From positions 1-35,269 of the IMG/VR virus record IMGVR_UViG_3300011252_000454: a stretch of 35,269 bases of DNA; one strand, written 5' to 3'. Positions 1 through 35,269 of the stretch are shown one piece after another (positions within the stretch are counted from its first letter, which is position 1; the number at the start of each line of letters is the position of its first letter). Below the pieces are notes generated by a model, which saw only the letters and a list, made by a program, of their open reading frames with translations, made no database searches and was not told where the DNA came from. A program made the translations under genes and the position numbers. Origin of the DNA: a virus.

Positions 1-139
1 TGAAATCATTGTTGTTGAAGAAGATTATACTAAACTTTCTTGGGGTAAACTAAAAGCATTTGCATCAAGTAAAGGAATCAACACCAAAGGCAAAAAGAAA
101 CAAGATATTCTTGACGAACTAAAAGAACTAGATGACTAA
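1..139 (+). CDS. C-terminal end of a SAP/HeH-like domain protein (5' partial)
   Basis: The frame is open from the window edge (base 1 is the last base of a codon) and stops at a TAA. The 45 visible residues contain a short helix-extended-helix pattern, WGKLKAFASSKGI then KKKQDILDELKEL. This resembles the SAP or HeH DNA-binding folds found at the ends of some phage packaging and head proteins. The next gene starts inside its last codons (8-base overlap). The frame matches the one cut off at the right edge (34941), so the two are probably halves of one protein of about 155 residues. The domain assignment is by pattern only. Confidence 0.6.
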   Translation, partial: EIIVVEEDYTKLSWGKLKAFASSKGINTKGKKKQDILDELKELDD

Positions 140-371
140 AAACTTATTCATAAGAGAAATACACCAAGATTATAGGGTTAAGGATTCAAAGACATTTGCA
201 AAAGAACATGTCAAGAAGATCAAAGAGATGACACACGCACCAATTGACATTGATGGCAAAGTAACTAACCACAGAATCAAAGTGCAAAAGATAAGCAAGA
301 TTGAATTTATCCAGGATGAAGATACTTGGTTGTTTTCTTGTGATGCTAAAGTGAAATTATACAACGATTAA
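132..371 (+). CDS. hypothetical protein, 79 aa
   Basis: This small soluble protein is rich in Lys, Asp and Ile, with no membrane segment or cysteine motif. Its start overlaps the end of the preceding gene, and the small terminase starts one base after its stop, so it sits in the packaging operon. I do not recognise the family. The second half alternates polar and hydrophobic residues (KVQKISKIEF, then WLFSCDAKVKLY), suggesting a small beta sheet. An opposite-strand frame here is a shadow. Confidence 0.7.
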   Translation: MTKNLFIREIHQDYRVKDSKTFAKEHVKKIKEMTHAPIDIDGKVTNHRIKVQKISKIEFIQDEDTWLFSCDAKVKLYND

Positions 372-372
372 T

Positions 373-849
373 ATGGCTGAAGGGAAGGATAGTAAAGGTA
401 AATTTAAAAGAGGTAACTTATTTTCGATAGGGAACAACGGTGGAAGACCACCAAGATTTGAAACACCTGAAGAATTAACACAAAAGATTGCTGAATACTT
501 AGAGTGGGAAGATCAAGCTAAACGTCCAGACAGTTATTCTGGTGCTGGTAAAGGTATCTACACTTTAAGTGGTTGTGCTTTGTTTTTAGGGTTTGCAAGC
601 AAGTCTTCAATGGACGATCAAGCAAAGAGAGATGCGGAGTTTTCGAACGTTATAGAAAGATTTAAAACTTTTATGGTTCATTGGAACGAACAGAAACTTT
701 ATTGGGGTGGTACTTTTCAGGGTTCTAACTTCTGGCTTAAGAACTTTGGTGGCTATTCAGATGAATCAACAGTTAATCAAAACACCACCATCACAGAACT
801 AAAAGTTGAGGTTAATAATGAATCACCAGATTTAGAAGATAAAGAATGA
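373..849 (+). CDS. terS: terminase small subunit (gp3-like DNA packaging protein)
   Basis: The 158-residue protein follows the plan of the P22 gp3-like small terminases. It has a GRPPRFETPEELTQKIAEYLEW start, a helix-turn-helix-like stretch around YTLSGCALFLGFASKSSMDD, a helix beginning FSNVIERFKTFM, and a closing NFWLKNFGGYSDES before an acidic tail. The small subunit recognises viral DNA and hands it to the large terminase motor. It lies two genes upstream of the large subunit, which is the usual context. ATG follows the previous stop by one base, and the stop overlaps the next small frame as ATGA. Confidence 0.82.
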   Translation: MAEGKDSKGKFKRGNLFSIGNNGGRPPRFETPEELTQKIAEYLEWEDQAKRPDSYSGAGKGIYTLSGCALFLGFASKSSMDDQAKRDAEFSNVIERFKTFMVHWNEQKLYWGGTFQGSNFWLKNFGGYSDESTVNQNTTITELKVEVNNESPDLEDKE

Positions 850-920
850 CAATATTTGTGATTGGTTATGTATGTGGTGTTATTGTTGGTGCTTTAGTTG
901 AACACTTATTTAATAGATAA
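846..920 (+). CDS. putative 24-aa single-pass membrane peptide
   Basis: A 24-residue frame begins with an ATGA overlap on the small terminase stop and ends one base before the next ATG. Residues 2-18 (TIFVIGYVCGVIVGALV) form one hydrophobic segment with GxxxG-like spacing, followed by a short basic tail, EHLFNR. Its exact fit between two real genes favours a true coding sequence, but the length is too short to be sure. No function can be assigned. Confidence 0.5.
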   Translation: MTIFVIGYVCGVIVGALVEHLFNR

Positions 921-921
921 T

Positions 922-1146
922 ATGAAAAAGTATAAAGTTACATTTGCAACTGATTATTTTGAATGGTCTAAGACAGACGGTCAATTTAAAGAGTGGGCTA
1001 AACAAAAACCTGAAGAAGTTCTTCTTTGTGAGAAATGGCAAGATAAAGAAATAACGCTTTTGGATTTAGAAGATTTAATTGAAGAATTTGGTTCTATTGT
1101 TTTTGATGGCTGTGATATTATGATTTATAACAATTGGATTGAATAG
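922..1146 (+). CDS. hypothetical acidic protein, 74 aa
   Basis: I chose ATG 922 over a TTG at 898 because 898 lies inside the preceding small frame, while 922 follows that frame's stop directly. The protein starts MKKYKVTFATDYFEWSK and is acidic, with many Trp, Glu and Asp residues. It has no membrane segment or recognisable motif. The large terminase begins directly after its stop codon, so it is probably translated with the packaging genes. Confidence 0.7.
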   Translation: MKKYKVTFATDYFEWSKTDGQFKEWAKQKPEEVLLCEKWQDKEITLLDLEDLIEEFGSIVFDGCDIMIYNNWIE

Positions 1147-2283
1147 TTGAAAGTATCTAAACTCTATACAGCAAACTTAAACGCCACTGAAGACTTAGTA
1201 ATTAATCAAGGCGGTACATCTTCAGGTAAGACTTACAGCATCATGCAAGTGTTATTCTCTATTGCTATAAGTGAACCAAATAGAAACATCTTAATTGTTG
1301 GTCAGTCAATCCCTAACTTAAAGGTTGGTGCAATGACAGATGCAGAATCAATTATAGCATCATCAGAAGAATTAAAGACTTGTATTAAATCCTTCAACAA
1401 GACTGATAGAATATACTACTTCTTTTCCGGTTCACAGATTCAATTCAAATCATTCAATGATTACCAAGATGCTAAATCTGGTAAAAGAGATTATACCTTC
1501 TTCAATGAGATAAACGGAATACCCAAACCGATATTTAATGAGGTGCATCTTAGAACAAGATTAAGAACATGGGTTGATTATAACCCCAACGAAGAATTTT
1601 ACATTCATGAATACATAGGGCAAGAGGGTGTTAAGTTCATCAGATCATGGCATGAACATAACCCATACTTATCACAGAAGATTAGAGATAAGATTGAAGG
1701 GTTAAAAGATATTGATGAAGAACTTTGGAAGGTTTACGCCAGGGGAATGACTGGTAAAATAGAAGGTTTGATATTTAGAAACTGGGCAGAAGTTAAATCA
1801 ATTCCAGAGGGTGCTGAATACATTGCTTCAAGTTTAGACTTTGGATTCACAAATGACCCAACAGCAAGTGCAGATGTTTACATGAGTGATGGTGAATTGT
1901 GGATTGAAGAAACACTATACAGAACCGGCTTAACCAATTCGGACATCTTTAAGTTAGTAGATAATGACAATAGATATGTTGGCGATTCTGCCGAGCCGAA
2001 ATCAATTGAAGAATTGAGAAGAATGGGCATGAGAATAGAACCGGCACTAAAAGGTAAAGATTCAGTTAATACCGGGATTGATATTCTAAAGCGTTACAAG
2101 ATAAACTTGATAGGTTCAAATCTAGTTAAAGAGTTTAAGAGTTATAAATGGAAGACTGACAAACTAACAAACAGACCGATTAATCAGCCCGTTGACTTTA
2201 TGAACCACTTAATTGATGGTATTAGATATGTTGCGTTAAACAAGCTTAAAACAAACAGTAGAGGTAATTACACCTTTATGTAA
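1147..2283 (+). CDS. terL: terminase large subunit
   Basis: This is the ATPase-nuclease motor that packages DNA into the prohead. A P-loop GGTSSGKT lies at residues 22-29 and a Walker B-like stretch ends in Glu121 (FFNEIN). The C-terminal RNase H-like nuclease carries the expected acidic residues: Asp231 in SLDFGF, Asp280 in VGDSAEP and Asp357 in HLIDGIRY. The pattern fits the PBSX/XtmB-type (Terminase_3) group. Its 378 residues are slightly short of the usual 400-450. The best start is TTG 1147, directly after the previous TAG, because the next in-frame ATG would remove the P-loop. Confidence 0.93.
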   Translation: MKVSKLYTANLNATEDLVINQGGTSSGKTYSIMQVLFSIAISEPNRNILIVGQSIPNLKVGAMTDAESIIASSEELKTCIKSFNKTDRIYYFFSGSQIQFKSFNDYQDAKSGKRDYTFFNEINGIPKPIFNEVHLRTRLRTWVDYNPNEEFYIHEYIGQEGVKFIRSWHEHNPYLSQKIRDKIEGLKDIDEELWKVYARGMTGKIEGLIFRNWAEVKSIPEGAEYIASSLDFGFTNDPTASADVYMSDGELWIEETLYRTGLTNSDIFKLVDNDNRYVGDSAEPKSIEELRRMGMRIEPALKGKDSVNTGIDILKRYKINLIGSNLVKEFKSYKWKTDKLTNRPINQPVDFMNHLIDGIRYVALNKLKTNSRGNYTFM

Positions 2284-2312
2284 CAAAACACAATTAAAAT
2301 AGTTTAAAAGAT

Positions 2313-2948
2313 ATGAATATACCTAACAATTGGGATAAGATACCGCTTAAGAATTTTGTTCACTATTTAGAATACATGGATGAAGAAGCTGAAACACTTG
2401 AACAAAGGTTTAATCTTCTTTACAAAAGGGCTTGTGCGATTCTTGATATAACAGTTGAAGAAGCCAAAGCACTAACAATTGAACAACAATCACAATTGAT
2501 TAAGCTTATCAATAAGAAGATGCCAACTAGGTTAATTTTACAATTCAAACACAAGGGTGTTAAATATCAACCAATTATTAAAGTGGAGAAGTTAAACGGT
2601 GGAAAGTATGCTGCAATTAAGAACGCCGCTAAAAGAGGTACGGCAAAAAATCTTCATCAGATATTGTTTTTGGTATGTGAGCCAGTGAAGTTTGGATTTA
2701 AAAAGCAGTTTCCTTTTATTGGTTATAAGTCTTATGAATTTGAACCTGAAGAAATAGGTGCAAGAATAAACGATTTCAAAGATATACCAATGGAGATAGC
2801 CAACCCTATTTCAGTTTTTTTTTTGATGCTCTCAAAGGAATTGAGCAACCTTTTAAGCGATTATTCGGTTCAACACCTGATGAAGCTGACCGAACAAATG
2901 GCACAACTTCAAGCGAGTTTAGAGAAAGATATGGATGGAATACAGTAA
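2313..2948 (+). CDS. tail assembly chaperone, unshifted product (gpG-like)
   Basis: The 211-residue protein resembles tail assembly chaperones of Bacteroidetes phages and prophages. It has a helical N-terminus, a central Lys-rich beta region (LILQFKHKGVKYQP), then NLHQILFLV and a PISVFF segment. It would coat the tape measure during tail assembly. The frame crosses a run of ten T at 2815-2824. Past that run, two overlapping frames both look coding: this one ends at 2948 and a -1 frame runs to 3091. This is the arrangement of lambda G/GT. The role is inferred from the family pattern and the two-frame structure. Confidence 0.72.
   Translation: MNIPNNWDKIPLKNFVHYLEYMDEEAETLEQRFNLLYKRACAILDITVEEAKALTIEQQSQLIKLINKKMPTRLILQFKHKGVKYQPIIKVEKLNGGKYAAIKNAAKRGTAKNLHQILFLVCEPVKFGFKKQFPFIGYKSYEFEPEEIGARINDFKDIPMEIANPISVFFLMLSKELSNLLSDYSVQHLMKLTEQMAQLQASLEKDMDGIQ
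2815..2824 (+). promoter_or_regulatory. T10 slippery run, probable -1 ribosomal frameshift site
   Basis: In frame 0 the run reads GTT TTT TTT TTG; slipping back one base gives TTT GAT and enters an 89-codon open frame. Six bases after the run, CTCAA (2831-2835) can pair with TTGAG (2841-2845), a small hairpin at a spacing typical of -1 frameshift stimulators. The alternative is a miscounted homopolymer: with nine T the two frames would simply join. Confidence 0.65.
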
Positions 2949-3091
2949 TTGATGCAATGGCAGATGGTGATCCATCAAAATGGGAATACTTTGAAAAGAT
3001 GTCAATAGTTCCGTTTCTTCAATTGTGTTTATTCCAATATGATAAACAACAAGATTTAAAACAACAACACGAATTAAATAAAAGAAGATGA
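2822..3091 (+). CDS. tail assembly chaperone, frameshift extension (gpT-like)
   Basis: This -1 frame segment has no start of its own and would be made as residues 171-259 of a fusion with the gene starting at 2313. The sequence is convincingly protein-like: FFDALKGIEQPFKRLFG, then FRERYGWNTVIDAMADGD, then FEKMSIVPFLQLCLFQ and a basic end. Lambda GT-type extensions link the chaperone to the tail tube. Its TGA overlaps the next gene's ATG as ATGA, so translation into the next gene makes sense only if this frame is used. That supports its reality. Confidence 0.68.
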   Translation, partial: FDALKGIEQPFKRLFGSTPDEADRTNGTTSSEFRERYGWNTVIDAMADGDPSKWEYFEKMSIVPFLQLCLFQYDKQQDLKQQHELNKRR

Positions 3092-3666
3092 GTTTCTTTG
3101 ACACAGAATTAACAGACCAACCACAAGAGAACACTTTAAGCGGCTTATTACAATCGTTTGGTCAAGACCTAAGAGATGAATTAATTAACTCACTATCAAA
3201 GCATGGAATTACTTCTGATTCTAATTTAGCACAATCAATTAATTATTCAGTTTCAATTACACCAGACGGTGGTTATCGTTTTCAATTGTCTTATGATAAG
3301 TATGGTGACTTTCTTGATGAAGGTGTACAAGGTGCTGGTGGTCAAAAGGCAGACGGTACATCATGGAGAAACAAAGGAGCAGGCGCACCCAATTCATTTA
3401 AAAGCAAAAGACCAAGGTTAAGAGGTAAAGATGCAACTGAATCACTTGAAGTTTGGGCTAACATTAGAGGCATTAATAAGTGGGCTGTTCAAGAATCAAT
3501 CTATCGTCAAGGAATCAAACCCAGACATTGGTTTTCAGATGTATTTGATGATGGTGTTATATATGACTTGGTTAACAAAATAGAACAAGTTGGGGTTAAA
3601 CAAATAGAAATAGACTTAACAGAACAATTAAAAGGCATATTAAATGGCATCAGCAATAACGGTTAA
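3088..3666 (+). CDS. HK97 gp10-like tail completion/connector protein
   Basis: The 192-residue protein has the features of the HK97-gp10 group: a DLRDELINSL helix near the N-terminus, a central YDKYGDFLDEGVQGAGG turn, and a C-terminal QESIYRQGIKPRHWFSDVF corresponding to the family's arginine-proline motif. Such proteins join head and tail or close the tail end. It starts with ATGA on the chaperone extension and overlaps the next gene by 23 bases. The long basic insert (SFKSKRPRLRGK) is typical of Bacteroidetes versions as I know them. The exact structural position is inferred. Confidence 0.68.
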   Translation: MSFFDTELTDQPQENTLSGLLQSFGQDLRDELINSLSKHGITSDSNLAQSINYSVSITPDGGYRFQLSYDKYGDFLDEGVQGAGGQKADGTSWRNKGAGAPNSFKSKRPRLRGKDATESLEVWANIRGINKWAVQESIYRQGIKPRHWFSDVFDDGVIYDLVNKIEQVGVKQIEIDLTEQLKGILNGISNNG

Positions 3667-4948
3667 AACATCACCACCAGAATACAATCCGGTTTACAAC
3701 CCTATTAATATTTGTGTCTATGAATCAGATGCAACAAGTAGAGGTAAAACAAATTATAAGTATATCATTTACTTAACCATTCAATCTGGTGCTGGTCTTG
3801 GTGATGAATTTCAATTTCAAGTTCCACTTGGTACAGCCAATAATTTGTTTTATGGTGTGCAAGATGTTTCAAGGGTACTAGAAAAATACATAGTTGAGAA
3901 CTTACCACCCGTTACTTTAGATAGTGGATTTTTTGCTGCACAAGATTCACCAATTATTGAATTTGATCTTGATGTGTATTCGGGTTGGGATGTTGCCGGA
4001 GTGTTTACAGAAGACCCTGACGGGGTGGGTGCTGTTTCAGTTAGAACAAGATATTGTTGGTCTGCTTCTTTTAAACATCATGATTGGATAGATCAATTAA
4101 ATGAAGCAACACCTTTTAATACTTGGCTATGTAATGCGACAAATGGAACAAGCGCAAAGTTCTTGTCTAACAATCCAGACTTCAAGGCAAGACTAACAGA
4201 TTTAGGATATACTTATGCAATGACTGATGACCCTGGTAATATTGATTTAATGGTCATGAAAACTTATGATATTGATGACAATGTGATTGATTCAATTGAG
4301 ATCTCAAATCCATTAGGCGCAACACCAGTTGCTAACAGAATATGGTGTGTATCAACCGCACCCGGTTCACTTAACAATATTCAAAACGGTTACATTACCG
4401 GAGCATTACAACCAATAATTGGAAGTGATGTTTCTTACTATACTATTTACTTAGATAAGACCGGAGCTGGTGGAGAATCATCTGAAACAATAACAGTGAC
4501 ACTTGAAGAAGATTGTAGGTATGAAAGTTATCGTTTACACTTCTTAAATGAATTAGGTGGTTTTGATTACTTTAACTTTTTATCAAAATCACAATTAAGT
4601 TCACAAGCAAAAAGAAAGACATACACTAAATCAGAAGTATTAATTGAAACGGCTGGAATAAACTATGAGAATAGATACAACGGCAAAGCCGATTATTATG
4701 TTGAATCTGTTGACAAACTTAAATTAAGATCAGACTATATTACCGGCGCACAAATGGATTGGCTAAAGGAGTTGATTGAATCGCCGCTTGTTTATTTAGA
4801 ATTTGAAAACACTAAAGGAGATAAAGACTACAAACCACTTGTTGTTACAACTTCAAGATGGGTTCAAAAAATTGATAGTATTGATAAATTATTTAAGCTT
4901 GAATTAGATGTTGAATTTGCACACTTAAACCAAAGACAAAGAAGATAA
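3644..4948 (+). CDS. tail structural protein, possibly distal-tail-like
   Basis: This 434-residue beta-rich protein lies between the gp10-like protein and the very large tail protein. Residues from about 285 on (DCRYESYRLHFLNELGGFD and onward) form a domain common in Bacteroidetes phage tail proteins, ending in a basic NQRQRR. There is no membrane segment or enzymatic motif. Its place just before a long hub or fibre-like protein suggests the role of a distal tail (Dit-like) or baseplate component, but I have no direct sequence evidence for that fold. The stop overlaps the next ATG as TAATG. Confidence 0.55.
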   Translation: MASAITVKTSPPEYNPVYNPINICVYESDATSRGKTNYKYIIYLTIQSGAGLGDEFQFQVPLGTANNLFYGVQDVSRVLEKYIVENLPPVTLDSGFFAAQDSPIIEFDLDVYSGWDVAGVFTEDPDGVGAVSVRTRYCWSASFKHHDWIDQLNEATPFNTWLCNATNGTSAKFLSNNPDFKARLTDLGYTYAMTDDPGNIDLMVMKTYDIDDNVIDSIEISNPLGATPVANRIWCVSTAPGSLNNIQNGYITGALQPIIGSDVSYYTIYLDKTGAGGESSETITVTLEEDCRYESYRLHFLNELGGFDYFNFLSKSQLSSQAKRKTYTKSEVLIETAGINYENRYNGKADYYVESVDKLKLRSDYITGAQMDWLKELIESPLVYLEFENTKGDKDYKPLVVTTSRWVQKIDSIDKLFKLELDVEFAHLNQRQRR

Positions 4949-7900
4949 TGGCAAGAGAAGAACTTTTTATTGGTGGGGTTTATATTCCTTTGTCAAAGTC
5001 GATTAATGCTTCATTGACTAAATCAATAACAGATATACAAGAACCAAAAGACAGAAAAGCAACATATTCAAAAACAACAACCGTTCCAAATTCAAAAGAA
5101 GCGGCACAAGTATTTGGTGAATTGTTTGAAATTAACTTGGTTGATTCAACATTTAATTCAACTGTTAAAATTGATTGCAGATATATTGTTGATGGTATTG
5201 GAGTTATTGAAGAAGGTTATTGTCAACTAAAAGCAATTAGAACACTAAACAGAGTTGATATTGTTTATGATATTGTAATGTTTGGTTCACTTGGTAACAT
5301 CTTTAAGGAACTAGGTGAAGATGAATTGATTGATCTATCAAGTATATTAGATGAATGGAATCACCCGTTCGCAAAAGACATTCAACAGAGAAGTTGGTCA
5401 ACTGAAGTTTATAACACTGATTCGGCTGGCTTTGTTCCGTTTGCTTATGGCACTGGTTATGTATATCCTTTAATGGATTACGGCTTCACCAATGACTTAG
5501 ATAATTTTAATTTTGAACACATGCCTTGTGCTTTATACTTGAAAGAGTATATTGATGCAATATTTGAATACACCGGTAAAACTTACACAAGTGCGTTCTT
5601 TGATTCTACTTATTTTAAAAAACATATTATACCAAGTTCACCGCAAACTTATCAATTGGATGCGGCTGAAATAGAAGCAAGACAATTTAAAGCAAACACG
5701 CCACAGTTTACAAGTTCAGGAACTTCAACAACTGCAAATCTACCTATTAATTCTTATAGTAGTTCAGACACGATAATCTTCACAAATGAGATAAGCGACC
5801 CAACTGGTTTGTATAATAATGCAACTGGAGAATACACAATAACATCAACAACCTACCAAGGCACTTTTGATATTAATTGTCTTATTGATATTACCGCAAC
5901 ATTTACACCAGGAACGGCAACCGCAGTTAAAACAACATCAGAAATTGACGGTTGGTTAATGGTTCATGTTAATGGAGTTCAACAAATGGCAAAACCGTTT
6001 TACATTACTTCAGATGATGCTACATTTATAAGTGGTGCGAGAAGTACAACAGCCTCACCAACATACGAAGACAAAGATTATCTGGCACAGAAGTATTGGT
6101 CGGATTGGCAAAGTAATGATGATTCAGGAAGAACTGGCGACAACATACCAAATAGATATTTAATCACTTTGAATAATGTTCAGTTAAACAATGGTGATGT
6201 AGTAGAAATTAAATGGAAGGCTGGGTATTTTGGTTTAGACACATTATTAACACCTACAACCAGAATGTTCGTTGATTCAGGTGGAACTTATTATTCAGGT
6301 AATGCAACCTTAACAATGAGTGTTGGCGCATTTTACAATAAAGTGATAAACACATTCCCGGCAGAAGGTAGTACTTTAAAGATTGAAAAGATAATACCAA
6401 AGAATGTAAAGATAAAAGATTTCTTTATGTCAATAGTGAAGCGTTATAATCTATGGATTGACATAGACCCGAATGATGCAAATAACTATTTGATTGAACC
6501 AAGAGATGACTTTTTGACTGATGATGTAATTGATATACAAGCGCAAAGAGATCAGAACAGAGATTTATCTATCATTCCAATGGGTCGAACTGATGCAACT
6601 AACTACTATTTCCATGATGCACCGGATAAAGATTACTTAAATGAAACTTACACCGCAACACATCAAAGGATTTATGGTGATAGAAGGGTGAACAATAATA
6701 ACGATTTTGTTACAAAGGTTAAAGAGATTAAAACAATATTCAGTCCAACACCATTAGCTGCACCAGAAAACAGTAATAGAGTTCTTAGTACAATCATTCA
6801 GAAAGATGCTAATGGATTTAATTTGCCTATTGACCATAACATAAGAATACTTTATTATGACGGCTTAAAAGATGGCAAAGCATGGAATCATATTAACAAT
6901 GTTTCAGTGTTTCAAATACCACTACCAACAACTTACACACAATATCCTTTTGCTGGTCATTTTGACGACCCTTATAACCCTAGTGAGGATATTAATTTTG
7001 GTTTAGTTGAAGAAGTGTATTATGATGATAATATTGAAGATATAACGGTTACAGATAACAATCTAGTTAATAAGTATTATTCAACAATGTTACAACAGTA
7101 CACAAGCCCAGAGAGTAAGATTGTCAAAGGTTGGTTTAATGTAACACCATACGATTTCCAAAACTGGACATTCAATAAACTTTATTTCTTTGAGAACGCT
7201 TATTTCAGACTTCAAGAAATTAGCAACTACAACCCAACTGGTGAAGCATTGACAGAATGTACTTTTTTATTTTTACCTAATGTTCCAAGATTTAGTTCAT
7301 CACCTATTCAAGTGTTTGGTGAAGATTCTGCGAGTACTCCAAGCGGAACGGGTGGCGGGACAATTGATCTTGATGAAAACGTACCAACTAAAGGAACGAA
7401 AACAGCACAAAACCAAGACGGGAATAATACAGCAAACCGTAATGTTGATATTCAAGGTTCATACAATTATGTTGCTTATGATGCTTACAATATTGAGATA
7501 CAAGGCGAAGGCAACAAAGTATGGTCTGAAGCTGAAGATATAAAGATTCAAGGTGATAACAATATAATAGACGGTGGCGTTAAAAATGTTACACTTATTA
7601 ACACTGACGGTTTAACAATTAGTAAATCAGATGTGACTTATATTAACGGGGTTAAAGTTAATCCGGCGGCGATTAGTTCACCAACAGATGTAGAACAAAT
7701 TAGTGCAAGTCAAGATGTAGAAACAGATGTTAAAACTTATGAAGTTGACACAAGCGGCGGTGATGTAACATTAACTTTTCAGCTTGCATTTATTACTTAC
7801 ACTGAAGGTCAGGTTTGGAACTTTAAAAAAATGGAAAAGAATAATGATTTAATTATATCGGTTAACGGTGGAACGATAGACGACCAAGCAAGCCAGACGA

Positions 7901-7962
7901 TTAAAAAAAGATATACTAGTTTATCAGTTCAATACAATGGTACAAATTTTATAATAATATAA
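4948..7962 (+). CDS. large tail tip/hub-like protein with beta-helical C-terminus
   Basis: At 1004 residues this is the longest protein in the window. About residues 1-780 form a mixed domain that includes a hub-like region (KIKDFFMSIVKRYNLWIDID). After a Gly/Ser linker near residue 805 (STPSGTGGGTIDLDE), repeated IQG units with GDNN or GEGN turns (DIQGSYNYV, EIQGEGNKV, KIQGDNNII) suggest a right-handed beta helix. The last 70 residues end in a fibre-tip-like stretch (SLSVQYNGTNFIII). It is probably the tail-associated protein carrying a receptor-contacting tip. TAATG overlaps occur at both ends. Confidence 0.62.
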   Translation: MAREELFIGGVYIPLSKSINASLTKSITDIQEPKDRKATYSKTTTVPNSKEAAQVFGELFEINLVDSTFNSTVKIDCRYIVDGIGVIEEGYCQLKAIRTLNRVDIVYDIVMFGSLGNIFKELGEDELIDLSSILDEWNHPFAKDIQQRSWSTEVYNTDSAGFVPFAYGTGYVYPLMDYGFTNDLDNFNFEHMPCALYLKEYIDAIFEYTGKTYTSAFFDSTYFKKHIIPSSPQTYQLDAAEIEARQFKANTPQFTSSGTSTTANLPINSYSSSDTIIFTNEISDPTGLYNNATGEYTITSTTYQGTFDINCLIDITATFTPGTATAVKTTSEIDGWLMVHVNGVQQMAKPFYITSDDATFISGARSTTASPTYEDKDYLAQKYWSDWQSNDDSGRTGDNIPNRYLITLNNVQLNNGDVVEIKWKAGYFGLDTLLTPTTRMFVDSGGTYYSGNATLTMSVGAFYNKVINTFPAEGSTLKIEKIIPKNVKIKDFFMSIVKRYNLWIDIDPNDANNYLIEPRDDFLTDDVIDIQAQRDQNRDLSIIPMGRTDATNYYFHDAPDKDYLNETYTATHQRIYGDRRVNNNNDFVTKVKEIKTIFSPTPLAAPENSNRVLSTIIQKDANGFNLPIDHNIRILYYDGLKDGKAWNHINNVSVFQIPLPTTYTQYPFAGHFDDPYNPSEDINFGLVEEVYYDDNIEDITVTDNNLVNKYYSTMLQQYTSPESKIVKGWFNVTPYDFQNWTFNKLYFFENAYFRLQEISNYNPTGEALTECTFLFLPNVPRFSSSPIQVFGEDSASTPSGTGGGTIDLDENVPTKGTKTAQNQDGNNTANRNVDIQGSYNYVAYDAYNIEIQGEGNKVWSEAEDIKIQGDNNIIDGGVKNVTLINTDGLTISKSDVTYINGVKVNPAAISSPTDVEQISASQDVETDVKTYEVDTSGGDVTLTFQLAFITYTEGQVWNFKKMEKNNDLIISVNGGTIDDQASQTIKKRYTSLSVQYNGTNFIII

Positions 7963-8465
7963 TGAGTTATACACCAAATTTTAATGGCTTTGCAGACTAT
8001 AACGACACAGCAACAAGTGGAACACCTATTGTTGTACCGGCTAATACTTGGACAACAATAACCAATGATGGCTTAGGTGCGTTTACTAATTTAGATAGTT
8101 TACCTTTTGGCGTTACTTCTTTAATGGACACATCAACTGGATATATTGATCCAACTGAATTAGAGATAGGTGATTCTTTAGTTATAAGAAATGACTACAC
8201 AATAACACCAAGCATAAACAACAGCCTTTTAGAATTTAGATATGAATTAGGAACTGGCGGCGGCTTGTATCAATTAGAATCAATAATAAAAAGGTTAGAT
8301 AGTGGTTCTGGTATTGGTTACAGATTAGCGTTGAAACCTGACTTCATTTACATGGGGGATTTGAACACTAGAGATAATTTTATTAAAATACAAATTAAAT
8401 TAACCAACGCGGCTACATTGGTAAATGCTGGTACTGTAATACAAGTTATAAAAGGATTGGCATGA
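7962..8465 (+). CDS. tail tip/fibre accessory protein
   Basis: The 167-residue protein is nearly all beta-strand-like, rich in Thr, Asn and Gly, with no enzymatic motif. The opening SYTPNFNGFADYNDTAT and the later SLLEFRYELGTGGGLYQ look like trimeric fibre or capping domains. It overlaps the long tail protein by one base (TAATG) and the adhesin by four (ATGA), so the three are probably coupled in translation and form one host-contact assembly. Family not recognised. Confidence 0.55.
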   Translation: MSYTPNFNGFADYNDTATSGTPIVVPANTWTTITNDGLGAFTNLDSLPFGVTSLMDTSTGYIDPTELEIGDSLVIRNDYTITPSINNSLLEFRYELGTGGGLYQLESIIKRLDSGSGIGYRLALKPDFIYMGDLNTRDNFIKIQIKLTNAATLVNAGTVIQVIKGLA

Positions 8466-9751
8466 TAGTAATTTATAGAGATAATAACGCCAACGCTATA
8501 TTCGTTGAAGACAATAATGGGGCGCAATTCCTAAACAACTTGCAAGCTATACAAGATAATCCAACAGATTCAACACTAAGCATTAGGGATATATCACGAG
8601 ATATTGATATTATAACGGATATTGATTATACAGAATTTGAAGATGACACTGGAACAGCATGGGGTTCTGATGGTCAAACTACTACAAATAATCTAAATGC
8701 AATATTTCAAACCACCGGTGGCGGTGGCGGTAATGTTCCAGTTATAACTTCACCATTAACAATAAACCTAACAACTGGCAACACTATCAATTACGAATTA
8801 ATTGCAACAGATGGTGTTGGTTATGAGTGGGATTTAACAGCGGTTACTGATGTTGTAACTGTTGAAGGTAATATTAGAAAGTTAATAGGTGGTTCAGGTT
8901 TAACGGCTGGAACTTATAATATACCAGTAAAGGCAATAAATTACTATGGCGAAGATTCACAAACAATTGTTTTAACTGTTTCAACCCCTCCTTTTAGTAA
9001 TACCTTATCGACTAACTTTGTAACAAATGATTATCTAAACGCAACCGCAAATAGTTCAAATCCTTTTTATAGATTAAACCAAGGTAGCGCGACACCTTGG
9101 GCAGTTTCTTTTTGGTTTAAGGCTGGAACTTCAAACAATCAAAACCAAACGATTCTAAGTTTTGGCGGTGATGATTTAAACAACGAAGGTAGGGTGTGGA
9201 TTAAGTATAACGGCGGCAACGGTTCAAGGCAACAATTAATCTTTAGATATGGTACAGATTTTAATTATTTGCAATTCACAACACCAGCAAACACGGTAAC
9301 ACCTAACACATGGATTAATTATATTTTTAATTATGACGGTGGAACAACTGAAAACGGAAGTGGCGGAATATCAACAAGCTATTCAAGATTCAAAGTTTAC
9401 AAAAACGGGGCTTTATTAACAATGACGAATACAAATAATAATTTTGGATTCAGTGGAGAAATCAAAGACGAATTTTTCAGAATCGGCAGGCAAAATAATT
9501 CAGGGCAATACATGAGAAATAATTGCCGCGTGGATGAGTTGGCATTATGGGCGAGTGATGAACAAAGCAATGTTTCTTCAATTTATAATGCAGGGGTTCC
9601 TTTTGACTTAACTTCTTTAGGAAGTCCACCAGACCATTGGTGGAGAATGGGCGACGGCGACACATTCCCGACGATAAGCGATCAAGTTGCAAGCCTAGAT
9701 TTCACAATGGTTAATATGACTGTTGCAGACTTTGTAAGTGATGTACCATAA
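8462..9751 (+). CDS. LamG/concanavalin A-like tail adhesin
   Basis: An N-terminal attachment region (about 1-90) ends in a glycine run (TTGGGGGN). It is followed by an Ig/cadherin-like domain at about 95-175 (PVITSPLTINLTTGNTINYE to TIVLTVSTPP) and a laminin-G-like jelly roll at about 178-425. The jelly-roll signs are WAVSFWFKAG, WINYIFNYDG, RFKVYKNG, FRIGRQ and CRVDELALWA. LamG domains often bind glycans, so this is a good candidate receptor-binding protein for the host capsule or LPS. Glycan binding is inferred from the fold. Eleven bases separate it from the next gene. Confidence 0.78.
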   Translation: MIVIYRDNNANAIFVEDNNGAQFLNNLQAIQDNPTDSTLSIRDISRDIDIITDIDYTEFEDDTGTAWGSDGQTTTNNLNAIFQTTGGGGGNVPVITSPLTINLTTGNTINYELIATDGVGYEWDLTAVTDVVTVEGNIRKLIGGSGLTAGTYNIPVKAINYYGEDSQTIVLTVSTPPFSNTLSTNFVTNDYLNATANSSNPFYRLNQGSATPWAVSFWFKAGTSNNQNQTILSFGGDDLNNEGRVWIKYNGGNGSRQQLIFRYGTDFNYLQFTTPANTVTPNTWINYIFNYDGGTTENGSGGISTSYSRFKVYKNGALLTMTNTNNNFGFSGEIKDEFFRIGRQNNSGQYMRNNCRVDELALWASDEQSNVSSIYNAGVPFDLTSLGSPPDHWWRMGDGDTFPTISDQVASLDFTMVNMTVADFVSDVP

Positions 9752-9762
9752 AAACAAAATAA

Positions 9763-10221
9763 ATGATAGAAATAATTTTTACATCAAGACCATTAAGCAA
9801 GAAGCCAATGAGTTGGGTTAATGCTATAACTAGGTTTAAAACAAGTTCACCATTTGACCATGTTTCATTAAAGTATCGTGGTGATGTTTATGAATCAGTT
9901 GCCGGTCAAGGTGTTCACAAAATACCTTATTCAGAATGGATTAAAGATAGAAAGAACACATATTTATTTATTTATCAAGTTGATCGTGGTGATGTTTCAT
10001 TTAATAGGTTTAAAGAATTAGAAGGCAAAGGCTATGATTATGCCGCTAATCTTTGGCACTTGTTAGGAATGGAACACAAGTTAAAACATAGAGCAAGTAA
10101 AAAGATTTATTGTTCTGAATTGGTTGCTAGTATGATGGGTTTTAAAGATGCTCACGAAGTTACACCAGACGAACTTGAAAGAAGATTAAGAGAATATAAC
10201 TCATACATAACAGAATTATAA
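9763..10221 (+). CDS. permuted papain-fold hydrolase (YiiX/NlpC-P60-like)
   Basis: The 152-residue protein has the residue order of permuted papain-like enzymes. His33 lies in PFDHVSLKY, Glu44 follows in VYESVAG, and Cys117 lies in IYCSELVASMMG. Members act on amide bonds in cell-wall peptides or on lipids. Placed between the adhesin and the tape measure, it may be a tail-tip enzyme that opens the host wall during entry. No signal peptide is seen, which fits a virion component. Its stop overlaps the tape-measure start as TAATG. Fold confidence is good; substrate is unknown. Confidence 0.75.
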   Translation: MIEIIFTSRPLSKKPMSWVNAITRFKTSSPFDHVSLKYRGDVYESVAGQGVHKIPYSEWIKDRKNTYLFIYQVDRGDVSFNRFKELEGKGYDYAANLWHLLGMEHKLKHRASKKIYCSELVASMMGFKDAHEVTPDELERRLREYNSYITEL

Positions 10222-12128
10222 TGGCTGAAGAAGTTAAAATTGATTTTACCGTAGACGGTGCACCAGCGGCTAAAACATTAGGTGAATTAGAAAGCAAAGC
10301 GGAACAATTAAACGCCGCTTTAAGAGGTGCTGAAATAGGTTCAGAAGAATACAAGAAACTTAACCAACAATTAGTATCAACTAACAGAGAGGTAAAGAAT
10401 CTTGAACTAGGTTTTGAAGCTTTAGATAATGAACAAGTTGCTTCTGAAATCGGTTCAGTTGCTGGTGCGGTTGGTGATGTAACTTCAGCAATGATTTTAC
10501 TAGGTGGTGAGAATGAATCTTTGGCTGAAATGGCAAACAACATTCAAACGGCTATCGGTGTATCAATGGCGTTCAAAGGTGCGATTGAGGGTTTTAGTTC
10601 TGCTTTTAAATTATTCAACAATGTATTAAAGACATCACCATTGTTTTTATTGGTTGCCGTAATTGCAGCAATTGGTGTCGGGATTGCTTTTTTGATTAAT
10701 AAATGGGATGAATTTGTAGGCGTTTTAATTGCCGGTAGAGATGCAGTTGTTGGTGTATTCAATGCTATTATTGAATTTTTCACTGGCACAGAAGATGCAA
10801 TTGTTACCACTTCAATGGCTGAAAAGAAAGCGCATGAGCAAAGAATGTCACAGAAGAAAGAAATTACTGAAGCACATAAAGAACGATTAAACCAGATTAA
10901 AGAAGAACGAGAAGCAGAGAATAAAGCTTTTAATAACCGTCAAGAGATATTTGATTTAGATATTGCTAGGCTTGAAGCTGAAGGTAAAAATTCAGATGCA
11001 TTAAAGAAAGCAAAGATTGAAGATCAACTTGAACATGAAAAATTTGTATTAGAATCAATACAACGCCAAATGGATTCGTGGGTTAAGTACTACGAAGACC
11101 AGTTCGCAATGTCAGGTAAATCAAGAGAAGACTTTATTGCACAAATGAAAGGTCAAGGAATTGATTTAAAAGCTTTACAGGATGAAGCAGATGAATTGTT
11201 GAAAGAACAACAAAACAGAATATACTCTTCAGAAACTGAATTGATTGACTTCAAAAGACAGATAAGAGAGAAGAACGCAGCTGAACAAGAAAAAGCAGAC
11301 CAGAAGGAGCTTGATAGATTACATAAATTACAACAAGAGAAACTAGATTTTCTTACAAGATTAGAAACGGCAGAAAACGAATATCTAAATAGTCAACTTG
11401 ATAAACAAACCCAAGAAGAAAATGCAGTCAGAGAAAAGTATTTTACCTTAATTGAAGAAGCTACTTTATACGGTGAAAGTACTTTGATATTAGAAGAAGC
11501 ACAAGAACAAGCCTTGTTTGAAATTAAAGAACGTTATAGACAACAAGAGAAAGATGCTAAGGATAAGCAAAAAGAAATAGACGAACAAAGGCAACAAGAA
11601 GCAATTGCAGTCGCTAAGAAAGGCGCACAAGACTTATTGAACGCAACAGAACAACTTGCAAACTTCCAAAGTGAAAGAGATTTAAAACGAGCGCAAGAAA
11701 AAGTTGCAAGAGGTGAAAGATTAACAGAGGCAGAAATCAAAAGACTTAAACGACAAGAGAAGATTAACAAAGCTTTTGCACTTGCACAAATTGCCGCAGA
11801 TACGGCTCGTGGTATCGCCGGTGCAATTGCGGCTGGTGCTGGTATTCCGTTTCCTTTAAACCTGGGTGCAATTGCTTCAGGTATTGCGGCAGTTATTTCC
11901 GGCGGTGTTCAAGCGGCACAAGTACTAGGTGAATCAGTAGAGATTCCAGATGTTGCATCAGTTTCGCAAGAAAATTCAGAAAGTGAGTCAACTAATAATG
12001 TACCAGATATAAACGAAGCAAGCTTTGGAAGTACTTTATTAAACCAACAAGTGTATGTGGTTGAATCAGATATTACAGATTCACAGAACGGAGTTAATGC
12101 GATAGTATCACAAGCTACATTTGGATAA
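10221..12128 (+). CDS. tail tape measure protein
   Basis: The 635-residue protein has the usual tape measure plan. It has an Ala/Glu-rich helical N-terminus, one strong hydrophobic segment at about 138-159 (SPLFLLVAVIAAIGVGIAFL), a long charged coiled coil at about 200-520, and a Gly/Ala-rich hydrophobic stretch near 545-580 (IPFPLNLGAIASGIAAVISG). At about 1.5 angstrom per residue this would give a tail near 95 nm, assuming the whole protein spans it. In most siphoviruses it precedes the tip genes; here it follows them. Several opposite-strand open frames inside it are shadows of its composition. Confidence 0.85.
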   Translation: MAEEVKIDFTVDGAPAAKTLGELESKAEQLNAALRGAEIGSEEYKKLNQQLVSTNREVKNLELGFEALDNEQVASEIGSVAGAVGDVTSAMILLGGENESLAEMANNIQTAIGVSMAFKGAIEGFSSAFKLFNNVLKTSPLFLLVAVIAAIGVGIAFLINKWDEFVGVLIAGRDAVVGVFNAIIEFFTGTEDAIVTTSMAEKKAHEQRMSQKKEITEAHKERLNQIKEEREAENKAFNNRQEIFDLDIARLEAEGKNSDALKKAKIEDQLEHEKFVLESIQRQMDSWVKYYEDQFAMSGKSREDFIAQMKGQGIDLKALQDEADELLKEQQNRIYSSETELIDFKRQIREKNAAEQEKADQKELDRLHKLQQEKLDFLTRLETAENEYLNSQLDKQTQEENAVREKYFTLIEEATLYGESTLILEEAQEQALFEIKERYRQQEKDAKDKQKEIDEQRQQEAIAVAKKGAQDLLNATEQLANFQSERDLKRAQEKVARGERLTEAEIKRLKRQEKINKAFALAQIAADTARGIAGAIAAGAGIPFPLNLGAIASGIAAVISGGVQAAQVLGESVEIPDVASVSQENSESESTNNVPDINEASFGSTLLNQQVYVVESDITDSQNGVNAIVSQATFG

Positions 12129-12130
12129 AA

Positions 12131-12170
12131 AACCCCCTCAACATAATGGACTAGAAAAGTTGAGAGGGTT
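12131..12170 (+). terminator. hairpin after the tape measure gene
   Basis: AACCCCCTCAAC pairs with GTTGAGAGGGTT (12 positions, one C-A mismatch) around a 16-base loop, directly after the tape measure stop. No T run follows, so it may be an imperfect terminator, a processing site or an mRNA-stabilising end between the tail and head operons. Confidence 0.5.
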
Positions 12171-12171
12171 A

Positions 12172-12204
12172 AGACTTATTAAATGTAACAAAAAAGATAA
12201 GTCT
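12172..12204 (+). other. second hairpin in the tail/head intergenic gap
   Basis: AGACTTAT (12172-12179) pairs perfectly with ATAAGTCT (12197-12204). It lies just downstream of the first hairpin in the 132-base gap before the head genes. The rest of the gap (12205-12260) is AT-rich, and I see no clear host-type promoter in it. Confidence 0.4.
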
Positions 12205-12260
12205 GTTGAACAAATATACTACAATTTTTAACAATACAAAACTTTTTTAGTTTATTTAAT

Positions 12261-12839
12261 ATGGAGTTAATAAAATTACACTTACCAAGTGAAGAAGAAA
12301 TTGAATTTCAAATCGCTTTGGTTGATGACCCTGCGATAATGTCAGACTATCAAGTCTTCAAAAAAGATGTTGAAACTAGGTATTCATTCCAAGAGTTTGA
12401 CAAATCTAAGAAGTTGCTAATGGGTTACTTTATGATTGCTGATCTTGAGATACCAAGATTCGACAAATCAAGAGGTGAATACAAAGTAGCGTTTCCTTCT
12501 GAATCAATTGATAAGATTGTAAGAAACTTTTCAAAGAACGGCATAAATGGTAACATGAACGAGATGCACCAAACTGGTAAATTACTAGATGGTGTTTATG
12601 TTTTACATCACTGGCAACTTAACAAAGAACTAGATATTCAAGCACCTAAAGGATTTAGCCAAGAAGCAGACGGTTCATGGTTTGGGGTTGTTAGATGTGA
12701 AGACGAAGAAATCTACAACAAAGCATTAAACGGTCAACTTAAAGGATTTTCAATTGAAGGTAGATTTATTGAAGAAGAAGCATTTAGCCAGGCGGTTGAT
12801 AATTTATTTGTGAAACTAGATAACATCTTAAAAAAGTAA
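12261..12839 (+). CDS. prohead (capsid maturation) serine protease, XkdF-like
   Basis: The 192-residue protein fits phage prohead proteases of the XkdF/S78-like group. The candidate catalytic pair is His103 in NEMHQTGKLLDGVYVLHHW and Ser164 in LKGFSIEGRF, after a typical EDEEIYNKALNGQLKGFSIEG block. It would process scaffold and capsid during head maturation. The following genes are scaffold-like and capsid, which supports the call. Its length is normal for the family. Confidence 0.85.
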   Translation: MELIKLHLPSEEEIEFQIALVDDPAIMSDYQVFKKDVETRYSFQEFDKSKKLLMGYFMIADLEIPRFDKSRGEYKVAFPSESIDKIVRNFSKNGINGNMNEMHQTGKLLDGVYVLHHWQLNKELDIQAPKGFSQEADGSWFGVVRCEDEEIYNKALNGQLKGFSIEGRFIEEEAFSQAVDNLFVKLDNILKK

Positions 12840-12880
12840 CACATTAAATGTGTTTGTAGTTTAATACAAAACAATCAAAA

Positions 12881-13540
12881 ATGAATCAAGAGAAAAAACA
12901 AAGTTTACTTGATACGGTTAAAGATTTCTTTTCAAAGCACAACATTGATGCTGATGTAGTAGAGAAAGAACCAACTGTTGAAGTAAATGATACAGATGTA
13001 AAATCTGAAGCTTTTGAAACTGTTTTACTTGTTGACGGAACAACAGAAGTAACAATCGAACCAGCTATTGAAGTTGGTGCGGCTATTGTTATAACTGCTG
13101 AAGACGGCACACCAGTTGCTGCACCAATCGGAGAATATGAATTACAAGATGGTAAAATCATTGTAGTTGCTGAAGAAGGTGTTGTTGCTGAAGTAAGAGA
13201 GGGTGAAGAAGTAATTGAAGAAGAACCAATGTCAGAAGATAAACCAGAAGAACCAAATCAGGTTAAAAGGATTATTGAAAGAATTGAATCTGAAAAGATA
13301 TTTTCATCAATTGAAGAACTTAAGGAAACGGTGAAATTCCTTAAAGAAGAAAACGAAGCATTACTTTCTAGGTTATCAGAAGTAGAAGATTCTTTTTCTA
13401 AAACACAAGATTTCACAAAACAAACATTTGAAACATTACTAGGTGAACCAAGTGCTGAACCAGTAGTAAAACAAGAACCACTTAAAGCATTCATGAAAGA
13501 AGAATCAGCTTTAAATAACTGGTTAAACAAAAACAATTAA
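12881..13540 (+). CDS. capsid scaffolding protein
   Basis: The 219-residue protein is highly acidic, with a Glu/Val-rich middle (about 55-120) that includes an EDGTPVAAPIGEYELQDGKI hairpin unit. A clear coiled coil follows at about 140-175 (IEELKETVKFLKEENEALLS) and the C-terminus is short and basic-polar (LNNWLNKNN). Composition, length and position between protease and capsid match scaffolding proteins that guide head assembly and are then degraded. No other function is suggested by motifs. The capsid gene starts two bases after its stop. Confidence 0.75.
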   Translation: MNQEKKQSLLDTVKDFFSKHNIDADVVEKEPTVEVNDTDVKSEAFETVLLVDGTTEVTIEPAIEVGAAIVITAEDGTPVAAPIGEYELQDGKIIVVAEEGVVAEVREGEEVIEEEPMSEDKPEEPNQVKRIIERIESEKIFSSIEELKETVKFLKEENEALLSRLSEVEDSFSKTQDFTKQTFETLLGEPSAEPVVKQEPLKAFMKEESALNNWLNKNN

Positions 13541-13542
13541 AA

Positions 13543-14499
13543 ATGAAAAAACATAGTTTTAACGTTGTGACTTCGGGATTAACTGCTTATGTAGATGAAA
13601 ACGACACGCAATTATTATATCAATTACAAATGGAATCAGATTTGGCTCCATTTGCTGAAGTAAGATCAGGAATCAAAGGTACTGAAAGATTACACTTCAT
13701 GACAACAACAGCAACTTTTCAAACAGATGCTTGTTCTTACAATGCTTCTGATTCAACTACTTTCACAGAGAAAGATTTAACAGTTGGGAAGATTGCAGTT
13801 ATGGAAGATATTTGTCCTAAATTACTACAAGGATTCTGGGCGCAACAAATTTTAGCGGCTGGTTCAAGAGGTGAAGAAGCAATTCCACAAGAAGTAGCAT
13901 CTGCATGGATGGCTAAGAAATTAAACTTAGTACAAAAACAAATCAATGTTGCGGATTGGCAAGGAAATACTGGTTCAGGATCAGCAAACCTTAATAAATA
14001 CAATGGGTTATTGCTTGAGATATTTGCAGATGGTTCAGTAGTTGACGGTAACACTTCAGATGCTTCAACAACAACAACTTCTTCAAACATTCTTGCGAGA
14101 ATGGAAGAAATGTATTTAGCAATTCCAGAAGATTTAAGAGCTGGTGCGCCAGACGGTGGAACGCTTAAATGGTTTTTACCACAAGCATATTTAGACATGT
14201 ATGTTATCGCTTTAAGAGATGCTAACCTATTCCACTATAAAGGTGAAGAAGGTGCTATCAAGTATTACGGTACAAACATTGATTTAGTTCCTCAAGTTGG
14301 TTTGGCATCACAAAATAAAATGGTGATTACTACAACTGACAATATCGTTATCGGTGTAGATTTAGAATCTGATGAAGATACTTTAGAAGTATGGTATTCA
14401 AAAGATGATAGAACTAACCATTCACTTTTAGCATTTAAAAGAGGAATCACTTACAAGTATTCTGATTACATTGTTAAATGGGGATTAGGTACATCATAA
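13543..14499 (+). CDS. major capsid protein
   Basis: The 318-residue protein follows protease and scaffold, as expected for an HK97-fold capsid. It has an alpha/beta composition with LVQKQINVADWQGNTGSGSA in the middle. The C-terminal half has strands typical of capsid proteins (KMVITTTDNIVIGVDLES, LEVWYSKDDRTNHSLLAFKRG) and ends in YIVKWGLGTS. Bacteroidetes phage capsids of similar length look like this. It begins two bases after the scaffold stop and is followed by a hairpin terminator. No N-terminal delta domain is obvious, which fits use of a separate scaffold. Confidence 0.85.
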   Translation: MKKHSFNVVTSGLTAYVDENDTQLLYQLQMESDLAPFAEVRSGIKGTERLHFMTTTATFQTDACSYNASDSTTFTEKDLTVGKIAVMEDICPKLLQGFWAQQILAAGSRGEEAIPQEVASAWMAKKLNLVQKQINVADWQGNTGSGSANLNKYNGLLLEIFADGSVVDGNTSDASTTTTSSNILARMEEMYLAIPEDLRAGAPDGGTLKWFLPQAYLDMYVIALRDANLFHYKGEEGAIKYYGTNIDLVPQVGLASQNKMVITTTDNIVIGVDLESDEDTLEVWYSKDDRTNHSLLAFKRGITYKYSDYIVKWGLGTS

Positions 14500-14513
14500 G
14501 AATTAATTAATTA

Positions 14514-14541
14514 AAAGGGTGTGGTTCATTCTGCACCCTTT
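14514..14541 (+). terminator. hairpin after the major capsid gene
   Basis: AAAGGGTG (14514-14521) pairs perfectly with CACCCTTT (14534-14541) around a 12-base loop, 15 bases after the capsid stop. The downstream tail is A-rich rather than T-rich, so it may reduce rather than end transcription, or stabilise the abundant capsid mRNA. Confidence 0.55.
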
Positions 14542-14558
14542 ATAAAACAAAAAAGAAT

Positions 14559-15095
14559 ATGAGTTGCGGAAGCCTTAGTTACGGATTCGATTATGAATGC
14601 AATGATGGTCTTGGTGGTATTAAACCAGGAACTTTATTGATTACACAATGGGATAACATTACTGCCTACACACAAGCAGATGGAATCGTTACAGCTATTA
14701 CTCAATCAGGTTCAACTTCGTTTTATAGATACCAAGTAAGAAAATTCATTGCCAACAATAATGTTGACGGTGTTTCAGACCCAAAGATGGGTTCTAAATC
14801 ATTCACTTCAGTTTTGAACTTTACTTTGTTCAATATGTCAGCAAGCAAGAATGTAAACTTACAGTTGTTGATGGGTAAACCATTAGCGGCAATCTATACA
14901 GATAACAACGGTAAACACTTTGTTATTGGAATCACAAACGGGGCTGAAGCTTTATCAGTAACAGCAAGCACGGGAACAGATAAACAAGACATGAACGGTT
15001 ACACTATCAACATAACAGCAGAAGAAGCAAACCTTCCTTTTGAAGTAGATCAAACTACTATTGATGGTTTAACAATTTCGGGAGAATTAAGTTAA
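14559..15095 (+). CDS. major tail tube protein (probable)
   Basis: The 178-residue beta-rich protein has two long strands around NVNLQLLMGKPLAAIYTDNN and KHFVIGITNGAEALSVTAST. It ends in ITAEEANLPFEVDQTTIDGL, a pattern I associate with tail tube proteins of Bacteroidetes phages. It starts MSCGSLSYGFDYEC, Cys-containing but without a signal peptide. Bounded by hairpins on both sides, it forms a single-gene unit, as expected for a protein needed in many copies. A minor head or decoration protein is the alternative. Confidence 0.62.
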   Translation: MSCGSLSYGFDYECNDGLGGIKPGTLLITQWDNITAYTQADGIVTAITQSGSTSFYRYQVRKFIANNNVDGVSDPKMGSKSFTSVLNFTLFNMSASKNVNLQLLMGKPLAAIYTDNNGKHFVIGITNGAEALSVTASTGTDKQDMNGYTINITAEEANLPFEVDQTTIDGLTISGELS

Positions 15096-15113
15096 TTTTC
15101 ATAGTTAAATTTT

Positions 15114-15148
15114 AAAGGGGGTTGGGTTTGAATCCTTCCCCTTTTTTT
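15114..15148 (+). terminator. intrinsic terminator after the tail tube gene
   Basis: AAAGGGG (15114-15120) pairs with CCCCTTT (15138-15144), with an inner GG/CC pair, and the 3' arm runs into seven T (15142-15148). This is the clearest rho-independent terminator on the rightward strand. It separates the tube gene from the HNH gene. Confidence 0.85.
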
Positions 15149-15157
15149 GTATATTTG
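15128..15157 (+). promoter_or_regulatory. Bacteroidetes-type promoter for the HNH endonuclease gene
   Basis: TTG (15128-15130), 19 bases, TATATTTG (15150-15157) match the Bacteroidetes -33/-7 pattern. The promoter overlaps the terminator. The predicted start of transcription falls within a few bases of the ATG at 15162, so the message would be leaderless or nearly so. Confidence 0.75.
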
Positions 15158-15161
15158 ACTT

Positions 15162-15659
15162 ATGATAGAAATTTGGAAAAATGTTGACGGATATGATGGT
15201 GATTATCAAGTTTCAAATCTTGGTAGGGTTAGAAGTTTAAAGTTTAATAAGATTAGAATACTAAAAACACCACCGTCTAAAAATGGGTATTTAAGAGTTA
15301 ACCTTATGAAGTTTGGTGTTAAAGAAACCGCTTACATTCATAAGCTTGTGGCTATTCATTTTATAGGGCATAAAAAGTCTAAGTTTAAAGAGGTTGTTGA
15401 CCACATTGATAATGATAAAAAAAATAATAGAATAGATAATCTTCAGCTTTTAACGCAAAGACAAAACCTATCAAAAGATAAAAAAGGCACAAGTAGTTAT
15501 GTTGGTGTTAATTGGCATAAGAGTTCAAAAAAATGGACTTCATCTATTTATGTAGGCGGTTCAATTATTTATTTAGGTTTATTTGAAACGGAAGAAGAAG
15601 CAAGTTTGGAATATAAAAAAAAATTAGATGCTGTTATTACAGAAAGCAACAACAAATGA
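15162..15659 (+). CDS. HNH homing endonuclease (NUMOD4-HNH-AP2)
   Basis: The 165-residue protein has three recognisable parts. A NUMOD4 motif lies at residues 5-26 (W..VDGYDGDYQVSNLGRVRSL). An HNH_3 core has HK at 60-61, DH at 80-81 and the NNRIDNLQLLT stretch at 88-98. An AP2-like DNA-binding domain lies at about 111-155 (YVGVNWHKSSKKW to YLGLFETEEEA). Such proteins are free-standing homing endonucleases. It interrupts the head-tail genes, has its own terminator and promoter upstream, and its last 32 bases overlap the start of the next structural gene, consistent with later insertion. Confidence 0.92.
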   Translation: MIEIWKNVDGYDGDYQVSNLGRVRSLKFNKIRILKTPPSKNGYLRVNLMKFGVKETAYIHKLVAIHFIGHKKSKFKEVVDHIDNDKKNNRIDNLQLLTQRQNLSKDKKGTSSYVGVNWHKSSKKWTSSIYVGGSIIYLGLFETEEEASLEYKKKLDAVITESNNK

Positions 15660-16029
15660 AAATCAGATTTTAACGCTTGAAGAAAACACTACTTTAAGCA
15701 ATCCGGTTTACTTATTTGTATTTTCAAAAGGTGGAAATGATTACCCGGTAATATGTACAGATTTAGCAACTGCATCAGTAAAATCAAGATACAATGAATT
15801 TACTATTATTGAAGGAGTTGATGATCCAACAAACGGAAGTCTATTATTAGGCACTTCTGGGGTTTATGAATTATCGGTTTATGAACAAAGTTCAACTACT
15901 AATCTTGACCCAGATTTATCAACTGGTTTAGTTGAACAAACACTTGCAAGATTAATAGATTCCGAATCTTTAGATTACATTGAACACACTATTAACGTTA
16001 ATTATACAGAACACATTGTTTCACTATGA
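15628..16029 (+). CDS. small head-tail structural protein
   Basis: The 133-residue protein begins MLLLQKATTNENQILTLEEN and continues with TTLSNPVYLFVFSKGGNDYP. This opening is familiar from small beta-rich proteins of Bacteroidetes phages next to portal or tail-fibre genes. Start 15628 lies inside the HNH gene, but later starts would cut this conserved opening. The rest is a beta sandwich-like region with GVYELSVYEQ and an amphipathic C-terminus. It overlaps the portal start as ATGA. The structural role is inferred from context. Confidence 0.65.
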   Translation: MLLLQKATTNENQILTLEENTTLSNPVYLFVFSKGGNDYPVICTDLATASVKSRYNEFTIIEGVDDPTNGSLLLGTSGVYELSVYEQSSTTNLDPDLSTGLVEQTLARLIDSESLDYIEHTINVNYTEHIVSL

Positions 16030-17903
16030 ATTATTTAATGAATGATAACGGCGACATGTTTGAGTTTTCTGCTCACAAGATGCCCGTATTTAAAGAACAG
16101 AAAGATAAAGATTATATCATTTGGGGTTATGAAAACTCAATGGATGTAACTGATAGACAGTGGAACAATAAACAACCTGATTACTACGAATGGTTGTACA
16201 ATTCAAGTTCAAAGCATAGAGCAATTATCAATAGAAAAGTTTTATTTATTTGCGGTAAAGGTTTAGATGTTCGTGATAAATCTTTGAATAAGATTCAAAC
16301 AGTTGAAGCAAAAGCTTATGCAATTGGGTTAAATCAATCAGACTTTATTAAAAACATTTCTTTAAACTTACTTAAAACGGGTGGTTTTTGTTATGAGGTA
16401 ATAACAGATAAGAAAGGTAAAAAGATTGAACCGCATTACATTAACATTAAGAATGTAAGAAGATCAAAAGTTGAATATGATGCAGATGGTCGAAAAGTGC
16501 CGCCAACATATTTTTACACTTGTGATTGGAATAACAAACCACAAGACAATCCAGATTATACTGTATTTGAGGAATGGAAATGGGATAAAGATGCAAAGCC
16601 TGGAACAAGATATTTAGTTTACTATAACGAAGACCAAGAAAACTTATATCCGATACCAGAATATACTGCTGCAGTTCCTTATATCGCTTCAGATTATGAG
16701 ATAGGGAACTTCGTTTATAATAATATTCGCAATGGTTTTAGTGCTGGTTGGTTGGTAAACTTTCACAACGGCGACCCGTCACCAGAAGATAAAGCAAAGA
16801 TTTCAGAATACTTTAAAGCAAGATTACATGGTACAGATAATGCTGGTGAACCAGTACTTGCTTTTAATGACATTGGTGTTGACGGTGTAAATATTCAATC
16901 ACTTCAGCCAAATGGTCAAGATGATAGGTTTATCAATCTTAATAAACAAGTTAGAGAAGAAATATTTTCAGGTCACACAATTGACCCAGTAGTTGTTGGT
17001 TTATCCGGTAACAATGGATTCAATAATAATGCAGACGAAAAGCGAACAGCAATAGAAGATTTTCAAGCGTATTATGTTAGCGGTAAACAGATGTTGATTG
17101 AACAACATATTAACGCTATAAGAATGTACAACGATATCAAAGGAAACTTAGAGATTGTCAGATTAGACCCAATTGAATCAGCGGTGACAGAATCAGAACT
17201 TGCTTTGATACTTACAGAAGACGAAAGAAGGGAAAGAGCCGGGTATGAACCTAAAACAGAAGAACAGAAGACAACTGAAGTAACAACAACAGTAAAAGAA
17301 ATCGAAAGAGGTTTTAAAAGTGATGAAGATAATCAAATTATTTACGAGTTATCAAAGTCGGGAATATGGAATGAAGAACTTGAAGTAATTTGTGAGCGTG
17401 AACTATTTGCAAAAGACATTGAAGATGCGGAGATACAAGGGCAAGAGTTTTTAAATGCTTTAGAAGTTTTAGTATTAAATGCGATTGGTGATAACCCAAA
17501 TATTGAAGCAGAACAACTTGCTGAAAGTTTACAAAGAGATGTATCTGAAATTCAAGATGTATTGAACAGATTACTTGAACAAGGGTTAATTAATGAAGAC
17601 GGTGGTGTAACACCAGAAGGTGAAGCAGAACAAGATGAAATCTTTACAGTTTATAAGTATGCAAAGCGTTCTGATGTAAGTGGAGCTGATGTGATTGACA
17701 CAACAAGAGATTTTTGTAGAAACTTGGTAACACTTTCAAAGATTAAATCATGGACAATTGACGATATTAAGCGAATGAATAACGGTATGAACTTAGATGT
17801 ATTTAGATCAAGAGGTGGTTGGAGAACATTACCAAACGGTTCACACGTTCCATTTTGCCGTCATGTATGGAAAGCCCAAATAGTTAGACGTAAAAAACAA
17901 TAA
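16026..17903 (+). CDS. portal protein with C-terminal winged-helix and CRHxW extension
   Basis: The 625-residue protein forms the dodecameric DNA gate of the head. The N-terminal two thirds have portal features: YEWLYNSSSKHRAIINRKV, then LKTGGFCYEVI and NIRNGFSAGW, then GHTIDPVVVGL with NADEKRTAIEDF. After about residue 480 there is a winged-helix-like stretch (NIEAEQLAESLQRDVSEIQ to GLINEDGGVTPEGE). A final block ends with Cys611-Arg-His-Val-Trp615 and a basic tail. That last part resembles ends of minor head (morphogenesis) proteins, so this may be a portal-minor head fusion. It lies downstream of the capsid, unlike most siphoviruses. Confidence 0.85.
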   Translation: MNYLMNDNGDMFEFSAHKMPVFKEQKDKDYIIWGYENSMDVTDRQWNNKQPDYYEWLYNSSSKHRAIINRKVLFICGKGLDVRDKSLNKIQTVEAKAYAIGLNQSDFIKNISLNLLKTGGFCYEVITDKKGKKIEPHYINIKNVRRSKVEYDADGRKVPPTYFYTCDWNNKPQDNPDYTVFEEWKWDKDAKPGTRYLVYYNEDQENLYPIPEYTAAVPYIASDYEIGNFVYNNIRNGFSAGWLVNFHNGDPSPEDKAKISEYFKARLHGTDNAGEPVLAFNDIGVDGVNIQSLQPNGQDDRFINLNKQVREEIFSGHTIDPVVVGLSGNNGFNNNADEKRTAIEDFQAYYVSGKQMLIEQHINAIRMYNDIKGNLEIVRLDPIESAVTESELALILTEDERRERAGYEPKTEEQKTTEVTTTVKEIERGFKSDEDNQIIYELSKSGIWNEELEVICERELFAKDIEDAEIQGQEFLNALEVLVLNAIGDNPNIEAEQLAESLQRDVSEIQDVLNRLLEQGLINEDGGVTPEGEAEQDEIFTVYKYAKRSDVSGADVIDTTRDFCRNLVTLSKIKSWTIDDIKRMNNGMNLDVFRSRGGWRTLPNGSHVPFCRHVWKAQIVRRKKQ

Positions 17904-17904
17904 A

Positions 17905-18468
17905 ATGAGTAGAGCATTATTTTTTGAAGAAAAGTTTTTGTATCAAAATTCACCAGTGGATGAAAATACAAACTACAAAGTAATTCGGCCAGTGGTTTGG
18001 GATTGTCAAGAATTGTATATTCAAGACATTTTAGGAACGCCACTTTATAAGTTAATTAAAGACGAAATAGAAACGAACGGCGGCACTTTAACAACTGCAA
18101 GACTATTGACACTTGTGAATGATTATGTTGCACCTTGTTTACTTAATTATGTTTTAATGGATAGTCAAATGACTATGTTGTTTAAAATGCGTAATAAATC
18201 GGTATCAACTGACAGAAGTGATTATTCAAACCCGGTAGAATATAAGACCTACTTACATTTAAAAGACGAATATCAATTGAAGGCAGAACAATATGCTGAA
18301 AAGATTCAAAGATACTTATGTGCAAATTCTTCAACTTATCCAGAATATACAAATTATTCAACGAGTGATGAAGTTAGAGCGCAAAATCAAAGACCGGATA
18401 TTGGGATTTATTTAGGTGGATTAAATATACCAAAAGATTATGGCTATGAATATTACGAAAAAGGCTGA
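17905..18468 (+). CDS. head-tail connector-like protein (DUF6712-like)
   Basis: The 187-residue helical protein has a YIQDILGTPLYKLI segment and LVNDYVAPCLLNYVLMDSQM. It resembles a Bacteroidetes phage family I know as DUF6712, which sits where head completion or adaptor proteins are encoded. Its place directly after the portal (one base gap) supports an adaptor role. The tail end carries DIGIYLGGLNIPKDYGYEYY. No enzymatic motif is visible. Confidence 0.62.
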   Translation: MSRALFFEEKFLYQNSPVDENTNYKVIRPVVWDCQELYIQDILGTPLYKLIKDEIETNGGTLTTARLLTLVNDYVAPCLLNYVLMDSQMTMLFKMRNKSVSTDRSDYSNPVEYKTYLHLKDEYQLKAEQYAEKIQRYLCANSSTYPEYTNYSTSDEVRAQNQRPDIGIYLGGLNIPKDYGYEYYEKG

Positions 18469-18571
18469 TAAGAAACTACTAGAATATTATGCTAAGTTAC
18501 AATCAAATAATAAAACTAAACAAGGAGTTTGCGGATGCTCACAAAGTTCTTCAAAACTTCGGAAACGGTGA
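18446..18571 (+). CDS. possible 41-aa Cys-containing small protein, overlapping frame
   Basis: An ATG inside the end of the connector gene opens a 41-residue frame that continues 83 bases into the next gene. It is rich in Lys and Ser, with CGCS near the end and a basic C-terminus (KLRKR). It bridges the 20-base gap between the two larger genes and would couple their translation. It may be real or a by-product of the overlapping frames; I could not decide by eye. Confidence 0.35.
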   Translation: MNITKKADKKLLEYYAKLQSNNKTKQGVCGCSQSSSKLRKR

Positions 18572-19217
18572 AAGGTGGCAGATTGTAGATCACAATCAAG
18601 ATGCTACTTATAAATACCCGTTGATGTGGATGGAAGACAATGCTTCTTCTGTTGCTTCAAAAGAGTTTGTTTATTCGTTTAGGGTTTGGTTTGTTACAAG
18701 AGTAGAAGCCCCGGATGATTTAGATAACGAACTGTTATATTCGGAATATGCTAAAGCTAAATCTGATATGATTCAATGTGCTTTGGATTTAGTTTCTTAT
18801 TGGGTTCAAGATACAAATTATCCAAGTTTAGACATTGATAAAAACATATCGGTTGAAACTTTTATTGATAGAACAAAAGACAAAGATACGGGATGCTATT
18901 TTGATTTAAAATTTAGAGAAGCATACAACTATGATTCTTGTATTATTCCAATGGACGGTATAACACCACCGCCAGTTGAAGTAACTACAATCACAATCAA
19001 TGATGATTCATTTACAACTGCAACTTGTGGTTCAACTTATAATGTTGTTGTCAAAGATGTCAATGGTCTTGAAGTTGGTTCAAAAGTTGGTTCAGAATGG
19101 ATTGTTCCAGCCGGTGGCGGTTCTTTCACTTATGACATAATTTTAAACGGAGTCGACACAACACAAGATGTTATAGTTGATGGAACAGATATAACGCTAA
19201 ACTTAGGAGATTATTAA
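18489..19217 (+). CDS. tail terminator-like protein with C-terminal Ig-like extension
   Basis: Residues 1-155 are probably the tail completion or terminator fold, with FGNGERWQIVDHN, YPLMWME and YSFRVWFVTRVEAPDD, then a SDMIQCALDLVSYWVQD helix. From about 165 a separate beta domain follows (TITINDDSFTTATCGSTYNV to PAGGGSFTYDIIL). Such added domains are common on surface-exposed phage proteins and may bind glycans or decorate the neck. The gene sits in the connector group. Start 18489 keeps the conserved-looking N-terminus. Confidence 0.6.
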   Translation: MLSYNQIIKLNKEFADAHKVLQNFGNGERWQIVDHNQDATYKYPLMWMEDNASSVASKEFVYSFRVWFVTRVEAPDDLDNELLYSEYAKAKSDMIQCALDLVSYWVQDTNYPSLDIDKNISVETFIDRTKDKDTGCYFDLKFREAYNYDSCIIPMDGITPPPVEVTTITINDDSFTTATCGSTYNVVVKDVNGLEVGSKVGSEWIVPAGGGSFTYDIILNGVDTTQDVIVDGTDITLNLGDY

Positions 19218-19218
19218 T

Positions 19219-19971
19219 ATGCCAAATTTAAACATAAACATACCAGATTCAGACGAAACAACTAAGGGGATAATTGAAATATCTACACAAGTTGAAGTTG
19301 ATGCTGGCACTGATGACACAAAGGCAATAACACCCGACAAACTTGCAAATTCAGATTTAGCAAGTGATGTTGCAACCAATAACGCTAAAACAACCAATGC
19401 AACACATACGGGAGAAGTAACGGGTTCGGGTTCTTTAACGGTAGACAAAACGGCAATAAGCAATAAAACACTTGTAACGGCGGTTGCTGGTGATCATGTT
19501 TTAATAGGTGATGCAAGTGATTCAGATAATTTAAAGAAAGTTAATGTATCTGATTTTTTAGGCGGTGGCGGTTCAACTGTTTCTGTTCAATATTTTAATA
19601 CTGGTAACAGTAATGTAAATGACTCAACTACTTACTACATTGGTAACATGACGGTGACGAGTTCGGGCGTAACTTCTTTTGCTAGAATACCAATACCAGC
19701 TGGCACACTTTTAAGTGTTCATGTCAATACGTGGGTAACAAGTACAACGGCGACAGAATTAGCAACTTTAAAATTCATTTCAAATGATGGTTCTGAATCT
19801 TTAACATTAGCAACAGACATTGAATTAAACGCAAGAAACACAAATAGAAACTTTACTGGTTTAAGTCATTCAGTTTCACAAGGAAATAGCTACATACAAT
19901 TAGAAACACCAGTTTATGCTACTAATCCATCAAATCTACAAATAAGAGTTACAGCAATAATTGAAATATGA
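19219..19971 (+). CDS. tail fibre-like protein
   Basis: The 250-residue protein opens with a tail-fibre repeat-like motif, TKGIIEISTQVEVDAGTDD followed by TKAITPDKL. It continues with a trimeric shaft-like Thr/Asn/Ala region and VLIGDASDSDNLKKVNVSDF, a segment frequent in flavobacterial phage fibres. After GGGGS (about 116-120) comes a beta-rich knob-like domain to the end. This suggests a second host-contact or decoration fibre separate from the LamG adhesin. It starts one base after the previous stop and overlaps the next gene as ATGA. Confidence 0.65.
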   Translation: MPNLNINIPDSDETTKGIIEISTQVEVDAGTDDTKAITPDKLANSDLASDVATNNAKTTNATHTGEVTGSGSLTVDKTAISNKTLVTAVAGDHVLIGDASDSDNLKKVNVSDFLGGGGSTVSVQYFNTGNSNVNDSTTYYIGNMTVTSSGVTSFARIPIPAGTLLSVHVNTWVTSTTATELATLKFISNDGSESLTLATDIELNARNTNRNFTGLSHSVSQGNSYIQLETPVYATNPSNLQIRVTAIIEI

Positions 19972-20312
19972 TTTATACTTACAAATACAAACTTCAAGGT
20001 GATGGGCTTAATAGTTGGGTTCAAACAATTACAAATGAAGGTGAAGAAACATCTATTGATTTAGTTTATTTTATCACTGTTGACAATTGGAAACTAAAGG
20101 CGGTTTTAAGTCTTAACGGATTACTAGAACAAGTTGAAACGGCGTTAAATAGTTTGCCAGAACCAGACAAAACAACAGCGAATTTTGCATGGAATTTTGC
20201 CCCGACAATTGATTCAAACAGTAAGACAACTTTACTTGTTCAATCTGTTTTGGGTTTAAGTTTAACTGAAATGATTGATTTATTTATTCAAGCTAAAAAT
20301 TTTTCAATATAA
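19968..20312 (+). CDS. hypothetical protein, probable fibre accessory, 114 aa
   Basis: This small protein, coupled to the fibre gene by ATGA, has a beta-rich first half (IYTYKYKLQGDGLNSWVQTI) and a second half with LLVQSVLGLSLTEMIDLFIQA as an amphipathic helix. It has no signal peptide, membrane segment or known motif. Its position suggests a fibre chaperone or cap, which is inference only. A weak five-pair hairpin (ACCTA/TAGGT, 20324-20339) follows the stop. Confidence 0.6.
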   Translation: MIYTYKYKLQGDGLNSWVQTITNEGEETSIDLVYFITVDNWKLKAVLSLNGLLEQVETALNSLPEPDKTTANFAWNFAPTIDSNSKTTLLVQSVLGLSLTEMIDLFIQAKNFSI

Positions 20313-20349
20313 GATTAAAAAAAACCTATCAAAGTAGGTATTTAGACTT

Positions 20350-20583
20350 ATGGAACAAGCATTTGAAATATTATTAGGGCAGGGTGTACTAGGTGCATTC
20401 TTAATTATTGTTATTCTTTACTTTAAATCAAAGGAAAAGAAATTTGATGAACAACTAAAAGAAAAAGACGAAGAAATTAAAGAACTTAACGAGAAGTTGC
20501 ATGGGTTCGGTATTGATGCGGTAACAGCCGTTAAAGAAATCGCTACCAATTTAAAAGAGTTAATATATGAAATCAAAAGATAA
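20350..20583 (+). CDS. holin-like membrane protein (BhlA/UviB-like plan)
   Basis: The 77-residue protein has one N-terminal membrane segment at about 8-25 (LLGQGVLGAFLIIVILYF) followed by a charged coiled coil (KSKEKKFDEQLKEKDEEIKE) and a short C-terminal helix. This is the layout of the UviB/BhlA group of small holin-like proteins. It begins the lysis group and lies two genes upstream of the peptidase endolysin. Pore formation is inferred from topology and neighbours. Confidence 0.62.
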   Translation: MEQAFEILLGQGVLGAFLIIVILYFKSKEKKFDEQLKEKDEEIKELNEKLHGFGIDAVTAVKEIATNLKELIYEIKR

Positions 20584-20719
20584 AGCAAGTTCAAGAACGT
20601 CTTCTTTGGTAGCTGATGCAATGAAAAAGCAGTTAAAGAACATTGACGATTTATTAAAAGAATTGTCAAACGAAATAAAGAAAACTAAAGAGGTAAAAGT
20701 TGAATATGAAGGTAAGTAA
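20567..20719 (+). CDS. small coiled-coil protein in the lysis group, 50 aa
   Basis: ATG 20567 lies within the end of the holin-like gene and the frame ends 14 bases into the endolysin gene, so it is translationally nested between them. The product is basic at the start (KSKDKASSRTSSL) and then forms a heptad-like helix (MKKQLKNIDDLLKELSNEIK). It has no membrane segment. It may be an accessory or antiholin-like factor, but no family is recognised. Confidence 0.6.
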   Translation: MKSKDKASSRTSSLVADAMKKQLKNIDDLLKELSNEIKKTKEVKVEYEGK

Positions 20720-21131
20720 GAACTTTGATTTAAAAGAATATACACATCCCGAAATTTATAAGAGGTTTGGCGATCAATCAAAACTTTACATTAACCCTCA
20801 ATTGTTTGTATTAGTTCAAGCTATTCGTGATAGATGGGGTAAGCCTATAACAATAAACAACTGGCACACTGGCGGTAGATTTATTAATTCGGGTTTAAGA
20901 GATTACAAAAACCCATTAGGCAAACTAAACAGAAGCCGACATTATTATGGGCTTTGTGCTGATCTTAAAACAGATGACATTGAAGGACTTCAAAACCATG
21001 TAGCAACCAATGCGCAATATTATTATGATTTAGGTTTAAGAGTTATTGAAGACTTTAAATTCACTAAAACTTGGTTGCACGTTTCAGTTGAAAATACTGG
21101 ATTAGATAAGGTCAGATACATAAAACCTTAA
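20706..21131 (+). CDS. endolysin, M15-type peptidase
   Basis: The 141-residue protein has the zinc peptidase M15 signature. SRHYYGLCAD at 77-86 supplies His79 and Asp86, and WLHVS supplies His125. It also has a short N-terminal helix region (KNFDLKEYTHPEIYKRFG) common to peptidase_M15_3 endolysins. It cuts peptide cross-links in the host wall at the end of infection. I used ATG 20706 rather than a TTG six bases earlier. No signal peptide is visible, so export would depend on the holin. Confidence 0.85.
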   Translation: MKVSKNFDLKEYTHPEIYKRFGDQSKLYINPQLFVLVQAIRDRWGKPITINNWHTGGRFINSGLRDYKNPLGKLNRSRHYYGLCADLKTDDIEGLQNHVATNAQYYYDLGLRVIEDFKFTKTWLHVSVENTGLDKVRYIKP

Positions 21132-21141
21132 TTTTTTATTG

Positions 21142-21149
21142 TATATTGC
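21142..21149 (+). promoter_or_regulatory. possible -7 element upstream of the phosphoesterase gene
   Basis: TATATTGC resembles the flavobacterial -7 element and lies 15 bases before the ATG at 21165. No TTG is present at the expected distance upstream, so this is weak. The same octamer occurs at 31304. Confidence 0.35.
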
Positions 21150-21164
21150 CTAAAATTATTTATT

Positions 21165-22187
21165 ATGGCACGAAAACAAACGCACAGAATAAGATGTACT
21201 GAAGATGAATTTAATTTGTTTAAGGGAATACAAAAACAAGCAAAAGAGCATAGTTTAAATTTAAAAGATGTTCATTCTGGTTGGGTTAAAAACAAAACAA
21301 GTTCTTTATACTTTCAAAATCCAGCATTTAAACAAGGTGATACTGATAAATTTGCGAAAGATTTAGTTAAATCATTAACCGAATATTCACCTAATTACAC
21401 TAAAATAATTAGAGATAAAATTGAAGACGGTCATTTATTAGTTGTTGATCCGGCAGATATTCACATAGGTAAACTATGCACCAAGTTTGAAACTGGCACT
21501 TCATACAACCAACAAAAAGCAGTTCAGAGAGTTTTAAAAGGTGTTGACGGCTTAATATCTAAGTCAAACGGTTTTAATATTGACAAAGTTTTATTTATTG
21601 GTGGTAACGATATACTTCACATTGACACACCAAACAGAAAGACAACAAGCGGAACACCACAAGACACAGACGGTATGTGGTATGAAAACTTTCTAACTGC
21701 AAAGAAATTGTATGTTGATATTATTGAAAAGTTGTTAAGTGTTGCAGATGTTCATTTTACTTTCAATCCTTCAAACCATGATTACATGAGCGGGTTTATG
21801 TTGGCCGAAGTAATTAAAGCGCATTTTAATAATTGTGATAATGTTACTTTTGATTGTGGAATAGCGCACAGAAAGTACTTTAGATATCATAAAAACTTAA
21901 TCGGAACAACTCACGGAGATGGAGCAAAGCAAACTGATTTAGGTTCTTTAATGAGTGTTGAAGCTAAAAAAGATTGGGCTGATGTAGACTTTAGATACTT
22001 CTATACTCATCACGTTCACCACAAAACTGCAAAAGACTTTATAAATGTAACTGTTGAAAGTTTAAGAAGTCCAAGCCCAGCTGATTCATGGCATCATAGA
22101 AATGGATATGTTAATCAGCCAGCGGTTGAAGCCTTTATTCACTCTAAAAAAGCTGGTCAAGTTGCACGTTTAACGCATTACTTATGA
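21165..22187 (+). CDS. calcineurin-like metallophosphoesterase
   Basis: The 340-residue protein carries the metal-site motifs of the superfamily in order. These are Asp98-Ile-His100 (DPADIHIG), a GGNDILHID block (GND in place of the usual GDxxD), NPSNHDYM (a GNHD variant), THGDG, and a THHVHHK block corresponding to GHTH. An N-terminal basic region (1-90, ARKQTHRIRCTEDEF) could bind nucleic acid. Such phage proteins may hydrolyse nucleic acids or nucleotides. Its place after the endolysin is unusual for a replication enzyme. The stop overlaps the next ATG as ATGA. Confidence 0.82.
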   Translation: MARKQTHRIRCTEDEFNLFKGIQKQAKEHSLNLKDVHSGWVKNKTSSLYFQNPAFKQGDTDKFAKDLVKSLTEYSPNYTKIIRDKIEDGHLLVVDPADIHIGKLCTKFETGTSYNQQKAVQRVLKGVDGLISKSNGFNIDKVLFIGGNDILHIDTPNRKTTSGTPQDTDGMWYENFLTAKKLYVDIIEKLLSVADVHFTFNPSNHDYMSGFMLAEVIKAHFNNCDNVTFDCGIAHRKYFRYHKNLIGTTHGDGAKQTDLGSLMSVEAKKDWADVDFRYFYTHHVHHKTAKDFINVTVESLRSPSPADSWHHRNGYVNQPAVEAFIHSKKAGQVARLTHYL

Positions 22188-22471
22188 AACTAAACAACAC
22201 GCTAAAAAACTTAATTATCTTTTTCTTAGGTATCACAATAGTATTATTAATTGTTTTAAGACCATCTAAAGCCGTTTTAAACGATTATCACCTTACTAAG
22301 TATAAAGAATATCAGAGCGAAAAAGATAGCCTCTTAAACGAGATAAAACAACAAGACAAGGAAATTAATAATTTAATAAGAAAATATGAAACGGTTGATT
22401 CTATTTATATCACTCTTGATAAACGTGGTTTGCGTGAACGCTCAAGAAACATCTTCAGGTTCAAACTCTGA
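22184..22471 (+). CDS. inner-membrane spanin-like protein
   Basis: The 95-residue protein has a membrane helix at about 8-26 (KNLIIFFLGITIVLLIVL), then a long charged coiled-coil region (YKEYQSEKDSLLNEIKQQ and onward) that would lie in the periplasm, and a basic end. This is the usual shape of an i-spanin (Rz-like). The next gene starts 86 bases before this one stops, in another frame, as in Rz/Rz1 pairs. The call rests on topology and location. Confidence 0.55.
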   Translation: MKLNNTLKNLIIFFLGITIVLLIVLRPSKAVLNDYHLTKYKEYQSEKDSLLNEIKQQDKEINNLIRKYETVDSIYITLDKRGLRERSRNIFRFKL

Positions 22472-22739
22472 TACACTTTGCTTTACTTTAGACCAAGCAA
22501 ACTATTTGTTGAAGTCAACAGAAAAACTAATACTTTGTGATTCAATTATTAGAAAACAAAATGAGAAGAATAAGAATTTACAGAAGGTTATTCAAACGCA
22601 AGGCGATCAGTTGCAATTGGGCGAATCCCTTATCAATGGCCAGCGAAACGAAATAAAGAGTTTACAGAAACAAAAAAAAGCACTCCAAATAGGTTTGGGT
22701 GCTTCTTTTGTTGGGTTATTGGTTTTCGTTATTCTTTAG
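22386..22739 (+). CDS. exported coiled-coil protein with C-terminal membrane anchor, spanin candidate
   Basis: The 117-residue protein has a signal peptide (MKRLILFISLLINVVCVNAQ), with either cleavage after VNA or a poor lipobox around Cys16. A periplasmic coiled coil (about 45-98) follows, with a C-terminal hydrophobic segment at about 99-117 (GLGASFVGLLVFVIL). A signal at one end and an anchor at the other resembles unimolecular spanins, but the lipobox is not canonical. It overlaps the upstream spanin-like gene. Its TAG overlaps the stop of the opposite-strand gene. Its last third contains a terminator-like hairpin. Confidence 0.6.
   Translation: MKRLILFISLLINVVCVNAQETSSGSNSDTLCFTLDQANYLLKSTEKLILCDSIIRKQNEKNKNLQKVIQTQGDQLQLGESLINGQRNEIKSLQKQKKALQIGLGASFVGLLVFVIL
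22672..22709 (-). terminator. terminator for the leftward operon, inside a rightward gene
   Basis: AGCACTCCAAA (22679-22689) pairs with TTTGGGTGCT (22694-22703), ten pairs with one bulged T and a four-base loop. Eight A at 22672-22679 give a U run for leftward transcripts, and TTCTTTTG on the other side gives a weaker tail for rightward ones. It lies in codons of the C-terminal anchor of the gene ending at 22739, past the end of the leftward operon. Confidence 0.75.
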
Positions 22740-23062
22740 TAAACCTTTTCATCTTGACTTATTAACGGTCTATAACAATAAACATCTTGTGCAATAGTCA
22801 TATCATAGCCACAATTATATTCTGGATAATAAGCTATTTGAAAATAACCTATATTTTTCTGGTTTATTAAATCCGCTAAAGACGTGCATGATAATATTGT
22901 GTCTTCATCAGATATTATTTCAATGGTTATAAATTTCTCCATTGCTTGCTCAAACTCCCAAAGTTGAGTGCTGTCACCTTTAATAAATCCAACTAAATCA
23001 AAATCTTTATCAATGTGATGTTCTAATTCTGGGATGTCTAATAAGTTGTTTACGTCTTTCAT
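22736..23062 (-). CDS. hypothetical acidic protein, 108 aa, last gene of leftward block
   Basis: The protein is acidic, starting MKDVNNLLDIPELEHHIDKD, with paired aromatic/Cys stretches (IAYYPEYNCGYDMT, VYCYRPLIS). It has no membrane segment or recognised motif. Its stop codon overlaps the opposite-strand stop by three bases (TTAG), so the two operons meet end to end. An AT-rich gap with inverted repeats (23063-23188) lies upstream. Function unknown. Confidence 0.7.
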   Translation of the reverse strand: MKDVNNLLDIPELEHHIDKDFDLVGFIKGDSTQLWEFEQAMEKFITIEIISDEDTILSCTSLADLINQKNIGYFQIAYYPEYNCGYDMTIAQDVYCYRPLISQDEKVY

Positions 23063-23082
23063 GTTGTTCTTTTTTTAATTAT

Positions 23083-23134
23083 TCTATAACATTATAGATA
23101 AAATCCATTGCTACGCAACGTACATAATTTTATC
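23083..23134. repeat. cluster of inverted repeats in a leftward intergenic gap
   Basis: In the 126-base gap 23063-23188, TCTATAA/TTATAGA (23083-23098) forms a tight seven-pair palindrome with a two-base centre. Overlapping it, GATAAAAT (23097-23104) pairs with ATTTTATC (23127-23134), enclosing TTGC/GCAA (23108-23118). The two larger stems share two bases, so they would compete. It may be an operator or an RNA structure of the leftward message. No gene was found in the gap. Confidence 0.45.
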
Positions 23135-23188
23135 ATGGTGTTAGAGTGTATTAAAACACACAATAACAACGTGTATAAATAATAAAAA

Positions 23189-23329
23189 TTACTTGCTTTT
23201 TAACTTCTTTAGTTCTTTCTGCATTTTATGTAATTCATTATTTGTGTTAGGAGTTGGGTAATCAATCATTTGTATTCTCCAAATCTCTTCCTGTATCTTT
23301 TGTTCTAATTCTTTAATTATGTTTTTCAT
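23189..23329 (-). CDS. small coiled-coil protein, 46 aa
   Basis: The product starts MKNIIKELEQKIQEEIWRIQ and ends in a Lys-rich helix (LHKMQKELKKLKSK), with a short YPTPNTNN turn in the middle. It looks like a helical hairpin. The ATG is preceded by AT-rich sequence typical of the other genes, and the frame fills most of an otherwise empty gap. No function assigned. Confidence 0.6.
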   Translation of the reverse strand: MKNIIKELEQKIQEEIWRIQMIDYPTPNTNNELHKMQKELKKLKSK

Positions 23330-23374
23330 ATCCGTAATTTTTAAAAATTCATACACAATGCGTTAGCTTTAATA

Positions 23375-23569
23375 CTAACTATCTGCGTTTAATTCGTACT
23401 TTGCCATTTCCAAGCCCTTAACAACCTTGTCCATTACCAGATCTAAATCAGTTCCATTAAACACTTGCCATCCTTCTTTTTTATCAAAGATGGCTTGGTT
23501 GTTTTTAAAGTCCTCAGTCAAGCACTTTAGTATTTTCTTCTTAATTAAGTTTCGTTCTTTATTTGTCAT
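23375..23569 (-). CDS. hypothetical protein, 64 aa
   Basis: This small basic-acidic helical protein (MTNKERNLIKKKILKCLTED to GLEMAKYELNADS) has no membrane segment and one Cys. It lies in the leftward block between a hairpin-bounded group and the 46-residue gene. The same stretch read on the other strand gives a short Ser/Phe-rich frame that looks like a shadow. I do not recognise the family. Confidence 0.65.
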   Translation of the reverse strand: MTNKERNLIKKKILKCLTEDFKNNQAIFDKKEGWQVFNGTDLDLVMDKVVKGLEMAKYELNADS

Positions 23570-23619
23570 ATCGTTTTATTTATCCGTACTAAAAGCTAAC
23601 AAAATGTAAAAAGCATTAA

Positions 23620-23642
23620 AACGACTTTTTACAAGGGTCGTT
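23620..23642 (-). terminator. hairpin after the leftward 118-aa gene
   Basis: AACGAC (23620-23625) and GTCGTT (23637-23642) form a six-pair stem just past the stop at 23644. On the leftward strand it is followed by TTAATGC and later T-rich sequence, so it is a weak terminator candidate dividing the leftward block. Confidence 0.4.
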
Positions 23643-23643
23643 A

Positions 23644-24000
23644 TCAATCAGGAATCTGATCTTTAAAATGCTGAATTAAACTAGACATCTTCTGGTCATA
23701 GAAATCTTCAAACTCTCTTTCGTCTTTAGTTTCTTTATGAAGTATAAACAAAACATTCATTAAACGCTTTGATTTAGACTTGCCTTCAACTTCAATCTTA
23801 GCATCATTAATAGCCTTAATTTCTTTATCTGTTAAGTTACCATTAGGCTTGAAATAAACCACACCAGATTGACCTATCAACTTATCAACTTCAATAAAGT
23901 CTTCAGAAGTTTCTTCGAGTTGTGTAACAAATTGCATTGATATTGATTTATCTGCTTTACGGTTTGCCCTTGTTAGGGTTACATTTCTTAAGATATTCAT
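23644..24000 (-). CDS. hypothetical protein, 118 aa
   Basis: The protein starts MNILRNVTLTRANRKADKSI, then SMQFVTQLEETSEDFIEVD. It has a short VVYFKPNGNLTDKEIKAIND segment and a helical, acidic end. There is no catalytic motif or membrane segment. It overlaps the upstream gene as ATGA and belongs to the early recombination and replication block. The N-terminal strands might be a small OB- or barrel-like unit, but that is a guess. Confidence 0.68.
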   Translation of the reverse strand: MNILRNVTLTRANRKADKSISMQFVTQLEETSEDFIEVDKLIGQSGVVYFKPNGNLTDKEIKAINDAKIEVEGKSKSKRLMNVLFILHKETKDEREFEDFYDQKMSSLIQHFKDQIPD

Positions 24001-24230
24001 ACATCAAGCAAATAAGTTAATTCATAATACTCTGGATCAGTTTCTTTAATAACCTTTTCAAGTTCTTTAATCCTTCTTTTATACTGTTTAGATTCTTTTT
24101 CACTACAATCAATAGCGGTTAGATGTGGCATAATAGATTCGTTAATCTCTTTTAGTGCCTTATCAATTTTATCTTTGATTGATTTATTTGTGTAATATCT
24201 AGGCAAAAAATCGTTTTCTTTGTTTCTCAT
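23997..24230 (-). CDS. hypothetical helical protein, 77 aa
   Basis: A basic, strongly helical protein: MRNKENDFLPRYYTNKSIKD, then a possible coiled coil (KIDKALKEINESIMPHL, then ESKQYKRRIKELEKVIKE). No motif is recognised. It starts two bases after the upstream gene ends and overlaps the next one by four bases (ATGA), so it is part of a coupled leftward operon. Confidence 0.68.
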   Translation of the reverse strand: MRNKENDFLPRYYTNKSIKDKIDKALKEINESIMPHLTAIDCSEKESKQYKRRIKELEKVIKETDPEYYELTYLLDV

Positions 24231-24232
24231 AA

Positions 24233-24439
24233 CTATTTAATTCTATAAACTCTAATACCGTTTTCTTCTTTACTGGTTTTAAATTTAAACCCTAGAATCT
24301 TTGCCGCATAATTACAACTAGATGCCATTGAAGCGTGTTCAACACCTTCAGCTAAAAATGAATCATTGATCTTCATTTTAACAAAAGGGTATTTACTGTT
24401 TAGTTTTGGCGGTTGTTTTGTTTCTATTTTAAATGCCAT
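24233..24439 (-). CDS. hypothetical protein, 68 aa
   Basis: This small protein has a middle segment, SMASSCNYAAKILGFKFKTS, that could be a recognition-helix type DNA-binding region, and an ENGIRVYRIK end resembling a wing. This would fit a small helix-turn-helix regulator, but the match is loose. It overlaps the NinG-like gene by 11 bases and is followed closely by the next gene. Confidence 0.65.
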   Translation of the reverse strand: MAFKIETKQPPKLNSKYPFVKMKINDSFLAEGVEHASMASSCNYAAKILGFKFKTSKEENGIRVYRIK

Positions 24440-24830
24440 CTTTTAATTTTTTTAATTCTTGTGTATAAATTTCTAATTTTTCTCTATACCATACAATTGA
24501 TATTGAACCACCTTTTGCGTTCTTCTGGTATTGTTCTTGTAAGAACTCCCAACGCTCCGGAAACTTACTTGTAAACCATTCACCAGCTTCAATTGGGTGT
24601 TTATGCCACCAATTCAAATGACAATGATAACAGAGTACTTTAATATTTAACGGTTCAAAGGCTAACCGACCGTCACGGCTCACAGGTATTACGTGCGAGC
24701 CATGACAATCAGACCCTTCTACTTTCTTTTGGCAATGTTGACAAGTGTAATCATCTCTAATCTTAACAATAGTTTTAACAACCTTATCAAGTTTATCTTT
24801 TATTTTACGCTTTTCTGTTTTCTTTGCCAT
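24429..24830 (-). CDS. NinG/Rap-like HNH recombination protein
   Basis: The 133-residue protein has two zinc-binding pairs, Cys30/Cys33 (CQHC) and Cys67/Cys70 (CYHC), around a GSHVIPVSRDGRLAFEPLNI core with His46 and Asn62. A histidine-rich NWWHKHPIEAGEWF follows. This is the layout of lambda NinG (Rap), an HNH-type nuclease that acts on branched recombination intermediates. Two genes upstream in the same operon lie SSB-like and ERF-like genes, which fits a recombination module. A plain HNH endonuclease is the alternative. Confidence 0.75.
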   Translation of the reverse strand: MAKKTEKRKIKDKLDKVVKTIVKIRDDYTCQHCQKKVEGSDCHGSHVIPVSRDGRLAFEPLNIKVLCYHCHLNWWHKHPIEAGEWFTSKFPERWEFLQEQYQKNAKGGSISIVWYREKLEIYTQELKKLKDGI

Positions 24831-24865
24831 GTTAGATTAAATTTATTTACTAGGTTTTTATTTAC

Positions 24866-25243
24866 TCAAAAAGGAAGATCATCATCTGAATCGTCACCCA
24901 TTTGTGCCGCCGTTAACGTTTGGTCATGAATAGCGTTTTCTTCATTGGTTAATTTCTCAATCTTCCAATGTTTCAAAGATGTAAACATTTTAGAAGTACC
25001 TTCTTTATCAGTCCATTCTCTCGAACCAATGTTAAATTCAACTTCAACACGATCACCAACCTTATTAAACTTTAGAAAGTTGTCAGCGTGTTCTGCGTAT
25101 TCTGGTTTTTTATACATTTCAAACTGGTGAATGTTATTGTATTGTTCTTCGTTATTGATTCTATACGTAACAATCTTTGCTCCATTATCTAGTTGTCTAA
25201 TTTCATCTATTTGGGTGATGTAGCCCTTCATCTTGTAATTCAT
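24866..25243 (-). CDS. SSB-like OB-fold protein (DUF3127-like)
   Basis: The 125-residue protein starts MNYKMKGYITQIDEIRQLDN and has strands such as KVGDRVEVEFNIGSREWTD with FTSLKHWKIEKL, as in Bacteroidetes DUF3127 proteins. It ends in an acidic tail, GDDSDDDLPF, the classical tip by which bacterial SSB recruits partner proteins. It probably coats single-stranded DNA during replication and annealing. The neighbouring ERF and NinG-like genes support this. Start 25243 is preceded by TTAAAAATT. Confidence 0.75.
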   Translation of the reverse strand: MNYKMKGYITQIDEIRQLDNGAKIVTYRINNEEQYNNIHQFEMYKKPEYAEHADNFLKFNKVGDRVEVEFNIGSREWTDKEGTSKMFTSLKHWKIEKLTNEENAIHDQTLTAAQMGDDSDDDLPF

Positions 25244-25273
25244 AATTTTTAATTTATTGTAAATATAGTTAAT

Positions 25274-25711
25274 TTATTTTAATAATTTATATAAATTCTT
25301 TAAAGTTTCTGCATAACTGTTTTTAACACTGATCTTGTTGTAAGCTTCTTTTGAAATCTTATGACCTGACCACCTAACAAATTTATCATAATCAGGATAT
25401 GATTCAAGATAATTGCTTTTTAATTCAAGCCTTAATTTAATAAGTTCTGGATTCTCTTTGAATACTTTCATGCGTTTCTTAGAGCTTTCTTTGAATCTTC
25501 TTTGTATTTCATCCTGACATTTATTTGACTGTTTTAAACAGTCTGTTTTAAGGTCATTAATGATATTCCAAAACGGGTTCAATTCTTTCTTTGTATCAAA
25601 GTCTTGAATTTCTCTTAAAGTTCTGCAATGATCTTTAAATTCTAAATCATAAAAACGTTTTGCCGATTCAGGGTTTTTATCAATTAAATTTTCTGCTTTT
25701 GTATAGTTCAT
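25274..25711 (-). CDS. hypothetical basic helical protein, 145 aa
   Basis: The protein is Lys/Glu/Asn-rich and mostly helical (MNYTKAENLIDKNPESAKRF, then RRFKESSKKRMKVFKENPEL). It lies between ERF and the SSB-like gene, coupled to ERF by ATGA. It could be a partner of the annealing protein, but no nuclease motif (for example a PD-(D/E)XK set) is clear. The last 30 residues (SYAETLKNLYKLLK) form an amphipathic helix. Confidence 0.7.
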   Translation of the reverse strand: MNYTKAENLIDKNPESAKRFYDLEFKDHCRTLREIQDFDTKKELNPFWNIINDLKTDCLKQSNKCQDEIQRRFKESSKKRMKVFKENPELIKLRLELKSNYLESYPDYDKFVRWSGHKISKEAYNKISVKNSYAETLKNLYKLLK

Positions 25712-26220
25712 GATAATTGTTTTATGTATTCGTTTGCAACTTCTTCAGTGATAAAATAGTATTCTTTCATCTTTTCGTATGGCATTTTTTTATCAATACC
25801 GTTTGTGAAGTCTTTAGAATCTAATAATAAAGTCTTTCTTTTTACTGGTTTAACTTGTTCACCGTGTGCATCAGCATCTTTGTCTGTAATTAAACCAAGT
25901 AAGCAAGACAATGAATATCTTCTTAAATAAGTAATACCAGAACCAAGTGCTTGATATTCGTTTTGTCCTTTCAAACTCACTTTAGGAATATTAATATTAG
26001 ATTTGATATGTTCACCACTTTCTACATGAAACACCATTGTACTAAGTGAATAACCATCTAAGTATTGCGTGAATCCTAAGCCATGCTTTTTTAATAGTGG
26101 CTTAATAACATCAAACACTTGGTTTAAATCGGCATACGTATAATTATAGCCTTTAGTGTTTTGATGGATAACTGGAACTTCATTTTGAAATTTTGCTAAT
26201 GCTTTAAATAATTCTTTCAT
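25708..26220 (-). CDS. ERF-family single-strand annealing protein
   Basis: The 170-residue protein carries the ERF family hallmarks. These are an N-terminal helix (LFKALAKFQNEVPVIHQ), TYADLNQVFDVIKPLLKKHG, and the signature YQALGSGITYLRRYSLSCLL followed by DKDADAHG. ERF proteins anneal homologous single strands during phage recombination and repair. It is the second gene of the leftward block, downstream of a strong promoter. The C-terminal part after about 120 is variable, as is normal. Confidence 0.9.
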   Translation of the reverse strand: MKELFKALAKFQNEVPVIHQNTKGYNYTYADLNQVFDVIKPLLKKHGLGFTQYLDGYSLSTMVFHVESGEHIKSNINIPKVSLKGQNEYQALGSGITYLRRYSLSCLLGLITDKDADAHGEQVKPVKRKTLLLDSKDFTNGIDKKMPYEKMKEYYFITEEVANEYIKQLS

Positions 26221-26227
26221 TTTGTTT

Positions 26228-26461
26228 TTATTTATGTTCTGTGATTATTGTTATTGTTTTGTGGTCCATCATATCATCTTCATTAGAATCATAATCCCAA
26301 TCAAAAATCATATTAACATCATTATCTAATACTGAATATCTTTCCCTTTTGTCGTTTAAATTAGATGTTGCAAACCTAATTACATCAGTGGACCTAAACT
26401 TGTTAATTATCATTAATAAATCTTCTACGGTCATTTCTTTTTTACCTTTTAGTACTTTCAT
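26228..26461 (-). CDS. hypothetical protein, 77 aa, first gene of leftward block
   Basis: The product starts MKVLKGKKEMTVEDLLMIIN and ends in an acidic stretch with SNEDDMMDHKTITIITEHK. It has no motif I recognise. The ATG lies 16 bases downstream of the -7 element of the leftward promoter, so it is the first translated gene of the early operon. Its place next to the divergent promoters would suit a regulator or host-takeover factor, but there is no helix-turn-helix evidence. Confidence 0.7.
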   Translation of the reverse strand: MKVLKGKKEMTVEDLLMIINKFRSTDVIRFATSNLNDKRERYSVLDNDVNMIFDWDYDSNEDDMMDHKTITIITEHK

Positions 26462-26477
26462 AATCTTTAATTTTTAT

Positions 26478-26507
26478 CAAAGGTAATACAATTATTGACT
26501 TAAACAA
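26478..26507 (-). promoter_or_regulatory. leftward promoter of the recombination operon
   Basis: On the leftward strand, TTG (26505-26507), 19 bases, TACCTTTG (26478-26485) match the Bacteroidetes consensus exactly. It lies about 16 bases before the first leftward ATG and is divergent from the rightward promoter at 26525. Confidence 0.82.
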
Positions 26508-26524
26508 AATTATTTTAAAAAACT

Positions 26525-26553
26525 TTGTAATTAATAAATGTTTTGTATATTAG
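26525..26553 (+). promoter_or_regulatory. rightward promoter of the GIY-YIG gene
   Basis: TTG (26525-26527), 18 bases, TATATTAG (26546-26553) fits the consensus with one mismatch in the -7 element. The ATG at 26570 follows 16 bases later. The two opposed promoters share the 26478-26553 region and could be controlled together. Confidence 0.68.
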
Positions 26554-26569
26554 CAGAAAATTAGAAATT

Positions 26570-27022
26570 ATGTACATGAACCATAAACCAGATGCGATTG
26601 GGGTTTTTAAATCTCTATTAAAAGATAGAACAAATGAAGAAGTTGAAGCACTTAGAAGAACTAGTAAATCAGATAAGATTAATTTTTTAGATGCTTTAAC
26701 TAGGTTTGAGATGCCTAATGTTGGAGTTTATTTTTTATTTGACGGGGTTGATTTAGTTTATATCGGTCAAACAATAAGAGGCATGGATAGACTGAACGAC
26801 CACCTTAATGATGAAAGGAAAATATTTGATAGTTATTCTTTTGTTAAATGTAGCCATCAACAAGAAGCTAAAGAATTAGAAAAAGAATTGATTATAAGGT
26901 ATAAACCACCATTAAATAAAGTTTATGCTAAAATAAATATAGATCAACAATCTGAATTTGTATCGAAAACAAAAAAACATTTAGATTCTCTTGAAGATGT
27001 TTATAATAAAGTTTTTAGATAA
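26570..27022 (+). CDS. GIY-YIG nuclease
   Basis: The 150-residue protein has a GIY-YIG core: GVY at 52-54, YIG at 64-66 with QT after it, Arg74 and His78 in RLNDH, then a Glu-rich helix (QEAKELEKELIIRYKPPLNK) carrying the expected Glu and Asn. An N-terminal helical region (1-50) may bind DNA. Such phage proteins are homing-type or repair nucleases. I chose ATG 26570 because the upstream TTG at 26543 lies within the promoter. It is the first gene of the rightward early block. Confidence 0.85.
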   Translation: MYMNHKPDAIGVFKSLLKDRTNEEVEALRRTSKSDKINFLDALTRFEMPNVGVYFLFDGVDLVYIGQTIRGMDRLNDHLNDERKIFDSYSFVKCSHQQEAKELEKELIIRYKPPLNKVYAKINIDQQSEFVSKTKKHLDSLEDVYNKVFR

Positions 27023-27026
27023 AAAC

Positions 27027-27056
27027 TTGTTGATTAAATAAAATTGTTTATATTTG
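27027..27056 (+). promoter_or_regulatory. promoter of the small RNA and replication genes
   Basis: TTG (27027-27029), 19 bases, TATATTTG (27049-27056) is a perfect consensus match and begins right after the GIY-YIG stop. Transcription is expected to start near 27062, at the first base of the structured RNA. Confidence 0.82.
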
Positions 27057-27061
27057 CAATT

Positions 27062-27155
27062 GTTCGCCTATCACATAAGAACACAAAGAAATTAATTTTA
27101 AACCGTTTTCGGTAGATTTGGAGTGATAGCCAATGAAACTGAAAGCGGTTTTTTT
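27062..27155 (+). ncRNA. structured leader or small RNA with terminator and pseudoknot-like pairings
   Basis: This gene-free stretch of about 95 bases lies between a strong promoter and the ATG at 27176. The 3' part is an intrinsic terminator: bases 27100-27113 pair with 27138-27151 (14 positions, two of them G-U) and seven T follow (27149-27155). CTATCAC (27068-27074) matches GTGATAG (27123-27129), which lies between the two terminator arms, so both cannot form as simple nested stems. ACCG-TTTT-CGGT (27102-27113) is a local hairpin inside the first arm, and GTTC/GAAC (27062-27082) places CTATCAC in a loop. It may be an attenuator of the following genes or a stand-alone RNA. Confidence 0.72.
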
Positions 27156-27175
27156 ATACTAAATATTTTATTATA

Positions 27176-27376
27176 ATGAAGATTACATTTAAATGTAAAC
27201 AAGACCCAAGACACGCAAACATTACGTTTCATAAAGAAGATGATCTTTTAGTTATCTCTTCAAATGATGGTGATACTTTTTCTGATGTCTTTTTGAATGA
27301 ACAAGATTTATTTCTTTTAATAGGTCAACTTTTAAGGATTCAATCAGAAATTAGAAAAGGGGGTGAAGATGTCTAA
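27176..27376 (+). CDS. hypothetical protein, 66 aa
   Basis: This small acidic protein (MKITFKCKQDPRHANITFHK, then ISSNDGDTFSDVFLNEQDLF) has a beta hairpin-like first half and a C-terminal helix (LIGQLLRIQSEIRKGG). It is the first reading frame after the structured RNA and overlaps the initiator-like gene by eight bases, so its expression would report whether the RNA terminates transcription. Family not recognised. Confidence 0.7.
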   Translation: MKITFKCKQDPRHANITFHKEDDLLVISSNDGDTFSDVFLNEQDLFLLIGQLLRIQSEIRKGGEDV

Positions 27377-28055
27377 TCATGGGTGGATAAGTATTCATAG
27401 GAAATTAATTGACAATCATCTATGGACAGAAAAAAGGGTTTTTAGTAAAGCTGAAGCATGGATTGATATTCTTTTAATGGTTAATCATAAACAAGCTAAA
27501 GTTGTTATTAAGAACACTCTAATAACAGTTGGGCGTGGTGAATCAATTCTATCACTTGGCAGTTGGTCAAAAAGATGGAATTGGAATAAATCAGCAACAA
27601 GGCGTTTTTTAAGTTTGTTACAGCAAGACGAAATGATTATACTAAAAAGTGAATCAATAACGACACGCTTAACTGTTTGTAACTATGATAGTTATCAAGA
27701 TTCAAGAAACGCAGATGAAACGCAGATGAAACGCAAGCGAAACGCAGATGAAACGCAAGTGACACCAAACAATAATGATAATAATGATAATAATGATAAT
27801 AATGATAATAAATTATCTTTTGAATTGTTCTGGAATTTGTATGACAAGAAGGTTGGAAGTAAAGAGAAGATTTTTAAAAAATGGTGTAAACTATCTGAAG
27901 ATGAAATTAAACTTATATTTGAATATGTACCAAAGTATAAATTATTAACTTCAGATAAACAATACAGAAAGAACCCTGAAACATTTATAAACAATCAAAG
28001 CTGGAAAGACGAATTAATTATTAAACCAACGGTTAAAAAAAGAATAGCACTATGA
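27369..28055 (+). CDS. replication initiator/helicase-loader-like protein
   Basis: The 228-residue protein begins with a winged-helix-like domain found in phage replisome organisers (SNHGWISIHRKLIDNHLWTE to SATRRFLSLLQQDEMIILKS). A low-complexity linker encoded by the iterons and AT repeats (about 113-148, rich in Asn and Asp) follows. The C-terminal domain starts LSFELFWNLYDKKVGSKEKI, a motif of DnaD-like or replication O-like proteins. I used ATG 27369 over a GTG six bases earlier. It overlaps the primase-helicase as ATGA. An origin inside such a gene is known from lambda O. Confidence 0.78.
   Translation: MSNHGWISIHRKLIDNHLWTEKRVFSKAEAWIDILLMVNHKQAKVVIKNTLITVGRGESILSLGSWSKRWNWNKSATRRFLSLLQQDEMIILKSESITTRLTVCNYDSYQDSRNADETQMKRKRNADETQVTPNNNDNNDNNDNNDNKLSFELFWNLYDKKVGSKEKIFKKWCKLSEDEIKLIFEYVPKYKLLTSDKQYRKNPETFINNQSWKDELIIKPTVKKRIAL
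27706..27760 (+). repeat. five 11-bp iterons, probable replication origin
   Basis: Five direct tandem units start GAAACGCA: GAAACGCAGAT twice, GAAACGCAAGC, GAAACGCAGAT and GAAACGCAAGT. The 11-base period is not a multiple of three, so the translated sequence changes frame between copies. The DNA pattern, not the protein, appears to be kept. They lie inside the initiator-like gene and probably bind its product. Confidence 0.82.
27771..27806 (+). repeat. AT-rich 9-bp repeat next to the iterons, possible unwinding element
   Basis: Four perfect copies of AATAATGAT are followed by an AT-rich AATAAATTATC end. They follow the iterons after ten bases, as expected for a duplex unwinding region beside initiator sites. 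The period is three codons (Asn-Asn-Asp), so this repeat could also be plain slippage. Confidence 0.65.
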
Positions 28056-29839
28056 ACAACTTTATTGAATGGAATAGTTTAGATTTTCATAAAGATTCAG
28101 GTCGAGAGAAATTAAGATGCCCAGAATGTAACGAAAGAAGATCAGACAAAAAAGATAAGTCTTTGGTTGTTTACCATAATGATGGGGTTGCTAAATGTTT
28201 CTACTGTGAAGCGTTAAGTTTTAGAGAATCAGAAACAGATTATTCAGAAAAGAGTTACACACTACCAGAACAAACTTGGTCAAATTATACAAACCTTTCT
28301 GAAAACTTGGTTAAATTTATCGAGCAAACCAGAAAGATCAGCCAAAGTAGTTTAATTGATTTGGGGGTTACTGAAGAAAAGTATTACCAACCCAAACACA
28401 AGAAAGAGGTTAACAATATTGTCTTTAATTATTTTGAAGGCGAAAAGCTGGTTAATAAGAAATATCGGTCAGGTGATAAATCTTTCACTCAAACAACGGG
28501 TGGCAAACCAATTTTTTATAATATCAATTCGGTTATTGGTGCTAATGAAGTTTATATTGTTGAAGGTGAATTTGATGTAATTGCTTTACATTCACACGGA
28601 ATAAAAAACGCAATAAGCGTTCCAAACGGTGCAAATGATAATGACGAATATTGGAAAAACTCTGAACCATACTTGAAAGACATTCAAAAGTTTATCATTG
28701 CAGTTGACAATGACACAAAAGGAAATGAATTAAAAGATAAGATTGCACAAAGGTTAGGCCGTTACAGATGTGAGTTCATTGAATGGACTTCAAAAGATGC
28801 TAACGGTAGTTTGATTTCAAATGATATTGCCAAAGATTTAAAGAATAGAAAACGGTTTCCAGTTTCAGGAACATGGACAATTGAAGATTTAAAAGAAGGA
28901 ATTTATGATTTATACAATAACGGCTTACCAAAAACAATTGCACCAAAGAATGCTTGTTTTGGTAATTTGAAAGATGTGTTTTCTGTCATGGATGGACAGT
29001 TAACCGTTACAACTGGTATTCCTTCACATGGAAAGTCTAACTTTGTTGAATGGTGGATGCTTAATATCGTTAAAGACTATGATAAGAAGTGTTCAATGTT
29101 CACACCAGAACATTCACCAATGGAGCTACACCAAACAACATTGATGCAAAAGGCAATTGGCAGAAACTTTTGGAAAGACATGGAAGGAAGACCGAGAATA
29201 ACACCAGTAGATATTGAGCGATATATCAAATGGGCAAATGAAAAGATTTATATTACACTTCCTGAAAACGGAGAAGAGGCCACTTGGGATTGGTTATTTG
29301 ATAAATTCAAAGAGCAAATGTATTCTTTCGGGGTTAATATCTTCATTGTGGATGCGTTCAATAAAGTTAGACTTCCAAAAGGCAATAAGCTAGAAGAAAT
29401 TAATTCAGTGCTGACCAGGTTGACATCATTTTGTCAAATAAATAATGTGTCAATTTTACTTGTGGCACATCCAACAAAGATGAAGAAAGATGATAACGGG
29501 ATTTATGAAGTACCAACTTTGTATGATGTTTCTGGTTCTTCTGATTTTAGAAATCAAGCTCATAATGGATTTGCAATTCACAGATATTTTGATACAGAGA
29601 ATCAAGAAGGGTATTCTGAATTTATAAATTTAAAAACAAAGTTCAGTTTTCAGGGTGATATTGGTAAGCGTGTTGAATTTACTTATGACAAACCAACAGG
29701 CAGAATGTACGCCAAAGGAACACCAGCACCCACTTTTGATTTAACAATAACTGAAGAACCAGAACAAAAGATAATACCGAACATGGATTTTGATAAATAT
29801 TCTGACTTTGACAATCCACCGCCAACACTAGAATTTTGA
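28052..29839 (+). CDS. primase-helicase (T7 gp4/Twinkle-like)
   Basis: The 595-residue protein joins three parts. An N-terminal zinc ribbon has Cys23/Cys26 and Cys49/Cys52. A TOPRIM primase core has Val170-Glu-Gly-Glu-Phe-Asp175 and Asp219-Asn-Asp221. A RecA-like DnaB-type helicase has Walker A GIPSHGKS at 322-329 and Walker B Asp434 (IFIVDAFNK), with a following AHPTKMKK region. It would unwind DNA and make primers at the replication fork. No phage DNA polymerase gene was seen, so it probably works with host polymerase. It overlaps the initiator-like gene (ATGA), which likely recruits it. Confidence 0.93.
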   Translation: MNNFIEWNSLDFHKDSGREKLRCPECNERRSDKKDKSLVVYHNDGVAKCFYCEALSFRESETDYSEKSYTLPEQTWSNYTNLSENLVKFIEQTRKISQSSLIDLGVTEEKYYQPKHKKEVNNIVFNYFEGEKLVNKKYRSGDKSFTQTTGGKPIFYNINSVIGANEVYIVEGEFDVIALHSHGIKNAISVPNGANDNDEYWKNSEPYLKDIQKFIIAVDNDTKGNELKDKIAQRLGRYRCEFIEWTSKDANGSLISNDIAKDLKNRKRFPVSGTWTIEDLKEGIYDLYNNGLPKTIAPKNACFGNLKDVFSVMDGQLTVTTGIPSHGKSNFVEWWMLNIVKDYDKKCSMFTPEHSPMELHQTTLMQKAIGRNFWKDMEGRPRITPVDIERYIKWANEKIYITLPENGEEATWDWLFDKFKEQMYSFGVNIFIVDAFNKVRLPKGNKLEEINSVLTRLTSFCQINNVSILLVAHPTKMKKDDNGIYEVPTLYDVSGSSDFRNQAHNGFAIHRYFDTENQEGYSEFINLKTKFSFQGDIGKRVEFTYDKPTGRMYAKGTPAPTFDLTITEEPEQKIIPNMDFDKYSDFDNPPPTLEF

Positions 29840-29879
29840 TAATTTAATTGAAGAAAAAACAAAAAACTTTTAAATTAAT

Positions 29880-29909
29880 TTGGAATTGATTAAATAAGTG
29901 TTACCTTTG
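29880..29909 (+). promoter_or_regulatory. promoter downstream of the primase-helicase gene
   Basis: TTG (29880-29882), 19 bases, TACCTTTG (29902-29909) is a perfect match to the Bacteroidetes pattern and identical in its -7 element to the leftward promoter at 26478. The next ATG (29929) lies 19 bases downstream. Confidence 0.8.
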
Positions 29910-29928
29910 AAGAAACAAAAACGAGATT

Positions 29929-30123
29929 ATGAATATTCAATTAACAGAGATAGAAAAACTCAACATTCGTATTAGCACTTGTAAGGACGTTAAAAAGTTC
30001 CTAGCATGTAAAGATATAGATTCACAAGTTAAATGGCTAGAATCACATCTAATTGAGCTTAAAAGCCAAGCTAAGAGTGAAATATCAAGACTAGAATCAA
30101 TTATTAACCAAAAAACATTATAA
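29929..30123 (+). CDS. hypothetical coiled-coil protein, 64 aa
   Basis: A helical protein (MNIQLTEIEKLNIRISTCKD to WLESHLIELKSQAKSEISR) with two Cys and a clear heptad pattern in the second half. It starts 19 bases after a strong promoter and ends two bases before the DnaA-like gene, so the two are co-transcribed. It could be a partner of the DnaA-like protein, but this is only context. Confidence 0.7.
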   Translation: MNIQLTEIEKLNIRISTCKDVKKFLACKDIDSQVKWLESHLIELKSQAKSEISRLESIINQKTL

Positions 30124-30124
30124 A

Positions 30125-30571
30125 ATGAACTTCATACCACCAGAACAATTAAAACTTCACAGTGCTAAAACAAACCTACTTTGTGAATTGGAGCGTGAAG
30201 ATTGGAACCCAGCAAACATTCGACTAATAGTTAGAGGTTTGAAACGCAACCCAAAGATAGAAGTAAAAGACTTTTCAGCCCATTACCAAAGAAAGATAAA
30301 GAAAATCATTCCTTTAGTTTGTAGAATAGGTAATATATCAAAGGCTAGTTTGTTCAGTAAGTCAAGAAAGGGAAAGGTTGTTTATGTTAGGCAGTTATTT
30401 ATGTATATCTTAGTAACTGATTTTAACCAGACTTTAGAACGTTCTGGCGGTTTATTTGGTTTAGATCACACAACAGCTTTACATTCTAGAAACAAAATAC
30501 AAGACTTTGTTGATATTAAAGACAAACAAACCATTGAAGACTTAAAACTAATTAGAGAGTTTTTAAATTGA
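30125..30571 (+). CDS. DnaA domain IV-like DNA-binding protein
   Basis: In the C-terminal half, VRQLFMYILVTDFNQTLERS, then GGLFGLDHTTALHSRNKI, match the helix-turn-helix and DHTT signature of DnaA domain IV (Asp114-His-Thr-Thr117). This domain recognises origin boxes. The AAA+ ATPase domain of DnaA is absent: the protein is only 148 residues, with a basic N-terminal half of unknown fold. It may bind the phage origin or compete with host DnaA. No canonical TTATCCACA box was seen near the iterons. Confidence 0.78.
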   Translation: MNFIPPEQLKLHSAKTNLLCELEREDWNPANIRLIVRGLKRNPKIEVKDFSAHYQRKIKKIIPLVCRIGNISKASLFSKSRKGKVVYVRQLFMYILVTDFNQTLERSGGLFGLDHTTALHSRNKIQDFVDIKDKQTIEDLKLIREFLN

Positions 30572-30643
30572 TTTTAACGTTATTAATAAATTGGCGTTTC
30601 AATGCAATTTATTTTGTGTTGTATGTGGTTAAATTTTAAAGAT

Positions 30644-30841
30644 ATGAAGAATTTTAAAGATGTAGATTTAAGCAAATATGATGATAATGGTATAAGATTG
30701 CCAGAACATAAAACTTTATTAACATTTAATAATGATGGTGGTAATTATGCCTTTAATGATTGGTGGTATGAAATAGGCTCAAAGCTATTTAACGAATGGT
30801 GCTTAAAAAGTGATGACTATGAATGTGAAGCTACTAAATAA
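30644..30841 (+). CDS. hypothetical acidic protein, 65 aa
   Basis: I chose ATG 30644, which follows AAATTTTAAAGAT, over an ATG at 30602 that would add a Cys-rich leader lacking similarity to its neighbours. The protein is acidic and aromatic (KNFKDVDLSKYDDNG, then GNYAFNDWWYEIGSKLFNEW). No motif is recognised. The 72 bases upstream contain a weak AACG/CGTT inverted repeat and no clear promoter. Confidence 0.6.
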   Translation: MKNFKDVDLSKYDDNGIRLPEHKTLLTFNNDGGNYAFNDWWYEIGSKLFNEWCLKSDDYECEATK

Positions 30842-30864
30842 TGACATACAAAGCCGAAACAAAA

Positions 30865-30893
30865 AACGTTTCAATGTTATTTTGTTGAACGTT
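30865..30893. repeat. inverted repeat between two small genes
   Basis: AACGTT plus CAA (30865-30874, one bulged T) pairs with TTG plus AACGTT (30885-30893) around a 10-base loop. It ends 15 bases before the ATG at 30909. It could be an operator or a leader hairpin; there is no T run. Confidence 0.4.
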
Positions 30894-30908
30894 AAAGACA
30901 GTTATATT

Positions 30909-31112
30909 ATGAAACAAAAGAAATTTACACTTTTATTCATTATCATATTCGGTTGCTTAATTGCTAGAATGTACATGAATGAAAACACAAAGAAAAAAGC
31001 AGTTCAGTTGATCGTCAATAGATTTGAATCAGTAGATAATTTAGAACCGTCTAAAGATTCACTAGGGCCAATTCAAATAACAATGATTAACGAATTAATC
31101 AATAATAAATAA
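30909..31112 (+). CDS. small membrane protein, 67 aa
   Basis: From ATG 30909 the product has a membrane segment at about 6-18 (TLLFIIIFGCLIA) with basic residues before it, then an extracytoplasmic or cytoplasmic polar tail (MYMNENTKKKAVQLIVNRFE). A longer reading from 30810 would start inside the preceding gene and gives an unlikely basic extension. Possible roles include superinfection exclusion, but nothing specific is seen. A strong hairpin follows its stop. Confidence 0.6.
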   Translation: MKQKKFTLLFIIIFGCLIARMYMNENTKKKAVQLIVNRFESVDNLEPSKDSLGPIQITMINELINNK

Positions 31113-31118
31113 AGAAAC

Positions 31119-31191
31119 AACAGAGGGTTAGAAGGGCAATTTTTATAAATAACTCGCGAACCTTGGCGGCGAATCGGGTTTACCCTCTGTT
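31119..31191 (+). terminator. large hairpin with GC-rich interior after the small membrane gene
   Basis: AACAGAGGGT (31119-31128) pairs perfectly with ACCCTCTGTT (31182-31191), enclosing 53 bases. The interior holds a GC-rich patch that could form nested TCGC/GCGA and AACC/GGTT stems. TTTAAATTAAATA follows. It may be a terminator with a structured loop or a small RNA. It has no anticodon arm or T-loop geometry, so it is not a tRNA. Confidence 0.5.
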
Positions 31192-31204
31192 TAAATTAAA
31201 TATT

Positions 31205-31288
31205 ATGACACAAGCACAACTAAAATACTGGGATTCATTTAATCATGATCTTTTAAAAAGAATATTATTAATAAGAAATAGCCAGTAA
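31205..31288 (+). CDS. possible 27-aa small protein
   Basis: A short frame begins 13 bases after the large hairpin: MTQAQLKYWDSFNHDLLKRI, then LLIRNSQ. It is amphipathic and helical. The ATG is preceded by AAATTAAATATT, as with other genes here. It may be a real small protein or a short leader frame; it is too short to judge by sequence alone. Confidence 0.4.
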   Translation: MTQAQLKYWDSFNHDLLKRILLIRNSQ

Positions 31289-31303
31289 TTAAAAAAAGTT
31301 TAC

Positions 31304-31311
31304 TATATTGC
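31304..31311 (+). promoter_or_regulatory. possible -7 element upstream of the 31370 gene
   Basis: TATATTGC resembles the flavobacterial -7 element but lacks a TTG at the usual distance. It lies 17 bases upstream of the hairpin at 31329 and 58 bases upstream of the ATG at 31370. Confidence 0.4.
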
Positions 31312-31328
31312 ACGATATAATGTTGAAC

Positions 31329-31366
31329 GGGTTGAGAGTACAGAGAAAGACACTCAACCCATTTTT
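31329..31366 (+). terminator. leader terminator-like hairpin before the 31370 gene
   Basis: GGGTTGAG (31329-31336) pairs with CTCAACCC (31353-31360), with two more inner pairs after one mismatch. Five T follow (31362-31366). The hairpin ends three bases before the ATG at 31370. It could be an attenuator in the leader, terminating or masking the start region. Confidence 0.6.
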
Positions 31367-31369
31367 AAT

Positions 31370-31591
31370 ATGAAGATACCAAGACCAAATGAATACTGTT
31401 GGCTTACATCAAAGCACGTTCACAGAGAGGAAGATTACTTTCATCTAATGTTGATACAAGTTAAAGATGTTTGGTTTAATGAAGAAATAAATGAATGGAT
31501 GGTAAACACTGAAGACAATACTTACTGGGCGGCTGATTGTAAAGTGTTAGACGAAGACATCACAAACGAAATAATTGCAGTTCTTGATTAG
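31370..31591 (+). CDS. hypothetical protein, 73 aa
   Basis: An acidic, Trp-rich small protein (MKIPRPNEYCWLTSKHVHRE to NEWMVNTEDNTYWAADCKV). The strand-rich middle and early Pro-Arg-Pro resemble small SH3-like folds, but I do not recognise a family. Its ATG lies three bases after a terminator-like hairpin, so its expression is probably controlled by that RNA. Four bases separate it from the next gene. Confidence 0.7.
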   Translation: MKIPRPNEYCWLTSKHVHREEDYFHLMLIQVKDVWFNEEINEWMVNTEDNTYWAADCKVLDEDITNEIIAVLD

Positions 31592-31594
31592 GTT

Positions 31595-31906
31595 ATGATA
31601 AAGAATAAACAGTTTGAAGAGTGGTATTTAAAACTCCTAAACATACATAAAGCTCCTATTGATATAAAAACGGCAGAGATTGACAGATTCAAAGAGAATA
31701 TGTTTTGCGAACAATGGGGTGTTTACTTAGAGTTTTTTGATAGTGTTGGGGTTCACTTAGATGCTTTTATCGGTAAATCAAGAGAAAAGTATCATTATGA
31801 GATTTTCGGAGATGGTATTTATAAATGTAAAAAGACTTTTAATACAAGACAAGAAGCCCAACAAGAAGCAATTAAAAAAGCATTTGAAATACTAGAGAAT
31901 GATTAG
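31595..31906 (+). CDS. hypothetical protein, 103 aa
   Basis: A helical and beta mixed protein with MIKNKQFEEWYLKLLNIHKA, EQWGVYLEFFDSVGVHLDAF and a C-terminal RQEAQQEAIKKAFEILEND. That end is like helical tails of small phage proteins that accompany DNA-processing genes. No motif or membrane segment is visible. It overlaps the first glycosyltransferase by eight bases and so begins the glycan cassette's transcription unit. Confidence 0.7.
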   Translation: MIKNKQFEEWYLKLLNIHKAPIDIKTAEIDRFKENMFCEQWGVYLEFFDSVGVHLDAFIGKSREKYHYEIFGDGIYKCKKTFNTRQEAQQEAIKKAFEILEND

Positions 31907-32501
31907 TGTAATAATACCATATAACAAAGATAGAGGTTATCTAATCCAGGCAATCAATTCTGTACAAACACAAATTTACAGAGATGTTGAAATCATTTTA
32001 AGTTATTCAGATAAATCAGTTGGTTATAATATCAATAGAGGTATTGAGAAAGCAAGAGGTGAATATGTTTGTTTTCTATGTGATGATGACACACTACCAC
32101 CAAACAGTTTACAAGATAGACTTGAAGCAATTAAAGACTTTGATTTTATTCATGGAAGATCAATGCAATTCAATGAGAACGGAGATATAAAAGAATGGCC
32201 ATTGACAGACAGAAGAACTAACTTAAAGAAGATGTTGAATCAGAATGGTATAATGGGCGGCACTGTTCTTTATAGAAAAAGCTTATTTGATTCTTTTAAA
32301 TGGGATGAAGAACTTTGGACTGGTGAAGAATATGATGTTAACCTTTATTTATTAAAGAACGGTTTTAAACTTGGTTTTTGTAATTCATTTGTTTACAATT
32401 ACAGAAGACATTCAGAGCAGAAATCACTAGGTAATAAAGATTTTAAATATCAGAACGCAAGAAGAATAGAAGTTGAACGAATAAGATCAAGATATGCTTA
32501 A
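31899..32501 (+). CDS. family 2-type glycosyltransferase
   Basis: The 200-residue protein has the GT-A fold markers: an N-terminal MISVIIPYNKDRGYLIQAIN strand-helix, a GYNINRGIEKARGEYV segment, and Asp62-Asp-Asp64 (CDDDTLPP) for binding metal and sugar nucleotide. A GEEYDVNLYLLKNGFKLGF acceptor-side region follows. It probably adds a sugar to a phage or host glycan. It overlaps the acyltransferase gene by eight bases in a tight cassette. Donor and acceptor cannot be told from sequence. Confidence 0.88.
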   Translation: MISVIIPYNKDRGYLIQAINSVQTQIYRDVEIILSYSDKSVGYNINRGIEKARGEYVCFLCDDDTLPPNSLQDRLEAIKDFDFIHGRSMQFNENGDIKEWPLTDRRTNLKKMLNQNGIMGGTVLYRKSLFDSFKWDEELWTGEEYDVNLYLLKNGFKLGFCNSFVYNYRRHSEQKSLGNKDFKYQNARRIEVERIRSRYA

Positions 32502-32991
32502 AAGAATTTATTACAGATTATTTAAAAATACTTATTTAGGTAAGAATGTTATTCTAGGTAAAAACGTTTTCATTGGCCATGGTTGTATCATTGGAGATAA
32601 AGCTGAACACAAGAAGTTTTGGCACAAGAATACTAATAAACTTGTTTACATAGGAGATAGAACAATCATCACTGGTAATGTAACAATTGATTCAGGAACC
32701 GAAGAAGATACTTTTATTGGTAGTGATTGCTTTATAATGAAGGGCGTTCATATTGGACATGATGCAACCATAAGAAATAATGTAACACTTTCACCACACG
32801 CCGTTATAGGTGGTCACTGTGTTGTTGGTAATAATGTCAACTTTGGTATTTCTTCAATCATTCATCAAAGGGCGAAAGTGCCAGACAATTGCATGATTGG
32901 AATGGGTGCTGTAATAACAAAGAAATCAGAACTTTGGGATGGTGGTGTTTTTGTAGGCAATCCAGTTCACTTTTTAAGACCAAACAAATGA
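32494..32991 (+). CDS. hexapeptide-repeat (left-handed beta helix) acyltransferase
   Basis: The 165-residue protein is built of hexapeptide turns of the LpxA/acetyltransferase type (LGKNVILGKNVFIGHGCIIG, then GVHIGHDATIRNNVTLSP, then GAVITKKS). It ends in the typical VFVGNPVHFLRP. His-rich turns (IGHGC, VHIGH) supply candidate catalytic His. Enzymes of this shape transfer acyl groups to sugars or amino sugars. Set between glycosyltransferases, it probably modifies the same glycan. The stop overlaps the next ATG. Confidence 0.87.
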   Translation: MLKRIYYRLFKNTYLGKNVILGKNVFIGHGCIIGDKAEHKKFWHKNTNKLVYIGDRTIITGNVTIDSGTEEDTFIGSDCFIMKGVHIGHDATIRNNVTLSPHAVIGGHCVVGNNVNFGISSIIHQRAKVPDNCMIGMGAVITKKSELWDGGVFVGNPVHFLRPNK

Positions 32992-33605
32992 AAGTAATAA
33001 TTTTAACTTGTGTATTCGGTAGGCATGAAACATTCAAAAGATGCCACTTAAACAACAATCTTGATACTGTTGTAGTTTATTCAACTGATGAAGATGAAAC
33101 TTTCTTAAATGAATTAGGTATTGAACACATGCACAGATATAACAACTTCCCGTTAAGTTCTAAATGGAATCACGGGGTAAGATGTTTAGAATCTATTGAC
33201 TTTGATTATGTGATAATGTTGGGGTCTGATGATTACTTTGATCTTGATTTCTTAGAGTATATCAAAGCAGAAGCACCAGGCAATGACATGCTTGCATTTA
33301 AAGACATGTATTTTGAAAAGGATAACAACTATTTTTATTGGTCAGGTTATAAGGGAACAAGAGAGGGTGAGCCAGCCGGAGCTGGTAAAGTATATTCAAA
33401 AGAGTTTTTAAAATCAATTGATTATAATCTATTTCCAAGAGTAAAGAACAATGGTCTTGACGGTATGAGCTGGTCAATTGTTAAGAAAATGACAAAGAAG
33501 ATCAAGATTGAATCGTTAATTGATAATGGCTTATTCTTATGTGATATTAAGGACGGCGAAGGCTTAACGAAATTAACAAAAATAAAAGGTTTAAGAGAAT
33601 GTTAA
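32988..33605 (+). CDS. GT-A-like glycosyltransferase
   Basis: I chose ATG 32988 (ATGA with the acyltransferase stop) over an upstream start at 32889 that would read through that gene. The 205-residue protein starts MKVIILTCVFGRHETFKRCH and has Ser80-Asp-Asp82 (MLGSDDYFDLDFLEY) as the DXD-like metal site. AFKDMYFEKDNNYFYWSGY and a GLDGMSWSIVKK segment follow, both common in GT-A enzymes. It belongs to the same cassette. Substrate unknown. Confidence 0.78.
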   Translation: MKVIILTCVFGRHETFKRCHLNNNLDTVVVYSTDEDETFLNELGIEHMHRYNNFPLSSKWNHGVRCLESIDFDYVIMLGSDDYFDLDFLEYIKAEAPGNDMLAFKDMYFEKDNNYFYWSGYKGTREGEPAGAGKVYSKEFLKSIDYNLFPRVKNNGLDGMSWSIVKKMTKKIKIESLIDNGLFLCDIKDGEGLTKLTKIKGLREC

Positions 33606-34213
33606 TATCTGCAAACATAGCAACCACCGGAAGAAGACCTGAACAACTTAAAAGAACTATCAAATCTTTAATAAAACAAGTTGATGTTATAAGAGTTTAC
33701 GATAATAGCAAGAACGAAGACTTAACAGATAATGCAAAGTTTTGGGGGTTGAATCATTTAACTGAAGATGAATATTACTTTACTTGTGATGATGATTTGA
33801 TTTATCCACCTGATTATGTTCAGCACACTTTAAAAGCGATAAACAAATTTAAGTCTATTATTACTTACCATGGTCGAATACTAAAAGATAGAGAACTTTA
33901 TTATAAAGCAGACCACACACAATTTAGATTCAATCAATCTGCTGATAAGTTCTTTCTTCTTAATGTTGCCGGTACTGGTTGTACTGCATTCGATACAAGA
34001 TACTTCAAACCAATTATACACAATTCAGAGTATAAAAGAATGAGTGATTTAGTATTTAGTTTAGAAGCAAAGAAACAAAATAAACTAATCATCTTACCAC
34101 CGCATGAAGGTAATTGGATAAAAGAACAAGTGGTTGAAGATAGTATTTATCAAACAGAGGTGAAAGGAACACAAGAAAACCAAGTCAAACTAATGAAACA
34201 GATTTATGGATAA
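33599..34213 (+). CDS. GT-A-like glycosyltransferase
   Basis: The 204-residue protein starts MLISANIATTGRRPEQLKRT, then IKSLIKQVDVIRVYDN, and has Asp64-Asp-Asp66 (FTCDDDLIYPPDYVQ) as the sugar-nucleotide metal site. An AGTGCTAFDTRYF stretch and a C-terminal KRMSDLVFSLEAKKQNKLII follow. These match family 2-type glycosyltransferases of phage origin. It overlaps the upstream gene by seven bases and the sigma-like gene by eight, so the cassette and the sigma-like gene are made together. Confidence 0.82.
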   Translation: MLISANIATTGRRPEQLKRTIKSLIKQVDVIRVYDNSKNEDLTDNAKFWGLNHLTEDEYYFTCDDDLIYPPDYVQHTLKAINKFKSIITYHGRILKDRELYYKADHTQFRFNQSADKFFLLNVAGTGCTAFDTRYFKPIIHNSEYKRMSDLVFSLEAKKQNKLIILPPHEGNWIKEQVVEDSIYQTEVKGTQENQVKLMKQIYG

Positions 34214-34643
34214 GATAAAGATATACAATATGTGTTTGACATCTTCAAGACTTATTGCAAGAAACTTTGAAGACCTGGCGCATGATGTGTTTATAAAGTT
34301 GACAACAAGCGGAACACTAGAAAAGCTTGAATCAGTCCATAAGAATCAATTGGCCTACTATGTTTATAAAGCTTGCAAGACTGAATACTTAGATCAGTTA
34401 AGACAAAATAAAGAATGTGAGTTACTAATTGACCCAGAATTAATTGAAGACGAACATAGCGAACCATTTGACCCATACAAATACATCCAAAGAATCAGAG
34501 AAGAACTGTCTGAAATAGAACGATTGTGGATTGAAGAATACATTGACAGTGAAGGAAACGCCTCATTGATAGCTAAGAAATTAAAGATAGCAAGACAAAC
34601 AGTAAGTAAAAGGGTAAAAGCATCATGCAAGAAATTAAAATAG
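34206..34643 (+). CDS. sigma-70/ECF-like transcription factor
   Basis: The 145-residue protein has a region 2-like segment (RNFEDLAHDVFIKLTTSGTL, then NQLAYYVYKACKTEYLDQLR) and a region 4-like helix-turn-helix (LSEIERLWIEEYIDSEGNAS, then LIAKKLKIARQTVSKRVKAS). This is the plan of small ECF sigma factors. It may direct host RNA polymerase to late phage promoters, since it sits just upstream of the packaging and structural genes. It lacks some of the usual region 2 residues, so it could instead be a diverged sigma-like regulator. Confidence 0.72.
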   Translation: MDKIKIYNMCLTSSRLIARNFEDLAHDVFIKLTTSGTLEKLESVHKNQLAYYVYKACKTEYLDQLRQNKECELLIDPELIEDEHSEPFDPYKYIQRIREELSEIERLWIEEYIDSEGNASLIAKKLKIARQTVSKRVKASCKKLK

Positions 34644-34843
34644 TATTAGGTGGGTTGGGGTTGATATACATCTTATACAACTTCTTTTACATTCAGATAG
34701 ATAAGGGTAACATTCCCGACATAAAACCGTTTAATTGTATGTTCTGTCTATCTTCATGGGTAGCAATTTTAATAAGTATTTGGTATTTAGATATTTTTTA
34801 CTTATCTTGTGCATTAATATTTAACAAAATAAATAGACTATGA
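34625..34843 (+). CDS. small membrane protein with CxxC motif, 72 aa
   Basis: The protein has a membrane segment at about 6-25 (IVLGGLGLIYILYNFFYIQI), then a polar loop ending FNCMFCLSSW. A second hydrophobic stretch follows at about 45-64 (WVAILISIWYLDIFYLSCAL). The C..CLS.W motif resembles small DUF1360-type membrane proteins in phages. It overlaps the sigma-like gene by 19 bases and the next frame as ATGA. The function of the family is not known to me. Confidence 0.65.
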   Translation: MQEIKIVLGGLGLIYILYNFFYIQIDKGNIPDIKPFNCMFCLSSWVAILISIWYLDIFYLSCALIFNKINRL

Positions 34844-34941
34844 AAGAAGAAGAAAAAAAAGAATCAAACGGAATGTTATTAGTTCAAGCCATTGGCGGTT
34901 TAATAATGTTTGGACTAGGTTTATATTTAATATTTAAGTAA
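34840..34941 (+). CDS. 33-aa single-pass membrane peptide
   Basis: An acidic-basic start (MKEEEKKESNG) is followed by one hydrophobic segment (MLLVQAIGGLIMFGLGLYLI). Tight ATGA and TAATG overlaps on both sides indicate a real, translationally coupled gene rather than a chance frame. It resembles the 24-residue membrane peptide at 846. Its role is unknown. Confidence 0.62.
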   Translation: MKEEEKKESNGMLLVQAIGGLIMFGLGLYLIFK

Positions 34942-35269
34942 TGAGTTTAAAAGAAGATTTAAAAGAGTTCGGTAAAGAGTTGACACTTTACAAAAAGAAT
35001 CAAACACTACCGCAAGGTGAGGTGAAGAATAAACTAGCAGACATCTATGAAGAACACTTTCCAAAGAACAAACATTGGGGTGTATCTAAAATTGATAGAG
35101 GTTGTCCAACTTGTCTTAGTGACTTCATGAAATGTTTGAGTGCTGAATACTTTAAACAACAAGTTTCATTCAAAGGAACACAAATAGATTTAGAAGATCA
35201 GATTGACGAAGAACAAAAGCAAGCCAATGTAAGTTTCATTAATAACCTAATCAAAGAAGAAGGTGCAAT
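34941..35269 (+). CDS. hypothetical protein with CPTC motif (3' partial)
   Basis: The frame starts with TAATG on the membrane peptide and is still open at the window edge after 109 codons plus two bases. It is helical and charged (MSLKEDLKEFGKELTLYKKN), with a CPTCLSDFMKCLS segment at about 57-69 that may bind zinc. Adding the first base of the window completes an ATT codon and continues in frame to the fragment ending at 139, which carries a SAP/HeH-like end. The joined protein would be about 155 residues and may bind DNA near packaging. Confidence 0.68.
   Translation, partial: MSLKEDLKEFGKELTLYKKNQTLPQGEVKNKLADIYEEHFPKNKHWGVSKIDRGCPTCLSDFMKCLSAEYFKQQVSFKGTQIDLEDQIDEEQKQANVSFINNLIKEEGA

Follow-up and report, generated by a model that had tools for sequence, protein, structure and literature searches.

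Why would a phage carry a tandem array of 11-bp units in the middle of a coding sequence, where each copy is read in another codon phase? The question is posed by positions 27706-27811 of a 35,269-nucleotide stretch of viral DNA (IMG/VR record IMGVR_UViG_3300011252_000454, positions 1 to 35,269; hereafter the window), in which short direct repeats are followed by an AT-rich repeat inside a replication initiator gene. Judging from the sequence, we consider it very probable that the locus is a phage replication origin embedded in its own initiator gene, on the plan of lambda ori and SPP1 oriL. This reading would place the probable origin of an uncultivated, probably Bacteroidetes-infecting phage within about 110 bp.

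The initiator and its genomic neighborhood

The gene containing the repeats (27369-28055, plus strand, stop included) encodes a 228-aa protein that was assigned through PHROGs to phage replication initiators of the DnaD-like helicase loader or replisome organizer type. It matched phrog_2514 ('DnaD-like helicase loader', 8.8e-30, residues 3-148) and phrog_270 ('replication initiation protein', 8.7e-11), bearing out the original prediction of an initiator-like gene, and also phrog_186 (3.1e-15); its N-terminal domain thus matched the DnaD-like phage initiators of phrog_2514 and phrog_186 by sequence. The protein was assigned to no Pfam family, and Pfam gave no match in it to the C-terminal DnaD domain PF07261 (DnaB_2), which was found in PVL orf46, A403 gp40 and relative L025. 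In an AlphaFold2 model (mean pLDDT 79) an N-terminal domain (about residues 4-111, with pLDDT mostly >80 across residues 11-110) and a C-terminal domain (residues 142-208) were confident, and residues 113-144, encoded by the 11-bp array and most of the AT tract, fell below 50. The arrays therefore encode a predicted disordered linker (residues 113-144) that joins the winged-helix and C-terminal domains.

The N-terminal winged-helix domain (residues 1-111, 27369-27701, plus strand) is the putative iteron binder. Its model resembled winged-helix DNA-binding domains (CAP, Z 8.3, 77 residues, 2.5 A). Fold and sequence searches of the PDB returned generic winged-helix regulators only and no solved initiator-iteron complex; these generic matches suggest a DNA-binding fold and point to no particular family. 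Lambda O and DnaD were missing from the PDB matches, which does not exclude kinship with them. Records with cellular relatives of the N-terminal domain included Lutibacter, Flavobacteriales and Sphingobacterium, in keeping with a probable Bacteroidetes host for this phage. The C-terminal domain and tail (27792-28052, plus strand, model domain residues 142-208) may contact the replication machinery; the same type of C-terminal domain was found in relatives L033, L034 and L037-L039, joined to different N-terminal domains. The next gene (28052-29839, plus strand), which overlaps the initiator stop by 4 bp, encodes a primase-helicase (Toprim plus DnaB_C-like) that is the likely partner of the initiator, with matches to Toprim_4 (1e-11), to DnaB_C (2.4e-4, below the Pfam cut-off) and to phrog_239 ('DNA primase/helicase', 2.1e-88).

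Several other features lie around these genes. A 66-aa open reading frame (27176-27376, plus strand), directly 5' of the initiator and overlapping its start, had no match in Pfam or PHROGs. A strong hairpin of 14 bp with a T run behind it (27100-27156, plus strand; -25 kcal/mol, z -3.8) sits just 5' of the replication genes, between gene 26543-27022 and the gene at 27176, and from its sequence may be a terminator or attenuator-like leader. Pfam and PHROGs identified further early-region proteins: an ERF single-strand annealing protein (25708-26220, minus strand), a GIY-YIG endonuclease-like protein (26543-27022, plus strand) and a glycosyltransferase-like protein (31899-32501, plus strand). 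About 2.4 kb 3' of the iterons, a 148-aa protein (30125-30571, plus strand) carries a DnaA C-terminal helix-turn-helix (Bac_DnaA_C, 2.1e-14), with no AAA+ domain found in it; related proteins lie close to the initiators of relatives L005, L009 and L041, and the protein might recognize DnaA boxes of the host or have a modulating role in replication. Searches for RNA families and tRNAs found none. The repeats had also been placed about 1.2 kb from divergent promoters: the gap between divergent genes at 26461 (minus strand) and 26543 (plus strand) does lie that far away, but promoters were not established there, and the Bacteroidetes promoter pattern occurred at chance level in the window.

Two tandem arrays in the linker

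Direct reading, a repeat search and TRF agreed on five abutting 11-bp units at 27706-27760 (plus strand), each an 8-bp core GAAACGCA with a 3-bp spacer. Units 1 (27706-27716), 2 (27717-27727) and 4 (27739-27749) read GAAACGCAGAT (GAAACGCA-GAT), unit 5 (27750-27760) reads GAAACGCAAGT (GAAACGCA-AGT), and unit 3 (27728-27738), where GAT at the unit end would give an in-frame TGA, reads GAAACGCAAGC (GAAACGCA-AGC). A degenerate sixth unit, GACACCAAACA, follows in register at 27761-27771 (plus strand), and array ends resembling it (GACACCAA or GATACCAA) were present in many relatives. The AT array (27771-27811, plus strand), a candidate DNA unwinding element, comprises 4.6 copies of AATAATGAT with 100% matches and encodes NNDNNDNNDNND, so that of the repeats originally predicted the five 11-bp units stood, and the four AT-rich units became slightly more than four. 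The coding sequence crosses the 11-bp units in all three phases, confirming that the period shifts the reading frame with each copy. Consequently the linker translation, SRNADETQMKRKRNADETQVTPNNNDNNDNNDNNDNK, contains an 11-residue protein repeat (RNADETQMKRK followed by RNADETQ) that corresponds to three 11-bp units, one per phase.

The TRF scores of the iteron and AT arrays, 83 and 82, were the two highest in the window, with the next at 56, and both were the sole repeats of period 7-30 to reach a self-match score of 20 in 35 kb. The 11-bp self-match score was 26.5, and none of 2,696 control stretches of equal length scored at least 15. The repeat search (period 7-30) found no second iteron array elsewhere in the window.

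Selection on the 11-bp array

A low-complexity linker can gather repeats by slippage, and the array might be such a linker, drifting or selected for its protein and with no function as DNA. The predicted disorder of the region (AlphaFold2) would suit this explanation, as would the Asn/Asp- or Lys/Glu-rich linkers common among relatives and the in-frame 9-bp repeat of the AT tract; the 11-bp unit, in contrast, gives each copy another codon phase. Comparison with relatives bears on this directly. Relatives gathered with the whole protein were biased to NNNDNND linkers, because this peptide formed part of the search pattern, and a second set was therefore gathered with the N-terminal domain alone to remove that bias. 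For 80 distinct linkers we took the 81 nt past the end of the N-terminal domain and determined the best self-match lag among 6-25. This lag was 11 bp in 55 of 80 linkers and 22 bp in a further 17, whereas 11 and 22 together made up 7.6% of control stretches from the same loci. When the peptide was held fixed and codons were resampled, 71 of 80 linkers were more 11-bp periodic than their synonymous versions at the 5% level. With relatives clustered at 70% N-domain identity, 38 of 58 clusters reached a lag-11 or lag-22 score of at least 15; with clustering at 50%, one of these lags was still preferred in 16 of 19 clusters, and in the set gathered by N-domain alone the figure was 28 of 33.

Exact cores in relatives of the GAAACGCA type were spread over the three codon phases (27/24/17). 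In two of these phases T preceded the next GA in 47 of 78 units; in the third, where a T there makes an in-frame TGA, none of 22 units had it. Between pairs of relatives, which are not independent of one another, shared residues had the identical codon in 82% of cases in the array versus 53% in the N-terminal domain; within the array, Ala codons were the same in 100% of cases and Asn codons in 96%, and codons for Asp and Gln, which cover the spacer, were not frozen. Across all relatives, AAC accounted for 79% of the Asn codons in the array, whereas AAT prevailed in the N-terminal domain (67%) and in the AT tract (76%). Selection on the iterons at the level of DNA rather than protein, as had been predicted from the 11-base period, is thus supported by codon phase, by codon use and by the comparison with relatives. 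Against codons that are frozen over the core and free over the spacer, and the excess of periodicity over synonymous versions in 71 of 80 linkers, a linker shaped by slippage or protein selection alone seems a very improbable source of the array. Because 11 is not a multiple of three, changes in array length keep the gene intact only in steps of three units.

The AT tract and other candidate origin signals

When nearest-neighbor stability was computed over 30, 42 or 60 bp, only one other distinct site in the 35 kb was less stable than the AT tract, which fell within the lowest 0.05-0.08% of positions. The sequence that follows the array was likewise computed to be the least stable part of the gene in 54 of 80 relatives; it was often AATAATGAT-like and in others could instead consist of A-rich GAA/AAG repeats. 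As the 9-bp period of the AT tract is in frame, a protein-level explanation may hold for this tract. The lowest stability over 30-60 bp was at 25243-25273, in the gap between two minus-strand genes, probably a promoter region.

A DnaA-box origin was considered and rejected: near-matches to TTATNCACA numbered 47 in the window versus 66 expected, without a cluster at the AT tract, and exact sites were found at two positions only, 24460 and 34014. GC skew was also discarded as origin evidence, tracking gene orientation only.

Selection for protein binding would equally preserve an autoregulatory operator, a roadblock or another control site bound by the initiator. Initiators that bind plasmid iterons commonly regulate their own genes, which lends this alternative some general plausibility, and DNA-level selection is silent on what the binding does. 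The array, however, lies about 340 bp into the coding sequence rather than at a promoter, an unusually meltable tract follows it directly, and in SPP1 and lambda the same order and position of elements constitute an origin. We regard a control site in place of an origin as very unlikely.

Variation of the array among relatives

The spacing of the repeats was conserved, with 11 bp preferred in 55 and 22 bp in 17 of 80 linkers, and their letters varied, which answers the comparison across related phages that the original prediction had proposed. Iteron sequences included GAAACGCAnnT, GTACATCAAAC (the type of relative L009), the ACAACAAGC type (relative L095) and others. Array similarity climbed with N-domain identity, also where C-terminal domains were unrelated: the mean similarity score was 8.2 below 40% N-domain identity versus 34 above 70%. 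Such tracking fits the N-terminal domain as the predicted iteron binder, though physical linkage alone could be its source. Among named phages, PVL orf46 and Lc-Nu ORF34 carried 11-bp arrays, periods of 22-23 bp were found in A403, SL25 and a Vibrio phage, and A118 and iA2 had 8- and 12-bp repeats; the initiator genes of 80alpha and TP901-1 had no repeat at 11 bp. A 23-bp linker period, about two helical turns, was observed in L078 (3338-3382), L112 (phage SL25) and L113 (Vibrio phage 1.242.O).

Relatives keeping the protein and lacking the repeat, named at the outset as evidence against an origin, do exist as a small minority and are not the rule: L077, L101 and L102 retained the N-terminal domain without an array, and in the DNA fetched for them none had moved elsewhere. 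This loss in a few relatives could mean that the array is secondary or vestigial and that another site serves as the main origin, as might the two origins of SPP1, oriL and oriR (PMC6316719), and a record that may be incomplete at its ends. The window, on the other hand, holds no further iteron array and the frozen codons point to selection still at work in the family, so that we give this alternative the least weight of all, close to none.

A model for initiation

Three elements of an embedded origin were found at this locus, namely tandem repeats in the initiator coding sequence, conservation at the DNA level and a meltable AT-rich neighbor, and we return to an origin within the gene as the preferred reading. 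The winged-helix domain of the initiator would bind each 8-bp core GAAACGCA; as the 11-bp unit is not palindromic, it would probably do so as a monomer. With one unit in each helical turn, five or six initiators would sit along a single side of the helix over about 55-66 bp, and this complex on the iterons would open the neighboring AATAATGAT tract. The C-terminal domain may then help to bring in the phage primase-helicase encoded by the next gene. This last step is the weakest of the model and weakly supported, because the type of C-terminal domain does not track the type of partner: there was no clean correlation between the two, and unrelated C-terminal domains shared one primase-helicase type.

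A broader reading, which we hold tentatively and at slightly under even chances, is that the helical-turn period of 11 bp or about 22-23 bp, and not the sequence, is the conserved origin signal in DnaD-like phage initiators, with monomers assembled into a rod along one side of the duplex, and with the recognition helix and the iteron sequence changing together. It would extend to phages of Bacteroidetes, Firmicutes and other hosts and, if true, would allow origins to be read straight from the DNA encoding these linkers. The 11-bp period in the initiator linker gives a simple origin-predicting rule for dozens of phages with DnaD-like initiators. Differing arrays, each paired with its own N-terminal domain, offer material on how the specificity of winged-helix initiators changes, and the locus provides a case of one DNA segment that would serve both origin and coding demands.

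Comparison with known origins

In lambdoid phages, ori lies in the middle of gene O and comprises iterons and an AT-rich region (PMC7466680), and the iterons are bound by O dimers (PMC7466680). The window resembles lambda in having iterons and then an AT-rich tract mid-gene, between the regions encoding the N- and C-terminal parts of the initiator, and differs in its 11-bp units, where lambda has annotated 18-bp iterons spaced 20-24 bp. The lambda O plan proposed in the original prediction therefore holds for the layout but not for the protein family: the window protein gave no hit to PF04492 (Phage_rep_O) even with E-values of up to 1 allowed, whereas lambda O itself was detected at 5.7e-36.

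As precedents, gene 38 with oriL in Bacillus phage SPP1 and ORF20 of Staphylococcus phage 80alpha are at least as close as lambda. In SPP1 the replisome organizer gp38 binds direct repeats in oriL, which lies within gene 38 and has an AT-rich unwinding element next to them (PMC6316719); direct repeats with an AT-rich element within the initiator gene are likewise found in the window. The likeness was drawn from the published description of SPP1, not from sequence, and SPP1 differs in having a second origin, oriR (PMC6316719), in using gp39 as a separate helicase loader and in its DnaB-type helicase, gp40. The origin of 80alpha is thought to lie within ORF20, because that gene could not be complemented in trans (PMC5499656). 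A putative rep_origin is annotated within that initiator gene, as the present reading would have it for the window; ORF20 differs in its best PHROG, phrog_428, and its best self-match lags, 30 and 15 bp. Orf46 of Staphylococcus phage PVL and ORF34 of Lactobacillus phage Lc-Nu share with the window a related N-terminal domain (phrog_2514/186) followed by an 11-bp iteron array and, in PVL orf46, a AATAATGAT-like tract as well. Their iterons are of the ACATCAAAACA type in PVL and the GTGTCCATCAA type in Lc-Nu, unlike those of the window, and PVL orf46 has the DnaD C-terminal domain PF07261 that the window protein lacks; for neither phage did we find experimental origin mapping in the literature.

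Iteron plasmid origins have a comparable layout, with tandem initiator-binding repeats beside an AT-rich unwinding region, but plasmid iterons are typically longer, recur about every 22 bp and as a rule sit outside the rep coding sequence. We found no description of an 11-bp iteron rule in phage initiator genes in a literature search that covered few subscription journals. The embedded-origin plan is thus already known, and what is provisionally new is an 11-bp period kept across distant relatives while the sequence that it spaces changes.
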